Below are positions 1-64,000 of a stretch of 64,000 bases of DNA, piece after piece. A program made the position numbers and the translations under genes. Source of the DNA: Desulfococcus multivorans (lineage in GTDB: Bacteria; Desulfobacterota; Desulfobacteria; Desulfobacterales; Desulfococcaceae). Location: assembly GCF_001854245.1 (NCBI RefSeq), contig NZ_CP015381.1, forward strand, positions 336,001 through 400,000. Reading direction: 5' to 3'. The stretch's first letter is position 1; every line of letters starts with the position of its first letter. The notes beneath the pieces are model-generated. The model did not search any database, was not told the origin of the DNA, and saw only the letters and a list, made by a program, of their open reading frames with translations.

Positions 1-734
1 CGGGACTGGGCGTGGGCGATCTTTTCCGGGATCATATCGACGGCCATCCGGTGACGGTTCCCATCGTGGGCGTGATTCGGGACTATCGGTCCAAGGGAGG
101 GGTGGTGTTCTTCTCCCTTGACCGGTATGAGGCCCTCCGGACCGAGGCCGGGAGACATGCCGGTTTTCCCGAGTGGAGCGGTGTCCGTTTCTTTTTCAAG
201 GAACCCGGTTCGGATATCGGCGCTCGGGTCGATCGCCTGAAAGCGGAGATTCTTGCGCGTTGCGGCGATCGGGTCGACATGGTCGCGGGAGCGGAGCTGC
301 GGCGAAACATTCTTCAGGTGTTCGACGAGACATTTTCCGTGACGACGGTTCTGTTGTTTATCGCCCTGGCGGTGGCTGCACTGGGCATTGCCACCACGCT
401 TACGGTGCTGGTACTGGAGCGGTCCCGCCAGCTCAATACCCTCTTCGCCATGGGCGGCAGCCGAGGCCAGATTCGAAGCATGATCGCCTGGGAAGCCGCT
501 CTCATGGTGGCTGCCGGAGAGGTGGGCGGCCTTCTCTGCGGAGCCGTGCTGTCGCTGCTGCTGGTCTTCGTGATCAATCGACAGTCCTTCGGGTGGACAT
601 TCATCTACCAGGTGGACTGGGCGACGCTTCTGCTTTCCTTGCCCCTGATTTTTGTGACGACCATGGCGGCCGCCCTCCCGGCGGTACGGCGGGTGTTCCG
701 GGAACCGCCGGCGGCGGTGCTGCGGGATGGTTGA
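1..734 (+). CDS. FtsX/LolC-type ABC transporter permease, C-terminal part (5' truncated by window edge)
   Basis: The frame is open from base 3 with no stop, so the gene starts before the window. A soluble periplasmic-type region comes first. It is followed by a hydrophobic segment (about bases 345-410), a short basic cytoplasmic loop with RSRQLNTLFAMGGSRGQI, and two more hydrophobic stretches. This is the typical FtsX/MacB C-terminal layout, and the protein ends PPAAVLRDG. Family members move lipoproteins or other hydrophobic cargo to the outer membrane with an ATPase partner, which is not visible here. The next gene, an exported CrtC/AttH-like protein, is 88 bp downstream in the same direction. 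Such pairs are known together with FtsX-type permeases, so one operon is likely. The cargo is unknown. Confidence 0.85.
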   Translation, partial: GLGVGDLFRDHIDGHPVTVPIVGVIRDYRSKGGVVFFSLDRYEALRTEAGRHAGFPEWSGVRFFFKEPGSDIGARVDRLKAEILARCGDRVDMVAGAELRRNILQVFDETFSVTTVLLFIALAVAALGIATTLTVLVLERSRQLNTLFAMGGSRGQIRSMIAWEAALMVAAGEVGGLLCGAVLSLLLVFVINRQSFGWTFIYQVDWATLLLSLPLIFVTTMAAALPAVRRVFREPPAAVLRDG

Positions 735-822
735 ATTCCGTCGGGCACGGCAGCCGAAACGCCCATTCGCGCGACGCGAAACAGTCGATGCGGCGGCGCC
801 TTTGAACCGAGGATAGGAATAT

Positions 823-2010
823 ATGACACATGACGGCATCCAATGGTTGAGACGTCTGATGCGATGGTTGAAGTCCGTGGGCATCCTTGTGGTCCTGGGC
901 ACGGGGCTGGTGCCGCCGATCTGGGCTTCGGACTACAGCCAGGTCACGGGGCCTTGCGGGCTTGTCTTTCCCCGAGACCACGGCCCGCATGACGACTATA
1001 AGGTGGAGTGGTGGTACTACACCGGAAACCTGAAGACCGAGGAGGGGCGGCGGCTGGGATTTCAACTCACCTTCTTTCGCTCCCGTCTCGTGCCGCCGGG
1101 GAGGGAGAACGGTCTTCGGGTGCCTGCGTCGGGTTGGCGGGCACAAAACGTTATTCTGGGCCATGCCGCGGTTTCGGACCTGTCGGGCGAGCGATTTTAT
1201 CACGCCAAATCGGCGGCCCGGGCAACCCTCGGAATGGCCCGGGCAGAGACCGCATCCGGCCGGACGTCGGTGATGTTGAAAAACTGGTCCATGGCGATCG
1301 GTCCCGACGGCCACAGGCTTTTCGCCGACGCTCCTGAATTTGGCATTCGTCTTCTGCTGCGTCCGGCAAAGCCTCCGGTCCCTCACGGCGACGACGGTTA
1401 CAGCCGCAAAGGCTCAACCCCCGAAAGGGCCAGTTGCTACTATTCCATCACCCGCCTGATGACCGAAGGGACCGTTTCCCTGAAGGACGTGACGTTCCCG
1501 GTGACGGGGCTCGCCTGGATGGATCACGAATTCTCCACTGCGCCCCTGGAGCCCGGGTTGGCGGGATGGGATTGGTTCAGCATCCATCTCTCGGACGGCG
1601 CCGATGTGATGATCTATCTTCTGAGAAGCCCGGACGGATCCTTCCACCCCGCATCGAGCGGCACCTTTGTGGACCGGGACGGCCGAAGCCGGCATCTGGG
1701 CCGGGATGAATTCAGGGTGACGCCCGATGCGGTCTGGAAAAGCCCCCACTCCGGCGCCGTATATCCTTCGAAATGGCGGATCGATATCAACCCGTTGAAC
1801 CTCCACCTGAAGGGCGGCGCAAATATCCCGGACCAGGAGATGGCGACGGGCGGCGCCGCCGGAGTGATCTATTGGGAGGGGAGCGTCTCGTTTACCGGGA
1901 GCCGGTCCGGCAACCCGCTTTCAGGTGAAGGGTATGTCGAACTGACGGGCTATGCCGAACCCTTGAACGTCCTGAGTGAGGATGGGAAGGACAGGCGCTC
2001 CCCCCGTTGA
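823..2010 (+). CDS. Secreted lipocalin-like (CrtC/AttH family) protein
   Basis: The 395-residue protein has an N-terminal hydrophobic segment (about residues 20-35, ending near WAS) that looks like a signal peptide or anchor. The family hallmark EWWYYTGNL lies at residues 62-70, and a second conserved block, WMDHEFS, is near residue 235. These place it in the CrtC N-terminal/lipocalin-like family, which includes carotenoid 1,2-hydratase and AttH. No carotenoid genes are nearby, so a carotenoid role is unlikely. Outside phototrophs these proteins usually sit beside FtsX-type permeases, as here, which suggests an envelope function with a hydrophobic ligand. The start ATG has a GAGGAT-like ribosome site. 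Family assignment is firm; function is not known. Confidence 0.8.
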   Translation: MTHDGIQWLRRLMRWLKSVGILVVLGTGLVPPIWASDYSQVTGPCGLVFPRDHGPHDDYKVEWWYYTGNLKTEEGRRLGFQLTFFRSRLVPPGRENGLRVPASGWRAQNVILGHAAVSDLSGERFYHAKSAARATLGMARAETASGRTSVMLKNWSMAIGPDGHRLFADAPEFGIRLLLRPAKPPVPHGDDGYSRKGSTPERASCYYSITRLMTEGTVSLKDVTFPVTGLAWMDHEFSTAPLEPGLAGWDWFSIHLSDGADVMIYLLRSPDGSFHPASSGTFVDRDGRSRHLGRDEFRVTPDAVWKSPHSGAVYPSKWRIDINPLNLHLKGGANIPDQEMATGGAAGVIYWEGSVSFTGSRSGNPLSGEGYVELTGYAEPLNVLSEDGKDRRSPR

Positions 2011-2131
2011 TGAAGACGGATCCGCCGACCCTCTCCGTGGTTTCCCCCATCCCGATTTCGGCGGTCCCGTTTTATGGTTTTCAAAACAATAGTCTGTAAA
2101 ATTAAGATATTCAGCGGGGCAACATATCGTC

Positions 2132-2159
2132 TTGACATCGATTTTTTCCGTCTTATTTT
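2132..2159 (+). promoter_or_regulatory. Candidate sigma70-type promoter upstream of grpE-dnaK
   Basis: TTGACA (2132-2137) is followed after 16 bases by TATTTT (2154-2159) in an AT-rich stretch between the lipocalin-like gene and grpE, about 150 bp before the grpE start. I see no CIRCE inverted repeat and no convincing sigma32 element. The remaining 2011-2307 interval holds only this site and poly-T/poly-A rich leader sequence. Confidence 0.45.
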
Positions 2160-2307
2160 CTACACAATCTTTACGGATTTAACCTTATTTTTTAGGCGCT
2201 TATTAATTTTTTTTTGAAACAAAAATCGTATCTTGGTTCCAATTTTATATTCAACCCTATCGTTTTTGACCTTATTGGAAAGGCTAACCGGGAGAGTGTA
2301 TTGGCCC

Positions 2308-2973
2308 ATGACAGAAGAGAAAATGGAAGAAAAACCGATCGAAGAGGATCTTGAAGAGGTAAGTGCGGCGCCCTCCGAAACGGACGACGGCGCGGAGGTG
2401 GAATCTGAAGCGGAAGATGCGGTGGCGGCGTTGAAGACGGCGCTGGCGTCGGCGGAAGAGGCCGGCAAGGCGCATGAAGATCGCTTCCTGAGGCTCTATG
2501 CGGAGTTTGAGAACTACAAAAAGCGAACCGCCCGTGAGATGCAGGACTTCCGAAAGTTCGCCAACGAGGCTTTGATCAGGGACCTGCTTCCCGTGATCGA
2601 CAATCTTGAACGGGCCATTCAGTCGTCGTCATCCCAGGAAAGCCCGCCGGAAGATATCCAAAGCTGCATTGTCGAGGGGGTCTCCATGACCCTCAACGAA
2701 ATTCTGAAGGTCCTGGATCGGTACCACGTCAAACCGATCGACGCGTTGGAAAAGCCTTTCGACCCCAATTTCCACGAGGCGGTGGGGCAGGAATTGAGCG
2801 ATGAACATGCGGACAACACCGTAGTGCGGGAATATCAGAAGGGTTATCTTCTCCACGACCGTCTGATACGTCCGGCAATGGTGGTGGTTTCCAAGGCGCC
2901 GTCGACGCCCGCCGGGGCGGAGCCGCCCGTATCGGCCGATGATGCGCCCGACGATCTGAACAATGAAGCGTAA
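2308..2973 (+). CDS. grpE: Nucleotide exchange factor GrpE
   Basis: The 221-residue protein is the nucleotide exchange factor of the DnaK chaperone. It has an acidic N-terminal tail, then a coiled-coil helix from about residue 50. The conserved GrpE core follows (LYAEFENYKKRTAREM, then LLPVIDNLERAI), and a C-terminal beta domain ends with the VVSKA-type motif. ATG 2308 (MTEEKMEE) follows GGGAGAG at 2291. The frame is open further upstream with a TTG, but that would add a hydrophobic head not found in GrpE. It precedes dnaK by 48 bp on the same strand, as usual. Neither hrcA nor dnaJ is adjacent. Confidence 0.95.
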   Translation: MTEEKMEEKPIEEDLEEVSAAPSETDDGAEVESEAEDAVAALKTALASAEEAGKAHEDRFLRLYAEFENYKKRTAREMQDFRKFANEALIRDLLPVIDNLERAIQSSSSQESPPEDIQSCIVEGVSMTLNEILKVLDRYHVKPIDALEKPFDPNFHEAVGQELSDEHADNTVVREYQKGYLLHDRLIRPAMVVVSKAPSTPAGAEPPVSADDAPDDLNNEA

Positions 2974-3021
2974 ACCAATGCGAGACCAGCATTTGAATAG
3001 ACATCCTAAGGAGGAGAGGAA

Positions 3022-4941
3022 ATGGGTAAAGTAATAGGCATTGATCTGGGAACGACAAACTCTTGTGTGGCGGTCATGGAGGGCGGAGAAGCGAAAGTGA
3101 TCACCAATCCCGAAGGCGGCAGGACCACGCCGTCCGTAGTGGCGATCGCGGAGTCGGGAGAGCGGTTAGTGGGCCAGATCGCCAAGCGACAGGCGATCAC
3201 CAATCCCGAGAACACGGTTTTCGGCGTCAAACGGCTCATCGGGCGAAAATTTGACTCCCGTGAGGTTCAGAACGACATCAAAGTTCTGCCGTATACCATT
3301 GAGAAAGCCCCCAACGGAGACCTCCGGGTCAACATTCGGGGCAAGCAGTACAGCCCCGCAGAGGTGTCCTCATTTATTCTGGGCAACATCAAAAAGACCG
3401 CCGAGGAGTATCTTGGAGAGACGGTGACGGATGCGGTGATTACCGTGCCGGCCTATTTCAACGACAGCCAGCGCCAGGCGACCAAGGATGCCGGAAAGAT
3501 CGCCGGGCTCAATGTTCTCAGGATCATCAACGAGCCTACCGCGGCCTCGCTGGCCTATGGGCTCGACAAGAAGGCCGAGGAAAAGATCGCGGTGTTCGAC
3601 CTTGGCGGCGGCACCTTCGATATCTCGGTGCTCGAAATCGGCGACGGCGTCTTCGAAGTCAAGGCGACCAACGGCGACACCCACCTTGGCGGCGAGGATT
3701 TCGATCTCCGCCTGATCGATTATCTGGCCGATGAATTCAAAAAAGACCAGGGCATCGACCTGAGGAAAGACAAGATGGCGCTTCAGCGGCTCAAAGAGGC
3801 TGCCGAAAAAGCCAAGATGGAGCTGTCGACCTCCATGGAGACCGATGTCAACCTGCCGTTCATCACCGCCGATGCCAGTGGCCCCAAGCACCTGAACATC
3901 CGGATCACCCGGACCAAGTTGGAGGGTCTGGTGGCGGATCTGCTGGACAATCTCGAGATGCCTTGCAAAATCGCAATGAAGGATGCCGGCCTTTCCAATG
4001 CAGACATCGACGAGGTCATCCTGGTGGGCGGCATGACGCGTATGCCGGCGGTTCAGGAGCGCGTCAAAAAGATTTTCGGCAAGGATCCCCACAAAGGCGT
4101 GAATCCCGACGAGGTCGTGGCCATCGGCGCCGCTATCCAGGGGGGAGTGCTGAAAGGCGACGTAAAAGACGTTCTCCTGCTCGATGTGACCCCCCTTTCC
4201 CTGGGTATCGAGACCCTGGGCGGCGTGATGACCAAGTTGATCGAGAAGAACACGACCATACCCACCAAGAAAAGCCAGGTCTTTTCGACGGCCACCGACA
4301 ATCAGCCGGCGGTCTCCATCCACGTGCTCCAGGGCGAGCGGGAAATGGCCGCCAACAACAAGACCCTGGGCCGATTCGACCTGGCGGACATTCCGCCCGC
4401 GCCCAGAGGGGTGCCCCAGATCGAGGTCACCTTCGACATCGATGCCAACGGCATTGTGAACGTCTCCGCCAAGGATTTGGGCACCGGCAAGGAGCAGGCG
4501 ATCAAGATCACCGCCTCCAGCGGCCTCAGCGAGGAAGAGATTCAGAAGCTGGTGAAGGAGGCCGAGTTGCATGCCGACGAGGACAAGAAAAAGAAGACCC
4601 TGGTGGAGGCCCGAAACCATGCCGACGCCTTGATCTACCAGACGGAAAAATCGATCAAGGATTTGGGCGGCAAGGTGGACGACGCCATCAAAAGCGATGT
4701 CGAGAGCAAGATCGGCAGCCTCAAAGAGGTCATGAAAGGCGACGACGCCGATGAGATCAAGCGCCTGAGCGACGACCTGATGCAGGCCTCTCACAAGCTG
4801 GCCGAGGCCATGTATCAGCAGGCATCCGAGAAGACCGGCGGTTCCAAGCCTGGTGAGGGTGCCCAGGGGGGAGCTGGATCCGGCGGCGGATCGGATGACG
4901 ACGTTGTCGATGCCGACTTCGAGGAGGTCAAGGACAAATAG
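3022..4941 (+). CDS. dnaK: Molecular chaperone DnaK (Hsp70)
   Basis: The protein has 639 residues, the normal bacterial length. The actin-fold ATPase begins [13 protein letters not shown], with the second phosphate loop [10 protein letters not shown] near residue 195 and [14 protein letters not shown] near residue 335. The substrate domain follows the linker [14 protein letters not shown]. The tail ends in the conserved acidic [16 protein letters not shown] strong ribosome site (AGGAGAGG) precedes the ATG. It works with GrpE from the gene just upstream. The dnaJ partner is not in the window. A rho-independent terminator follows. Confidence 0.98.
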
Positions 4942-5006
4942 GCCGCAATAGGCCGCAACACGGACGTGTATGGCGCTGCATCCGTTTGTTTCGGATGAGA
5001 CGCCGG

Positions 5007-5041
5007 AAATCCCGCGCCGCTGGTCGGCGCGGGATTTTTTT
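5007..5041 (+). terminator. Rho-independent terminator after dnaK
   Basis: A perfect GC-rich stem (AATCCCGCGCC pairing with GGCGCGGGATT) closes a short loop and is followed by a run of seven T. It lies between the convergent dnaK and ydbL genes. Confidence 0.9.
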
Positions 5042-5055
5042 GGCACGGGTCGGCG

Positions 5056-5424
5056 CTATTTTTTTCGCCAGTTTCCGGCGTCGTCCTGATACCATTCCCC
5101 GGCTCGCGTCAGATTCCGGAACTTCAGGGCAAAGCGACGACCGACCAGATCCGGCGTGGTGCCCTGCTGTGTTGCGATCCTCTCGAAAAGCGCTGCGCGA
5201 TCCGCGTTTTCGGCATTGACGACATCGGTTCGGGTCCTGGGGCCTATGAACGCCAGATACCCATTATTGTTTTCGCCGATGATCCCTTTCGCCTTGAGGG
5301 CATCGATCACCGGCAAACGGGCTTCCATTCGAGACGTAATATCTTCCTGGGCCCCGGCGATGCCCATGACGACGACACTGCCGAGGAGAAAGGTAAGCAA
5401 CGCGATAGCGATTCTTGACGGCAT
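5056..5424 (-). CDS. ydbL: YdbL-like periplasmic protein (DUF1318)
   Basis: The 122-residue protein begins with a signal peptide (hydrophobic residues 5-25, cleavage near GIAGAQ). The mature part matches the DUF1318/YdbL family: R-LP-ID-LK--G-IGENN-G-L near residues 37-60, and a C-terminal FERIATQQGTTPDLVG block. AGGAGG precedes the ATG. It is the last gene of a minus-strand ydbH-ynbE-ydbL set in the same order as the Escherichia coli operon, where YdbH and YnbE form an inter-membrane lipid bridge and YdbL modulates it. The role here is inferred from that order. Confidence 0.82.
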   Translation of the reverse strand: MPSRIAIALLTFLLGSVVVMGIAGAQEDITSRMEARLPVIDALKAKGIIGENNNGYLAFIGPRTRTDVVNAENADRAALFERIATQQGTTPDLVGRRFALKFRNLTRAGEWYQDDAGNWRKK

Positions 5425-5447
5425 GTTGACCTCCTGACGGGATGGGG

Positions 5448-5684
5448 TTAGTCTTTTTCGGTGTCCGGAGACGAGATCGGCGTTTCGGATGTTTCGCTTT
5501 TCCGATATTTGTAGACGTCGTCGATGATATCATCCAAGGCACGGTCCACCTTGACGTTGACGTCGATGGTGATGTGGATGGGCTTCACCTCGACGGGCTT
5601 GACGTCGACCTGATGATACGTCTGGCAGCTCTGCATGAACAGAAACGACAGGTGCATCATCACCAGCAGTATTTTTTCGATCAT
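5448..5684 (-). CDS. ynbE: YnbE-like small lipoprotein
   Basis: This 78-residue protein has a hydrophobic N-terminus and a relaxed lipobox ending in Cys20 (FMQSC). A short valine/isoleucine-rich segment (VDVKPVEVKPIHITIDVNVK) follows, as in YnbE, which adds beta strands to the C-terminus of YdbH. The acidic tail is not conserved. GGAAG lies upstream of ATG 5684. It sits between ydbH and ydbL, and this order supports the call more than the sequence, which is short. Confidence 0.75.
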   Translation of the reverse strand: MIEKILLVMMHLSFLFMQSCQTYHQVDVKPVEVKPIHITIDVNVKVDRALDDIIDDVYKYRKSETSETPISSPDTEKD

Positions 5685-5741
5685 CTGCGTGCTTCCTTTC
5701 CGACGAATGGTTGATGGGGCTTTCCCGCCCGGTCGGTCCCG

Positions 5742-8495
5742 CTACCGGACCATCTCCATCAGCCCCTTGTAGCGGAGGATTTTATCCAGGGGCAGCCCCA
5801 GGTTTACGTCCAGCCGTATCCCCTCGAACCGCGATCCGGGATGGCCGGCTTCCACCCGGACGAATCCGCCGAAGGTCTCGTTGTAGACAAACGGGAGGGG
5901 GGATGTCGGGCGGCCGTCGAATTGCAGCGCCAGGCGAAGGTATTCCCCCTCGGTGGCGAGCCTCAGTCTGACCCAGTCGTATTCATAGGATTTCAAGGCC
6001 TCCATCGCCAGATCGACCTGGGCGAACTGGGGGGTGTCTCTGGGGATGCCCGCCGTGAGGACCTCGGCGGCGGAGACGTGAATCACGCCGCCGTCTCCCG
6101 GGGTGGAGTAGAGAAAGCCGTCGTCGAACACCAGGCGTCCCTTCCGAAGCCGTATGGGAAGCCGTCCGTTGACGGCGCCGTTGCCCTCGGCCCGGGCCAC
6201 CCCGAGTTGATCGAGCAGGCGGGCGAGATTGAGCCTGTCGCAGTACAGGACAAGATCGGCATCCGTCGTGCCGGGGGATATCCTGAACGAACGGGCGTCC
6301 ACATTCCCGCCGCACCATCCAAAACGTCCCCTTTCGACGAGGACGACCGTTTCCGGCTCGATCTGAAAGCGGATATCGACGTTTTCGAGCTGGATTTCAC
6401 CCAAGGTCATCCGTTCGACGGCAAGACGCTGATCCGAAGCGCTCCTTACAACGGGAAACTCCGGAAAACAGAGGTCGAGGCGCATATTCTCCATTCGAAT
6501 CCCCTTTTCCCTGTGCGTTATGCGACCGCCGGAGAGAGCGACTTGCATCTCACCCGCCGGGGGCCCTTCGCCGCCTGCGTCCATGCGGCCCTTTACCGTC
6601 AGAATACCCTCGATCACCGCCCCTTCGGCGGCCGATCCGAACCGACCCAGATCCAGGGGCACGGACGGGCGGTATCGCGTCGACCAGGACAGGGCGAAGG
6701 GCATCCCGGGGGAAAGGAACGGGGCATCGCCGGTTATTTTCAGGACCAATCCCGGTAATGTGCGACTGAAGAAACGGCCTTCGAACCCTAATCCCCGGGG
6801 CCCGCGACGGAGGCCGCCTTTCAGGGCCCCCATGTTTTGACCTTGCCACCGAAGGGCGGCCATGGTGCAGGTACCCCGCTGTTCAGCTTCGGTCCAGGGC
6901 CATGCCAGGGGAAGGGCCGCCTGGATGCCGGCGATCCTCACGCGCTGATCCGGAACCTCTACGACGCCGTCGCTAATCTCGGCGCTTCCCTCGAAGCTGA
7001 GGCCTGTCGTCCGGGAGAATCGCCCCTTTCCGGAGACGTTTGAAGACGGGATGCGCGCCGTCGTGCGTTCGGATCCCGTTCCCGTCGAGACACGGGTCTC
7101 GACTGCCCGGAGTGCCGCTGCGACTCGGGCGTTTTCAAAATTCTCGAAGCGAATCTCCCCGTCGAGGGCCAGGGATGCCATGCCCGCATCGACCCCCGGC
7201 GCGGCCACCCGTATCGGACCGGTTTCAGCGACGCACCGTAGGATGCCGCCGTTGAATTTCCCCTCCCCGGATACGGCGACGCGGGGAATGGCGCCATGGA
7301 CGATGCCCTTACCCCATTTGACGCTCGCCGAGGCGGAAGGGTTTACAGGATCCGGGGTCGTGAGCGTCAAACGCCATGTGCCCGAAGGCGACAGGCCGAA
7401 AGTAAAGACGATGGGAAGGGGGATGTCGCCGCTTTTTTCGGTACCGTCGTTCCCATGGGCTTCGGACGGAGGAATGCGGAAAACCGCGTTCCCCCGCCCC
7501 TCGACGCCGTCGTCCGTGAGGGTGATCCGTGCGGCGAGCCGGGACAGGAGCGCCGGCAGGGGGGACACCAGGGAGAGGTCTGCAAGCCGGATCTCCCATG
7601 TGTGGATGTCGGTCGCGGCGAGGTCGAGGGATATGGGGTGAGGACCGTCAGGGTCCTGGACCGTCAAGGGGCCGGTTCGGATCCGGGAGCGGTCGGATTC
7701 GAAGTGTACCGCGGCCTTCTGCAGGGCAAAAGGGGTTATCTGAAAGTCGGCATCCGCCGCGACGGTCAGACTGCCGGAGGCGGTGGTTTCGAAGGGCAAG
7801 CCTGCGGCCCGTATCAGAGACGCTATCGAAAGGTCGGGGGCCGAGATGTGCCACCGGGCGTGCCCGGAGGTGACGTCCACCGCTCCTTCCACCGTGATAT
7901 CACGGTCGAAAAGGGCGGCGTCGATGCGGGCCTTAAATCGGTCGGCTGGTTCCGGAGGAGTGGTCATGCGGAGATCCACGGGAATGGCGAACACCTGATT
8001 TTTCCATGTGAATCGAATCCGGGAATGCCGGATCTCGATCGTCTCCGGGAGGAAGGCCGGTCGCAGGGACCCGTCGGCGGATGAATCCGTGGACGAAAAC
8101 CGTTTCATCAGGCCGCCGAGGTCGATGCCGCGAATGAAAAAACCGTCTTCGCCGATGCCGCACCATATCTCCAGGCCCGTGATCGCGACCCGTTGGATGT
8201 GACGCCGGACCGGCGCTGTCGGGGCGTAGTCCAGACGAAAGGACTCCGCGATCAATGCCGGTGCGCCGACGGGTCCGATGCGGATCTTTGCGATGTCCGC
8301 ACCGGTCGCCCCGATACGGCGGACGTCCCAGCGGAATTCAGGCAGACCGTCCCCGGACGCGGCACGGTAAAACGCCTCCGAGCCGAGGTAAGCCGGCAAC
8401 AGCGCGGCGATGCCGACGAAAATGACGCCGACCAGGCCTATCAGCATGAGACCAGAACCGACAAGCAGTCGCCGCCGCTTTCGTTGAACAACCAT
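5742..8495 (-). CDS. ydbH: YdbH-like AsmA-superfamily envelope protein
   Basis: The 917-residue protein has one N-terminal membrane segment (about residues 12-35) and then a very long beta-rich periplasmic region typical of AsmA-like/TamB-like bridges. The C-terminal part, with NG-LPIRLRKGRLVFDDGFLYSTPGDGG, then ALKSYEYDWVRL, matches the conserved DUF2125/YdbH end (dicarboxylate-diffusion-type repeat). These proteins form a hydrophobic groove for phospholipid movement between inner and outer membranes. It heads ydbH-ynbE-ydbL, with 57 bp to ynbE. ATG 8495 follows an inner-membrane type basic start (VVQRKRRR). Confidence 0.8.
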   Translation of the reverse strand: MVVQRKRRRLLVGSGLMLIGLVGVIFVGIAALLPAYLGSEAFYRAASGDGLPEFRWDVRRIGATGADIAKIRIGPVGAPALIAESFRLDYAPTAPVRRHIQRVAITGLEIWCGIGEDGFFIRGIDLGGLMKRFSSTDSSADGSLRPAFLPETIEIRHSRIRFTWKNQVFAIPVDLRMTTPPEPADRFKARIDAALFDRDITVEGAVDVTSGHARWHISAPDLSIASLIRAAGLPFETTASGSLTVAADADFQITPFALQKAAVHFESDRSRIRTGPLTVQDPDGPHPISLDLAATDIHTWEIRLADLSLVSPLPALLSRLAARITLTDDGVEGRGNAVFRIPPSEAHGNDGTEKSGDIPLPIVFTFGLSPSGTWRLTLTTPDPVNPSASASVKWGKGIVHGAIPRVAVSGEGKFNGGILRCVAETGPIRVAAPGVDAGMASLALDGEIRFENFENARVAAALRAVETRVSTGTGSERTTARIPSSNVSGKGRFSRTTGLSFEGSAEISDGVVEVPDQRVRIAGIQAALPLAWPWTEAEQRGTCTMAALRWQGQNMGALKGGLRRGPRGLGFEGRFFSRTLPGLVLKITGDAPFLSPGMPFALSWSTRYRPSVPLDLGRFGSAAEGAVIEGILTVKGRMDAGGEGPPAGEMQVALSGGRITHREKGIRMENMRLDLCFPEFPVVRSASDQRLAVERMTLGEIQLENVDIRFQIEPETVVLVERGRFGWCGGNVDARSFRISPGTTDADLVLYCDRLNLARLLDQLGVARAEGNGAVNGRLPIRLRKGRLVFDDGFLYSTPGDGGVIHVSAAEVLTAGIPRDTPQFAQVDLAMEALKSYEYDWVRLRLATEGEYLRLALQFDGRPTSPLPFVYNETFGGFVRVEAGHPGSRFEGIRLDVNLGLPLDKILRYKGLMEMVR

Positions 8496-8540
8496 TCTCG
8501 CTCCGGTGACGATGTCGTCTATCGGTTTTCGTGGGGGCGG

Positions 8541-8849
8541 TTACCCACCGTAATCCAGGGCTTCTTCCGCGTTCCGCAGTTCATCCGACGTGATCAGGTT
8601 TTTTTCCACCATGAGATCTCCGATGCCCGCCTCACGCAGGTCTTCGTTTTCGAGGATGCTGTCGATCCCCTTGTAAAGGATCTCTTTTCGATTTCCGGGG
8701 CTGAAAAGGGTGTGGTTCAGCGTGATCTCCGATTTGGGAAGAACGGCGAAGCTGTTGTCGATGTAGATGAAATGGTGGGTGAGCACATAGTAAACGGCGT
8801 ATCCGACGATACCCGTCAGGATCAGGTTTTTGATCCGCTTGTTCATCAT
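8541..8849 (-). CDS. Small single-pass membrane protein, unknown function
   Basis: The 102-residue protein begins with two Met codons (MMNKRIKN) behind a good AAGGAG site. The frame stays open upstream, but that extension is Arg-rich and lacks a ribosome site. Residues 8-27 form one membrane segment (LILTGIVGYAVYYVL). The rest is polar with a helical C-terminus (ENEDLREAGIGDLMVEKNLI). I do not recognise the family. It lies between serA and ydbH on the same strand, 59 bp after serA and 45 bp before ydbH. Confidence 0.7.
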   Translation of the reverse strand: MMNKRIKNLILTGIVGYAVYYVLTHHFIYIDNSFAVLPKSEITLNHTLFSPGNRKEILYKGIDSILENEDLREAGIGDLMVEKNLITSDELRNAEEALDYGG

Positions 8850-8908
8850 GCCGTATCTCCGCTCCTTTCCGTCGGCGCGGGAATGCGCTGTCCGTATCCG
8901 TGAAGTCG

Positions 8909-10501
8909 TCAGCCGAGGTGCACCTGTTTGACCGAGAGAATGACCGGCAGAGATTTGATCTCCGCGAGCGTCTCTTCGTCGGCGGGAGAGTCGATGTTGA
9001 CCAGGCACACGGCCCGATCGTCCCGTCGCCCCAGTTGAAAGCGGCCGATATTGACGTTGTGACGACCCAGCGTGGTCCCCACATGGCCGATGACGCCCGG
9101 TTCGTCGATGTTCTGAATGACGATCATCGATCCGTCGGGAATGGCGTCGAGGTAGACGTCGCCCATGCGGATAAGCCGCGGATATTTATTCTCGTAAATG
9201 GTTCCCCATATTTCGTTGGGGGCATCCTGCGCGCCGTCGACCTTCAGTTTGATGAGGCTGGAAAAGTCTTCCTGCGACTGGTCCGTGGTCTCCCTGACCC
9301 GTATTCCCTTGTCCAGGGCGATGGCCCGGGCGTTGACGTAGTTGATGGGGGTGTCGGTGTAGGCCCCCAGAAGTCCCTTGAGAAGCGCGTGGGTCACCGG
9401 CCGGGTCGACAGCCTGGAGATTTCTCCGCTGTAGGTGACGGTGACGTCGTGGACCGCTCCGACGAGCTGCCCGATGAGCGCCCCCATCTTTTCGGCCAGG
9501 TTGAGGTGAGGGCGAAGCCGGGCCATCTCCTCCATGGAGACCGACGGGAAATTGACGGCGTTGGTAATGACCCCGTCAAGAAGATAGGCGGCCATCTGTT
9601 GGGCGATCATCCGGGCCACGTTCACCTGGGCCTCCCCCGTGCTGGCGCCGAGATGGGGGGTGAAGATGATGTTGGGGTGGCTGAGAATCGGCAGGCTCGG
9701 GTCCGGCGGCTCCTTGGGGAAGACGTCCAGGGCCGCGCCGGCGATATGTCCCCCGGACACGGCGGCATAAAGGTCGTCCAGGTTCACCACCTCCCCCCGG
9801 GAACAGTTGATGAGCCGCGCCCCCGGCTTCATCCGGGCCAGCGTATCGGCATTGATGAGGTTTTCCGTTTCTTTGAGGCGGGGGACGTGAAGCGTGATAA
9901 AATCGGATTGCGCCAGGAGTTGGTCGAGGTCGACCAGGTGAACGCCCATCTTGACCGCCGCTTCCGGGCTTACGAAGGGATCCGCGGCGATGACCTTCAT
10001 CTTGAGCCCCAGGGCGCGCTCCGCAACGACCCGGCCGATATGCCCCAATCCCACGATCCCCAGGACCTTGCCGGTGATCTCCACGCCGATGAGGCGTTTC
10101 TTTTCCCATTTCCCCTCCCGCAGGGATGCGGTGGCCTGAGGAATATTCCGGGCCAGGGCAAACATCATGGACAGGGCGTGTTCGGCCGTCGTCACCGTAT
10201 TGCCGCCGGGGGCGTTCATGACCACGATGCCTTTTTTCGTCGCGGCCGCCTGATCGATGTTGTCCACACCGATACCGGCGCGTCCGACGACCTTGAGCCT
10301 GCCGGCGTTTTCAATCACGTGCGCCGTGACCCGGGTACCGCTCCGAACGGCGAGACCGTCGAATTCACCGATGACCTTGGCGAGGGCTTCGGGATTCGAG
10401 GTGGTCTTGTCGTTGTCCACCACCACCTCGATTCTGCCGGTCGCCTCCAGAATGTCTTTTGCTACAGGGGACATGTTGTCCCGTATCATGACTCTGTACA
10501 T
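8909..10501 (-). CDS. serA: D-3-phosphoglycerate dehydrogenase
   Basis: The 530-residue long-form SerA oxidises 3-phosphoglycerate with NAD+ in the first step of serine synthesis. Visible are the Rossmann motif GLGHIGRVVAE (about residue 147), the catalytic Arg region INCSRGEVVN, the Glu/His region FTPHLGAST, an intervening allosteric-substrate domain, and a C-terminal ACT domain (IQNIDEPGVIGHVGTTLG, about residues 455-475). The ACT domain usually gives serine feedback control. ATG 10501 has AAGGAG seven bases upstream. A GTG 36 bp further up is in frame but unsupported. It is divergent from glnD. Confidence 0.97.
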   Translation of the reverse strand: MYRVMIRDNMSPVAKDILEATGRIEVVVDNDKTTSNPEALAKVIGEFDGLAVRSGTRVTAHVIENAGRLKVVGRAGIGVDNIDQAAATKKGIVVMNAPGGNTVTTAEHALSMMFALARNIPQATASLREGKWEKKRLIGVEITGKVLGIVGLGHIGRVVAERALGLKMKVIAADPFVSPEAAVKMGVHLVDLDQLLAQSDFITLHVPRLKETENLINADTLARMKPGARLINCSRGEVVNLDDLYAAVSGGHIAGAALDVFPKEPPDPSLPILSHPNIIFTPHLGASTGEAQVNVARMIAQQMAAYLLDGVITNAVNFPSVSMEEMARLRPHLNLAEKMGALIGQLVGAVHDVTVTYSGEISRLSTRPVTHALLKGLLGAYTDTPINYVNARAIALDKGIRVRETTDQSQEDFSSLIKLKVDGAQDAPNEIWGTIYENKYPRLIRMGDVYLDAIPDGSMIVIQNIDEPGVIGHVGTTLGRHNVNIGRFQLGRRDDRAVCLVNIDSPADEETLAEIKSLPVILSVKQVHLG

Positions 10502-10954
10502 CGTCTGTTTCTCCTTGTGAATCCGATGGATGTTCACCTCCCCCGGTCGACGCCCTCAACCGGTCCTGCATGGCTCCCCTCAAATCGGCGGTGTAGTTGT
10601 TCATTTGTTAAAATACGGGAAAAAGTCAATGAAAAAAAATTGTTCGGCACGGTCCGGCACTGCTTTTTCCCCCTGTGCCGACAGCTCGGGGGATAGACGA
10701 AACTGTAATTTATTTTCCATCAAACAAACAAATTTGTAACTTGTATGTTCCCCAATCGCTTCCAGCATTCGATATTCAGATGTTGTATTGTTTTTGATTT
10801 CAACATGTTTTTTCTTATTCTGCAATGGTGGCACATGGATTGCTTATCATCATGCGAAGTTCGATTCAATAAAAAATCCGTCGCCGTTTCGATCCGTTGT
10901 ACCGGCGGCGACCAAAGCGGCGGGATGAACGTCCATCACAATCGAAGGAAAGCC
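10502..10954. other. Intergenic region between divergent serA and glnD
   Basis: About 450 bp of AT-rich DNA with no convincing gene. It must carry both promoters. The glnD frame is open far upstream, but the extension (rich in Phe and Cys) looks non-coding. No clear -24/-12 or -35/-10 pair was found. Confidence 0.5.
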
Positions 10955-13669
10955 ATGCCGGAGTCAACTTCAGAAAACCGATATGTCGACGCCTCGAGAA
11001 CGCTTCAGGAAAAGCGGCGGGAAATGGTCTCCCGGTTCTTTACGGGGGATGCCGATGATTTTACGGCGGCGTATTCCCGGCTTCTCGATGATTATTTCAG
11101 GGAAAGCTTCGAAAACAGCATGATCGGTCCCCGCATGGGCATCGACAAAAACCCTTATGCCATCATCGCTCTGGGGGGGTATGGTCGCCGGGAACAGTGC
11201 GTCCATTCCGATGTGGACATCCTCTTCCTTTTTAAAAAAGAACTCCCCAAAAAGGCCGAAGCCCTCATCCGTGAAATCATCTATCCCCTGTGGGATATCG
11301 GCCTGGATATCGGTCATGCCGTGCGGTCCCTCAAGGATTGCATGAGCCTGGCCGCCAGGGATTTTGAAGTGCTCATGTCGCTTTTGGACGCTCGCTTCGT
11401 CTGCGGGATGTCGCCGCTTTATACGGAAATGGCGGATCGACTCCGGGAAAAAATCCTTTTTCGTCGCGGTCGCAAGATCGTCGACTGGCTCACCGCGAGG
11501 CTCCGGGATCGGCACCGGGTTTTCGGAAATCCCGCCTGCCTGTCCGCGCCGAACCTCAAGGAAGGCCGGGGCGGGCTTCGGGATTATCATGCCCTGCTGT
11601 GGCTCTCCCATGTGCGGTTCGGCCTGAAACATCCCCGGGATCTGGAATATCACGGTCACCTTTCCCATGAGGAATATCAGGACCTGGAGCGCTCATTGGC
11701 ATTTGTCCTACGGGTGCGGAGCGGGCTTCACATCCTCGTCCGGCGCAAATACGATCGACTCCATCCGGATCACCAGGTCGAGCTGGCCGAGCGGTTCGGC
11801 TACCGACGGGATCCGAGGCAGCATGCCGTTGAGCGGTTTCTGGGGGAACTCCACGGAAACATGGGGTTTATCCATCAGACCTGCCTCGGGTTCGTCCAGG
11901 AAACGGAATCGGCCGGGAAACGTTTCGGCCTCGGGCAAAAGGCCGTCAAGGTCGGTGTTGCCGGGATTGAAATCCGGCGACGGGGACTCGTCTTCGGTTC
12001 CGTCAAAACGATCATGAACCAACCGGAGAACCTCCTTCGCGTTTTCGAAGAGAGCGTTCGGCTGGGCCTGCCCCTCGGCCGCGAGACCCGGCGGCTGGTC
12101 CGGGAATTCCGGCACCTCATGGATGGAGAGCGCATTCGTTCCCACCGTGTGCGCCGGGCCCTGGAGAAGGTGCTGATTCAGCCCGTTTCCGGCGGTCATG
12201 ATGTCCTTGGAGCGCTTCACGCCACCGGCATGCTCTCCCAGTTGATTCCAGAGATGGAAACCGTCGTGAACCGCGTTGAATACGACACATGCCACGTCTA
12301 TCCCCTGGATCGCCACCTGTTGGAAACGGTTGTCGCCGTGGCCCGGCTCGGTGCCGCCGATGCGGGGACGCGTGAAAGCCTGGAGGCGTCCGTGGATACG
12401 GACCTCTGCCGCACCCTTCTGGAGGAGGAGATAGACGACCGGCGTCCCCTGGTCTGGGCGGCGCTGTTTCACGACATGGGCAAGGGGTGTCCGGATCGGC
12501 ATCATGCCGAGGCCGGTGAAGCCGTCGCCCGTTCCGCTCTGGCGCGCCTGGGATATTCCCGGGAGATGATCGATACGGTGGCTTTTCTGGTCCGTAACCA
12601 TCAACGCCTCCCGCATACCGCGATGCGGCGGGATATCGACAGCGAAGAGACGCCCCGTTTCCTGGCCCGGTTGATCGGCGACATCCCCCGACTGAATATG
12701 CTCTATCTTCTCAGCGTTGCCGACCTCAAGGCCACGGGCCCAACCGCCTGGAACGCCTGGACGGCGGCGTTGCTCCGAAGTCTCTTCCTCAAGGCGGCCC
12801 GCCGGCTTTTGGACGGGGAATCGGTTTCCGTAAACGCCTTCGATACGTCCCGGGAAAAGATTCGGGACGTCATGGCGGTCTTGGCCTCCTCCCGGGACCG
12901 ATCGGATGCAGCATCTCTTTTCAGCGTCATGTCGTCCCGGTATCTCCTCGCCACGCCCGCATTCGAGATTCGGGAACACGTCGCGCTTTTCCGGACGCTG
13001 GGGGAAAAACCCTTTGTCTGGAAAATCGATCGAAGGGCCGTACCCGACACCCGGAGGGTGGTGGTCCTGGGCCGCGATCTTCCCGGTTTTTTTTCCAACA
13101 TCGCCGGCGTGCTTGCCCTGAATCGAATCGATGTTCTCGACGCCCGGATTCATACGTGGCGAAACAACGTCGTCCTTGCGGTTTTTACGGTCACGCCGCC
13201 CCCTGATCCGCTTTTCGAGGATGAGCGCTGGGTTCGGGCCGCCCGGGAGCTTTTGGCCGTCATTCGGGGAAATCTGGATATCGGTCGAATCCTGGAGGAT
13301 CGGGCGTCCCCCCCGCGGGCGGCCCTGCCTGCGGCGCCGCCCGACAGCATCCATATCGACAATGCCGACTCCGGCGTCTTTACCATCATCGAGGTCCATA
13401 CCCGCGATGGACCGGGGCTGCTCTATCGGCTGACCCAGGCCTTGTTTCGGTGCGGCCTTGACATCCTGAGCGCCCGGATTGCCACCCGGGGGGATCATGT
13501 CGTCGACGTCTTTTACGTCAGGGACTTCGACGGCCGCAAGATAGCATCCGCCGAAGCGACGGCGCGGGTCCGATCCCAAATCGCGTCCGTCCTGTCGGCA
13601 TCGGCATACGAAACGTCGTCGTCCGATGCATGCCGGCCGCCGCCCATTTCGTACAACGGGGAACCATAG
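10955..13669 (+). CDS. glnD: [Protein-PII] uridylyltransferase/uridylyl-removing enzyme GlnD
   Basis: The 904-residue bifunctional nitrogen sensor adds or removes UMP on PII. The nucleotidyltransferase motif GGYGRREQCVHSDVDILFLF is near residues 72-91. The HD hydrolase domain has HVYPLDRHLL near residue 448 and ALFHDMGKG near 505. Two ACT domains follow (GRDLPGFFSNIAGVLA near 703, and VHTRDGPGLLYRLTQALF near 812), which sense glutamine. ATG 10955 has GAAGGA upstream. It is followed by amtB and its target PII gene on the same strand, and glnE lies 30 kb away, so the nitrogen cascade is largely present here. Confidence 0.97.
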   Translation: MPESTSENRYVDASRTLQEKRREMVSRFFTGDADDFTAAYSRLLDDYFRESFENSMIGPRMGIDKNPYAIIALGGYGRREQCVHSDVDILFLFKKELPKKAEALIREIIYPLWDIGLDIGHAVRSLKDCMSLAARDFEVLMSLLDARFVCGMSPLYTEMADRLREKILFRRGRKIVDWLTARLRDRHRVFGNPACLSAPNLKEGRGGLRDYHALLWLSHVRFGLKHPRDLEYHGHLSHEEYQDLERSLAFVLRVRSGLHILVRRKYDRLHPDHQVELAERFGYRRDPRQHAVERFLGELHGNMGFIHQTCLGFVQETESAGKRFGLGQKAVKVGVAGIEIRRRGLVFGSVKTIMNQPENLLRVFEESVRLGLPLGRETRRLVREFRHLMDGERIRSHRVRRALEKVLIQPVSGGHDVLGALHATGMLSQLIPEMETVVNRVEYDTCHVYPLDRHLLETVVAVARLGAADAGTRESLEASVDTDLCRTLLEEEIDDRRPLVWAALFHDMGKGCPDRHHAEAGEAVARSALARLGYSREMIDTVAFLVRNHQRLPHTAMRRDIDSEETPRFLARLIGDIPRLNMLYLLSVADLKATGPTAWNAWTAALLRSLFLKAARRLLDGESVSVNAFDTSREKIRDVMAVLASSRDRSDAASLFSVMSSRYLLATPAFEIREHVALFRTLGEKPFVWKIDRRAVPDTRRVVVLGRDLPGFFSNIAGVLALNRIDVLDARIHTWRNNVVLAVFTVTPPPDPLFEDERWVRAARELLAVIRGNLDIGRILEDRASPPRAALPAAPPDSIHIDNADSGVFTIIEVHTRDGPGLLYRLTQALFRCGLDILSARIATRGDHVVDVFYVRDFDGRKIASAEATARVRSQIASVLSASAYETSSSDACRPPPISYNGEP

Positions 13670-13764
13670 GGTTTCGGGGGGCATGAGAAGCGGAGATTTT
13701 CATCATCATTCGTTCAAGCATCATCGCCTCATGGATAATCATACTTTAATAACGGGAGAGAAAA

Positions 13765-15446
<1,682 letters not shown>

Positions 15447-15489
15447 CCGCGTTCAAATACCGTTTTTCAATTTTGTCACCGGAAGATCA

Positions 15490-15525
15490 GGGCGGACACG
15501 TAGGGGCGGACCTGTGTGTCCGCCC
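15490..15525. repeat. REP-like palindrome
   Basis: GGGCGGACAC (15490-15499) pairs perfectly with GTGTCCGCCC (15516-15525) around a 16-base spacer. The spacer itself contains a shorter copy, GGGGCGGACC. The rest of the 15447-15748 gap between glnB and argS holds no gene. It lacks a T-tract, so it resembles an extragenic palindromic repeat more than a terminator, although it may still end glnB transcripts. Confidence 0.65.
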
Positions 15526-15748
15526 TTGAGTTTTGTGATAAAACCGCTCTGAATCAGACAGTTTCTTGACTTGGGCGTCAAAACTATTTATGAATCTGGT
15601 TTGCATGTTATCAATAACCGATGGTTCTTCGGATTGTAATCCCGGGAAAGCGCGTGACGTCATGCGGCGACGGGTAAGGGGCGCTACCGAACGCCTGATC
15701 CGGAGGCCTGGGAATCAGAACTCGTGGAAAGTTGAGTACAGTCACATC

Positions 15749-17416
15749 ATGATGAAAGAAAAAATAACCGGCCTGATCCTTCGGTCGGCGGCGAAGGCCC
15801 ATGAAGCGGGGATCCTGCCGTCGGCCGAATTTCCGCCGGTCGAGGCCGAATCGCCCAAGATCCCGGCTCACGGGGATTTTTCCACCAACATGGCCATGGT
15901 GATGGCCGCAACCCAGAAAATGGCGCCCCGCAAGATTGCCGAAGCCATTGTCGCCCATCTTTCGGACCCCGAGGGTCTTCTTTCCGGGACCGAGATAGCA
16001 GGTCCGGGGTTCATCAATTTTTTTGTCCGACCGGAGGCCTGGCATCCGGTGTTGGATGCGGTCCACGCCGCTGACGGCCGTTATGGCGCCGTCGATCTCG
16101 GCCGTGGACGGAAGGTGCAGGTCGAATTCGTCAGTGCCAACCCGACGGGACCGCTTCATGTCGGCCACGGCCGTGGTGCCGCGGTGGGCGACAGCGTGGC
16201 CAACATTCTCTCCTTCTGCGGATACGATGTGCAGCGGGAATATTACATCAACGATTCGGGACGACAGATCCAGACCCTCGGACGCTCCGTATTCCTTCGC
16301 TACAAGGCGCTTGCCGGCCGAACCGTCGACTTTCCCGACGAGTACTACCAGGGAGATTACATTGTCGATCTGGCGCGGCAGATTCATGCGGACAAGGGCG
16401 AGAGCCTCCTGGACGGCGACGAGACGACCGCCGTCGACTATTGCGCCCGGTTTGCCGCCGATGCCATCCTGGACGGCATCCGTCGGGATCTGGAGACCTT
16501 CGGCGTCCGGTTCGATCAATGGTACAGCGAGCAGACCCTTTATGATTCGGGACGGGTCGACCGGACGATCCGGGACTTCCGGGAGCGGGGGCTCATTTAT
16601 GAAAAGGAAGGGGCTCTCTGGTTCAAGACCACCGATTACGGCGATGAAAAGGATCGGGTCGTGGTCCGGGCCAACGGCCTGACCACCTATTTCGCCTCGG
16701 ATATCGCCTACCACCGGGACAAGTACGACCGGGGAATGTCTCGGGTCATCGATGTGTGGGGGGCGGACCACCACGGCTACATCCCCAGAATGACGGCGGC
16801 CATCGAAGCATCGGGCATGCGCCGCGAGCAGTTTGACGTCATTCTCGTTCAACTCGTCAACCTGCTTCGGGGCGGAACACCCGTGGCCATGTCGAGTCGC
16901 GCGGGCCAATTCGTGACCCTGAAGGACGTTGTCGACGAGGTGGGAGCGGATGCCGCCCGATTCATCTTTCTGACCCGGCATTACGAGAGCAAACTTGATT
17001 TTGATCTGGAGTTGGCCAAAAAGAAAAGCAACGAAAACCCCGTTTATTACGTCCAGTACGTTCACGCCAGGATATCGAGCATTCTTGCCAAAGGGGCCGA
17101 ATCGGGCATCGAAGCGATTTCCCGGGACACCGGAAAGGCCGCCGTTTTGACCGCGCCGGAGGAGATCGGCCTGATCAAGCTCATGGATCGATACCCCGAG
17201 GTGATCGAGGCCGGCTGCCGCCTGATGGAGCCCCATCGGATCACTTACTTCCTGATGGAATTCGCCGCGGCGTTTCATGCCTATTACAACCGGCATCGCG
17301 TGCTCACGGACGACCCCGATGTGACCTGCGCCCGCCTGCGGCTCGTCATGGCGGTCCGGAAGATCATTCGAAACGGCCTGACGTTGTTGGGCGTATCCTC
17401 GCCGGAGAAGATGTGA
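15749..17416 (+). CDS. argS: Arginyl-tRNA synthetase
   Basis: The protein has 555 residues, normal for class I ArgRS. The HIGH-type signature [15 protein letters not shown] lies near residue 130. The conserved YINDSGRQ segment and the KMSK-equivalent loop [11 protein letters not shown] are present, followed by the DALR anticodon-binding domain ([12 protein letters not shown]). It charges tRNA-Arg. The start is ATG 15749 or 15752 (MMKEKITGL). The open frame runs back to 15566, but that extension has no ribosome site. It leads a run with a SPOR protein, gatC, gatA and mutL. Confidence 0.96.
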
Positions 17417-17429
17417 GGCAACGGGCGTC

Positions 17430-18197
17430 ATGAAAAAAGGATTGAAATCCCGGCCCCTGACCCGGAAAACGGCCCGGGAGTATAAGCCGCCCAAGGAAAA
17501 GGGGCTCAAGGGCCCGGTGTTCCGATGGGGCTTCATGCTCTTTGTCGCCGTGTGGATGTTCGTTCTGGGGATCGTCGTGGGCCGCTACGCAACGCCGGTC
17601 GATTTCGATCCGGAACAGATTGAAAAGGAGCTGGCCGAGCTTCGCGCCGCCGAGATCCAGAAAGAGAAGGAGCGCCTGAAGGCCGAGGCCAAAGCCCTTT
17701 ACGACATGGACCTCGACTTTTACGAGGATCTGAAAAATCCGTCCCGGGCACCGGCGGGGACCGAGCGGCCTGAGACGTCCAAGGATATCGCCCCGGCGGG
17801 TCCTCCGATGATCAAGCGTCCCCTGTCGACCAAGTACAGGGCTTCGGCCAGGCCCGAAAGCAAGGTGGTCTCACCGGCCAAAGCCGAACCCGCCGGAAAT
17901 CCGCCGCCGCCCAAATCATCCGCTCCGGTTTCTTCCATGCCGCAGCCGGAGGAGGGCGGCCGCTTTGCCGTTCAAGTGGCCTCCTTCGTTCTGGCATCGG
18001 ATGCGGATCGGACGGTGGCCATGCTCAAGAAACAGGGATATGCCGGCGTTTACCGCACTGCGGAAAACATTCCGGGAATCGGTGTGCGCTATCGGGTCAG
18101 GGTCGGGCAGTTCAGTAACCCCGTTTCGGCCCGGGGCGTCCTGACCCGACTCAAAAACTCGGACAATTTCCGGGACGCCTTTATCCTGAAACAATGA
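17430..18197 (+). CDS. SPOR-domain membrane protein
   Basis: The 255-residue protein has a basic cytoplasmic N-terminus and a single membrane segment (about residues 33-53, GFMLFVAVWMFVLGIVVG). A charged helix and a Pro/Ala/Ser-rich linker follow. The SPOR domain is at about 175-255 (RFAVQVASFVLASDADRTV, then RYRVRVGQF). SPOR domains bind peptidoglycan stripped of stem peptides, usually at the septum, so a role in cell-wall or division work is likely. It starts 14 bp after argS. Its exact function is unknown. Confidence 0.85.
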   Translation: MKKGLKSRPLTRKTAREYKPPKEKGLKGPVFRWGFMLFVAVWMFVLGIVVGRYATPVDFDPEQIEKELAELRAAEIQKEKERLKAEAKALYDMDLDFYEDLKNPSRAPAGTERPETSKDIAPAGPPMIKRPLSTKYRASARPESKVVSPAKAEPAGNPPPPKSSAPVSSMPQPEEGGRFAVQVASFVLASDADRTVAMLKKQGYAGVYRTAENIPGIGVRYRVRVGQFSNPVSARGVLTRLKNSDNFRDAFILKQ

Positions 18198-18272
18198 ACA
18201 ACCGACTCCGAGCCGTGTTGAAGGGCGTGGGGTAATGCGGTTCCGGCGGATGCCAATCGATATGGAGCAGTC

Positions 18273-18560
18273 ATGAAAATCACCAAGGAAGAGGTCCTGC
18301 ATGTGGCGAAGCTCGCCCGTCTCGACATGGACGACGATGCCGTGGAAAAATTCTCGGATCAGATCGGCACGATCCTGTCTTACATGGATTCCCTGAACGG
18401 GGTGGACACCGAAGGGGTCGCGCCCACGTCCCACGCCATCTCCCTGAACAACGCCTTTCGGGAAGACGAGGAGACGGGGAGTCTGGACCGTGACGCGGCC
18501 CTGGCCAATGCGCCGGAAAAAGAGGACGGCTGTTTTGTCGTCCCCAGGATTGTGGGATAG
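18273..18560 (+). CDS. gatC: Asp-tRNA(Asn)/Glu-tRNA(Gln) amidotransferase subunit C
   Basis: The 95-residue GatC has the family pattern [17 protein letters not shown] at the start, then [20 protein letters not shown] and the tail FVVPRIVG. GatC stabilises GatA-GatB in transamidation of misacylated Glu-tRNA(Gln) or Asp-tRNA(Asn). It is 12 bp before gatA; gatB is not in the window. ATG 18273 has GGAG just upstream. Confidence 0.95.
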
Positions 18561-18571
18561 GGAGGCTATGG

Positions 18572-20035
18572 ATGAAGCTGTATGAACTGACGATTCATGA
18601 AGCCCACGACCTTTTGCGGCGAAAGGAGATCTCCGCCGTCGAATTGACCGGCTCGGTTCTGGACCGCATCCGGGAGATCGATCCCCGGGTGGGGGCCTAT
18701 ATAACGGTGGCGAAGGAGACGGCCCTGTCCCGGGCCGCGGCGGCGGACCGCACTGTCGCCGAGGGCCGGATCGGGCCGCTCACCGGCATTCCCCTGGCCG
18801 TCAAGGACCTGATCTGCACCCGGGGGCTTCGAACGACCTGCGCCTCCAGAATTCTTGAAAATTTCGTTCCCCCCTATGATGCAGCCGTGATCGAGGCGCT
18901 GAACGCCGAAAACGCCGTCATCATCGGGAAGGTGAATATGGACGAGTTCGCCATGGGCTCCTCCACCGAAAACTCCGCCATGGGCATCACCCGAAATCCT
19001 TGGGATCTCTCGCGAATTCCCGGCGGCTCCAGCGGCGGCTCGGCGGCGGCGGTGGCTGCGGACATGTGCCTGGGGGCTTTGGGATCGGACACGGGGGGCT
19101 CGATCCGCCAGCCGGCGTCTCATTGCGGCGTGGTAGGGTTGAAACCGACTTACGGCCGGGTATCCCGTTACGGGCTGGTGGCCTTTGCCTCATCCCTCGA
19201 CCAGATCGGCCCCCTGACGAAGGACGTGACCGACTGTGCGCTGGTCCTGTCGGCCATTGCGGGACACGACCGGCGGGATTCCACCTCGGTACCCCGGCCG
19301 GTGCCCGACTATACCGCGGCCCTTCGATCCGATATCGCGGGCATCAGGATCGGCCTGCCCAGGGAGTATCATTCCGCGGAGGGGCTGTCGCCCGAGGTCT
19401 CGTCGGCCGTCCGGAGCGCCGTCGAGGTTCTGGAGGGCATGGGGGCTCGATGCGTCGAGATCTCCCTGCCCCACGCCGAATATGCCGTGGCGGCCTACTA
19501 TCTCATCGCGCCGTCCGAGGCATCTTCCAACCTGGCTCGATACGACGGGGTGAAATACGGTTTTCGGGACCGGGAGCCCGGGGATTTGCTGGAGATGTAC
19601 CGGGGCACCCGATCCCGAGGGTTCGGGCCCGAGGTTCAACGGCGAATCATTCTGGGGACCTATGCGTTGTCGGCCGGATATTACGATGCATATTATGGAA
19701 AAGCATCCCAGGTGCGGACCCTGATCGTGACGGATTTCAGGAAGGCCTTCGATGTCTGCGACGTCATCCTTTCGCCGGTCGCCCCGACGCCGGCGTTTCC
19801 CATCGGGGAGAAGGTGGACGATCCGCTCACCATGTACCTTTCGGATATCTTCACCCTCTCGGCGAACCTGGCCGGCATTCCGGGGATGTCGGTTCCGTGC
19901 GGGTTTTCCGCCGAAGGGTTGCCCATCGGCCTGCAGCTCATGGGCAATCATTTCGACGAGGAGACCCTTCTCAAGGTCGGGTATGCCTTTGAGCAGGCAA
20001 CGACGGTTCATCTCAAAAAACCGGTGTTGCCTTAA
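18572..20035 (+). CDS. gatA: Asp-tRNA(Asn)/Glu-tRNA(Gln) amidotransferase subunit A
   Basis: The 487-residue amidase-signature enzyme releases ammonia from glutamine for tRNA transamidation. The catalytic Ser-cisSer-Lys triad is visible: Lys in [12 protein letters not shown] (near residue 77), and the serines in [13 protein letters not shown] and [13 protein letters not shown] (near 150-180). [14 protein letters not shown] follows as in all GatA. GGAGG lies in front of ATG 18572. It is translated right behind gatC. Confidence 0.97.
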
Positions 20036-20067
20036 GTGGTCCGAACGCGGCCGCAAGGAGAATCATC

Positions 20068-20256
20068 ATGAGCATTCAGCCCCAGGGAGAGGATCTGCGA
20101 AAAGCGGTGAAGTGGATCGCAGCGGAACGAAAATTCAATCCGGATAAAGACATCGGCCTGCTGATCCGGGAAGCCTGTGCCCGGTTTGACCTGTCGCCGC
20201 TGGACGCGGAATTTCTGGACCGCTTTATACGGGAAAAGAAATTATCGGATTTATAA
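20068..20256 (+). CDS. Small conserved-looking protein between gatA and mutL
   Basis: This is a 62-residue soluble, highly charged protein (starts MSIQPQGEDLRKAVKWI, ends REKKLSDL). It is predicted mostly helical, with no Cys motif beyond one Cys. AAGGAG precedes ATG 20068, and its stop is 3 bp before the GTG of mutL, so it is almost certainly translated and coupled to mutL. I do not recognise a named family and assign no function. Confidence 0.75.
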   Translation: MSIQPQGEDLRKAVKWIAAERKFNPDKDIGLLIREACARFDLSPLDAEFLDRFIREKKLSDL

Positions 20257-20259
20257 GAC

Positions 20260-22092
20260 GTGACGACGATCAAGGTTCTTCCGGAGACCCTCTCCAACAA
20301 GATCGCCGCGGGTGAAGTGGTGGAGCGCCCGGCCTCCGTGGTCAAGGAACTCATGGAAAACGCTCTGGATGCCGGCGGCACCCGCATCGTCGTATCGGTG
20401 GAGAAGGGCGGCCGCGCGCTCATTCAGGTGGCGGACAACGGCACCGGTATGACCCCCGACGACGCGCTGCTTTCCATCGAGCGCTATGCGACCAGCAAAA
20501 TATACGATGATGGGGACCTTTTCGCCATCGGCACCCTGGGCTTTCGGGGAGAGGCTCTGCCCAGCATCGCCTCCGTGTCCCGCCTCGCCATGGAAACCCG
20601 TCATCGGAGCCGGGACACCGGCGTGCGGATCGAGATGTCGGGTGGAACCCTTGGGAAGGTTACGGAGATCGGGGCTCCCGTCGGCACCCTCGTCGCCGTG
20701 CGGGATCTGTTTTTCAACACCCCCGCCCGGCGAAAGTTCCTGAAGACCGTGGCCACGGAAATGAGCCATATCAGCGAGGTGGTTTCCAACATAGCCGTGG
20801 GGTGGCCGCAGGTCGCCGTCACCCTCCGGCACGACGGGCGAGAGGTGAAATCCTGGCCGGTCGCCGCGGATTCCGCCGAGCGGGCGGCGGACGTTATCGG
20901 CCGCACCATCGACGGGGACCTTCTCCGTGTGGATCGTTCGGCGGACGAGGTCTCCGTGACCGGCTGGATCGCATCCTCCGGCGTCACCCGATCGACCTCC
21001 CGCGGCATCTATCTCTACGTCAACGGCCGCTGCATCCGGGACCGGGTGATCCAGAACGCCCTGTTTTCGGGATATCGCGGTCGGATCATGAAGGGACGAT
21101 TTCCCGTGGCGGTCCTGTTCGTCTCCGTGCCGCCGGACCGGGTGGACGTCAACGTCCACCCCGCCAAAAGCGAGGTCCGCTTTTCGGATCCACAACAGAT
21201 TCACCGCCTTGTCGAGACGGCCGTCTCCAGTGCCCTGGCATCGGCGGGGCGATCCGGGAAGATGTCTTCTCCCGAAGCCGCCGCGCCTCGTGAAGCCCCT
21301 CCGTTTTTTCAGACAGGGGGCGCATCCGGGTTTGGCGCTCCGGCGGATGTCCGAGCGGCGTCGCTTGAGATGTCCGGGCCGCCGCGAACGGCGGAAGATG
21401 TTGCCGGCTACCCCGTTTCAGCGGCCTCCCCGGACGGCGGCGAGAAGGTGGAACAACCCCTCCGGAACATCTCGCCGCCGGTGCAGGCGCCCGTGTGGGA
21501 GAAGCGTTTTTTCGCCGATCTCGCCGTCATCGGCCAGTTCAGGGATACCTATATCATCTGTGAGACGGGAAGCGACCTGATCCTCATCGATCAGCATGCC
21601 GCCCATGAGCGGATCTACTATGAACAGCTCACTCTGCGGGCGGCCGACATTCGCCGGATCTCCCAACGCCTGTTGATTCCCGAAACCGTCGACCTCAATT
21701 ACCGGGAGGCCGATATCCTGCGAAGTCTGGTTCCGTCCTTCGATGCGGTGGGCATGGAGATCGAACCCTTCGGCGGAAACACCTTCGCCGTGAAATCCCT
21801 TCCGCCATTCCTGTCAGGGCGACCGGTCACGCCCATGATCGTCGAAATTCTGGAAAAGACGGCGGAGGTGGGCGTCGCGACCGGGATGGACCGGATTGTG
21901 GAGGAAAGCCTGATGGTGATGGCATGCCACGGCGCCATTCGGGCCAACCGCAAGCTCTCGAATCCCGAGATTCGGCATCTCCTCACCCAGCTGGATGCCT
22001 GCGAAAACCCCTCTCACTGCCCTCACGGCCGGCCTACCTGGATCCAGTGGCCGGCGCGGTTCCTGGAAAAAGCCTTCCATCGCGTTGTCTGA
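20260..22092 (+). CDS. mutL: DNA mismatch repair protein MutL
   Basis: The 610-residue protein has a GHKL ATPase domain (NKIAAGEVVERPASVVKEL, DNGTGM, then GFRGEALPSI) and a variable linker at about 325-415. The C-terminal dimerisation domain carries the endonuclease-type motif DQHAAHERIYYE and the CPHGRPT metal-site segment, so this MutL is predicted to nick DNA. This is the normal form in bacteria without MutH. The start is GTG 20260, three bases after the preceding stop. mutS is not in the window. Confidence 0.96.
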   Translation: MTTIKVLPETLSNKIAAGEVVERPASVVKELMENALDAGGTRIVVSVEKGGRALIQVADNGTGMTPDDALLSIERYATSKIYDDGDLFAIGTLGFRGEALPSIASVSRLAMETRHRSRDTGVRIEMSGGTLGKVTEIGAPVGTLVAVRDLFFNTPARRKFLKTVATEMSHISEVVSNIAVGWPQVAVTLRHDGREVKSWPVAADSAERAADVIGRTIDGDLLRVDRSADEVSVTGWIASSGVTRSTSRGIYLYVNGRCIRDRVIQNALFSGYRGRIMKGRFPVAVLFVSVPPDRVDVNVHPAKSEVRFSDPQQIHRLVETAVSSALASAGRSGKMSSPEAAAPREAPPFFQTGGASGFGAPADVRAASLEMSGPPRTAEDVAGYPVSAASPDGGEKVEQPLRNISPPVQAPVWEKRFFADLAVIGQFRDTYIICETGSDLILIDQHAAHERIYYEQLTLRAADIRRISQRLLIPETVDLNYREADILRSLVPSFDAVGMEIEPFGGNTFAVKSLPPFLSGRPVTPMIVEILEKTAEVGVATGMDRIVEESLMVMACHGAIRANRKLSNPEIRHLLTQLDACENPSHCPHGRPTWIQWPARFLEKAFHRVV

Positions 22093-22356
22093 TGCCACGG
22101 CGCCGGACTTCGGGACGATTCGCAAGCCCTGTTCGGCAATCAATAAAAATATGAAAGTACAGAGAATTTTCTTGCAAAACAATTTTTGGCCGTGGTAAAA
22201 AACGAACGCTCGCTTTATAGGTTTCGGCATCTGTACGATCGGTCATCTCTCTGCCAAAAAAGGGACGGCGGCAAGGGCGACGAGACGCTGCTCTCAGGAC
22301 ACGACCGGTTACCATGGGGAAGAAAACCATCGGAGAAAGAGAAGGGGGAGAATCAG

Positions 22357-23583
22357 ATGAAGAAGAGACTATTCGCAGTCATTCTGTTGTCGCTGTTCCT
22401 TGAGGGCACCGCGTTTGCCTCGGCCTACCGCATACCCGAACAATCCGCCGATGCCACGGCCAAGGCGGGGGCCCATACGGCGGCCGCCGTCAAGGCCGAC
22501 AGTACCTACTACAATCCGGCGAACATGGCCTGGGCCGCAGACGCCTGGCAGGGCGAAATCGACCTCACCTATCTCCACCTGACGGCCATCGAATATCGGG
22601 ACGCACGATCGTCGCGTTTTGACGGCGACTCGGACAAGGAGAACTTTTTGCTCCCCACCCTGTTCATCGTGTCGCCGGACTACAACGGGTTCCGGTTCGG
22701 ATTTTCCATCACGGAGCCTTACGGCCTCGCCAAATGCTGGGAAGACCCGTTTCCGAAAACCTTTGCCGAGGAATTCGAGTTGAAGGTCATCGAGTTCAAC
22801 CCGACGGCGGCCTATCGGTTCAATGACTACATCTCCATCGCCGGCGGGGTCCGCTTCCTTTACAATGACGCATCGGTCAAGAGCAGCGGGGTCGTTACGC
22901 CCACGGGCCTCACGGCGACAAGAGACCTGGAGGGCGACACCACCGAATGGGGCTACAATCTGGCGCTCTCGGTGAGGCCGAATTCCAACTCCAACATAGC
23001 GGTGACCTACCGGTCCAACGTGGATCTGGACTTCGAGGGGGACGCCGTCCTCGGTACGAACCTGTTTCAGACGACCGTAAAAACGGACGCCGAGGTGACG
23101 GTGCCCGCTCCGGCTGTTTTGACCATCGCAGGCGCCTACACCTTTGATAAACTCACCGTCGAACTCCAGTGGGACCGGACCTTCTGGTCAGAGTACGAAA
23201 CCCTGGACTTCAATTATGATACGCCGCTGATGAATCCGGTATTGGCCGCCTTCGATCAGCCCATCCCCAAGGACTGGGACGATACCGACGCCTTCAGGAT
23301 CGGTCTGACCTACCAGATGACGAACGTCGTGGCCCTCATGGCCGGATTTGCCTATGACGAGAATCCGGCACCTGACGACACCCTGGGATTCGAGCTGCCG
23401 GATTCCGATGCGTGGCTCTATTCCCTGGGGGCACGGTTCACCCTCAACCCCAACATGGAGATCGGCGTCGGCTTTCTTTACGACTACAAGGAAGGGCGCA
23501 CCGTCACGAACGAGGACATCGACGGCACCTTCGATGATGCCGCCGCGTTTCTCCTGACTACGGGATTCACCTACACCTTTTAG
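22357..23583 (+). CDS. FadL/OmpP1-family outer-membrane protein
   Basis: The 408-residue protein has a clear signal peptide (MKKRLFAVILLSLFLEG, cleavage near AFASA) and a mature N-terminus AYRIPEQSA, as in FadL/TodX channels. The NPA hatch motif (YYNPANMAW) and alternating aromatic beta-strand patterns extend to the terminal TTGFTYTF. Such porins take up long-chain fatty acids or aromatic hydrocarbons. ATG 22357 follows GAAGGGGGAG. The frame continues upstream to 22186, but only the internal Met gives a signal peptide. The 264 bp before it is AT-rich and presumably holds the promoter. Confidence 0.92.
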   Translation: MKKRLFAVILLSLFLEGTAFASAYRIPEQSADATAKAGAHTAAAVKADSTYYNPANMAWAADAWQGEIDLTYLHLTAIEYRDARSSRFDGDSDKENFLLPTLFIVSPDYNGFRFGFSITEPYGLAKCWEDPFPKTFAEEFELKVIEFNPTAAYRFNDYISIAGGVRFLYNDASVKSSGVVTPTGLTATRDLEGDTTEWGYNLALSVRPNSNSNIAVTYRSNVDLDFEGDAVLGTNLFQTTVKTDAEVTVPAPAVLTIAGAYTFDKLTVELQWDRTFWSEYETLDFNYDTPLMNPVLAAFDQPIPKDWDDTDAFRIGLTYQMTNVVALMAGFAYDENPAPDDTLGFELPDSDAWLYSLGARFTLNPNMEIGVGFLYDYKEGRTVTNEDIDGTFDDAAAFLLTTGFTYTF

Positions 23584-23680
23584 CGCAGCCTTCGATCTTC
23601 ATGACGGCGCCCCCGCAGGCTTCAGCGATACGCAATCCGGTTGAATGCCGGGCCTGGATGAAAGGGACCCCGATGTGAAC

Positions 23681-23713
23681 GACAGCCCCGCCCCGTGACG
23701 CGGCGGGGCTGTC
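23681..23713. terminator. Hairpin between convergent fadL-type and maoC-type genes
   Basis: GACAGCCCCGCC pairs perfectly with GGCGGGGCTGTC around a 9-base loop. There is no good T-tract on either strand, so this is a probable bidirectional or Rho-assisted terminator. Confidence 0.55.
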
Positions 23714-23749
23714 GTCGCGGTTTACCTGAGATGAACGCGGACGCCGGCG

Positions 23750-24586
23750 TCAAGCGGCATACTCGAAGATCCCGCTGGTGATGACCGCCTCGCCGCCGTC
23801 GGCAGGAACGGTTTCCCATAGGACCGTGCCCGGACCGGTCTTCCAGACCAGGGTGCGGATAGGCGTTCCGGGATAGAGGGGCCTGGCGAAGCGGCAGGCG
23901 ATCCGGCGGACCCTTTCGGGCTCGCCCGGCGTGAGGTGCTTCAGGAGTGCCCGGCAGGCGTATCCGAGGGTGCAGAGTCCGTGCATGATCGGTCTTTCAA
24001 ACCCCGAGTCACGGGCGAATTCAGGGTCCGCGTGGAGTGCGAAGAGATCCCCCGAGAGCCGGTATAACAAGGGTTGATTCGGATCGGGACGATCGTCGAT
24101 CACCCCATCCGGCGACCTGTCGGGAAAGACGGGATGCTGCTTTGGGGCCGCCGGTCCGCCGAACCCGCCGTCGAGGCGCGAGAAGAGCGTGAAGACGCTC
24201 GTGAAGAGCGGCGCTCCTGAAAGGCGCGTCCGACTCTCAGCCGTTATCAGCGCTCCCGTTTCCGCACCTTTGTCGTAGTACCCGGTGATCCGGGCTTCGG
24301 TGGTCAGGGTCCCTGAGACGGGGATGGGGCGGTGAAAAACGAGTTCCTGCTCCCCATGGAGAATCCCCGCCAGATTGGCCCCCGATGCCGCCGCGGCGTC
24401 AAAGAAGACATCAAAGACGGCCGCGACGGCGAAGGTTGGGATCACCTTCAGGTTTTTTTCATAACAGTATTCCAACTCGGAAAATCCCGCCCCGACGCCC
24501 AGGGCATACAGGACGACGTCTTTCCAACCGTATTCCTTGACATACGGTCCCAGCGGCTTTCCAACGGCGGTCGCATCGAGGGCCAT
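23750..24586 (-). CDS. MaoC-family enoyl-CoA hydratase (hydratase 2 type)
   Basis: The 278-residue double hot-dog protein has the hydratase-2 motif in its second half (YRLSGDLFALHADPEFA, then FERPIMHGL), with the catalytic Asp and His. The N-terminal half begins KPLGPYVKEYGWKDVVLYAL, as in eukaryotic MFE-2-like hydratases. It hydrates trans-2-enoyl-CoA to (R)-3-hydroxyacyl-CoA. ATG 24586 has AAAGGAG in front. An upstream in-frame Met (24673) lacks a ribosome site. The neighbouring FadL-type porin fits fatty-acid or hydrocarbon use. Confidence 0.9.
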   Translation of the reverse strand: MALDATAVGKPLGPYVKEYGWKDVVLYALGVGAGFSELEYCYEKNLKVIPTFAVAAVFDVFFDAAAASGANLAGILHGEQELVFHRPIPVSGTLTTEARITGYYDKGAETGALITAESRTRLSGAPLFTSVFTLFSRLDGGFGGPAAPKQHPVFPDRSPDGVIDDRPDPNQPLLYRLSGDLFALHADPEFARDSGFERPIMHGLCTLGYACRALLKHLTPGEPERVRRIACRFARPLYPGTPIRTLVWKTGPGTVLWETVPADGGEAVITSGIFEYAA

Positions 24587-24751
24587 GAGGGTTCTCCTTT
24601 CTCGGAAGGGTTCACGCGGCGCGGGACACATCATGCTCCCCGGATTATTATGCCTTCCATCGGGGGATTTCAACCCGAATTATCGGTATCCTTGACAATT
24701 CCCGGAGCAGGGCGATATAGAGATAGCACCTCGGAGTTTCAATTTTTCAAT

Positions 24752-24840
24752 TCAACTTTCGACTTTCATGATGGTAACCGGACAGCGGTGCCGGGAGGAT
24801 ACGGCCCGCCCCCATTCAGCGGTGCGTTTCAGTGCCGCCC
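24752..24840. repeat. R1 palindromic element, copy a (right end missing)
   Basis: It starts with the R1 left end TCAACTTTCGACTTTCAT followed by GATGGTAACCGG, TGCCGGGAGGATACGGCC and part of the left inner module (CATTCAGCGGTGCGTTTCAG). The right terminal repeat is lost. It lies between the divergent maoC-type gene and the ABC permease, about 30 bp before the permease start. Confidence 0.8.
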
Positions 24841-24870
24841 CCTGCTTTCACAGGTATGATACAAGGCGCC

Positions 24871-25539
24871 ATGCTATCGACCTTCAATTTTCGAGTCATC
24901 ACCGACTATTTGCCCCTGTTTTTGCAGGGATTGCGGGCGACCCTGTGGATCTCGGCCATGGCCATGTCGGGGGCGTTCATGATAGGCGTTCCGGCCTGCA
25001 TCTGCCGCCTCTCCAGGGTTCGGCTCCTGTCGGCGCCGGCCGCGGCCTATATTGATGTCGTCCGGTCGACCCCCCTTCTGGTCCAGCTCTATTTTTTCTA
25101 TTTCGGGCTGCCCAGCCTGGGCCTCCGGCTCACCGAACAGCATATCGGTATCATGGTCCTCTCCCTCAACAGCGGAGCGTACATCGCGGAGATCATCCGG
25201 GCGGGCATTCTCTCCGTTCACCCGGGACAGGTGGATGCGAGCATCGCATGCGGTCTCAATTTATTTCAGCGAATGCGGTATATCATCCTGCCTCAGGCCA
25301 TCGGAGAGACGATTCCCCCGCTTCTGGGTCAGGCCGTCGTTCTGGTCAAAGACAGTGCACTGCTGTCATTGATATCGGTATTCGAACTGACGCGGGCGGG
25401 GCAGATCATGGCCTCGGAGCGTTTCATGCCGGCGGAGGGATTTTTCACGACGGCGGCCTGCTACCTTCTGCTCTATTACATACTGAAATCTTTTTCGGGT
25501 TGGTGGCGGCATCGTCTGGCGGCCCAGAAAGCCCTGTAA
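24871..25539 (+). CDS. Polar amino-acid ABC transporter permease (His/Glu/Gln/Arg type)
   Basis: The roughly 222-residue inner-membrane permease has five hydrophobic helices and the EAA loop variant DASIACGLNLFQRMRYIILPQ near residue 140. VVRSTPLLVQLYF is typical of GlnP/HisM-type subunits. The start is uncertain: ATG 24871 has AAGG close by, and ATG 24856 is also in frame. The second permease follows 12 bp later, so the two should form a heterodimer. No binding protein or ATPase gene is adjacent, which is unusual. Confidence 0.9.
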   Translation: MLSTFNFRVITDYLPLFLQGLRATLWISAMAMSGAFMIGVPACICRLSRVRLLSAPAAAYIDVVRSTPLLVQLYFFYFGLPSLGLRLTEQHIGIMVLSLNSGAYIAEIIRAGILSVHPGQVDASIACGLNLFQRMRYIILPQAIGETIPPLLGQAVVLVKDSALLSLISVFELTRAGQIMASERFMPAEGFFTTAACYLLLYYILKSFSGWWRHRLAAQKAL

Positions 25540-25551
25540 AGAGGGGATGAT

Positions 25552-26220
25552 ATGTGGACCTTCTATTTCGAACGGCTCATCGTGAGCCTGCCGTCCTTTT
25601 TGAACGGGATCTGGGTTACTGTCCAAATCTCGGGATTGAGCCTGATCGGCGGAACCTTGATGGGGCTTGTGACGGGGATTCTCCGGACCCGGGACGTCAA
25701 GGTACTCAGAGGTCTCATTACAATCTATGTCGATGTGGTGCGTGGGACACCTTATCTGATTCAAATTTTTATCTTTTTTTTTATTTTACCCGAGTGGGGA
25801 CTGCCGTTGGAGGCCTTCGGCGCCGCAGTGGCAAGCCTCACCCTTTATGCCGGTGCCCATATCTGTGAGATCGTTGCCGGCGGCATCGAATCCGTCCCCA
25901 GGGGCCAGTGGGAAGCCGCCAGGGCCTCGGGCTTCAACTGGCTTCAACAGATGCGGCTGGTTATCCTTCCCCAGGCCCTGGGAAGCATCCTCCCCCCTCT
26001 GGTCGGCCAATACGTCCTTCTCATCAAGAACTCCTCCATCGTCTCCGTCATCGGACTTATGGACGTTACCCGGGTAGGGTGGCTGACAGTGCAGCGGGTC
26101 CCCGAGGGGCTCATGGTTTTCGGACTTGTCGGCATCCTGTATTTCTGCGTCTGTTATCCCCTGATCCAACTGTCGCGATGGTTCGAACGGCGTCTCACCA
26201 TCCGGGATACAACCCTGTAG
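25552..26220 (+). CDS. Polar amino-acid ABC transporter permease, second subunit
   Basis: The 222-residue permease is similar in layout to its neighbour. Its EAA loop is a textbook match (WEAARASGFNWLQQMRLVILPQ near residue 125), with VVRGTPYLIQIFIFF near 65. It pairs with the gene 12 bp upstream. The substrate cannot be told from sequence. The ATPase and substrate-binding protein must be encoded elsewhere. AGAGGGGATGAT precedes the ATG. Confidence 0.9.
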   Translation: MWTFYFERLIVSLPSFLNGIWVTVQISGLSLIGGTLMGLVTGILRTRDVKVLRGLITIYVDVVRGTPYLIQIFIFFFILPEWGLPLEAFGAAVASLTLYAGAHICEIVAGGIESVPRGQWEAARASGFNWLQQMRLVILPQALGSILPPLVGQYVLLIKNSSIVSVIGLMDVTRVGWLTVQRVPEGLMVFGLVGILYFCVCYPLIQLSRWFERRLTIRDTTL

Positions 26221-26296
26221 GCGGCACTTCCATCCTCCCGAAACACGACGTACCGGATCGGGTCCTGGACGGCCCACGCACCGCCGGGGACAGACG

Positions 26297-26965
26297 TTAA
26301 CGGGCGATCATCGCCCGCATCATGTCGCCGGCGTTTTCCGCATGGTCGGCGATGTGCCCAAGGGTTTCCGCCAGTCGGATCATGTGGAAAACGGTGACCG
26401 GATCCGTCTCGGCGGTGAAGACCTTTTTTTTGACGATATCCTCGGCCCGGTCGGCCTCGTGCTCCTGCTTCCGGATGTTCCGGATGATCTCCTTGACCAC
26501 CTTCCGCTGTTTGTCCGAGTAGCCCCTGAAGTACTTGCGGGCCTCGGCCACCATTCGGCTCAACTCCTCCACCGGATCGATGACCGAGTCGATGAGGAGA
26601 AAGAACTCCTTCTGGAACTGTTCGGGAATCCCCGGCTCTTCACGGTAGGATATCCAGTCGAGGGTGTCTTCCAGTGCGTCGAGAACGCTGTCCTGCTCCC
26701 GCAGGTACCTGAAGAGCTGGAATTTGGGGACGGCCATGAGTGAGCCGACGGGAATATGGCCCCGGATACGCCGCTTTATGGCATCCGCCTCCTGCTCCAT
26801 GCGCTTGACTTCATCCCTGAGGCCGTCAAAGGATTTGCAGTTGTGGACCATATGGCATTCAATGGCGTGCTGAAACACCCATGCGCACTCCTTGACCTTT
26901 TCGGCATGCTCCTGAAGGCTGTCGAAGGGGGAAGTCATGAACATGGATAAGAATGGGATACGCAT
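26297..26965 (-). CDS. DUF47/PhoU-like phosphate transport regulator
   Basis: The 222-residue all-helical protein of the TIGR00153/DUF47 family starts RIPFLSMFMTSPFDSLQEHAE and has conserved EQEADAIKRRIRGHIP and EHEADRAEDIVKKKVF repeats, like the metal-binding E(D)xxxD motifs of PhoU. It lies 26 bp downstream of the Pit phosphate permease on the same strand, the usual pairing, and probably controls the permease. AAGGAG precedes ATG 26965. Confidence 0.9.
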   Translation of the reverse strand: MRIPFLSMFMTSPFDSLQEHAEKVKECAWVFQHAIECHMVHNCKSFDGLRDEVKRMEQEADAIKRRIRGHIPVGSLMAVPKFQLFRYLREQDSVLDALEDTLDWISYREEPGIPEQFQKEFFLLIDSVIDPVEELSRMVAEARKYFRGYSDKQRKVVKEIIRNIRKQEHEADRAEDIVKKKVFTAETDPVTVFHMIRLAETLGHIADHAENAGDMMRAMIAR

Positions 26966-26991
26966 CTTTCAGGGCTCCTTGTCGCTATATG

Positions 26992-28218
26992 CTATATGAT
27001 GAACTCGAGTATCTTGAAGATGACCATACTGGTCAGGGCCGCCGCCGGAACCGTCAGGACCCAGTAGAGCATGATCTGGAATACGATGGTGAAGTTGACC
27101 GCCTCGAAGCCGTGGGCCAGGCCGACGCCCAGGACGCCGCCCACCGCCGCGTGGGTCGTGGAGACCGGCAGCCCCAGTTTGGAGGCGGCAAGAACCGTGG
27201 TGGCGGCCGCGAAGTCGACCGAAAAGCCGCGGGTGTTGGTGAGGGTGGTGATCTTGTTGCCCAGAGTGTCCATCACGCGGTGACCGGCCATGCCGATGCC
27301 GCAGGCGATGCCGACGCCGCCGAACATCAGGAGAAACACGGGGACAGGGATCGTAGGGGCGACGCCGCCGGTCTTGACGAGGAAATAGATGACCGCCAGG
27401 GGACCGATGGCGTTGGCCACGTCGTTGGCGCCCTGGGCCAGGGCCACGTAACATGACGTCCCGATCTGGATTCTGCGAAAAATTTCCTCGACGTCGCCGT
27501 CGGCTTCATTCCTGAGGATGCGGCCGAGAAGCCATTTCCCTGAAAAACCCATGACAGCGGCCAGAAAAGCGGCGGTCAAAACGGCCGTCGCGTCGCTGAG
27601 GGCGAGGGTATTGCCCAGGGGGGTCTTGAACAGGAACGAGAGCACCACCACGAAGCCGGCCAATCCGATAAAAATGGGGGAGAGGCGCATGCCGTGAATG
27701 AAGGCCGCCTTCCGGACCAGAATCAGCCGGACGATGATTTTGAACATAACGTAGGCGATGATCAGGCTGAATATGGGAGAAACCACCCAGCTCAGGACGA
27801 CGCTTCCCAGTTTTCCCCAATTGACGACCGAAAAACCGCCGGCCATGATGCCGAAGCCGACCATGGCGCCGACGATGGAGTGGGTGGTGGAGACCGGAAG
27901 GGATTTCCATGTGGCAAAGGAGACCCACAGGGACGATGCCAGGAGGGCCGCCAGTGCACCGATCAGGGCCATATGCGGATCGGTGAGAATGTCCGTGGAG
28001 ACGATTCCCTTTCGGATGGTGTCGGTGACGTGGGAGCCGATAAAGACGGCGCCGACGATGTTCAGGATGCCGGCGATGAAAATCGCCTGCCGTATGGTGA
28101 TGGCCTTGGCCCCCACGGCGGAGGCCATGGAGTTCGCCACGTCGTTGGCGCCGATGTTCCATGACATGTAAAAACCGAAAACATATCCGATAATCAGGAC
28201 AAAGTATTCCGCAGCCAC
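26992..28218 (-). CDS. pit: Low-affinity inorganic phosphate transporter, Pit family
   Basis: The 408-residue membrane protein has the two inverted Pit signature repeats: GANDVANSMASAVGAKAIT near residue 23 and GANDVANAIGPLAVI near 265. It also has the paired PVSTTHS / PVSTTHA motifs. It imports phosphate with protons or Na+. The best start is GTG 28218, with AAGGAAAA seven bases upstream. An upstream in-frame ATG would add 21 polar residues without a ribosome site. It is co-transcribed with the DUF47 gene. Confidence 0.93.
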   Translation of the reverse strand: MAAEYFVLIIGYVFGFYMSWNIGANDVANSMASAVGAKAITIRQAIFIAGILNIVGAVFIGSHVTDTIRKGIVSTDILTDPHMALIGALAALLASSLWVSFATWKSLPVSTTHSIVGAMVGFGIMAGGFSVVNWGKLGSVVLSWVVSPIFSLIIAYVMFKIIVRLILVRKAAFIHGMRLSPIFIGLAGFVVVLSFLFKTPLGNTLALSDATAVLTAAFLAAVMGFSGKWLLGRILRNEADGDVEEIFRRIQIGTSCYVALAQGANDVANAIGPLAVIYFLVKTGGVAPTIPVPVFLLMFGGVGIACGIGMAGHRVMDTLGNKITTLTNTRGFSVDFAAATTVLAASKLGLPVSTTHAAVGGVLGVGLAHGFEAVNFTIVFQIMLYWVLTVPAAALTSMVIFKILEFII

Positions 28219-28441
28219 GATTTTCCTTTTTATGGGGTTACAGTCGCCAACGGTGATAATGCCTGCCGCGGCATACGTCAATAGATTTTTTGAGGAGATT
28301 CCGTAAGGTTTTCAGCGAAAGGGACCGGCAAGACGGATTCTGCTGCCCCACCCCGAGCATTCGGGCGGTTGCGAATATTCCTTTGAAGAAAGGTGCCGGG
28401 TCTGTTATGGATGCCCGAGTCAACCGTGAAGGCGATATACC

Positions 28442-29626
28442 ATGAAACGATTGGACAAAAAAATTTTCGGGATCCTTTTTTTTTCGATTTTCACAGCGGT
28501 TACCGGTGTGGGCATCGTGGTTCCCCTTCTTCCCGTCTACGCACATGATCTGGGCGCCAAGGGCATCTATATCGGCCTGCTGTTTGCGTCGTTCTCCCTG
28601 TCGCGGACCTTTTTCCTGCCGTTTTTCGGGCGGCGATCGGACCGATGCGGCCGGAAACCCCTTATCGTCTCGGGCCTTTTCTGTTACGGTCTGATTTCCT
28701 TTGCCTTCATTGCGGCGGCCAATGTGGAGCTGCTGATCGCCATTCGTTTCGTTCAGGGCATCGCATCGGCCATGATCATGCCGGCGACTCAGGCCTATGT
28801 CGGAGATATCACTCCTGAAAACCGGGAAGGCTTCACCATGGGGCTCTTCAACATGTCGACCTTCATCGGTTTGAGCCTGGGGCCCTTCCTGGGCGGCCTT
28901 CTGAACGACCATTTCAGCCTGGACGCCGCCTTTGTCAGCATGGGCGTCCTCTCCTTCATCGGCTTTTTCCTGAGCCTCCTGATGCTGCCCCCGGCCGCCA
29001 CCGAACAGGTGATCGTCCGCAGGGAAGCCCCCGTGGCCTTCAGAACACTCCTGAAGGACCCTTATGTCGAGGCCATTTTCGTGTTCCGGATGGCCTACAC
29101 CGCTTGCATCGGGGCCATATGGGGATTTTTGCCCGTCTTTGCCGACGCCGAATTTTCCCTCTCCAGTTCGTCCATCGGCATCCTGGTCATGCTGGGGATC
29201 TTTACCAGCGGCATTCTCCAGACCCCCATGGGCATTATCGCAGACCGGTGGAACAAGCGCCTCATGATTCTTCTCGGCGGAGGGATCGTTGCCTATTCCA
29301 TGGTATTGTTCCAGTGGTCGTGGGGATTTTGGGACCTGTTGACGGCCAGCGTCGTCTTCGGCATCGGGGGCAGCATGGGCATGGCGCCCCTCATGGCCGT
29401 CACCGTTCAGAAGGGTGCCCGGATCCGGGGTATGGGCGCGATGATGTCCCTGGTCACCGTGGCCCACAGCCTGGGCATGATGCTTGGCAGCCTGTTGGCG
29501 GGCATCATGATGGATCTTGTGGAGATGCGCTATGTCTTCACTTCCTCCGGGGGGGTGATGGCCCTGGGAACGGTGGTCTTTTTCGTCCGCACCCTGGAGC
29601 GAAAGAAAAGAGAGGTCTCCGATTGA
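28442..29626 (+). CDS. MFS transporter (drug/H+ antiporter type)
   Basis: The 394-residue protein has twelve predicted membrane helices. The loop 2-3 signature is FGRRSDRCGRKPLIVSG near residue 62, and loop 8-9 (MGIIADRWNKRLMILLG) gives the matching half repeat. PATQAYVGDITPENREG is typical of the TetA/MdtG-type drug exporters. The substrate is unknown. It is divergent from pit, with a 223-bp gap. Its own ribosome site (GAAGG) is weak. Confidence 0.88.
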   Translation: MKRLDKKIFGILFFSIFTAVTGVGIVVPLLPVYAHDLGAKGIYIGLLFASFSLSRTFFLPFFGRRSDRCGRKPLIVSGLFCYGLISFAFIAAANVELLIAIRFVQGIASAMIMPATQAYVGDITPENREGFTMGLFNMSTFIGLSLGPFLGGLLNDHFSLDAAFVSMGVLSFIGFFLSLLMLPPAATEQVIVRREAPVAFRTLLKDPYVEAIFVFRMAYTACIGAIWGFLPVFADAEFSLSSSSIGILVMLGIFTSGILQTPMGIIADRWNKRLMILLGGGIVAYSMVLFQWSWGFWDLLTASVVFGIGGSMGMAPLMAVTVQKGARIRGMGAMMSLVTVAHSLGMMLGSLLAGIMMDLVEMRYVFTSSGGVMALGTVVFFVRTLERKKREVSD

Positions 29627-29720
29627 CGCGGCGGGTGTCCCGAGGATGCCTTAACGATAACCCGAACGCCGCCCGCCGTCTGCCGCGGGCGGGGGTGAAC
29701 GAAAAAAGGAGATTACGGAT

Positions 29721-30296
29721 ATGAGACCCACCCGAGAAGCGGCGTTTCAGCTGCTGACCCGATACAATGAAACGGAAAGCCTCATCAAGCACGCCCTGGC
29801 CGTGGAGGGCGTCATGCGCTACATGGCCCGCAAGCGGGGCGAGGACGAGGAGAAATGGGGCATTGTCGGGCTTGTTCACGATCTGGATTACGAAAAGTAT
29901 CCCGACCGCCACTGCGCGAAAACCGAGGAGATCCTTCGGGCCGAGAACTGGCCCGAGGAGTATGTCCGGGCCGTGGTCAGCCATGGATGGGGAATCTGTT
30001 CGGACGTGAAGCCCGAGTCGGAGATGGAGAAGACGCTCTTTGCCGTCGACGAGCTCACCGGCCTTGTGACCACATCCGCCCTGGTCCGGCCCAGCCGGAG
30101 CGTCATGGATCTGACGGTCAAATCCGTCAAAAAAAAATGGAAGGACAAGCGGTTCGCCGCGGGTGTCGACCGGACCATCATTGAAAAGGGCGCCGGGATG
30201 CTGGGTGTCGAACTGGGCGAACTCATCACCGACACCATCATGGGAATGCGCGAGGTGGCCGACGCCATTGGCCTGAGGGGAGAGATTCCGGCGTGA
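29721..30296 (+). CDS. HD-domain hydrolase
   Basis: The 191-residue protein has the HD signature: an N-terminal His (LIKHALAVEGVMRYMA), GLVHDLDYEKYPDRH near residue 50, and VVSHGWG near 90. This is the layout of HDIG-type phosphohydrolases acting on nucleotides or phosphorylated metabolites. AAAAGGAG lies before ATG 29721. It ends convergently 4 bp from the DUF2062 gene. The substrate is unknown. Confidence 0.85.
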   Translation: MRPTREAAFQLLTRYNETESLIKHALAVEGVMRYMARKRGEDEEKWGIVGLVHDLDYEKYPDRHCAKTEEILRAENWPEEYVRAVVSHGWGICSDVKPESEMEKTLFAVDELTGLVTTSALVRPSRSVMDLTVKSVKKKWKDKRFAAGVDRTIIEKGAGMLGVELGELITDTIMGMREVADAIGLRGEIPA

Positions 30297-30300
30297 TCCG

Positions 30301-30843
30301 TCAGGGGCGTCGCCTGGGATGGGTGATCTTTTCCTTCTCCTTGATGAGCTTTTCCCGGATGCCCTCCCGATATTTCAGGATCATCGACAAGGCCATGTAA
30401 TACCCTATAAGCGCGACGGGAACGCCCAGAACGATCCCGCCGACGGTCAGGATCCAGAATATGGCCGGGGCGTTTTTAACCAACTGGAGGATGACGTCCA
30501 GGTTCAATGCGCCGGGAAGACAGCAGGGGTTGTCGATGCTGAGAATCCTGTTCCCCACGTAGAAGGTGGCCGCATAGATGAAGGGCGCCGTCAGCGGGTT
30601 GCTGATCCAGGCGCCCGTGGCGGCCGCGATTTTGTTCCATTTGAAAAGGGCGGCCAGAAACACGGCGATCGCCATGTGGAGCCCCATGTAAGGCGTCATG
30701 CCGACGAACAGGCCCAGGGCGAATCCCAAAGCGATCTCTTTGGGGTTTCCCCGGATTTTCACAAAGCGATCGTAGGCTTTCTTAAGCGCCGGGATGATCC
30801 GTCCGGAAAGGCCGTGGGTGGGAAATTTTTCTTTCGATGCCAT
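30301..30843 (-). CDS. DUF2062 membrane protein
   Basis: The 180-residue protein carries the DUF2062 pattern: KEIALGFALGLFVGMTPYMG near residue 35, AATGAWISNPLTAPFIY near 75, and a final membrane helix (TVGGIVLGVPVALIGYYMA). It has three hydrophobic segments and a basic tail. The family function is not established. It is 33 bp downstream of the yfiH-like gene on the same strand. Confidence 0.85.
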   Translation of the reverse strand: MASKEKFPTHGLSGRIIPALKKAYDRFVKIRGNPKEIALGFALGLFVGMTPYMGLHMAIAVFLAALFKWNKIAAATGAWISNPLTAPFIYAATFYVGNRILSIDNPCCLPGALNLDVILQLVKNAPAIFWILTVGGIVLGVPVALIGYYMALSMILKYREGIREKLIKEKEKITHPRRRP

Positions 30844-30876
30844 GGTGATTTCGGTTGACCTTCCTGTGGAACGGCA

Positions 30877-31644
30877 TTACCCGAGCCCGATCACCATCGC
30901 CAGCCGTCCGGTGGCGTGCTCGCCGCGGTAGGAGAAGAAGAGATCGGTCCGGCATCGGGTGCAGAGGCGGCTTGTGAAAATATGTTCCTCCGGGACACCG
31001 GCGTTCAAGAGCTGATCCCGGCTTGCTGACCAGAAATCGAAATGGCGGTTTTCTCCTTTGTATTTCCAGAATTCCCTGGGTATTTCGTTTCGGTAATGGA
31101 TGAATTCCGCGCAGCACGGACCCAGAGACGGACCGATGCCCGCCCGGATATCCCGGGGATCGCACCTGAAACGGGATGTCATGGCGCCGACGGTCTTGCC
31201 GATGATGTTCCGAATGCTGCCCCGCCAGCCGGAATGGACGTTGGCCGCCACCCGCTGCCTGGGATCGTACAGCATGACGGCCTGGCAGTCGGCCGTCTGG
31301 ATTACCAGGCCCGTTCGGGGAATGTCGGTCACCATGGCGTCGGCCGCAGGAAGGGTGTCGGGATCGGCAACCTCCGGTGCGCCGTTTTTCAGCACCACCA
31401 CGTCGGTGCCGTGAACCTGCCGGATGAAAGCCAGTCGAAGGTTTCCCAGGCATCGGGAGACACGCTCCCGATTGGACGCCACGGCTTCCGGCCGGTCTCC
31501 CAGGCTTTGCCCGACGTTCAGGGCGGCATAAGGCCCCAGGCTGGCGCCGCCCTTCCGGGTGAAGACGCCGTGGCGGATGCCGGGAAGACTGGCCAGATTG
31601 GGGAATTCGAAAAACGGGACCCCGTTCTCCCTTCTTGAAATCAT
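30877..31644 (-). CDS. pgeF: YfiH/PgeF-family protein (peptidoglycan editing factor / purine nucleoside phosphorylase-like)
   Basis: The 255-residue protein has the family zinc/copper site: His in FIRQVHGTDVV (near residue 80), Cys in IQTADCQAVMLYD (near 120) and His in VHSGWRGSIRNI (near 138). The end CTRCRTDLFFSYRGEHATGR is also conserved. Members remove misincorporated residues from peptidoglycan precursors, and some act on purine nucleosides or as laccase-like oxidases. Sequence alone does not decide the activity. Confidence 0.88.
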   Translation of the reverse strand: MISRRENGVPFFEFPNLASLPGIRHGVFTRKGGASLGPYAALNVGQSLGDRPEAVASNRERVSRCLGNLRLAFIRQVHGTDVVVLKNGAPEVADPDTLPAADAMVTDIPRTGLVIQTADCQAVMLYDPRQRVAANVHSGWRGSIRNIIGKTVGAMTSRFRCDPRDIRAGIGPSLGPCCAEFIHYRNEIPREFWKYKGENRHFDFWSASRDQLLNAGVPEEHIFTSRLCTRCRTDLFFSYRGEHATGRLAMVIGLG

Positions 31645-31942
31645 TGGAATATCCTTGCGTTGTCACGGATTTGAACTTCGGAACTATAAAGAAAGACGGC
31701 GAAAGTGTCAATTGTTAACGGGTTGAATAGAAAGAGATACTGCACAAAAGATGCGAAATCTGGAAAATGGGAACGACAACGCTTGACGGGAACCGATATG
31801 TCGACTATTTTTTCCTATCATCAAGCTTTCGGGGTCCGTGCCGACGGCGGACAGCGCCGGCCGCGGGTGACCCCTGAACCGGCCTTGCCCAATGGGTCTG
31901 CCGTTGTCCGGACCCGGTCGGAAATCTGAAGGAGATTTGGAT

Positions 31943-32155
31943 ATGCCCATTTACGAGTACGAATGCTGCCAATGCTGCGCACGATTCGAACGGATCGAAT
32001 TTTCGGGGGATGCGCCCGTAAATGAATGCCCCGAATGTCACGGGACGGATGTGCGGCGTCTCATCTCCGCCGGAACCGTGAGGCCCCAGGGAATCCCCAG
32101 GGGCGCCGGCGGTTTTACCCCGCCTCAGGCAACCTGTCGCAAAGGGGGCGGGTGA
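31943..32155 (+). CDS. FmdB-type zinc ribbon protein
   Basis: The 70-residue protein starts MPIYEYEC, the FmdB hallmark, with zinc-ribbon Cys pairs CCQCC (residues 8-12) and NECPECHG (near 33), and a flexible Gly-rich tail. GAAGGAG precedes ATG 31943. FmdB proteins are proposed regulators or small metal-binding accessory proteins, and the role here is unknown. The 298 bp before it, shared with the divergent pgeF-like gene, holds no recognised feature. Confidence 0.85.
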   Translation: MPIYEYECCQCCARFERIEFSGDAPVNECPECHGTDVRRLISAGTVRPQGIPRGAGGFTPPQATCRKGGG

Positions 32156-32202
32156 GCCATCTGATATCGGCCTCAGGTTGAGGCTGCCGTTGTCGACTGA
32201 AG

Positions 32203-32239
32203 GACAAAACCAGGTTTTCGGCTCAAACCTGGTTTTGTC
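32203..32239. terminator. Perfect 15-bp inverted repeat after the fmdB-like gene
   Basis: GACAAAACCAGGTTT pairs with AAACCTGGTTTTGTC around the 7-base loop TCGGCTC. The right arm contains TTTT and the hairpin follows the fmdB-like stop by about 50 bp. It probably acts as a terminator in both directions. Confidence 0.65.
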
Positions 32240-32325
32240 GTCTCTCAACCCCGTCGTCAGCCCGCCATCCGGCAGTGGTTCAGCAGGGCGGGCAAATGAT
32301 GACATACATTACCCGAAAGGATGCC

Positions 32326-34179
32326 ATGGAACTTTCAGCCCAGCAGAAGGCCGCTGTGGAGCACACGGGGGGGCCGGCTCTGGTCGTGGCAGGCGCCGGT
32401 TCGGGCAAGACCCGGACCCTGACCGCCAAAATCGACTACCTGATTCAAAAAGGATACGATCCCGAACGGATTCTGGCCATCACCTTCACCAACAAGGCCG
32501 CCGACGAGATGAAACGGCGCCTGGCGGATCTGACCGGGCTGTCCCGCTTCCGGTTTCCCTGGGTCCGAACCTATCACTCCGCCTGTTTCCGTATTTTGAA
32601 ACGGCACTGCGAGGTGCTGGGCTATACCGTCCCTCTGCAGATCTATTCCGGGTACCAGCAGCAGAAGCTGTTCAAGGAGATCGTCGTGGGCGCCGGCTTC
32701 GACAAGAAGCACGTCATGCCCCTGCTTTCCCGGATCTCCCACGCCAAGAACTCGGGAAATCCCGACGGCTATTTCGACAGCCGCCGCAGAAGCTTCCGCC
32801 TTCCGGTCCGGTCCCTCTACACCGCCTATGAAAAAGCCCTCCGGGAGGCCAACGCCGTCGACTTCGACAACATCCTCCTCCTGACCCGAAACCTGCTCAG
32901 GGACCATGATGAGATCCGTCGGGAGTATCAGGCCTTGTTTCAATATATTCTGGTGGATGAATACCAGGATTCCAATGATCTCCAGGAGGAGTTGACCCGG
33001 CTCTTTCTCAAAAACGGCAACCTCTTCTGCGTGGGGGACGACTGGCAGGCCATATACGGCTTCAGGGGCAGCAACGTCAACCACTTCCTTTCGTTCCCCG
33101 AGACTTACGCCGGCGCGCGGATTTTCCGGCTGGAGCAGAATTATCGGTCCGTCGACGAAATCGTCCAGGCGGCCAACGATCTGATCGGCTACAACAAGCA
33201 GCGTATGGAGAAACAATGCTTCTCCAAAAAGCGGGGCGGGCTGGTGGAGCTGCATGATTTTTACGATGAAGGCCAGGAGGCCGCCTGGGTCCGGCGCAAG
33301 GTCCAGGCCCTCCGGAAGACGGGGATTCCCTATCACCAGATGGCGGTGCTCTACCGGACCAAATTCTGTTCCCTTTCCTTCGAGAAGATTTTCCGGGCCT
33401 CCCGTATTCCCTACCAGATGATGGGGGCCAAGGGGTTCTTCGAGCGCAAGGAGATCCTCGACATCAACTGCTATCTCACCGCCGCCGTCTTCCCAAAGGA
33501 CGACGTCGCCTTCGAACGGATCGTCAACACCCCCAAGCGGGGCATCGGGCCGGGCATGCTCAAAAAGATCAACCAGGTCCGTACCGAAGAGATGAGCCTC
33601 CAGGATGCGGCCCGGAAGGTGGTGGCCGAACGGGTCATGAGCCCCAAGATCCACAAGGCCCTGAGCACGCTTCTGGGCCATCTGGACGAGATCCGGGACA
33701 TGGCGCCGGCCACGGCCGTTCATGCGGTGCTTTCACGGTTCGACTATCTGGAGCACCTGAAGGAATATACCAAAGGCAACGCCATGGATTATATCGCCCG
33801 GGAAGAGAACATCAAACAGCTCATCTATTCCGCGGGTCAGCACACTCACCTGGTGGATTATCTCCAGGAGGCCTCTCTCGTCAATGAGGACCGGGAGGAG
33901 GACGAGAACGAGCGGGATCTCGGCGTCAAGCTGTCCACGATCCATGCCAGCAAGGGCCTCGAATACGGGGTGGTCTTCATCGTGGGATGCGAGGAGAATC
34001 TCTTCCCCCACTGGAAGTCCCTCGAATCCCCCGAAGGGGTCCAGGAGGAGCGGCGGCTCATGTATGTGGCCATGACCCGGGCCGAACGCTTTCTCTATCT
34101 TACATCGGCCGAATACCGAAGGGGGCAGTCCAATGCCCGAAGCCGGTTCTGTGAGGAGGTCGAAGACGCCCTCGGCTAA
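32326..34179 (+). CDS. UvrD/Rep-family ATP-dependent DNA helicase
   Basis: The 617-residue SF1A helicase has Walker A AGAGSGKTRT (about residue 23), motif Ia AITFTNKAADEMK, DExx box LVDEYQDSND (near 222), motif III GDDWQAIYGFRGS, motif IV LEQNYRS, and C-terminal motifs TIHASKGLEYGVVFI and RRLMYVAMTRA. It is shorter than UvrD or PcrA (about 720 residues), lacking a long C-terminal tail, and resembles Rep. ATG 32326 has AAAGGA five bases upstream; ATG 32296 is an alternative. The likely role is DNA repair or replication-fork restart. Confidence 0.93.
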   Translation: MELSAQQKAAVEHTGGPALVVAGAGSGKTRTLTAKIDYLIQKGYDPERILAITFTNKAADEMKRRLADLTGLSRFRFPWVRTYHSACFRILKRHCEVLGYTVPLQIYSGYQQQKLFKEIVVGAGFDKKHVMPLLSRISHAKNSGNPDGYFDSRRRSFRLPVRSLYTAYEKALREANAVDFDNILLLTRNLLRDHDEIRREYQALFQYILVDEYQDSNDLQEELTRLFLKNGNLFCVGDDWQAIYGFRGSNVNHFLSFPETYAGARIFRLEQNYRSVDEIVQAANDLIGYNKQRMEKQCFSKKRGGLVELHDFYDEGQEAAWVRRKVQALRKTGIPYHQMAVLYRTKFCSLSFEKIFRASRIPYQMMGAKGFFERKEILDINCYLTAAVFPKDDVAFERIVNTPKRGIGPGMLKKINQVRTEEMSLQDAARKVVAERVMSPKIHKALSTLLGHLDEIRDMAPATAVHAVLSRFDYLEHLKEYTKGNAMDYIAREENIKQLIYSAGQHTHLVDYLQEASLVNEDREEDENERDLGVKLSTIHASKGLEYGVVFIVGCEENLFPHWKSLESPEGVQEERRLMYVAMTRAERFLYLTSAEYRRGQSNARSRFCEEVEDALG

Positions 34180-34273
34180 GGTTTGCCCGGGGGGCGTCTC
34201 CAGAACTTCCGGTGCGGGTTTCGTCTCCGGCGGTCAATGCCGGGACAACGGCGGGGTGAGGGGTGAAAAGCGG

Positions 34274-34305
34274 CGCCCGGTGCCGACCGTCATGCGCACC
34301 GGGCG
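34274..34305. terminator. Hairpin between convergent helicase and octahaem cytochrome genes
   Basis: CGCCCGGTGC pairs perfectly with GCACCGGGCG around a 12-base loop, 15 bp from the octahaem gene stop. No T-tract follows. Confidence 0.5.
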
Positions 34306-34319
34306 ATGATTCATGATCC

Positions 34320-35711
34320 TCAGGGCTTGCCAAAAACAGCCGGGGGCTTCTGGGTATCGCCGACGGCGTTGGGGAAATCCTTGGCGACGTGAGCCTTCTG
34401 GCCGGTTTCGATGAGGTGGTTCGCCTCCTCCATGAAAATGTTATAGCGCAGCTTGACCTCGTAGAAGCCGTGCCACCAGGCGTAGTCCGGGGCCATCATC
34501 ATGGTGCCCATGCGCGCCCGGCGTCCTTCGTGGTGCCAGAGTTCATAGAACTCCACCTCCAGCCGCTCGTCGAAAAACCGGGTCGCGTCGAGCAGCCCTT
34601 TTTCGTTGAGCTCGTCGAACTTCTGCTTGGCCGGCTTGTAGTAAACCTCGTTGTACTCCTCCACAGCCTTGTCGAACCCATTGTAGAAATCCTCGATCCA
34701 GGATTCGCCGTGGCAGGCGCTGCAGATATTTTTCATTTTCTGCCGCTCCGCCTGCCAGTCGGTCCCGGAGGGGAATGCCGCGAAATCCTGGGGGCGCACC
34801 GTCAGGGGGGCCTGGGTTTCCCAGGAGAGCCGCTGGGTCACGTCGTGGCTGGTGGGTTCCTTGCCGGAGCCGGACATGTGGCAGGCCGCGCATGTGGGCG
34901 CGCGATAGTCGAGGCCGGGGGTCCATGTGCCGCCGGCGGCGTCGAAGTTATATTCGTCTTTATAGGCGTGGTAGATGGTGCCGTGTTTGGATTCCTCGTA
35001 GATTTCGATCTGGGGATGATCCGGCCCCAGGTGGCACTGGTCGCAGGCCTCGGGCATTCGGGCTTCGCCCACGGAGAAGCGGTGGCGGGTGTGGCAGGAG
35101 GTGCAGGATCCCTTGCTGCCGTCGGGGTTGATCCGCCCCACGCCGACGTTGGGCCATGTGGCCGGATCGATCTTGCCGGCATCGTCGATTGTGACCACGG
35201 TTCCGTGACAGTTGTAGCAGCCGGTCTTGCGCTCGTTGTCGGAGTTCATGCCCTTGTTGAGCCAGGGATCGATCTTCCACATGATCTCGATGGTGTTGGC
35301 GTGCTTGGACTTGCTGTACTGGAGGGCCTCGTCGGGGTGGCATCGGGAGCAGTCTTTGGGCGTCACGATGGCGGCGACGGGCATCTTGTACTTGGCCTCG
35401 CCCCACGGCATGTCGGAGCGCCCGTAGTATTTTTCGTGATCCTGGGCGATGTCCCGGTCGCCGGGCTGCACCAGGTGACAGTCGAGACAGGTGATGTTGG
35501 CGTTGGCGTGGCGGCTTTTGGCCCAGTCGGCGAAGACGCCCGGGGTGGTGGCCCGGTGGCATTCGATGCATGCCTGAGCCTCGGGGGGAACGCTGCGTTC
35601 GATGCGGTACTCCTTGGCCTTGGGGAAATTGGGCTGTTCGGCCGACGCGCCGGTGAAAAACAGGCCGACGACCAGCAGACCGGTGGTGAGAAACAGCAAT
35701 GATCGCCTCAT
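34320..35711 (-). CDS. Octahaem c-type cytochrome, hydroxylamine oxidoreductase (HAO)-like
   Basis: The 463-residue exported protein has a signal peptide ending near ASAEQ and exactly eight CxxCH haem sites, with first Cys at residues 48, 75, 121, 165, 203, 223, 274 and 330. A helical C-terminal region follows, with MMMAPDYAWWHGFYEVK. Haem number, spacing and length fit the HAO/octahaem nitrite-hydroxylamine reductase superfamily. The NapC/NrfH-type gene upstream suggests electrons come from quinol, so reduction of nitrite or hydroxylamine is more likely than oxidation. AAGGAG precedes ATG 35711. Whether the haem-crosslinking Tyr of true HAO is present cannot be judged without alignment. Confidence 0.88.
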   Translation of the reverse strand: MRRSLLFLTTGLLVVGLFFTGASAEQPNFPKAKEYRIERSVPPEAQACIECHRATTPGVFADWAKSRHANANITCLDCHLVQPGDRDIAQDHEKYYGRSDMPWGEAKYKMPVAAIVTPKDCSRCHPDEALQYSKSKHANTIEIMWKIDPWLNKGMNSDNERKTGCYNCHGTVVTIDDAGKIDPATWPNVGVGRINPDGSKGSCTSCHTRHRFSVGEARMPEACDQCHLGPDHPQIEIYEESKHGTIYHAYKDEYNFDAAGGTWTPGLDYRAPTCAACHMSGSGKEPTSHDVTQRLSWETQAPLTVRPQDFAAFPSGTDWQAERQKMKNICSACHGESWIEDFYNGFDKAVEEYNEVYYKPAKQKFDELNEKGLLDATRFFDERLEVEFYELWHHEGRRARMGTMMMAPDYAWWHGFYEVKLRYNIFMEEANHLIETGQKAHVAKDFPNAVGDTQKPPAVFGKP

Positions 35712-35815
35712 GGTGACTGCTCCTTTCTGTTGCCGGTTAAAACAAGCGTGATACGGTTATAACTGAACGATTTTCAAGTGGTTGCAGAGGGTGAAAATCC
35801 GATATCGGCCTCGGG

Positions 35816-36379
35816 TCAAAGCTGCCGCATTCCCTTGGCCTGATACGGTATGATCCGGCTCTGGCGAAACATGATCACGCCCCTTTCGGTGTGGACCAGA
35901 TCATAATGGCAGTCGACACATTTCTTTTCATACCCGGGCCGGGCATGGACCACCGACCGATGGGCCAGCATGGCCCCGCGCTGGGTGGGCATGTACAGCA
36001 GATTGCGGTGACATTTCTGGCACTGATCATTGTCAAAGGCGGCATAGGCGGCTTCCCGGGCCTTTTCGCGGTCGTATTCGTCCTGGAGAAAATGGGCCGC
36101 GACATCCTTGATGCCGTGATAGGTCTTGGAAAAAAAGAAGTTGAAGGTGTCCTGGGGGGCGGGGAGATGGCAGTCCATACAGTCCACAACCACTCCGGCG
36201 GCGTTGTTGGTGTGGGTGGAGGAGCGCCATGCCGTCACCGCCGGCTTGATTTCGTGACACGAGGCGCAGAATTCCGGCGTGGAGGTGCGCACCATGGTGT
36301 AGTAAGTGATGCTGAAAAGGGGAAAGGCGATGGCGATGCCGACACCCACGAGGATTGCCGAAATGATGAATTTTTTCAT
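35816..36379 (-). CDS. NapC/NirT/NrfH-family tetrahaem cytochrome c (quinol dehydrogenase)
   Basis: The 187-residue protein has a single N-terminal membrane anchor (residues 4-26) and four CxxCH sites at Cys 38, 67, 120 and 154. The first follows TSTPEFCASCHE, as in NapC/NrfH. Such proteins oxidise menaquinol and pass electrons to periplasmic partners. The partner here is the octahaem protein 104 bp downstream. The ribosome site GGAGG lies before ATG 36379. The preceding TetR gene ends 27 bp upstream, so all three genes should be one transcript. Confidence 0.92.
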   Translation of the reverse strand: MKKFIISAILVGVGIAIAFPLFSITYYTMVRTSTPEFCASCHEIKPAVTAWRSSTHTNNAAGVVVDCMDCHLPAPQDTFNFFFSKTYHGIKDVAAHFLQDEYDREKAREAAYAAFDNDQCQKCHRNLLYMPTQRGAMLAHRSVVHARPGYEKKCVDCHYDLVHTERGVIMFRQSRIIPYQAKGMRQL

Positions 36380-36406
36380 GCTTACCTCCCTGGATTGGTT
36401 TTCGAA

Positions 36407-37015
36407 TCACGGTCCGCAACGAATCTGAAGGGAATCGGAAAAGAGTCGCCAGGCGCTTCGGGAATGCCGCATCAGATCAAACTCTCCTCCGCTGATGTGC
36501 CAGATGACGGCGGCCGGCTGGATCATGCCGAAAAAGGCGACGGCAATATCCCGTGCGGAGATATCGCCGCGGATCGTGCCTTCAGCTTGCCCGTGGCTCA
36601 CGATCGACTCCACGCGCCCGAGCACGTCACGGATAATGTCGTAGAGTTCCTCCTGCTTTTCCGGCATACCGCCGAGGACCTCCTCGGAAAAGACGATCCT
36701 GGGGATCGCGCTGTTGCCGGCAATGAGCGCGATATGACGGTTGAAGAGCCGGTGAAGCATGTCGACGGCATCGATCTCCAGTCGCTCCACCGCCTTGAAA
36801 TGGGCGTCCAGACGCGATCGAATCAGCCGCAACACCGACGTGACGATGTCGCCTTTGTTTCTGAAGTGCCGATACACGGCCGAGGGTACGATGCCCACCT
36901 TTGCCGCAACCGCGGCGACACTGAGACGACGGGTCCCCCCTGTGCGAACGATGTCCAACGCCGCTTCAACGATCTGATCCTGGCGAATCTCGGTGACGAA
37001 TCGTCGTTTTGTCAT
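36407..37015 (-). CDS. TetR-family transcriptional regulator
   Basis: The 202-residue regulator starts MTKRRFVTEIRQDQIVEAAL, with the helix-turn-helix SVAAVAAKVGIVPSAVYRHF at about residues 35-54. The ligand domain is unclassified. It leads the napC-octahaem operon. A perfect palindrome overlaps its -10 box 12 bp before the start codon, which predicts autoregulation of the whole operon. The open frame continues upstream of 37015 but would run through the promoter. No clear Shine-Dalgarno precedes the ATG. Confidence 0.9.
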   Translation of the reverse strand: MTKRRFVTEIRQDQIVEAALDIVRTGGTRRLSVAAVAAKVGIVPSAVYRHFRNKGDIVTSVLRLIRSRLDAHFKAVERLEIDAVDMLHRLFNRHIALIAGNSAIPRIVFSEEVLGGMPEKQEELYDIIRDVLGRVESIVSHGQAEGTIRGDISARDIAVAFFGMIQPAAVIWHISGGEFDLMRHSRSAWRLFSDSLQIRCGP

Positions 37016-37026
37016 GGGAAAAATAG

Positions 37027-37042
37027 GTGAATAATTATTCAC
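37027..37042. promoter_or_regulatory. Perfect 16-bp palindromic operator of the TetR-napC-octahaem operon
   Basis: GTGAATAATTATTCAC is fully self-complementary, overlaps the predicted -10 hexamer and lies just upstream of the tetR ATG. This is the expected place for a TetR dimer to block transcription. Confidence 0.7.
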
Positions 37043-37068
37043 ATAAAAAAGATCGTCGTGGCTGTCAA
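37040..37068 (-). promoter_or_regulatory. sigma70-type promoter of the TetR-napC-octahaem operon
   Basis: Reading the minus strand, consensus TTGACA (37068-37063) is followed after 17 bases by TATGTG (37045-37040), which runs into the palindromic operator. The start codon is about 25 bases further on, implying a very short leader. Confidence 0.65.
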
Positions 37069-37152
37069 GCCAATATTTCGGACTTTGCGTTCCTTCACGG
37101 GAGGAATCCGCCTCCGATGATCGCCGCCTTTCCGGGTCGGCGTACCGGAAAT

Positions 37153-38388
37153 TCAGCAGACCGGAAACGCCCCTTCGGCCAGGGCTTGCGTAAAGGCGTG
37201 AATGTCGTCGAGCTCCTGCCTGACGAGGGCTTCGATGTCGGTGGAGACCGCTTTCACGGTGGTTCCGGCCGCGAGGGAGAGCGCCACCGAGGCAATCAGC
37301 GGCTGATCGATGGGGCGGCCGATCTGGCTGCAAAGCCAGACATAGACCTCCTCTACGCCCGGTACCCGGGCGTGGATCTCGCCGGCCAGCCGGTGGGTGA
37401 ACAGCGTGTAGATTTTGCCCACGTGGCTGGTGGGGTTTTTCCCGGCCGCTGCTTCGGTGCCGACAGGCCGGTTCAGCGGGATCAGACCGTTGACCTTGTT
37501 GCCGCGTCCCACCTGGCCGCCGTCGGCGCCTTCGGCCGAGGTGCCCAGGACCGTCAGATACATGCCCGCATCCCCCCGGGCGGGGTCGTCGAGACAGTTG
37601 AGGTCGACCGTCACCGTGTCGATGGTCTTCAGGCGCTCCGCCAGGTGAGCCTCTAGGACGCTTTTGATCTCGGCCTTTCGGGAAAAATAGGTTCGATTGT
37701 CGGGAATGAACCGGTCAACAAAAGCCGTGGCGACCGTCAGGGTCAAATGGCGGTCTCGCCGGCAGGCCATGACCTTGACGTCCTCCCCGGTTTCAGGATA
37801 GCGCTTTTTGAAATCCGCCGAGTTGAGAAATCGTTCCGCCGCCAGCACGAGGGCTTCCGTCTCGCTGAGGGGGGCGTAGCCGACAGCCGCCGACGTGTCG
37901 TTGGCGCCCATCACCTCACGATCGAAGATGTCGCCGAGCTGAGCGGATCCAGGTTTGAGTTCGTTCTGGAGCACGAGATGAACGGTCGGATCGACGAACC
38001 GGAGGTGCTTCCGGAACCATTCCCCGACCGTGGCCCGAACGACGGCGTCCACATCGATTCGTCGATTTCCGCAGACCGTTGTGGCCCGGTCCCCGATGAC
38101 CATCCGCATGGGGGCCGTCACCCGGCCTCCGCCCGGCCGCGGCGTGCTGGATCCCGCCACCAGAAGGCTCTTGTCGATGTTGTGGTGCAGGATCCGCCCG
38201 AATTCTTCCTGGTAGGCGCGGCAGAGAGCGACTGAAATCGCCTCCTGGACCGCATCGCAAATGGTGTCCGGATGGCCGATGCCCTTACGCTCCACCAGTT
38301 CGACCCGCCGGCGTCCGACGGGCTTGCACCGCGATGGTTCAATCACCACTGTCGGGGGGTGGGGTCTTCCGTGCATGGGCCGGCCCAT
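37153..38388 (-). CDS. Archaeal-type S-adenosylmethionine synthetase (MAT)
   Basis: The 411-residue enzyme belongs to the archaeal AdoMet synthetase family (PF01941), not to bacterial MetK: the start is IEP-RCKPVGRRRVELVERK, with GIGHPDTICDAV near residue 36. The conserved blocks HHNIDKSLLVAG, MGANDTS and GRGNKVNGLIPLNRP are also seen. It makes S-adenosylmethionine from methionine and ATP. ATG 38388 has GGGAGG upstream; the open frame extends further but the extension is Pro-rich and unsupported. Length fits the archaeal family (about 400). Whether a MetK also exists cannot be seen here. Confidence 0.9.
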   Translation of the reverse strand: MGRPMHGRPHPPTVVIEPSRCKPVGRRRVELVERKGIGHPDTICDAVQEAISVALCRAYQEEFGRILHHNIDKSLLVAGSSTPRPGGGRVTAPMRMVIGDRATTVCGNRRIDVDAVVRATVGEWFRKHLRFVDPTVHLVLQNELKPGSAQLGDIFDREVMGANDTSAAVGYAPLSETEALVLAAERFLNSADFKKRYPETGEDVKVMACRRDRHLTLTVATAFVDRFIPDNRTYFSRKAEIKSVLEAHLAERLKTIDTVTVDLNCLDDPARGDAGMYLTVLGTSAEGADGGQVGRGNKVNGLIPLNRPVGTEAAAGKNPTSHVGKIYTLFTHRLAGEIHARVPGVEEVYVWLCSQIGRPIDQPLIASVALSLAAGTTVKAVSTDIEALVRQELDDIHAFTQALAEGAFPVC

Positions 38389-38638
38389 ATCGCCTCCCTT
38401 CTTCGGTCGTTTGCGTGACGGCGGCAAGCCGTCCGGCGTTGGTTGCGGATTTCCAGGGGTGGACGGGATGGGTTCCGGTGATTTCGGCGTTTGTATGTTG
38501 GATTCTCGAAAATGGGCTGGGGCCGTCCATGGAAAATCCTGAAACGAATTTATACCCGGAGCGGCCAAAAAGCAATGAGATTTTATGGATAAACGGACGT
38601 GTTGACATCCTTGCAGAGCCGGCGATATAATTTATTAT

Positions 38639-38875
38639 TCAATTTTCGATTTTCATGATGGTAACCGGAAAGAGGTGCCGGGAGGATACAGCCCGGGCCC
38701 CTTCAGCGGTGAGTTTTAGTGCCGATTAAGCGCCGCGGCGGATCAGCGGCCCGGATTGTTTGAGCGCAAGCGAGTTTCCGGGCCGCCCGGAGCAAGCTTT
38801 AGCGGCACTTGAACGAAACCGCGTGGGGCGCGGGCTGTATCCTCCCGGCACCGGCCTATGAAAGTCGAAAGTTGA
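38639..38875. repeat. R1 palindromic element, copy b (long form, 237 bp)
   Basis: Outer ends are TCAATTTTCGATTTTCAT and ATGAAAGTCGAAAGTTGA. Inner arms TGCCGGGAGGATACAGCCCG and CGGGCTGTATCCTCCCGGCA pair perfectly over 20 bp. Two further inverted modules and a central GCGGCCCGG / CCGGGCCGC hairpin make the whole copy one nested near-palindrome. It fills the 555-bp gap between the MAT gene and the GNAT gene, ending 68 bp before the GNAT start. The MAT promoter is presumably in the remainder. Confidence 0.85.
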
Positions 38876-38943
38876 GTGATTATGGATTAAGGCGGATGCT
38901 TTCGTAAGCAGTCGATCTTCAGACGGTTTCGAAAAAGTGCGCG

Positions 38944-39528
38944 ATGGTTTCTCTGCGTCACATCATCGAGGGCCTCTATCGCAGGCCCGAACGGTCCGCC
39001 GCCTGGATCGAGCTGGTCCGGGATCTGACGGCCCCGATCACCGTCGTCGAGCCGGATATCGCATTTTCCCGACGCTGGGCCGGCTCGGGGGATATGTTCG
39101 TCCTGGCGGCCTTTCAGGGGTTTGTCAAGGGTGCGGATTTTCTGGACCGGGCCCTCGAGCGGGGCGATCGGTTTCTGTTGCTGGAGCGTTCGGAGCGCAT
39201 CTGCGCCTTTGCTTGGGTCACCTTCCGGGACTATCCCCTGGATCTCCTGCACACCCTTCATCTGGATCCCGGCATCGCTTACCTGGTCTATATTTTCGTC
39301 TTTCCGGATCACCAGGGAAGGGGCGTGGGGTCCTATCTCCTGGGATCCCTGATGGAATGCCTTCGGGAGATGGGCTGCCATACCCTGGTTTCGGGGATGT
39401 ACGAGGACTGGGAAATTTCGGTCGGGCTGCACCTCAAGGCAGGGTTCCGCATCCGCCGGAAATTCGTGAAAAGAAGGCTCCTGCGGTTTATTCCCTGTCC
39501 GCCGAAGGTTGTGAACATGGATGAATGA
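38944..39528 (+). CDS. GNAT-family N-acetyltransferase
   Basis: The 194-residue protein has the GNAT fold. Motif A is FPDHQGRGVGSYLLGSLM near residue 120, with the acetyl-CoA loop QGRGVG. The strand before it reads AYLVYIFV, and motif B (HLKAGFRIRRKF) follows near residue 165. The substrate is unknown. ATG 38944 lacks a strong ribosome site. An R1 repeat ends shortly upstream, so the transcript leader probably lies within or next to the repeat. Confidence 0.85.
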   Translation: MVSLRHIIEGLYRRPERSAAWIELVRDLTAPITVVEPDIAFSRRWAGSGDMFVLAAFQGFVKGADFLDRALERGDRFLLLERSERICAFAWVTFRDYPLDLLHTLHLDPGIAYLVYIFVFPDHQGRGVGSYLLGSLMECLREMGCHTLVSGMYEDWEISVGLHLKAGFRIRRKFVKRRLLRFIPCPPKVVNMDE

Positions 39529-39640
39529 TGTCCTTCCGGCGCTTGTCCGGGGTCATGGAAGAAGATCGTTGACTTGTCGCGGCACAACCGTTATTGAGAG
39601 AAAAGAACAGAAATATGAGCATTGGATTTTATAATCGAAA

Positions 39641-39843
39641 TCGACTTTCGACTTAGATAGGCTGTATCCTCCCGACACCTCTTTCCGGTCACCATATTGA
39701 AAGCCGAAAGTTAAGGCTGAAGGTCAGAGGAATGCCCCCGTAACAAACGGGAGTGCTTATCCTCCTTCAGTCTTCAGTCTTCAGTCTTCAGTCTTCGGCC
39801 TTCAGTCTCTATCCAGTCACGATCGTGAAAGTCGAAAGTTGAG
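39641..39843. repeat. R1 element copy c, reverse orientation, interrupted by heptamer repeats
   Basis: The left part carries TCGACTTTCGACTT, then GGCTGTATCCTCCCGACACC and CCGGTCACCATA followed by TTGAAAGCCGAAAGTTAA, so the asymmetric marker lies on the right (reverse copy). A heptamer array follows, then a second R1 end, GTGAAAGTCGAAAGTTGA (39825-39842). It fills most of the 362-bp gap between the GNAT and DUF2889 genes. Confidence 0.7.
39766..39807. repeat. Six tandem 7-bp repeats (TTCAGTC)
   Basis: Four exact TTCAGTC units, one variant (TTCGGCC) and a sixth exact unit run in register. Related heptamers (CTGAAGG/CTGAAGA) border the hairpin elements at 41.6 and 43.9 kb. Confidence 0.9.
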
Positions 39844-39890
39844 TAATATTTTTTCAAAAATCCGAGAAATGAAAAGGAGTTTGAAGGTTC

Positions 39891-40439
39891 GTGATTAGCC
39901 TGGACAAGACGCGACAGAAAAAGATCCACAGCCGCAGCATCCATACCGCCGTCTACGAGGGCGGGCCCGACACGATTATCGTCGAGGGTTCCCTGAAGGA
40001 TGAGCGTCACCTCGACTCATACCTGCCCACCGGTGAGATGCGTCCGCCGTATACCGTTCATCACATGATCATCCGCATGGAATTACAGATCCCGGAACTG
40101 GTGATTGTCGACGTGGCAGTGGAGATGCCCACGGCGCCCCACGCGGTCTGCCAGGAAGTGCGGGAGTGCCTTACCCCCATCAAAGGCATGCGCATTGCCG
40201 CCGGGTTCACCTCCCGGGTCAGGAAACTGGTGGGGCGGGAAACGGGGTGTACGCATCTCCAGGAGCTGCTGGCGGCCATGGCCCCGGCCGTCTTCCAGGG
40301 CGCCTGGAGTGCCAGGATCAGAAAGCCGATCGATCCCGAGGTCTATGCCGGCATGCTGGAGAAGCTTAAAAACTCCTGCTGGGCCTGGCGTGATGACGGC
40401 CCGTGGGCAGCCAAAGGGGTCAGGACAACCCGAAAATGA
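39891..40439 (+). CDS. DUF2889 protein
   Basis: The 182-residue soluble protein matches DUF2889. It starts by describing RSIHTAVYEGGPDTIIVEGSL, then has YTVHHMIIRMEL, MPTAPHAVC and the conserved GCTHL near residue 122. GTG 39891 is the start, with AAGGAG 11 bases upstream. The family has no established function but is frequent in Desulfobacterota and betaproteobacteria. It is convergent with mtnA. Confidence 0.85.
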   Translation: MISLDKTRQKKIHSRSIHTAVYEGGPDTIIVEGSLKDERHLDSYLPTGEMRPPYTVHHMIIRMELQIPELVIVDVAVEMPTAPHAVCQEVRECLTPIKGMRIAAGFTSRVRKLVGRETGCTHLQELLAAMAPAVFQGAWSARIRKPIDPEVYAGMLEKLKNSCWAWRDDGPWAAKGVRTTRK

Positions 40440-40462
40440 GGCGGCGGCGCATCCGCCTCGTC

Positions 40463-41563
<1,101 letters not shown>

Positions 41564-41589
41564 ATGGTTCACCTCAAATAAGGGGTTTA

Positions 41590-41726
41590 GGCTGAAGGCT
41601 GAAGACTGAAGGCAGGTATTTTTGCGTGCTTTGCGTGAGAATCTTTTTTGACAAGCGTCTTCCGGAGCGAAAAAATATCTCACGCAAAGCACGCAAAGGT
41701 TTTTTTATCCTTCAGCCTTCAGCCTT
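41590..41726. repeat. Composite repeat element A (heptamers-hairpin-heptamers)
   Basis: The order is tandem CTGAAGG-type heptamers (41590-41613), a hairpin whose 20-bp arms TTTGCGTGCTTTGCGTGAGA and TCTCACGCAAAGCACGCAAA pair perfectly, then heptamers in the opposite sense (41710-41726). The 35-bp centre (GACAAGCGTCTTCCGGAGCG) is shared with element B in inverted orientation. It separates mtnA from ade. Confidence 0.85.
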
Positions 41727-41729
41727 TTT

Positions 41730-43442
41730 TTATTCCACAAACAAGGGCACCACCTCAAATCGTCCCACATCCACCAGTCCCATATCGGTGAGCTTCAGTT
41801 CGGGAATCACCGGCAGGGCCAGAAAGCTGAGGGTCATGAAGGGATCGCGGAGGGTTCCGCCCATAGCCGCGGCCGCTGCGATCAGGTCGTCGAGCCGATC
41901 CCGGATGACGGTCATGGGCTCGGGGGACATCAGCCCGGCGATGGGCAGGGGCAGGGCCGCGCGAACATCCCGTTCAAAGGCGGCACAGAGGCCGCCGCCC
42001 ATTCGAACGACGGCCTCGAGGGCGGTTTTCATCGCCTTGTCGTCGGTACCGACAACGATGATGTTGTGACTGTCATGGGCCACGCTCGAAGCCAGGGCGC
42101 CCCGGCGCAGGCCGAATCCCCGGACGAATCCCAGACCGGTCCCGCCCTTTCCCGTATATCGCTCGACCACGGCGATCTTGAGGATGTCCCGCGAGGGGTC
42201 GGCCACGGCCATGCCGTCCCGGATTGTCGCGTCCAGGACGGACTGCCCCGTAACCAACTGGTCGGGAATCACATCGATGACCCGGATGCGACGGCCCTGG
42301 GCGGGAAGGGCGAAATCGACGGTGTCCGGCGCGATGTGCATGGACGGAGGGAGCCCGGCGGACAACGGACGGGGAATTTCCGGACGCATGTTGCCCTTCT
42401 CGGCGGTCAGGCGCCCCCCGACGTAGACGGCCTCGGCCCGGGGGGCGCGGAGATCCGGAAAGATCACCATGTCGGCCCGGCGGCCGGGGGTGAGTGCGCC
42501 GACGTCGTGGAGGCCGAAATAGCGGGCGGGGTGCAGGGTGCCCATCCGGATGGCCGAGACGGGATCGAGCCCCAGTGCGACGGCGCTTCGGATGATGTGA
42601 TCGACATGACCTTCCGCGAGAATATCATGGGGGTGTCGGTCGTCGGTGCACCACATCATGCGGTCCATGGTCTTTTCGTTGATGACGGGAAACAAGGCAT
42701 CGAGGTTTCGTGCGCCGGTTCCCTCCCGGATCATAATGTGCATGCCCATGGCCAGCTTCTCGCGGGCCTCGGCGGCTGTGGTGCATTCGTGGTCGCTTTC
42801 GATGCCCGCGGCGACATAGGCGGCGAGGGGCTTTCCGGTCAAACCCGGCGCGTGGCCGTCCACGCGTTTTCCCTGTTGCCGGGCCAGGGCGATTTTTCCC
42901 AGAACAGCGGGATCTCCCGCCACGACTCCCGGGAAGTTCATCATTTCAGCCAGGGCACGGATGCGCTCCTCACCCATGAACCGGGAGAGCTCCCGGACGC
43001 CGAGGGCTGCCCCGGCCGTCTCCATGGCCGTCGCCGGTACGCAGGAGGGGAGGGTGTAGTAGACGCCCAGGGGCTGGTTTTCGGCTGCCGCCAGCATGTA
43101 GCGGATGCCTTCGACGCCGAGGACGTTGGCGATTTCATGGGGGTCGGCGACGACGGTGGTGACGCCCAGGGGCACCACCGCCCGCGCGAACTCGGTAACC
43201 GAGGCCATGGCGCTCTCGATGTGGAGGTGGGCGTCGATAAAGCCCGGGGCGACAAAGCTTCCGCTCAGGTTGACGACGGTGTCGGCGGCGTAATCGCCGA
43301 ATCCGGCGATGCGGCCGTCGATCACCGCGATATCCACGTTTTCGATCCGGCCCGAGAGGACATCGATCATTCGGCCGTTCTTCAAGAGCAGGTCTGCCTG
43401 TCGATCCCCTCGCGCGCACTGGATGAGCCTCTGAGCATCCAT
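41730..43442 (-). CDS. ade: Adenine deaminase (amidohydrolase)
   Basis: The 570-residue Ade-type amidohydrolase has the metal-binding PGFIDAHLHIESAM near residue 62, the VVADPHEIANV segment, DGHAPG, SDHE and the TDDRHPHDIL block, then C-terminal VAHDSHNIIVVG. It converts adenine to hypoxanthine and ammonia with Mn or Fe. AAGGAGG precedes ATG 43442. It lies upstream of mtnA on the same strand, although a repeat element separates them. Together they fit salvage of methylthioadenosine. Confidence 0.94.
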   Translation of the reverse strand: MDAQRLIQCARGDRQADLLLKNGRMIDVLSGRIENVDIAVIDGRIAGFGDYAADTVVNLSGSFVAPGFIDAHLHIESAMASVTEFARAVVPLGVTTVVADPHEIANVLGVEGIRYMLAAAENQPLGVYYTLPSCVPATAMETAGAALGVRELSRFMGEERIRALAEMMNFPGVVAGDPAVLGKIALARQQGKRVDGHAPGLTGKPLAAYVAAGIESDHECTTAAEAREKLAMGMHIMIREGTGARNLDALFPVINEKTMDRMMWCTDDRHPHDILAEGHVDHIIRSAVALGLDPVSAIRMGTLHPARYFGLHDVGALTPGRRADMVIFPDLRAPRAEAVYVGGRLTAEKGNMRPEIPRPLSAGLPPSMHIAPDTVDFALPAQGRRIRVIDVIPDQLVTGQSVLDATIRDGMAVADPSRDILKIAVVERYTGKGGTGLGFVRGFGLRRGALASSVAHDSHNIIVVGTDDKAMKTALEAVVRMGGGLCAAFERDVRAALPLPIAGLMSPEPMTVIRDRLDDLIAAAAAMGGTLRDPFMTLSFLALPVIPELKLTDMGLVDVGRFEVVPLFVE

Positions 43443-43536
43443 AAAACCTCCTTGGGACTGTTCGGTCGGGAACGGCCGGCATCCTGACGGGTTCCCTGTG
43501 CACAAGAGCGTGTTCAGCGCTCGCATAATGAAGATC

Positions 43537-43687
43537 TCAACTTTCGACTTTCATGATGGTAACCGGAAAGCGGTGCCGGGAGGATACGGCCGGGCCCCCC
43601 GGAGCAAGCTTTAGCGGCACTTGAACGAAACCGCGTGGGGCGCGGGCCGTATCCTCCCGGCACCGGCCTATGAAAGTCGAAAGTTGA
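43537..43687. repeat. R1 palindromic element, copy d (151 bp)
   Basis: A complete copy: ends TCAACTTTCGACTTTCAT and ATGAAAGTCGAAAGTTGA. Inner arms TGCCGGGAGGATACGGCC and GGCCGTATCCTCCCGGCA are perfectly paired. Only the right inner module (AGCAAGCTTTAGCGGCACTT) is present. The arm bases differ from copy b in a compensated way. It lies 95 bp upstream of the ade start. Confidence 0.88.
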
Positions 43688-43850
43688 GGAAGATGCTGTA
43701 CCATGGAATGTCCGGCCGGAAAAGGGGAATCGATATCTTTTTCGTTGTTTGACCCGGCATTCGATGATAGATTAACCGTTTAACATCACGATGGATTCGA
43801 ATTCCGGGTCCGTCGTCTTCGGCGATTTTGAAAATCGATTCTGTATGCAT

Positions 43851-44055
43851 TCAACTTTCGGCTCTCGCAATGGTAACCGGATAGCGGGGGAAGGCAGAGG
43901 TCAGAAGGCTGAAGGCTGAAGACTGAAGACTGAAGACTGAAGACTGAAGGATAAAAAACCTTGGCGTTCTTTGCGTGCTTTGCGTGAGACATTTTTTCGC
44001 TCCGGAAGGCGCTTGTCAAAAAGGATTCTCACGCAAAGACGCAAAGACGCAAAGG
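43851..44055. repeat. R1 half copy e plus composite repeat element B
   Basis: R1 left end TCAACTTTCGGCTCTC with TGGTAACCGG (43851-43888) runs into tandem CTGAAGA/CTGAAGG heptamers (about 43903-43950). A hairpin follows with arms TTTGCGTGCTTTGCGTGAGA and TCTCACGCAAAGACGCAAAG. Element B is the inverse orientation of element A. It ends 20 bp before the glnE start. With R1-d it occupies most of the 633-bp ade-glnE gap, and nothing else is recognised there. Confidence 0.85.
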
Positions 44056-44075
44056 AAAAACGGGGTGAAAAGACA

Positions 44076-46964
44076 ATGTCAAATCCGATCGTGCTCTCCC
44101 AGGAACTGGCCCGCGAGGCCGACAAGCGATGGGATGAATTCCGGGCTTCGCCGGCCTATGCCGACGCCGAGGGATACATAACGTCCGAACTGGCCGAATT
44201 CCTGAGGCGTGCCTTTGCCGTCAGCGACTTCATGCTCAAAAACTGCACCCGGAACCCCGAAATGACGGCGGCGCTTTTCGAGAGCGGCGACCTCTTCCGG
44301 GGCTACGATGGGGAGGCTTACGCCCGAAGCCTCGCAATACTGCTCGAAGATGTCGAGGACGAGGCGGGCCTCTCGCGGATTCTGCGGCTCTTCAGGCGAA
44401 GGGAGATGACCCGGATCGCCTTTCGGGACCTGTCGGGGCTTGCCGACCTCTGGGAAACCATGGCGGACCTGTCCTCTCTGGCCGAGGGCTGCATCGCGGC
44501 CGCCCTGTCATGCCTCTATGACCGGCATTGCGTCGCTCTCGGCACACCCATGGACGGCGAGGGACACGCCCAGAAGCTGGTGGTTTTCGGTATGGGAAAG
44601 CTGGGGGCCCGAGAACTCAACTTTTCTTCGGACATCGATCTGATCTTCGCTTATCCCGAATCCGGCGAGACCCGGGGCGGCCCCCGGATCGTCACCAACG
44701 AGGAATTTTTCATCCGGCTCTCCCGCCGTCTCATCCATGTGCTGGGGGCGAACACCGCCGACGGCATGGTCTTCCGGGTCGACATGAACCTCCGTCCCTA
44801 CGGGGAATCCGGGCCCCTGGCCATGGGGTTCGATGCCATGGAAACCTACTATCAGGAACAGGGGCGGGAGTGGGAACGGTATGCCTGGATCAAGGCCCGT
44901 CCGTTGGCCGGCGATTTTGCCGCCGGCGACCGCCTTGCCGCCGCCCTCCGGCCCTTCATCTATCGCCGGTACCTTGATTTCGGGGTATTCGAGTCCCTGC
45001 GGGAGATGAAACAGATGATCGCCCTCGAGGTGAAGCGCAAGGGCATGGCCGACAACATCAAATTGGGACCGGGCGGCATTCGGGAGGTGGAATTTTTCGG
45101 TCAGATCTTTCAGCTCATCCGGGGCGGCGTCGTTCCCGCCCTTCAGGAGCGGCGGATTTACACGGTGTTGAGCCTGCTGGTGCAGGAAGGCTGCATTGCC
45201 CCCGAGACCTGCAGGACCCTTCAGGAAGCCTATATCTTTCTGCGCCGGGTCGAGCATCGCCTTCAGGCCGTCAACGACGCCCAGACCCATGTACTGCCGA
45301 AGGATGAACCGGGGCGGGCACGCCTTGCCGCGGCCATGGGCTTCGACGGATGGGCTTCGTTTTATGACTGCCTGGACGCCTATAGGGCGGCGGTCCACGG
45401 TCATTTCAACAGTCTTCTCAAGATGGAGGAGAGCGCGCCTGAGAAGGATGCGGCGGCGGAGCCTCTGGCCGAGATATGGGATCGTCCCCGGGATGACGCC
45501 GACATACGGTCCATTCTCCAATCCGCGGGTTACGACGATCCCGAAGCCGCTTTCAGGTGCATCAAATCCTTCCGGGATGAGCTCGGCGATCAGGTTCTCA
45601 GCAGGGAGGGACGGGATCGGATCACCCGCCTCATGCCCCTGGTGATCGCCGGGGCCGGGCGGACCGATGATTCCTGCATCGCCTTGGAGCGGACTATCGA
45701 TCTGATCCGTGCCATCCGTCGACGGACCAGCTACGTGGCCTTGCTCCTGGAGAACCCCCATGCCCTGGACCATCTTATTCGGCTGGCCGACACCAGCGCC
45801 TGGATCATGCGGCTTCTGGCACGCCAGCCGGTGCTCATGGACGAGCTGCTGGACGCCAGGACCCTTTACCTCCCTCCGGAGCGCTCCGAGCTGGAGGCAT
45901 CCCTCGCGCGCAACCAGGCCAAAAGCGACCCCGACGATCTCGAGGGCCATATGGACGCTCTGCGTCTCTTCCGCCAGATAAACACCCTCAAGGTGGCCGC
46001 CGCCGACATCACCAACGCCATCCCCCTGATGCGGGTCAGCGATCATTTGTCCGACATCGCCGAGACGGTGCTGCGCCGGGTCGTGGAGATGTCGGCGGTT
46101 CACCTGTTCGAACGGCACGGGACACCCCCGTGCGATCCGCCGCTCCTTCCCGGAGAGCGGGGCTTTGCAGTCATCGCCTACGGCAAGCTGGGCGGGCTCG
46201 AGCTGGGTTATGATTCGGATCTCGATCTCGTATTCCTCCATTCGGGCGTCGGCGGACTCAGCGACGGCCGGCAGCCCGTGGACACCACCACCTTTTACAG
46301 CCGTCTTGGGCAACGGGTCCTCCACATGCTCTCCACCCATACGGCCGCCGGTCGGCTTTACGAGGTGGACATGCGGCTCAGGCCCAGCGGGGCCGCCGGC
46401 ATCCTGGTGTCTTCGGTGTCGGGCTTCCGGGAGTATCAGTTGAACGAGGCATGGACCTGGGAGAAACAGGCTCTGGTCCGGGCCAGGCCCATCGTCGGCG
46501 ACCCCCGGCTCATGGATCGATTCCAGGAGATCCGTCGGGAGATCCTGGCCCAGCCGCGAAATCGGGAGGCCCTTCGGGCGGAGATCCGGGACATGCGGGC
46601 ACGGATGCGAAGAGACTTTCCGGCGCCCGAGCCCGGACAGTTCGATCTGAAGCAGGGGGTGGGGGGTATGGTGGACATCGAGTTCCTGGTCCAGTACCTG
46701 GTGCTGCTGGAGTCCCACCGCCGGCCCGAGATCCTGAGATGGACCGATAACGTCCGCCTCATCCGGTCCCTGGCCGACGCCCGAATCATCGATGAGATCA
46801 CGGCTTATTTCCTGAGAAAAGCCTACCTGACCTATCGGTCCATGGGCCATAAGCTGAGCCTTCGGGAAAAACCCGCCAGGGTATCCGATGACCGGTTCAT
46901 CGAGCTGCGGGAACGGGTGACGGCGGTCTGGCGGCGATATGTGGGCACGGATAGTACGTCATAG
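44076..46964 (+). CDS. glnE: Glutamine synthetase adenylyltransferase/adenylyl-removing enzyme GlnE
   Basis: The 962-residue enzyme has two nucleotidyltransferase domains. The first reads VVFGMGKLGARELNFSSDIDL near residue 170 (adenylyl-removing half) and the second YGKLGGLELGYDSDLDLVF near 700 (adenylylating half), separated by a helical regulatory region. It controls glutamine synthetase in response to glutamine and PII-UMP. The start ATG 44076 (MSNPIVLSQ) lies just after a repeat element. An upstream start at 43971 would translate the repeat itself and is rejected. It completes the set with glnD and PII. Confidence 0.96.
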   Translation: MSNPIVLSQELAREADKRWDEFRASPAYADAEGYITSELAEFLRRAFAVSDFMLKNCTRNPEMTAALFESGDLFRGYDGEAYARSLAILLEDVEDEAGLSRILRLFRRREMTRIAFRDLSGLADLWETMADLSSLAEGCIAAALSCLYDRHCVALGTPMDGEGHAQKLVVFGMGKLGARELNFSSDIDLIFAYPESGETRGGPRIVTNEEFFIRLSRRLIHVLGANTADGMVFRVDMNLRPYGESGPLAMGFDAMETYYQEQGREWERYAWIKARPLAGDFAAGDRLAAALRPFIYRRYLDFGVFESLREMKQMIALEVKRKGMADNIKLGPGGIREVEFFGQIFQLIRGGVVPALQERRIYTVLSLLVQEGCIAPETCRTLQEAYIFLRRVEHRLQAVNDAQTHVLPKDEPGRARLAAAMGFDGWASFYDCLDAYRAAVHGHFNSLLKMEESAPEKDAAAEPLAEIWDRPRDDADIRSILQSAGYDDPEAAFRCIKSFRDELGDQVLSREGRDRITRLMPLVIAGAGRTDDSCIALERTIDLIRAIRRRTSYVALLLENPHALDHLIRLADTSAWIMRLLARQPVLMDELLDARTLYLPPERSELEASLARNQAKSDPDDLEGHMDALRLFRQINTLKVAAADITNAIPLMRVSDHLSDIAETVLRRVVEMSAVHLFERHGTPPCDPPLLPGERGFAVIAYGKLGGLELGYDSDLDLVFLHSGVGGLSDGRQPVDTTTFYSRLGQRVLHMLSTHTAAGRLYEVDMRLRPSGAAGILVSSVSGFREYQLNEAWTWEKQALVRARPIVGDPRLMDRFQEIRREILAQPRNREALRAEIRDMRARMRRDFPAPEPGQFDLKQGVGGMVDIEFLVQYLVLLESHRRPEILRWTDNVRLIRSLADARIIDEITAYFLRKAYLTYRSMGHKLSLREKPARVSDDRFIELRERVTAVWRRYVGTDSTS

Positions 46965-47023
46965 CGTTGGCTTCAATCCCCGATGGCGGCTGAAAAGAGG
47001 AGTGGGGCCGTGTAACGCCGGTG

Positions 47024-47512
47024 TCAACCGGCCGTATCGGAGCGCCTGAGGTCGACGGTTTCCGCCCGGCAGAGGCGGATCAGATCCCCCGGCGCGAGCT
47101 CGATCTGGAGGCCGCGCTTTCCGGCGCTGAAAAAGATGGTTTCGAAGGCTGCGGCGGAGGCGTCGATGAATATCGGGAGCCGCTTTTTCTGACCCAGGGG
47201 GCTGATGCCGCCCACCACATACCCCGTGGCCCGCTCCGCTGCTGCGGGATCGGCCATGGCGGCCTTCTTGGCGCCGGCCGCGGCGGCGACGGCCTTGAGG
47301 TCGAGCCGGCCGGAGACGGGAACCATGGCCGTCGCAAGGGGGTGCTTTCCGCCCTGAAGAGAGACCACCAGGGTCTTGAACATCCGTTCCGGGGGCACCC
47401 CCAGGGCTTTCGCGGCCTCCCGGCCGTAGGCATCCGTATCGGCGGCGTGGACATAGGCGTGCACCGTGTGTGGGATCTTATGCTTTTTCAGTATGTTGAT
47501 CGCCGGGGTCAT
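47024..47512 (-). CDS. ybaK: YbaK/EbsC-type Cys-tRNA(Pro) deacylase
   Basis: The 162-residue YbaK-fold protein starts MTPAINILKKHKIPHTVHAY. It has ALGVPPERMFKTLVV near residue 38, the catalytic Lys in MFKTL, and GYVVGGISPLGQKKRLP near 98. It hydrolyses Cys mischarged on tRNA(Pro). It is 19 bp downstream of the LysE-type gene on the same strand. Confidence 0.92.
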   Translation of the reverse strand: MTPAINILKKHKIPHTVHAYVHAADTDAYGREAAKALGVPPERMFKTLVVSLQGGKHPLATAMVPVSGRLDLKAVAAAAGAKKAAMADPAAAERATGYVVGGISPLGQKKRLPIFIDASAAAFETIFFSAGKRGLQIELAPGDLIRLCRAETVDLRRSDTAG

Positions 47513-47531
47513 GACGGCTCCGCCCGGACGG

Positions 47532-48164
47532 CTACCGTGCCATGGCCAGCCGGACGCCCAGGAACAGCATGACGGATCCGGTCAATCCGTCAAAGGTCCG
47601 ATGGACGGCGCGGCGTTTCAGCCAGGTCCCGGCGCGGTTGACGATGAGGGCCAGGAAGCACTGCCAGACCATGGCGACGACGAAATGAAGCCCGGCCAGG
47701 AAAAGGGACTGCCGCAGGGCCGAGCCCGAGGGATCGATGAACTGGGGCAGGAAGGCCATGTAAAAGACCACGGCCTTGGGGTTGAGGACGTTGGAGAGAA
47801 ACCCTTCCACGAAAGAGCGCCGGGGGCTGAACCGAAGTGGCGGGACGTCCCTGAAGGACGGTGACGGCGTATCGCCGGGTTTCCAGGCGTGCCGGAGGCT
47901 TGCCGCCCCCAGCCAGATCAGGTAGCCGGCCCCCGCCAGCTTCAGGACGCTGAAGGCCAGGGCCGACTGGAGAAGGATGACGGAGATGCCCACGGCCGAC
48001 ACCGCGGCGTGGACGAAAAGGCCCGTGCAGATGCCGAAGCTGCTGACGGCGCCGTCCCGCCAGCCGCCGCGGCCGGCGTTGCGGATGATGAGCAGGGTGT
48101 CCACCCCCGGCGTGAGGGTGAGCAGGGTGACGGCGATGAGGTAGGTCCGGAATTGGGGATCCAT
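47532..48164 (-). CDS. LysE/RhtB-family amino-acid exporter
   Basis: The 210-residue membrane protein has five to six hydrophobic helices. The LysE/RhtB N-terminal signature is LTPGVDTLLIIRNAGRGGWR near residue 18, followed by YLIWLGAASLRHAWK near 72 and FVEGFLSNVLNPKAVVFYMA near 110. It probably exports an amino acid such as homoserine, threonine or leucine. The substrate is not readable. Confidence 0.92.
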   Translation of the reverse strand: MDPQFRTYLIAVTLLTLTPGVDTLLIIRNAGRGGWRDGAVSSFGICTGLFVHAAVSAVGISVILLQSALAFSVLKLAGAGYLIWLGAASLRHAWKPGDTPSPSFRDVPPLRFSPRRSFVEGFLSNVLNPKAVVFYMAFLPQFIDPSGSALRQSLFLAGLHFVVAMVWQCFLALIVNRAGTWLKRRAVHRTFDGLTGSVMLFLGVRLAMAR

Positions 48165-48185
48165 TATGGGTCTTTCCTGATCAGG

Positions 48186-48434
48186 TCAAGCCGGTTTCAG
48201 GCGGATCTGAATCCGGCGGCCGGCAAATGCCACCGTGTCTCCGGAAAAGATTTTTTTCCGTTTCCGGGTCTCCACCGCATTATTGACCAGAACCTGCCCG
48301 TCCGCAATGGCGAACTTGGCCTCTCCGCCCGATGCGACCCAGTTTTCCATCTTGAGGATCTTGTAGAGCTCGATGGGCTCCCGGTCGATGATGATCTCGG
48401 GAACGGCGGTCGGCTCGTGGTGTTTCGTGTTCAC
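48186..48434 (-). CDS. S4-domain RNA-binding protein (YbcJ-like)
   Basis: The 82-residue protein is essentially one S4 domain: IELYKILKMENWVASGGEAK, then DGQVLVNNAVETRKRKKIFSG, like YbcJ. The start is GTG 48434, whose bases overlap the uvrA stop (GTGA), with AAAGGAG inside the end of uvrA. Translational coupling to uvrA is therefore likely. Family members bind RNA; the target is unknown. Confidence 0.85.
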   Translation of the reverse strand: MNTKHHEPTAVPEIIIDREPIELYKILKMENWVASGGEAKFAIADGQVLVNNAVETRKRKKIFSGDTVAFAGRRIQIRLKPA

Positions 48435-51400
48435 GGGACACTCCTTTGTGGTGTTGATGTTCTCGATACGGCCGCCCCGGCATCGGGCATACGGCCGTCC
48501 AGCACTTCCCTCAGAAAATATCCGGTGTAACTCCCGTGTGATCGGGCCACTTTCTCCGGTGGGCCCTGGGCCGTGATCCGGCCGCCGGCGCTCCCGCCCT
48601 CGGGACCCAGGTCGAGGATCCAGTCGGCCGTTTTGATGACGTCCAGGTTGTGCTCGATGACGACCACCGTGTTGCCGCCGTCCACGAGGCGCTGGAGAAC
48701 CTGAAGAAGCATCCGGATGTCCTGGAAATGGAGGCCGGTGGTGGGTTCGTCCAGAATGTAGAGGGTTTTTCCCGTGTCCCGCCTGGCCAGCTCCCGGGCC
48801 AGTTTGATGCGCTGGGCCTCGCCGCCCGAGAGCGTCGTGGCCGACTGGCCCAGCTTGACGTAGCCCAGGCCCACGTCCATGAGGGTGACGAGGATGTGGA
48901 CGATCCGGGGGTGTCCGGCGAAGAGCTCCCGGGCCTCGCGCACCGACAGGTCGAGGACGTCCGCGATGGTGTGCCCCTTGTACTTTACCTGGAGGGTCGC
49001 CTCGTTGAAGCGTTTCCCCCGGCAGGTTTCGCAGGGGACGTAGACGTCGGCCAGAAAGTGCATCTCCACCTTGATGTACCCGTCGCCGCTGCAGGCCTCG
49101 CATCGTCCGCCCTTGACGTTGAAGGAGAAGCGCCCCTTTTTGTACCCCCGCGCCCGGGACTCGGGCAGGAGGGCGAAAAAGTCCCGGATGGGGTCGAAGA
49201 CCTTGGTGTAGGTGGCCGGGTTGCTCCGGGGAGTCCGGCCGATGGCCTTCTGGTCGATGTTGATGACCTTGTTGAGATGGTCGAGCCCCTCGACGGACCG
49301 ATGTTTTCCCACCTCCAGGGCGGACTGGTGGAGGTGCCTGGCCAGGGCCGGGTAGAGGATCTGGTTGACGAGGGTCGATTTGCCGGCGCCGGAGACGCCG
49401 GTGACCGCCACCAGAAGCCCCAGAGGGATCTTCGCCGTGATGCCGGCCAGGTTGTTCTCGGCGGCGCCCTTGACCACGATCCAGTGATTGCCGGTCTCCC
49501 CGGGGCTGCGCCGCCTCTGGGGGACGGGAATCCGCTCGACGCCGGCCAGGTATCGCCCGGTCAGGGAGACGGGGTTGTTCCGGATCTCTTCGGGCGCGCC
49601 CTGGGCGACGATCCGTCCCCCCAGGAGTCCGGCCCCCGGCCCGATGTCCACGATCCAGTCCGAGGCTTCCATCGTTTCCTGGTCGTGCTCGATGACGATG
49701 AGGGTGTTGCCGATGTCCCGCAGGTGCTGAAGGGTCTCCAGGAGCTTGATGTTGTCCCGCTGGTGGAGACCGATGGAGGGTTCGTCGAGGATGTAGAGAA
49801 CCCCCGTCAACTCCGAGCCCACCTGGGATGCCAGTCGGATGCGCTGGGATTCGCCGCCGGAGAGGGTCGGTCCCTTGCGGTCGAGGGAGAGGTAGTCGAG
49901 CCCCACGTTGAGCAGAAAGCCCAGTCGGCCGACGATCTCCTTCAGGAGTTCCTCGGCGATGAGCTTCCGGTTGCCGGTGAGCTCTAAGCTGCTCAGAAAG
50001 GCGTGGGCCTCGCTAACGGTCATCTCCGTGATCTCGATGATGGACCGTCCGCCGACCCGGACGCCCAGGACCTCCGGCTTGAGCCTGCGGCCCTTGCAGG
50101 TGCGGCACGGATTCTCGGACATGAACCCGGCGTACCACCGCTTCTGGCCCTCGGACTGGGTCTGGAGGTAGCGGCGCATGAGCGCGTTGACCTCGCCCTC
50201 CCATGCCATGGTGATGTCGCCCTGGATCTTCTCGGAATCCCATCGGACTTTCATTTCCCGCCCCTTCGAGCCGTAGAGCATGAGATCCCGCTGCTGTTTG
50301 GGAAGCTTCTCCCACGGGGTGTCGAAATCGATGCCCCACCGGCGCGACATGGCGGTGAGCTTGTTGAGCCCCCAGGACCGGCTGCCGTTGTCGTTTTTCA
50401 TGAAATAGCCGCGCCAGGGAATGACGGCACCCTGCCGGATGGAGAGGGTCTTGTCCGGAACGATTTTTTCGGGGTCCATGGAAAGCTCGCTGCCGATGCC
50501 GTTGCAGTCCGGGCACATGCCCTGGGGGGAGTTGAACGAGAAGAGGGGCGGATCGAGCTCGGGATAGGCGATGCCGCAGCAGGAACGGGCTTCGCTCATC
50601 CTGAGATCCTCCCGACCCAGGACATGGACGACGAGCCGCCCCCGGCCCAGGCGCAGCGCCGTCTCCACCGAATCGGTCAGCCGCTTCCGGAAGGCCTCGT
50701 CGTCCTTGACCGAGAGCCGGTCCACCACCACCTCGATGGTGTGTTTCTTGTGCTTCTCCAGGCCCTGGATGTCCTCCAGATCCCGCACCACGCCGTTGAC
50801 CCGGACCCGGGCGAACCCGTCGGCGGCCAGATCCTGAAAAATCTTCCGGTGCTCCCCCTTGCGGTTGTCGATCACCGGCGCGAGGATCAGAATTTTGGCT
50901 CCGGGCGGGATCTCCATGATCTGGTTCACCATGCTCTGGGCATCCCCCCGGCCGACGCGACTGCCGCACCGGTAACAGTACTGTTCGCCGATCCGGGCGA
51001 AGAGGACCCGGAGGTAATCGTAGATCTCGGTGATGGTGCCCACGGTGGAGCGGGGGTTCTTGCTCGCCGATTTCTGCTCGATGGAGATGGTGGGTGAAAG
51101 CCCCCGGATGGTGTCGTAGCGGGGTTTCTCCATCTGGCCGATGAACTGGCGGGCATAGGCGGAGAGGGACTCCACGTATCGGCGCTGGCCCTCGGCAAAG
51201 ATGGTGTCGAAGGCGAGGCTCGACTTGCCCGAACCCGAGACCCCGGTGAAGACGATGAGCTTTTTCTTGGGCAGCTCCACGTCGATGTTCTTGAGATTGT
51301 GTTCCCGCGCGCCCTTGACGATGATGGCCTCCAGTTCCCCGGATGCCGGGAGAGGCTTGCGGCGTATGGAGAAAGGGGTCGGCCTTTCGGCCGGGGCTGG

Positions 51401-51436
51401 TGGGGCGGAAGGCGTGGACTTTAAGCTTTGTTTCAT
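48431..51436 (-). CDS. uvrA: Excinuclease ABC subunit A
   Basis: The 1001-residue damage-recognition ATPase of nucleotide excision repair has two ABC domains. N-terminal Walker A is [14 protein letters not shown] (near residue 66) with the signature [12 protein letters not shown]. The C-terminal Walker A is [14 protein letters not shown] with [12 protein letters not shown]. The C-terminal zinc finger is intact ([16 protein letters not shown] to CETCRGKRF). The first zinc module is altered: its first CxxC pair reads RSCCG, while the second CPDC is kept. It has a roughly 35-residue Pro/Ser-rich N-terminal extension; translation might start later. Confidence 0.96.
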
Positions 51437-51870
51437 AATTACCTTTTGTGTCTCGGGACGTTATTGCTGATCATCGGACAAGGGATATAATGAGGGCTTT
51501 TTCGGATTTTTCAAGAGGGGGCGGCAAGAAGACCGGTCCGGAGGATCTTCCGGCGTCGCACCCCGGATTATTGTGGGAATAAGGGAGTTTTTGATGTTGA
51601 CACGGCGTCTTCAACCTGATTTTGATCACCGTAGCGGATTCCGCCGATAAGGGCATCCGTTATCGCTCGACGCCGAAAACGGCATGCACCGTCAAAAATC
51701 TTTTGGGGTGCGGCATCAAAAAAACTACAGGTCTATCCGTTCCAATGGTATATAGAAAAGTTAATTTTCGACGTTCATGATGGTGGCCGGATGACACCGG
51801 CCCATCAAAGTCGGAAGTTGCGTTATGATAAGATGTTGACAACGTCGTAAACAAGGGAAAGGAGATCAAG
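51437..51870. other. uvrA upstream / CNNM upstream intergenic region
   Basis: A 434-bp divergent gap. It holds the short R1 copy f and AT-rich DNA but no supported gene. Confidence 0.5.
51761..51820. repeat. R1 element, copy f (short form, 60 bp)
   Basis: The left end is TTAATTTTCGACGTTCATG with GATGGTGGCCGG, and the right end is CATCAAAGTCGGAAGTTG. The inner modules are absent and ACACCGG forms the centre. It ends 50 bp before the start of the CNNM gene. Confidence 0.75.
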
Positions 51871-53232
51871 GTGGATTTGGAGGATGGAAACGGCGACTCT
51901 GCTGATTTTCCAAGGCGTTCAGGGGCTGCAGTACCGCCGGAGGCGGGTTCAGGAAGTCTTCGCAAGTCTCATGAAGCTCGGAAAGGCGGCGGAATGAAGC
52001 GAATGCATTGCGGATACCTCCTGCCGGCGGGTGTTGCCGGCGTGGTGATCGGAGCCGGGGCGGTCATGGCGGCAAGCCCGGGAAGCGGGGATGTCGCCGG
52101 TGCTTCAAATACCCATATGGACGCTGTTCTTCTCGTGACCTATGTGCTGCTCGCTCTGTTCTTCTCCTTTCTCTGTTCGGTGGCGGAGGCGGTCCTGCTC
52201 AGCATCACGCCGTCTTACATCCTCGGACAGAAAGCGCGCAGACCAAGGCTTGCGGCCCTGCTCCGACGGTTGAAGCAGGACAGAATCGATCAGTCCCTGG
52301 CCGCCATTCTGACGTTGAACACCATCGCCCACACGGTCGGCGCCATCGGTGCCGGCGCCAAGGCCGCCGACGTCTTCGGCGCGGCATGGTTCGGTGTTTT
52401 CTCCGCCGTCATGACATTGATGATCCTGTTCCTCTCCGAGATCATTCCCAAGACCCTCGGTGCCGTTTACTGGCAGAGGCTGGCGGGGGTCACGGCGCTC
52501 TTCGTGAGGGCACTGATCTCGATTCTCTATCCCCTGATCTGGATATCGGAGGGGCTGACCCGTCTCATCGCCCGCCGGAAGGCGGTGCATGTGTTCAGCC
52601 GCGACGAGTTCATCGCTATGGCCGGCATCGGGGAGCAGATCGGACAGCTCGACAAACGCGAATCCCGGATCATCCGGAACCTGTTCCGGTTCGGCTCCCT
52701 CAAGGCCCGGGATATCATGACCCCGCGAACGGTGATGCAGGGTCTTCGCGAGAACATGACGGTCACGGAGGCCCTGGCGGCCGACGACGCCCTCCCGTTC
52801 TCGCGCCTGCCGATCTACCGGAAGGATCGCGACGACATCACCGGGTTTGTTCTGAAGGACGACATGCTGCTCTCAAAATTCCGGGGGCAGGGGGATGTCC
52901 GCCTGGAAAGCCTGAAGCGTGAGATCACGACCGTCCCCGACGATATGCCCCTCTCCGGCCTCCTGGAATATCTCCTCGACCATCGTCGCCACATCGCTCT
53001 CGTGGCCGACGCTTTTGGGGCCACCGTCGGGTTGGTGACCCTCGAGGACGTGGTGGAAACGCTCCTGGGCATGGAGATCGTCGACGAGATGGACCGGGTC
53101 GAGGACATGCAGGCGCTGGCCCGGCAGCAATGGGAAAAGCGGGCCCGTGCCCTGGGCCTGGAAGCCTACAACGCGCCGTCTATATCGCCGGACACCGACG
53201 ATTCGTCGGACCCGGAGGACTCCCCGCTGTAA
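51871..53232 (+). CDS. CNNM-domain (DUF21) membrane protein with CBS pair
   Basis: The roughly 453-residue protein has four hydrophobic segments of the CNNM/DUF21 domain (FSFLCSVAEAVLLSITPSYI near residue 98; LFLSEIIPKTLGAVYW near 188). Two CBS domains follow (DIMTPRTVMQGL near 280; VADAFGATVGLVTLEDVVETLLG near 380). The CorC/HlyC-type C-terminal domain is short or missing. Relatives move or sense Mg2+/Co2+. GTG 51871 has the strongest ribosome site (GGAAAGGAG); ATG 51994, which would begin with a signal-like segment, is the alternative. Confidence 0.88.
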   Translation: MDLEDGNGDSADFPRRSGAAVPPEAGSGSLRKSHEARKGGGMKRMHCGYLLPAGVAGVVIGAGAVMAASPGSGDVAGASNTHMDAVLLVTYVLLALFFSFLCSVAEAVLLSITPSYILGQKARRPRLAALLRRLKQDRIDQSLAAILTLNTIAHTVGAIGAGAKAADVFGAAWFGVFSAVMTLMILFLSEIIPKTLGAVYWQRLAGVTALFVRALISILYPLIWISEGLTRLIARRKAVHVFSRDEFIAMAGIGEQIGQLDKRESRIIRNLFRFGSLKARDIMTPRTVMQGLRENMTVTEALAADDALPFSRLPIYRKDRDDITGFVLKDDMLLSKFRGQGDVRLESLKREITTVPDDMPLSGLLEYLLDHRRHIALVADAFGATVGLVTLEDVVETLLGMEIVDEMDRVEDMQALARQQWEKRARALGLEAYNAPSISPDTDDSSDPEDSPL

Positions 53233-53667
53233 GGTCATGCCGCCATGCCGACGGCGGAGCGAAAGGGGCTGCTCAAATCCCCCCCTGAGCCCCCTCGCAA
53301 TAAATTCGAATTCAATTTTCCACTTTCATGATGGTGAGACCGGATAGCACCGGCCTATGAAAGTCGAATGTCGAGTTTGAACTCTCCAAGCCGTTTCAAC
53401 GCCCCTCTTCTGATTTTACACTGAAAAACGACATCAGCACCTGTCTGAGAGCGGTTCTCCCCGCCCCATAAGCGTTTTGATGCGCATCGTAAAATTCTAT
53501 CGAACAGCCTTGAAGAATAGAATAAATCGATTAGAATCATTGGGAAAACAATGATATAAGAATTATATCGATAGCCATTATGAGATCAGGCGCCGGGTCG
53601 TTGAACAGGGTAACCATTGTTTTTCAACTGTCAGGGGCCGGTACCGAACCCATATCGGAGGATGAGC
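53233..53667. other. Intergenic region before the selenium cluster
   Basis: A 435-bp gap holding R1 copy g (53312-53374) and then a distinctly AT-rich stretch (about 53470-53580) that probably contains the promoter of the selenium cluster. No gene is supported in it. Confidence 0.55.
53312..53374. repeat. R1 element, copy g (short form, 63 bp)
   Basis: The left end TCAATTTTCCACTTTCAT with GATGGTGAGACCGG and the right end ATGAAAGTCGAATGTCGA surround GCACCGG. As in copy f, the inner modules are missing. Confidence 0.78.
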
Positions 53668-53877
53668 ATGGATATGAAATTTATATTTGTGTGTCCGACG
53701 CGAAACGAGGTGTTTGAAAGCGCGGATTTCACAATATTGGATAACAGGGGCGTCATAACCGACGGGTCCGGGAACAGGGTTCTGGATGCAAAGGTGGCCC
53801 TCAACGGCCCCTGCCCCTTTTGCGGCGAAAAGCATGTGTATCACGCCGGTGAGTTATCCTGTCCGTTCGGTGAATAG
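53668..53877 (+). CDS. Small zinc-ribbon-like protein at the head of the selenium cluster
   Basis: The 69-residue protein is MDMKFIFVCPTRNEVFES at its start and has a C-terminal CPFCGEKHVYHAGELSC segment, with Cys/His residues that could bind a metal. ATG 53668 is six bases behind GGAGG; ATG 53662 is in frame but too close. It ends 24 bp before the yedE start. I do not know the family. Its place suggests a role in the selenium or sulfur pathway of the next genes, which is inference only. Confidence 0.72.
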   Translation: MDMKFIFVCPTRNEVFESADFTILDNRGVITDGSGNRVLDAKVALNGPCPFCGEKHVYHAGELSCPFGE

Positions 53878-53901
53878 CGTTTCTTGGTCAGCAAAGAAAG
53901 G

Positions 53902-55005
53902 ATGAAGGGATCGATGGGGGGGAAAAATATTTTCGCAACGAAATGGGGCGTGATCGGGGTGGGGGCTGTTATCGGAATCCTGGCGCCCGTGCTGCAGAAA
54001 CTGGGCAATCCCGGCAACATGGGGATTTGCGTGGCCTGCTTTGAACGCGACATGGCCGGCGCGCTCGGTCTTCATCGGGCGGCGGTGGTGCAGTACATTC
54101 GTCCCGAGATCATCGGTTTTGTCCTCGGCGCGATGGTCGCTGCCTACATTTTCAGGGAATACAGGCCCAGAGCAGGCTCGGCACCCATTGTCCGGTTTGT
54201 TCTGGGCGTTTTCGCCATGATCGGCGCCCTGGTGTTTCTGGGATGCCCCTGGCGAGCCGTCCTGCGGTTGGCCGGCGGCGACGGCAACGCCATTCTGGGA
54301 TTGACGGGGTTAACCGTCGGCATTTGGATCGGCACCCTGTTTCTCAAATCAGGATACACCTTGGGCCGCACGCAGGCGACGCACACCGCGGTCGGTTGGA
54401 TCCTACCGCTGATCATGGTCGGGTTTCTGGTGTTGATGCTCGTATTCCCGCAGGTCGAAGGCCAGGACAAAAGCGGCGTCTTGTTTTACAGTCTCCAGGG
54501 ACCCGGCGCCATGCATGCCCCCCTGTTGTCTGCTTTGGTCGTGGGGATCGCCGTTGGTTTCCTGGCGCAGCGAAGCCGTTTCTGCACCATGGGTGCCATT
54601 CGGGATGTGGTGCTGTTCGGACAAACCCATCTGCTTTCCGGTTTCATTGCCCTGGCGGTTTTTGCGTTTTTGACCAACCTCGCACTCAACCAGTTTACGC
54701 CCGGCTTTGCCGGTCAGCCCGTGGCGCACACCCAGCATTTCTGGAATTTTGCCGGCATGGCTCTGGCAGGACTCGCTTTTGCTCTGGCCGGCGGATGTCC
54801 CGGCCGACAGCTTTTTCTCGCAGGTGAAGGGGATGGGGACGCCGCCGTATTCGTACTGGGAATGATCGTGGGCGCTGGGTTCGCCCACAATTTCGGGCTG
54901 GCAAGTTCTCCCGGCGGCGTAGGCCCTCACGGCATTGCTGCAGTGGTTGTGGGCTTTGGGGTTTGTCTGTTTGTTGGTTTTACCATGAGAAGGAAAAGCG
55001 CATAA
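53902..55005 (+). CDS. yedE: YedE-family putative selenium transporter
   Basis: The roughly 367-residue membrane protein of the YeeE/YedE family has about ten helices and the selenium-type signature LGNPGNMGICVACFERD near residue 27. Conserved Cys motifs follow (VFLGCPWRA; RSRFCTMGAIRDVVL; AGGCPGRQLF). YedE proteins co-occur with selenium use and are proposed to import a selenium compound. The start is unclear: ATG 53902, ATG 53914 and TTG 53884 are in frame. The gene is followed at once by tusA-like, DUF3343, a kinase-fold gene and selD. Confidence 0.9.
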   Translation: MKGSMGGKNIFATKWGVIGVGAVIGILAPVLQKLGNPGNMGICVACFERDMAGALGLHRAAVVQYIRPEIIGFVLGAMVAAYIFREYRPRAGSAPIVRFVLGVFAMIGALVFLGCPWRAVLRLAGGDGNAILGLTGLTVGIWIGTLFLKSGYTLGRTQATHTAVGWILPLIMVGFLVLMLVFPQVEGQDKSGVLFYSLQGPGAMHAPLLSALVVGIAVGFLAQRSRFCTMGAIRDVVLFGQTHLLSGFIALAVFAFLTNLALNQFTPGFAGQPVAHTQHFWNFAGMALAGLAFALAGGCPGRQLFLAGEGDGDAAVFVLGMIVGAGFAHNFGLASSPGGVGPHGIAAVVVGFGVCLFVGFTMRRKSA

Positions 55006-55018
55006 AAGGAGGGCTCAG

Positions 55019-55237
55019 ATGCCAGCGACAGTGGATGCGAGGGGACTTTCCTGCCCTCAGCCGGTCATTATGACCTTGAATGAAATCAAAAACGGAAAAG
55101 AGACGGATATCATCGTTCTGGTGGACACGGATACTTCCAGGGAAAATGTGACGCGAGCCGCTGAGAGTCAAGGCTGCAACATCAGTGACGTATCCCCTGA
55201 AGGGGAAGGATATCGGATTACGATCAGGAAAAGGTGA
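55019..55237 (+). CDS. yedF: TusA/YedF-like sulfur (selenium) carrier protein
   Basis: The 72-residue TusA-fold protein has the active Cys in DARGLSCPQPVI (residues 6-17) and the tail GYRITIRKR. TusA proteins carry persulfide sulfur; YedF-type members beside YedE are thought to carry selenium. AAAGGAGG precedes ATG 55019. Its stop overlaps the next start (GTGA), so it is coupled to the DUF3343 gene. Confidence 0.92.
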   Translation: MPATVDARGLSCPQPVIMTLNEIKNGKETDIIVLVDTDTSRENVTRAAESQGCNISDVSPEGEGYRITIRKR

Positions 55238-55788
55238 GCGTGCTCAGATTTTTTAAAAAGAAAAAACCGGCAGGGATAAAAAAAGATCGGAAATCGTCGG
55301 TCGATCGCGGGATTCTGGTTTTCGAAAATACAAGTGATGTGATTCAGGCTGAAAATGTTCTGAAAAAAACGGGCTGGTCGGTTCGGGTGATGGGGCCGCC
55401 GCCCGACATTCAAACCGGCTGCGATCTGGTGATCGAATTTCCGCTGATGGAAGAGTTGAACATTCTGCGGGAACTCAACAGCGTCGGTATTGAGCCGCTT
55501 TCAATCATGCCGGTCACGGCCCCGTTGCTTGAACCCGTAAGCCTGTTTCATACCAAAGATTTCGGTGATTATCTGATGGTGCGGGCGGCCAACATGAAAA
55601 TCACCGTATCCAAAAAGGATCTTAAAATCGTCAATATTTCCGGCGGCGGATGCCCGGATGTACCCTTCCTGGCCCGGGAAATGGTGGGGAAAACCCTGGC
55701 GGAAGCGCCCAGGCCCCGAGAATTGGGGCATACCCTCTGCGGCTATGCCCTTGAGCTCGCGTATGAGGCGTTATGTCGAAAATTTTAG
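55234..55788 (+). CDS. DUF3343 Se/S-carrier-like protein
   Basis: The 184-residue protein has a basic N-terminus (LRFFKKKKPAGIKKDRK). A DUF3343-type domain covers about residues 28-100 (GILVFENTSDVIQAENVL, then GPPPDIQTGCDLVIEF). An extra C-terminal half carries GGGCPDVPFLA and HTLCGYALEL Cys motifs. DUF3343 is a proposed Se/S carrier linked to YedE and SelD. GTG 55234 overlaps the tusA stop. Its own 3' end overlaps the next gene by 16 bp. The C-terminal half is longer than a lone DUF3343. Confidence 0.85.
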   Translation: MSVLRFFKKKKPAGIKKDRKSSVDRGILVFENTSDVIQAENVLKKTGWSVRVMGPPPDIQTGCDLVIEFPLMEELNILRELNSVGIEPLSIMPVTAPLLEPVSLFHTKDFGDYLMVRAANMKITVSKKDLKIVNISGGGCPDVPFLAREMVGKTLAEAPRPRELGHTLCGYALELAYEALCRKF

Positions 55789-56666
55789 GCATCGTCGGCA
55801 CGGTTCCCGATCCGCAGTTTCCGCTGACCCACGGACAGATCCGCCTGGTCGACGGACATCTGCGCATGAATGGTCGAAACATACCCGTAAACCGCGGAAC
55901 CCCCGCACTGGCGGCTGCCGCGCTGAAGGCTTCCGAATGGCTGGGGGGTGCGGAAGTGTACGCCTTCCTGGTGGGGGATACCGGTGAAGGGCACGGCAGC
56001 CGCCGGCTGTATCAATTTCTGGAACGGCATTTATCCGAATTTAATTTTGCGGTATTGACCTTTCATTATCTTCAGCCGGATGCGGATTGGCATAACAAGG
56101 TGTTGTTTGCGGTTGATGCGATGAAACCGCGGCCGATTCTGATTGCCGACGCCGGATTCATGTATGCCGCCAAGATGAGCGGGCAGGCACCCTGCTATGA
56201 TTTTTTCACGCCGGATGTCGGTGAATTGGCGTTTCTGGCGGATGAAATGGCGCCGCATCCCTTTTACACACGAGGGTTTATTCTGCACCAGGATGGTAAT
56301 GTGCCTGATTTGATCCAGCGGGCTTATACGCACGGCAATGCCGCAGCGCATCTTGTGGTAAAAGGCAAATCAGACTATATTGCGGCAAGGAAGCAGATTG
56401 TCGAAGTCGTGGATTCCCCCTCTTTTGATGCCATGGAGGCCATCGGCGGTACGGGGGATACCCTGACCGGTCTGCTGACCGTCCTGTGCGGCACGGATCT
56501 GAAACCGGTGGAAGCCGGGGCGCTGGCCGCTGAAGTCAATCGCTGGACCGGTCACTATGCCGATCCGAATCCCGCGACTCAGGTTATGGAACTGATCGAC
56601 AACATTCCACGGGCGTTGTCAAAAGCAATGGGCTTAAACCATCAGGAGAATATCCATGGCGGATAA
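55773..56666 (+). CDS. Ribokinase-fold protein (carbohydrate kinase / NAD(P)HX dehydratase-like) in the selenium cluster
   Basis: The 297-residue protein has a ribokinase/YjeF-C-type pattern. It has alternating strands with GAEVYAFLVGDTGEGHGS near residue 58, and PDVGELAFLADE and HLVVKGKSDYI in the middle. The nucleotide-binding and catalytic GGTGDTLTGLLTVLCG, with its Asp, lies near residue 227. It overlaps both neighbours (DUF3343 by 16 bp, selD by 11 bp), so it is tightly co-translated with the selenium genes. The substrate is unknown; an ATP-using step on a selenium or cofactor intermediate is only a guess. Confidence 0.8.
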   Translation: MSKILGIVGTVPDPQFPLTHGQIRLVDGHLRMNGRNIPVNRGTPALAAAALKASEWLGGAEVYAFLVGDTGEGHGSRRLYQFLERHLSEFNFAVLTFHYLQPDADWHNKVLFAVDAMKPRPILIADAGFMYAAKMSGQAPCYDFFTPDVGELAFLADEMAPHPFYTRGFILHQDGNVPDLIQRAYTHGNAAAHLVVKGKSDYIAARKQIVEVVDSPSFDAMEAIGGTGDTLTGLLTVLCGTDLKPVEAGALAAEVNRWTGHYADPNPATQVMELIDNIPRALSKAMGLNHQENIHGG

Positions 56667-57708
56667 TGATAAGAAGATGCGACTGACCAGGACGGTGACC
56701 GGCGCCGGCTGAGCGTCCAAACTGCCTCCAGGGGACCTGGACAAGGCACTTTGCGGAATAGTGTTTCCCACCGATGAAAATGTGATCGTCGGTCTGGAGC
56801 GTGCCGACGACGCCGGTGTTTACAAGATTTCGGATGATGTGGCGCTGATCCAGACCGTGGATTTTTTTACCCCCATCGTGGACGACCCCTACGGGTTCGG
56901 CCAGATTGCGGCCGCCAACGCACTGAGCGATGTCTATGCTATGGGCGGAACACCGAAGACCGCCATGAACCTGGTGGCCTTTCCGGTCAAGGAGATGGAT
57001 ATATCGATTCTGCGGCGGATCATCCAGGGAGGGCTCGACAAGCTGAGCGAGGCCGGGGTCGTGCTGATCGGCGGCCACAGCATCGAGGACAAGGAACTGA
57101 AATACGGCCTGTCAATCACCGGTGTGATCCATCCGTCTCGGGTGCTCACCAAGAAAGGACTCCGGCCGGGAGACCGGCTGGTCCTGACGAAAGCGCTCGG
57201 CACCGGAATCGTCAACACCGCCATCAAGGCGGGCATGGCGTCCGCGGACCTCACGGAAAGAATTACGCAACTGATGGTCCGGCTCAACCGGGATGCCGCT
57301 GAAATCATGTCCGCTTTCGATGTAACCGCCTGCACCGACGTCACCGGTTTCGGCCTGCTCGGACATCTGGCCGAAATGGTCTGCGGGTCGGGCGCGAGCG
57401 CGCGGATCTTTTCCGATCGGGTGCCGGTGATCCCGGAAGCGCTGGAATTCGCCGCCATGGGACTGATTCCCGCGGGTGCTTACAAAAACAGGGAATTCAG
57501 GGAGCCGATGGTCAGCTTTTCGGAAACGGTGGTGCGTGTCCGGCAGGATCTCCTGTTCGATCCCCAGACCTCGGGCGGGCTCCTGATCAGCCTCAGCGCC
57601 GGTCAGGCCGATGAACTCGTCGACGCCATGAAAAAAAGGGGTATAGCCGATGCCGCCCAGATCGGGGAAATTATCACTGGGCCGGAGGAGAGAATCCAGG
57701 TGGTCTGA
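56656..57708 (+). CDS. selD: Selenide, water dikinase SelD, containing selenocysteine (in-frame UGA)
   Basis: SelD makes selenophosphate from selenide and ATP. From ATG 56656 (MADNDKKMRLT) the frame reads GAG, then UGA at 56710-56712, then ASKLPPGDL. This aligns with the GAGCGCK catalytic segment of SelD, so UGA encodes Sec19 in place of the catalytic Cys, with Lys22 in the right place. After it come DDAGVYKISDDVALIQTVDF, AAANALSDVYAMGG, GGHSIEDKELKYGL and DPQTSGGLL, all SelD hallmarks. The product is 350 residues including Sec. CAGGAG precedes the ATG. Calling the gene from 56761 would lose the active site. Confidence 0.94.
56723..56748 (+). promoter_or_regulatory. Bacterial SECIS-like hairpin in selD
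   Basis: Starting 11 bases after the UGA, TGCC + TCCAGG pair with CCTGGA + GGCA (a CAA bulge on the 3' side) around a GGA loop. The loop begins about 20 bases after UGA and opens with G, as SelB-binding elements do. Confidence 0.65.
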
Positions 57709-57782
57709 AACCTGTACCGGCCGGGCATCTTCCCGTCGCGCCGGGCGCCGCTCGCAACGGGATTCCCGGAGATGGAATTTTC

Positions 57783-57811
57783 TTGACGTAAGCGGTGATT
57801 CAGTTTAGGTT
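57783..57811 (+). promoter_or_regulatory. Candidate promoter of a short transcript after selD
   Basis: TTGACG (57783-57788), 17-base spacer, TAGGTT (57806-57811). It is followed by a compact structured stretch and then a strong terminator, with no reading frame between. Confidence 0.4.
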
Positions 57812-57817
57812 TATTGT

Positions 57818-57980
57818 AAGATAAATTCCGGCAGAAGTCGGCAATACGGTATACGAACGGGTGGGCGAAAGCCCTTCCTTTGGCGGCATCGGCATTGAAA
57901 GCCGAAGGCCGTAATGCGAAATCAAACTGGCCACGAAGGTCGTTCCACTGGTATGGAAGACGCCTTCGTGGCTTTTTTTT
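57818..57980 (+). ncRNA. Candidate small structured RNA or leader remnant
   Basis: The stretch has a GGGC-GAAA-GCCC tetraloop hairpin (57863-57874) and a TCGGC/GCCGA hairpin (57889-57905), and ends in the strong terminator at 57929-57980. A weak promoter lies just upstream. No known riboswitch class was recognised. It could also simply be the 3' end of the selD transcript. Confidence 0.35.
57929..57980 (+). terminator. Strong rho-independent terminator downstream of selD
   Basis: GCCACGAAGG pairs with CCTTCGTGGC, extended by TTCCA/TGGAA inside, and is followed by eight T. Confidence 0.9.
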
Positions 57981-57985
57981 AAGGG

Positions 57986-58118
57986 TTCGACGTTTGGCTT
58001 TCATGCGATGACCGGATAGAGGTGCCGGAAGGATACGGCCTGCGCCCCTTCAGCGGTGAGTTTTAGTGCCGCTTAAGCGCCGCGGCGGATCAGCGGCCCA
58101 TGAAAGTCGAAAGTCGAG
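57986..58118. repeat. R1 palindromic element, copy h (133 bp)
   Basis: The left end is TTCGACGTTTGGCTTTCATG, followed by TGCCGGAAGGATACGGCC and the left inner module (CTTCAGCGGTGAGTTTTAG to GATCAGCGGCCC). The right end is ATGAAAGTCGAAAGTCGA. It lies between the selD terminator and the DUF3842 gene and ends only 8 bp before that gene's ATG. Confidence 0.82.
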
Positions 58119-58125
58119 TTGAGGG

Positions 58126-58578
58126 ATGACCCGTGTGGAAAGGGACTGGGAATTGACAAAGCGGATCTGCGTGATTGACGGGCAGGGCGGCGGCATCGGC
58201 GCCACCCTGATCAAATCCTTGAAAAACGCCTATGGCGAGTCGGTGGAGCTGATCGCCCTGGGCACCAATGCCATCGCCACGGCGAGTATGCTCAAGGCCG
58301 GGGCCAATCGGGGGGCGTCGGGTGAGAATGCCATCTGCCGGTCCGCCTTCCAGGCCGACGTCATCGTCGGCCCCGTCGGGATCACCTGGGCCAATGCCAT
58401 GCTCGGCGAGGTGACGCCCCGAATGGCCGAGGCGGTCATGTCTAGCCCGGCTCTGAAGGTTCTCCTGCCCCTGTCCCAGGAGAACGTGGAGATCGTGGGG
58501 ATGGTCAAAGAACCGCTGCCGCACCTGGTGGAGGCTGTGGTGGCGGGAAAGATAAAGGAGGTGTTGCGCCATGTGTGA
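58126..58578 (+). CDS. DUF3842 protein
   Basis: The 150-residue protein carries the DUF3842 pattern: KRICVIDGQGGGIGATLIK near residue 12, ALGTNAIATASMLKAGAN near 45, GENAIC, and VGPVGITWANAMLGEVTP. The Gly-rich start resembles a nucleotide-binding fold. Its start could be ATG 58126, GTG 58135 or TTG 58153 (the last gives the usual short N-terminus before KRICV). It overlaps the cooT-like gene by 8 bp. The function is unknown; pairing with a nickel protein suggests a metal-related role. Confidence 0.85.
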   Translation: MTRVERDWELTKRICVIDGQGGGIGATLIKSLKNAYGESVELIALGTNAIATASMLKAGANRGASGENAICRSAFQADVIVGPVGITWANAMLGEVTPRMAEAVMSSPALKVLLPLSQENVEIVGMVKEPLPHLVEAVVAGKIKEVLRHV

Positions 58579-58759
58579 AGCCAATGCGTATATGGTCAAG
58601 AACGACGCGGAAACCCTGATCATGGAATCCGTCGATCTGGTGGAGCCCGAAGGAGAGGGGGCCTGGCGGCTGGTGGGGATTTTCGGTGATCAGAAAATCG
58701 TCAAGGGCCGCATCCGGGGAATGAACCTGGTCGACCACAAGATTCTCTTCGAGGAGTAA
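58571..58759 (+). CDS. CooT-like nickel-binding protein
   Basis: The 62-residue protein starts MCEANAYMV, the CooT hallmark, in which Cys2 binds nickel in the dimer. It continues IMESVDLVEPEGEGAW and RIRGMNLVDHKILFEE. CooT supports nickel insertion into CO dehydrogenase, although many homologues occur without it, and no CODH gene is visible here. It is translationally coupled to DUF3842 by an 8-bp overlap. Confidence 0.87.
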   Translation: MCEANAYMVKNDAETLIMESVDLVEPEGEGAWRLVGIFGDQKIVKGRIRGMNLVDHKILFEE

Positions 58760-59189
58760 CCATCACGGCGGGGAATCCGGCGTCCCGGGGGAAATCCCGA
58801 AACGTCGGATTCGCTTCCGGATATCCACGTTTCACGTCTATCCGCAAATCCATTCCGGGTCCTCAATTTTTCCCATTGCAAAACGTCACCGAATTCTTTA
58901 AAGAGATCTACCCTCGTCGAACCTGACCGGGGGGATTTCTCCTGAACCCATCCACAACTCAATAATGAGATGCGCCCATGCAGTCTTTCCGGATGCCATG
59001 CAAAACGGTGAGGCACGGCCTGAAAGGGCCGATCCGGAACTGTTTTCCGACCCTGCAGCAGTTTCCATGCATCGGGGCTCCGGGCAGGCATCGACGCACC
59101 GGTTAAAAAAACAGGCAGTCCGTTACGGACTGCCTGTCGTGTTTAGATCGCGGGGCGGCATCCACCAGATCCTTCAACAAGGAGGCGTA
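58760..59189. other. Intergenic region before the sodium-pump decarboxylase operon
   Basis: A 430-bp gap with no supported gene. It contains the hairpin at 59104-59137 and presumably the operon promoter, which I could not place. The decarboxylase frame stays open up to 58965, but without a ribosome site there. Confidence 0.5.
59104..59137 (-). terminator. Terminator-like hairpin facing the minus strand, upstream of mmdA
   Basis: ACAGGCAGTCCG pairs perfectly with CGGACTGCCTGT around TTA. The A-run (59104-59110) gives a T-tract on the minus strand, so it would stop minus-strand transcripts. On the plus strand it lies 53 bp before the first decarboxylase codon and could act as a leader structure. 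Confidence 0.6.
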
Positions 59190-60764
59190 ATGGACAACGT
59201 TGCGTTGCAGAAGGCCCTGAATCAGAAAATCCGGGAGACGCTGGCCCGGAAAACACGGGACGCGTTGGCCGGGGGCGGCGAAGATCGCGTTCGCAAACAA
59301 CATGAGAGCGGTAAACTGAGCGCCCGGGAGCGCATCGATCTGCTTCTGGATCCGGGCAGCTTTGTGGAGGTGGACCGGTTCAAGGTCCACCGATGCGCCG
59401 ATTTCGGCATGGATACCCAGAAGATCCCCGGTGACGGGGTGGTGACGGGCCACGGCCTGATCCACGGGCGCCAGGTCTTTCTCTTTGCCCAGGATTTCAC
59501 GGTGTTCGGCGGGTCGCTATCCCTCTCCCACGCCGAGAAGATCTGTAAGGTCATGGAGACGGCCATGAAGGTCGGTGCGCCGGTCATCGGCCTCTGCGAC
59601 TCGGGAGGCGCCCGCATTCAGGAAGGGGTGATGAGTCTGGCGGGCTATGCCGACATTTTTCTGCGCAACGTCATGGCCTCCGGCCTCGTTCCCCAGATTA
59701 CGGCTATCATGGGTCCGTCGGCCGGCGGCGCCGTCTACTCCCCCGCTCTGACCGACTGGATCTTCATGGTGGAGAAGACGGGTCATATGTTCATCACCGG
59801 CCCGGAGGTCATCAAGGCCGTCACCCGGGAAACGGTCACCAAGGAAGATCTGGGCGGCGCCATGGCCCACAATGCCGTCAGCGGCGTGGCCCACTTCGCC
59901 ATGCCCGATGACGCATCCTGTCTTGCCGGAATTCGCGAACTCATGACCTTCCTGCCCCAGAACAACCTGGAGGGGCCGCCTCGCGTGGAAACGGGAGACG
60001 ACCCCCTGCGGCGGGACGAGACCCTTCGGGATAAGGTTCCCCCCGATCCCAACACCCCCTATGACATTCGGGACATCATCCGCGCCACCGTGGACAGCGG
60101 CTATTTCTTCGAGGTTCATGAGCATTATGCCCGGAACATCGTCGTCGGGTTCGCACGGCTCGACGGCTTCGCCGTGGGCATCGTCGCCAATCAACCCGCC
60201 GTCATGGCCGGATGCCTCGATATCGGCGCCTCCCTGAAGGGGGCTCGGTTCGTCCGTTTCTGTGATGCCTTCAACATTCCCCTTATCGTCTACGAGGACG
60301 TTCCCGGGTTCCTTCCCGGCATCCAGCAGGAGCACGGCGGCATCATCAAGCACGGCGCCAAACTGATCTACGCCTTCTGCGAGGCCACCGTTCCCCGCAT
60401 CACCCTCATTACCCGAAAGGCCTACGGCGGCGCCTATTGCGTCATGAACTCCCGTCACATCCGCGGGGATATGGTCATCGCCTATCCCACGGCGGAGATT
60501 GCGGTCATGGGGGCCGAAGGGGCGGTCAACATCATCAGCCGGGGCGAGATCAAGCGCGCCGCCGACCCCGACACCGAGCGGAAACGCCTGGTGACCGAGT
60601 ACCGGGAGAAATTCGCCAATCCTTATAAGGCTGCGGAACTCGGCTACATCGACGATGTCATCGATCCGGCGGACACCCGACCCCGCGTCATCCAGGCCCT
60701 GAGAGCGCTTCGGACCAAGCGGGACGTCAATCCCCCCAAAAAGCACGGCAATATCCCCCTTTAG
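59190..60764 (+). CDS. mmdA: Acyl-CoA carboxyltransferase subunit of a Na+-pumping decarboxylase (methylmalonyl-CoA decarboxylase alpha type)
   Basis: The 524-residue carboxyltransferase of the PccB/MmdA family has a crotonase-like N-half with [17 protein letters not shown] and [16 protein letters not shown]. The C-half has [34 protein letters not shown] and [10 protein letters not shown]. It moves the carboxyl group from an acyl-CoA (methylmalonyl- or glutaconyl-type) to biotin. No biotin carboxylase is present, and oadB, an OadG-like gene and a biotin carrier follow, so it is a decarboxylase, not a carboxylase. AAGGAGG precedes ATG 59190. Confidence 0.92.
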
Positions 60765-60779
60765 AAAGGAAATTACGCG

Positions 60780-61928
60780 ATGTCATGGGATCAAGTCCTT
60801 GAACTCATTGTCAGCATTCTGACCACTCAAACGGGGCTGCCCAACCTGATGTTCAAACAGGTGATCATGCTGGCGGTGGCCTTCTTCTTTCTTTACCTGG
60901 CGGTGGCCAAAAATTACGAACCCCTTCTGCTGGTGCCCATCGGCTTCGGAATCTTTCTGGTGAACTTCCCACTGGTCCCCCTCATGGGCTTCACGGAGCA
61001 CGGGACGCCGGAGTTGATCCGGGCCTTCTACAAATACGGTGTGGAATGGGAGATCATTCCCTGCGTGATCTTTCTGGGGCTGGGGGCCATGACGGATTTC
61101 GGACCGCTCATCGCCAATCCCAAGACCCTCATCATCGGCGCCGGTGCCCAGCTCGGGGTCTTCGTCACCTATATCGGTGTGCTCTTTTTCGGCTTTACCC
61201 TGAAGGAGGCCGCCTCCGTCGGCATCATCGGCGGTGCGGACGGCCCCACCACCATTTACCTGACGGCGAAGCTGGCACCCCATCTCCTGGGGGCCAACGC
61301 GCTTGCGGCCTATTCCTACATGGCCATGGTTCCGCTCATCCAGCCCCCCATCATGCGGCTCTTCACGACACCCGAGCAGCGCAAAATCCGGATGCGTCAG
61401 CTCCGGCCGGTCTCCACCAGGGAAAAGATCCTGTTCCCCCTTATCGCCTCGGCCCTCATCATCCTGCTGGTGCCGGCGGTGGCGCCCCTGATGGGGATGT
61501 TCATGTTCGGCAACTTCATGCGGGAGTGCGGGGTGGTGAAGCGCCTGACGGATACGGCCCAGAACGCCCTCATGAATATCGTGACCATCTTTCTGGGGGT
61601 TTCCGTGGGCGCCACCATGGAAGCGGAAAAATTTCTGAGCCTGAAGCCGCTGCTCATCTTCGGCTTCGGACTCGTCGATTTCACCATCTGCACCGTCGGC
61701 GGGATCCTGACGGTCCATATCATGAATCTCTTCCTCAAGGAGAAGATGAACCCCCTGATCGGTTCGGCCGGGGTCTCGGCGGTCCCCATGTCGGCCCGGG
61801 TCACCCATTCCGAAGGGATGAAGGCCGATCCGGACAACTGGCTCATCATGCACGCCATGGGCCCCAACCTGGCCGGAGTCATCGGATCGGCGGCCGCAGC
61901 CGGCATGTTCATCGCCATGTTCAATTAG
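60780..61928 (+). CDS. oadB: Na+-translocating decarboxylase beta subunit
   Basis: The 382-residue membrane protein of the OadB/MmdB/GcdB family has about nine helices. It decarboxylates carboxybiotin and exports Na+. The key Asp lies in [17 protein letters not shown] near residue 150, and conserved [17 protein letters not shown] is near 325. A strong AAAGGA ribosome site precedes the ATG 15 bp after mmdA. The pump would build a sodium gradient from the decarboxylation energy. Confidence 0.95.
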
Positions 61929-61938
61929 GAGGAGCGCC

Positions 61939-62901
61939 ATGAGAACCATTCGATCCCAGTCATTCCATTGGTTGTCCCGCCTTGTGCCCGCTGCGGCCTT
62001 TCTGGCCTTTCTGGCCTTCCTGCCGGGCGAACCCGCCGCCAAAATCAACGTCTCCGGCGATATCGAGAAGCCGGTACCCACTTTTACCCGGGAAGGGGCG
62101 GTCATCGCCGCCAAGCTCATCCCGCGGGCCAAGAGCACCAGCGTGATCCTCCGGTTCAAGGCCGCGGGCGGAAAGCTCGCATCCGTGGCGGGCGTCGATT
62201 TCAATAAGGCGGCTCGACCCGAGGTGGATGTGAAAAATTTCAAGTCGGCCTTGTTCGCCATTGTGCTGGAAGCGGTGCCCAGGGGCGGCGAGGCCAGGGT
62301 GTCGGTCATTTCCGATTTTTTCACCCGGTCGACCGCCTTCTATGTGTTCAATGACCGTCTTCCGGCCCCCTGGTCCGACAGCCGGGCGGAAAACATTTCC
62401 CACCCGGATCGGGTCCAGGAACTGGTGGTGGCGGTTCAGGACGGCGGTCCCCGGGATTCGGACGGCACCGCGAACGGGAAGATCACCCTTGTGGGCGGCC
62501 CCCGGGACTCCTTCTGGGGATATGCCCTGGGGACGCTCTTCATCCGATTCTTCGGGATCTTCATCGTTCTTTCCATCCTCATGATCGGGATGATCCTCTC
62601 CGGCGTCTTTTTCCAGTATCTGGATCGTCGCAAGGCACGGCGGGAGGCTGCAGCGGCGGCCTCCGAACCGGCTCCGGAGGCGGCGGAACCGGCGGCCCCG
62701 GAGACGGCGCCGGGTATTCCGGAAACGGATGCGGCGGCCATCGCCGCGGCCCTTCACCTGCACTCCCTGGCCTGCCGGACGCCTCCCCCGACCCTGACCC
62801 TGACCCCCGGGCATTCGGATGCCTGGACCCACGACGGCCTGAACCGGATGATGACGGACCGGCTTGACACCTACAACCGAACCCTTCATCGCAAGGATTG
62901 A
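61939..62901 (+). CDS. OadG-like gamma subunit with large periplasmic domain
   Basis: The 320-residue protein has a signal peptide or first anchor (LVPAAAFLAFLAFLPG), then a roughly 160-residue beta-rich domain. The single OadG-like membrane helix is at about 195-220 (FFGIFIVLSILMIGMILSGV), followed by an Ala/Pro/Glu-rich tail. Ordinary OadG subunits are about 80-130 residues with no such domain, so this is a fusion or an expanded variant. Its place between oadB and the biotin carrier supports the gamma role of holding the complex together. GGAGG precedes ATG 61939. Confidence 0.75.
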   Translation: MRTIRSQSFHWLSRLVPAAAFLAFLAFLPGEPAAKINVSGDIEKPVPTFTREGAVIAAKLIPRAKSTSVILRFKAAGGKLASVAGVDFNKAARPEVDVKNFKSALFAIVLEAVPRGGEARVSVISDFFTRSTAFYVFNDRLPAPWSDSRAENISHPDRVQELVVAVQDGGPRDSDGTANGKITLVGGPRDSFWGYALGTLFIRFFGIFIVLSILMIGMILSGVFFQYLDRRKARREAAAAASEPAPEAAEPAAPETAPGIPETDAAAIAAALHLHSLACRTPPPTLTLTPGHSDAWTHDGLNRMMTDRLDTYNRTLHRKD

Positions 62902-62913
62902 GAGGAGTTTTTC

Positions 62914-63354
62914 ATGAGATACCAGTTGAGCATCAATGAGCAGCAGTTTGCCGTGGAGATCGGCGAGGTGGCGGCCGGATATGTCCAGGTGAGCGTCAAC
63001 GGCAGTCCCTATACGGTTTTCATCGGGAAGGACGAGGCGCCGGCGGCCTCGCGGACGGCCCCGACTTCCGTTCCGCCGCAGGCCCCTGCGATTCCCAAGA
63101 CCCCCCCGGCGGCAGCGCCGAAGCGGGTTTGCGTGGCGGGTGCCGGCACCGTGACGGCCCCGATCCCCGGCCTGATCCTCCGCATCAACGTGGCCGTGGG
63201 GGATACCGTCACCCCGGGTCGGACGGTGGCCGTCATGGAGGCCATGAAGATGGAGAACAACCTGACCAGCGCCGTCTCCGGCACGGTTCAGGAAATTCGG
63301 GTGCAGAAGGGTTCCGAAGTGGCCACGGGAGACGTCATCATGGTCATTGCCTGA
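62914..63354 (+). CDS. Biotin carboxyl carrier protein of the decarboxylase
   Basis: The 146-residue protein has an N-terminal small domain and a Pro/Ala-rich flexible linker (about 45-70). A biotinyl domain follows, with the biotin-attachment Lys in VMEAMKMENN near residue 110. It shuttles carboxybiotin between the mmdA product and OadB. It is 12 bp after the OadG-like gene, and a terminator follows at 63428, ending the operon. Confidence 0.94.
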   Translation: MRYQLSINEQQFAVEIGEVAAGYVQVSVNGSPYTVFIGKDEAPAASRTAPTSVPPQAPAIPKTPPAAAPKRVCVAGAGTVTAPIPGLILRINVAVGDTVTPGRTVAVMEAMKMENNLTSAVSGTVQEIRVQKGSEVATGDVIMVIA

Positions 63355-63427
63355 GCCGCGGCCGAATTTCCGGTCATCGCATCGTCCTGACGGCAAACCG
63401 GTATTTGCATTGCGGCGCGGCGACAAC

Positions 63428-63479
63428 GGCCTCACCCCTGGATGAGGGGTGAGGCCGAAAGACCCGTCCCGTTGTTTTT
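63428..63479 (+). terminator. Terminator of the decarboxylase operon
   Basis: GGCCTCACCCCT pairs perfectly with AGGGGTGAGGCC around a 5-base loop. The wider CAACGG/CCGTTG arms end in TTTTT (63475-63479). Confidence 0.75.
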
Positions 63480-63578
63480 CGACCGAATCTCTGGTATCCG
63501 GTAATACCGGCGATTCGAGTTGAAATGATGAAAAACCGATGCGGTGCGCGGGACCTGCCGCGCGGGGGATGAGATGCC

Positions 63579-64000
63579 ATGACAAAATATTACGGAGGCG
63601 ACGGAGACCTGTTTGAACATGCGCCCATCGGCATTCTGCGGTCCACTCCCGAGGGGCGCCTCATTGACGCCAATCCGGCCCTGGCGCGGATGCTGGGATA
63701 CGATTCCGTAGCGGAAGCCGCTTCCGGCATCCATCCTATTGCGGTGGATCTCGCCCGACGCGAAGAACTCCTCTCCGCGACGTCGGCACGGAAGCGCCTC
63801 CTGGATATCGAAAGCCGATTCTGCAAAAAAGACGGCGGCGTCATGGACGCGCTGATCCATGTTCGGATCGTTCGGGAAAAGAACGGGTTGCCAAAGCATA
63901 TCGTGGCGTTTGTCGAGGACGTCGGCGACCGGAAAACCCTCTCACGGGCATTGGCGGAGAGCAGGATCCGTTATCGGAGCGTCTTTGAAAATACGGGCTC
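63579..64000 (+). CDS. PAS-domain sensor protein, N-terminal part (3' truncated by window edge)
   Basis: ATG 63579 starts a frame that stays open to the last base. The first PAS domain covers about residues 10-115 (LFEHAPIGILRSTPEGRLID, then MLGY, RFCKKDGGVMDALIH). A second begins at the edge with YRSVFENTG. The most likely complete form is a PAS-rich sensor histidine kinase or GGDEF protein; the output domain lies outside the window. It was found by translating the open end directly. Confidence 0.82.
   Translation, partial: MTKYYGGDGDLFEHAPIGILRSTPEGRLIDANPALARMLGYDSVAEAASGIHPIAVDLARREELLSATSARKRLLDIESRFCKKDGGVMDALIHVRIVREKNGLPKHIVAFVEDVGDRKTLSRALAESRIRYRSVFENTG

Follow-up and report, generated by a model that had tools for sequence, protein, structure and literature searches.

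A TetR-led operon with paired cytochrome genes

The window analysed here, a 64,000-nucleotide stretch of Desulfococcus multivorans DNA, contains three minus-strand open reading frames that encode a TetR-family regulator, a NapC-type tetrahaem protein and an HAO-like octahaem cytochrome c (OCC), and all three have Pfam matches above cut-off (Table 1). An earlier note on this DNA had named this same gene set. By their coordinates, the genes are separated by gaps of 27 bp (tetR/napC) and 104 bp (napC/occ). The NapC protein has four CxxCH motifs and, as judged by eye, a hydrophobic N-terminus; it is the only NapC match in the D. multivorans genome. As NrfH proper (TIGR03153) it was rejected, scoring 75.7 bits where 134.2 are needed. 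The N-terminus of OCC appears by eye to be of the Sec type.

The earlier note had also described a TTGACA-N17-TATGTG promoter with a perfect palindrome over the -10 element, and both were located upstream of tetR. The overlap is real, but the palindrome shares just three bases with the -10 element, the final ones, and from there extends across the likely start site. It is the single match in the window at up to three mismatches, where 0.07 would be expected. A generic promoter scan did not have the tetR promoter among its results, because TATGTG breaks that scan's -10 rule.

Table 1. Genes and promoter elements of the tetR-napC-occ locus (window coordinates)
Feature	Coordinates	Strand	Description
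tetR	36407-37015	minus	TetR-family regulator, 202 aa, first operon gene; PF00440 37.3 bits, cut-off 24
napC	35816-36379	minus	NapC/NirT-family tetrahaem quinol dehydrogenase, 187 aa; PF03264 123.2 bits, cut-off 24.1
occ	34320-35711	minus	Octahaem HAO-fold cytochrome c (OCC), 463 aa, eight CxxCH; PF13447 108.4 bits, cut-off 21.9
Operator	37027-37042	strandless	Perfect 16-bp palindrome GTGAAT-N4-ATTCAC (GTGAATAATTATTCAC); motif search and comparative footprinting
-10 element	37045-37040	minus	TATGTG, read in sequence; operator covers last three bases
-35 element	37068-37063	minus	TTGACA; 17-nt spacer to -10

The predicted operator recurs across a TetR subfamily

The TetR_N domain, together with a palindrome that overlaps the gene's own promoter, marks the regulator as a putative repressor, and the predicted link between this TetR and its operator is supported by comparative footprinting. 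The palindrome lies within 60 bp upstream of the subfamily's tetR gene at 28 of 39 loci, compared with 2 of 78,000 shuffles; at the other 11 of the 39, none was found within that distance. At 24 of the 28 site-bearing loci, a TTGACA-like hexamer precedes the palindrome by 20-24 nt. We predict that TetR binds GTGAAT-N4-ATTCAC across the -10 element and start site, shutting the operon off, and that a nitrogen-oxide stress signal would free it from the operator.

The D. multivorans genome has just one other perfect palindrome, which stands about 260 bp ahead of fprA and is itself preceded by TTGACA; 0.09 perfect palindromes would be expected genome-wide by chance. The same TetR probably also blocks fprA, which encodes a flavodiiron protein (NO or O2 reductase). 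A third site, at 2707474 and one arm base off, is inside an open frame, presumably aat, and was taken as chance. Elsewhere, the pattern at fprA is mixed: the fprA promoter of the sister species has no operator, another genome has a one-mismatch site about 390 bp upstream of fprA, and two of the genomes compared have no FprA match at E 1e-80. One genome has a perfect site ahead of a ferredoxin-FprA-hemerythrin cluster. There is also a genome in which napC, 6.5 kb away from tetR, has a site with one arm mismatch and a TTGACA about 100 bp upstream of it. The D. multivorans genome paper lists two rubredoxin oxidoreductases (Roo) among the contributors to oxygen tolerance (PMC5109826), so the link to fprA may signify O2.

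Of 33 TetR loci, 12 have nitrogen-oxide genes nearby, as does none of the 20 windows used as controls (p 0.0013, one-sided). A manual efflux label was given to 16 of the 33, and some nitrogen-oxide loci also hold efflux genes. These neighbourhoods bear on a different view of the regulator, in which a general efflux or xenobiotic repressor of the FadR/AcrR kind was captured by napC-occ, the operon responds to some hydrophobic or acyl compound and not to a nitrogen oxide, and the nearness of NO genes reflects shared stress islands. Many subfamily genes do precede HlyD-ABC or RND genes, one palindrome serves efflux-linked and nitrogen-oxide-linked members alike, and no conserved cysteine was seen in the TetR. 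The closest solved relatives are 1VI0, which we take to be YsiA/FadR, and 3WHB, a regulator of the fatty acid type (about 57 bits), followed by TtgR/AcrR, yet the protein scores 55 bits on the FadR model (NF053878; cut-off 200) and has other neighbours than the FadR/YsiA regulators. The FadR site resembles the TGAAT/ATTCA half-sites, which are spaced by 8 in FadR and by 4 here. Given the contrast with the control windows, the perfect site at fprA and the perfect site ahead of the ferredoxin-FprA-hemerythrin cluster, we consider an efflux-type repressor rather unlikely and favour a nitrogen-oxide signal.

No HcpR-type TGTGA-N6-TCACA site upstream of napC clearly beat shuffles across 41 loci (best 2 mismatches, p about 0.16-0.19), and HcpR as the regulator in place of TetR is thus unsupported. 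TetR itself is present at just 4 of 51 OCC loci, some of whose contigs stop near napC, and therefore the OCC enzyme can do without it. The open-access literature on the regulator, as far as its text was accessible, yielded no description of this TetR.

OCC has a predicted HAO fold and an aligned tryptophan at the cross-link position

Five structural models of OCC were built on a 30-sequence alignment, and their pLDDT ran from 58.0 to 78.2, the latter being the model used; a first model from 15 sequences (pLDDT 49.8) was dropped. The predicted fold is that of HAO, with Foldseek probability 1.00 to 4QO5, 6H5L and 1FGJ. Z-scores were 28.4 to 4QO5, 23.7 to 6H5L (the Kuenenia reducing HAO) and about 21-28 over nine HAO-family rows, compared with about 11 to NrfA structures. 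The best solved match is 4QO5, which we take to be the Ignicoccus hospitalis octahaem cytochrome (the entry itself reads hypothetical multiheme protein), at 168.7 bits, or 206.6 with a profile, and 27-33% identity. Like OCC, it lacks a Tyr at the corresponding position near the C-terminus, but a second, IhOCC-like OCC paralogue at 3.447 Mb of the same genome is much closer to it (349 bits). The Kuenenia enzyme HAOr (Kustc0457/0458, 6H5L) shares the fold with a lower sequence score, 87.4 bits, and its partner in the complex is not NapC but a small cytochrome.

The cross-linking tyrosine of oxidative HAO and HDH was sought by alignment, as the earlier note had suggested. It is absent from OCC, and W412 takes its place: this residue aligns with a Trp of 6H5L and, through 6H5L, with Y462 of HDH and the HOX tyrosine, in local alignments of weak score anchored by D409 and G415. 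The aligned column is Trp in 15/15 sequences of the OCC alignment, in which Y410, two residues earlier, is also invariant. Subject to the weak alignment, OCC was thus rejected as an oxidative HAO/HDH with a cross-linking Tyr near the C-terminus. PMC12758564 describes Kuenenia HAOr as reducing nitrite without the cross-link. The Campylobacterota Hao signature, given in PMC8940962 as a Trp in the Tyr column that follows a Met by eight residues, fits OCC either as M404/W412 or as M405/W413; several relatives have Ala at 404. The exact signature column is uncertain because PMC12758564 assigns the reductive role to a His, and H414 is close. The same paper also infers a separate switch to the oxidative (Tyr) form inside the Desulfobacterota.

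OCC pairs with NapC and seldom co-occurs with NrfA

Across related loci, napC adjoins occ in 46 of 51. Hcp occurs within the fetched flanks of OCC at 12 of 53 loci (a raw count), and hcp is the next gene downstream of occ in five of the 53; D. multivorans has hcp in two places, 4.114 and 1.814 Mb, neither beside the operon. A Desulfosarcina plasmid island reads hcp-FprA-...-TetR-NapC-OCC-Fd-NorR-qNor-hemerythrin. No NrfA (PF02335) match was found in the D. multivorans genome, and OCC itself was rejected as an NrfA, with 14.8 bits on PF02335 (cut-off 24.1), eight CxxCH motifs and no CxxCK. Among 395 sampled genomes of the phylum, NrfA occurs in 0/32 with an OCC at least 62% identical and in 120/363 others (p 8.5e-6); the counts are 3/40 and 117/355 at 57% identity or above (p 4.5e-4), and 7/79 and 113/316 for any OCC match at E 1e-90 (p 9.9e-7).

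The NapC pairing, the Trp at the Tyr position, the rarity alongside NrfA and the frequent Hcp neighbour together point to nitrite or hydroxylamine reduction. The earlier note had proposed this by analogy with epsilonproteobacterial pairs, and comparison of sequences supports it as a candidate activity. A close parallel is Campylobacterota Hao with NapC/CycB, the reverse-HURM route of Nautilia profundicola, where PMC3701875 and PMC8940962 likewise describe a tyrosine-free octahaem protein, a NapC/NrfH-type quinol dehydrogenase, no NrfA, and Hcp as the proposed partner. The hao and napC locus tags of Nautilia are far apart (NAMH_0559 and NAMH_1280; PMC3701875), whereas here the genes are contiguous and TetR-led. 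The reverse-HURM gene set of Hao-like OCC, NapC and Hcp is complete in the D. multivorans genome.

Octahaem cytochromes are versatile, and the genome holds a second, IhOCC-like OCC, so NapC-OCC might instead use another acceptor (sulfite, an organic compound or extracellular metal), the nitrogen chemistry being incidental. The structural match to MccA is poor (Z 5.8), however, and the Hcp, NorR, qNor and FprA neighbours and the exclusion of NrfA across the sampled genomes make this improbable. That OCC is an oxidase of hydroxylamine or another N-compound, passing electrons into the quinone pool via NapC, is very improbable: the fold family is common to HAO and hydrazine dehydrogenase and Y410 lies near the key column, but the aligned cross-link position is Trp throughout, the host is an anaerobic sulfate reducer, NrfA is seldom present with OCC and the neighbouring genes encode reductases.

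A proposed nitrogen-oxide defence operon

The assignment of OCC as a reductive enzyme is supported by these comparisons; from them we infer the electron flow, substrate, repression and inducer. We think it probable that tetR-napC-occ is an autorepressed operon for a NapC-fed OCC nitrite/hydroxylamine reductase, with TetR released by a nitrogen-oxide stress signal. NapC would draw electrons from menaquinol and hand them to periplasmic OCC, whose active-site haem would reduce nitrite, hydroxylamine or both, and possibly NO. The pair may thereby fill the role that NrfHA has in other members of the phylum; NrfHA has the same NapC/NrfH-type donor and, presumably, the same periplasmic niche.

More tentatively, it is possible that this TetR represents an undescribed branch of the phylum's regulators, one that uses GTGAAT-N4-ATTCAC to control a regulon for defence against nitrogen oxides (NapC-OCC, FprA, qNor, Hcp and hemerythrin) and has neither a metal sensor nor a conserved-cysteine one. 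NapC-OCC would then stand in for NrfHA in those Desulfobacterota that have it, moving on plasmids in places. If these proposals are true, NrfA-less members of the phylum own a quinol-linked octahaem reductase instead, and a simple repressor-operator pair provides a handle for finding and testing nitrogen-oxide responses, with relevance to sediment nitrogen and sulfur cycling and to nitrite control of souring. OCC was found on plasmids in 3 of 72,556 records, and on a Ruegeria plasmid it adjoins haoB.

Architecture of the tetR-napC-occ unit

The three genes and their promoter all run in one direction and span window positions 34320-37068. The earlier note, which had proposed a TetR-led NapC and HAO-like pair for nitrite or hydroxylamine reduction, described a −35 hexamer, a 17-nt spacer, a −10 hexamer and a perfect palindrome, and we find each of these in place. 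It also put the palindrome over the −10; only the −10 end is in fact covered, and the rest extends across the probable start site, a position common for repressors. The palindrome has no second match in the window with up to three mismatches allowed.

Features of the tetR-napC-occ unit and its promoter (window positions)
Feature	Position	Strand	Remark
TetR gene	36407-37015	minus	first of three co-directional genes
NapC/NirT tetrahaem protein	35816-36379	minus	187 aa
OCC octahaem protein	34320-35711	minus	463 aa
−35 TTGACA	37068-37063	minus	17-nt spacer to −10
−10 TATGTG	37045-37040	minus	
Perfect palindrome GTGAATAATTATTCAC	37027-37042		

The putative operator mostly accompanies its TetR

A search for relatives of the octahaem cytochrome (OCC) gave 51 loci (L001-L051), which by title belong almost entirely to Desulfobacterota or Deltaproteobacteria. 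Four have this TetR (58-69% identity in L024, L033 and L046, 33% in L029), a count to be read knowing that some contigs end near napC, and upstream of each lies a palindrome with the same arms, with one mismatch in L024. In L029 (3149-7386) the operator occurs twice, once ahead of the TetR gene and once ahead of a second OCC-like gene, after which come NapC and OCC.

TetR relatives occur in 34 of 395 sampled genomes of the phylum, the D. multivorans genome included. Across 39 TetR loci (33 from the phylum search, five OCC loci and the window), GTGAA-N6-TTCAC lies at most 60 bp upstream of the gene in 28, as against 2 of 78,000 simple letter shuffles; 25 of these 28 also have a TTGACA-like hexamer (at least five of six positions), 20-24 nt upstream in 24. 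Nitrogen-oxide genes (NapC/OCC, qNor, Hcp, FprA, hemerythrin) are present in 12 of 33 TetR windows and in none of 20 control windows, positioned manually at other places in 20 of the same genomes (one-sided p 0.0013). Because 16 of the 33 were hand-labelled efflux, and some of the 12 carry efflux genes as well, this is not solely a nitrogen-oxide family. On a tree, three label changes account for the OCC-linked TetRs, compared with 8.2 in shuffles, an effect to which near-copies add, and TetR and OCC (at least 57% identity) occur together in 11 of the 395 genomes, out of 34 and 40 respectively (p 1.5e-4). The open-access literature, so far as our search covered it, gave no account of this TetR or its operator.

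Putative operator sites beyond the operon

The D. multivorans genome contains two perfect-arm GTGAAT-N4-ATTCAC sites, where base composition predicts 0.09: one belongs to the operon promoter, the other lies about 260 bp ahead of fprA, a flavodiiron protein gene. TTGACA precedes the site by 21 nt at fprA and by 20 at the operon. The fprA site is absent from the sister species. In another sampled genome (G216), napC has a site with one arm mismatch, together with a TTGACA, about 100 bp in front of it and 6.5 kb away from tetR; the same genome has a perfect site ahead of a ferredoxin-FprA-hemerythrin cluster, with no clear TTGACA on the gene's strand. FprA matches NorV-type flavorubredoxin models only below cut-off, and its substrate may be NO or O2.

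A different element, TGTTA-N6-TTACA, recurs 126-182 bp upstream of napC in six loci without this TetR (L010, L013, L022, L025, L045, L048). It is two mismatches from the HcpR/CRP consensus and is perhaps another regulator's site or a mark of shared ancestry.

What might the TetR sense? No cysteine is conserved among the 16 TetRs compared, and the nearest solved structures are of FadR and TtgR/AcrR types. Direct sensing of NO through an iron-sulfur cluster or thiol is thus unlikely; more likely, the ligand would be a small molecule.

OCC as a probable reductive member of the HAO fold

OCC contains PF13447 (108 bits); among solved structures the closest in sequence is 4QO5 (E 1.9e-48), then 6H5L and HAO. 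A model built from 30 sequences (pLDDT 78.2) gave these structural matches: 4QO5 (Z 28.4), 6H5L (23.7), Nitrosomonas HAO (22.4-22.8) and NrfA (about 11). The C-terminal APDYAWWHG is almost invariant among 15 OCC sequences. At the column of the cross-linking tyrosine, which the earlier note had singled out, OCC has a tryptophan, W412; the column was reached via 6H5L to hydrazine dehydrogenase and the anammox hydroxylamine oxidases, in poorly scoring local alignments anchored by a common Asp and Gly at equal spacing. We take the aligned tyrosine to be the residue that cross-links in the oxidative enzymes. The residue eight before the tryptophan is Met in OCC (M404 in P0001) and Ala in several relatives.

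The Campylobacterota Hao signature is given as Trp here and Met eight residues earlier (PMC8940962). Another paper reports HAO-like genes in Desulfobacterota mostly with the reductive residue, names that residue as His, and infers one separate switch to the oxidative form within the phylum (PMC12758564). The exact column is therefore uncertain. The D. multivorans DSM 2059 genome paper (PMC5109826) does not mention hydroxylamine, multiheme, NapC or nitric in its main text.

OCC and NrfA rarely share a genome

The D. multivorans genome encodes no PF02335 (NrfA) protein; it has two Hcp genes, both far from the operon. Among the 395 genomes, 79 match OCC at E 1e-90 and 120 match PF02335 at E 1e-30. 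NrfA occurs in 0 of 32 genomes with an OCC of at least 62% identity versus 120 of 363 others (p 8.5e-6), in 3 of 40 versus 117 of 355 at 57% or above (p 4.5e-4), and in 7 of all 79 versus 113 of 316 (p 9.9e-7); both identity thresholds were chosen after inspecting the list and the genomes are non-independent (the 32 represent 16 families), so these p-values are indicative only. One exception (G123:C39:526-3838) has an OCC relative (61%) about 0.7 kb from an NrfA match on the same strand.

Partners and neighbours of OCC

In 46 of the 51 loci NapC immediately precedes OCC; of the other five, L041 and L044 are cut off by the end of a contig, within or at OCC, and no NapC match was obtained in L047, L050 and L051. 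The 46 include a homologue in L049 (5540-6010) that keeps an open frame and has lost its haem motifs, which would make it a decayed gene or a haem-free variant. OCC itself is split across two frames in L043 and L046 (Desulfosarcina cetonica draft) and L066 (G002), through sequencing error or decay. In D. multivorans the operon napC is the only NapC match; a second octahaem cytochrome (522 aa, G000:C1 about 3447.4-3449.0 kb; L053:976-2541) is far closer to 4QO5 (349 bits) than is the operon OCC, and similarly distant matches occur in each of the five other family-sample genomes.

Hcp falls inside the fetched flanks in 12 of 53 loci (the 51 and two plasmids; that in L023 is a fragment), an uncontrolled count. 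In five (L001, L003, L004, L008, L019) it follows OCC as the next gene found; L028 has it immediately upstream of OCC and L040 in divergent orientation. Both Hcp genes tested against NCBIfam are hydroxylamine reductase/Hcp. Crp/Fnr genes occur in 12 loci. The Hao-NapC-Hcp idea is in print, a route from nitrite through hydroxylamine to ammonium having been proposed for Nautilia (PMC3701875); an alternative Hcp role, possible action on NO, appears in PMC10949509.

Three other genes recur. A conserved 250-aa protein (MKCPGQD...; L001:10092-10844, with relatives in eight loci), in several cases near Hcp or a ferredoxin-like gene, gave no Pfam match. A MobB-family gene is near NapC-OCC in seven loci (L010, L013, L016, L038, L042, L044, L045; PF03205 tested in L016). 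A hexapeptide-transferase gene (PF00132), perhaps a serine acetyltransferase, is near OCC in eight (for example L040:8215-10098), some of which also have an apparent cysteine synthase gene.

The Desulfosarcina ovata plasmid Do28_1, typed as mobilizable, carries hcp, FprA, Crp/Fnr, TetR, NapC, OCC, ferredoxin, NorR, qNor and hemerythrin in one nitrosative-defence island (L073, NZ_AP021877.1 23969-45279) that adjoins a Tn3 transposase and an integrase. Much of this island recurs in D. cetonica (L046), where the fetched stretch is without Hcp and FprA.
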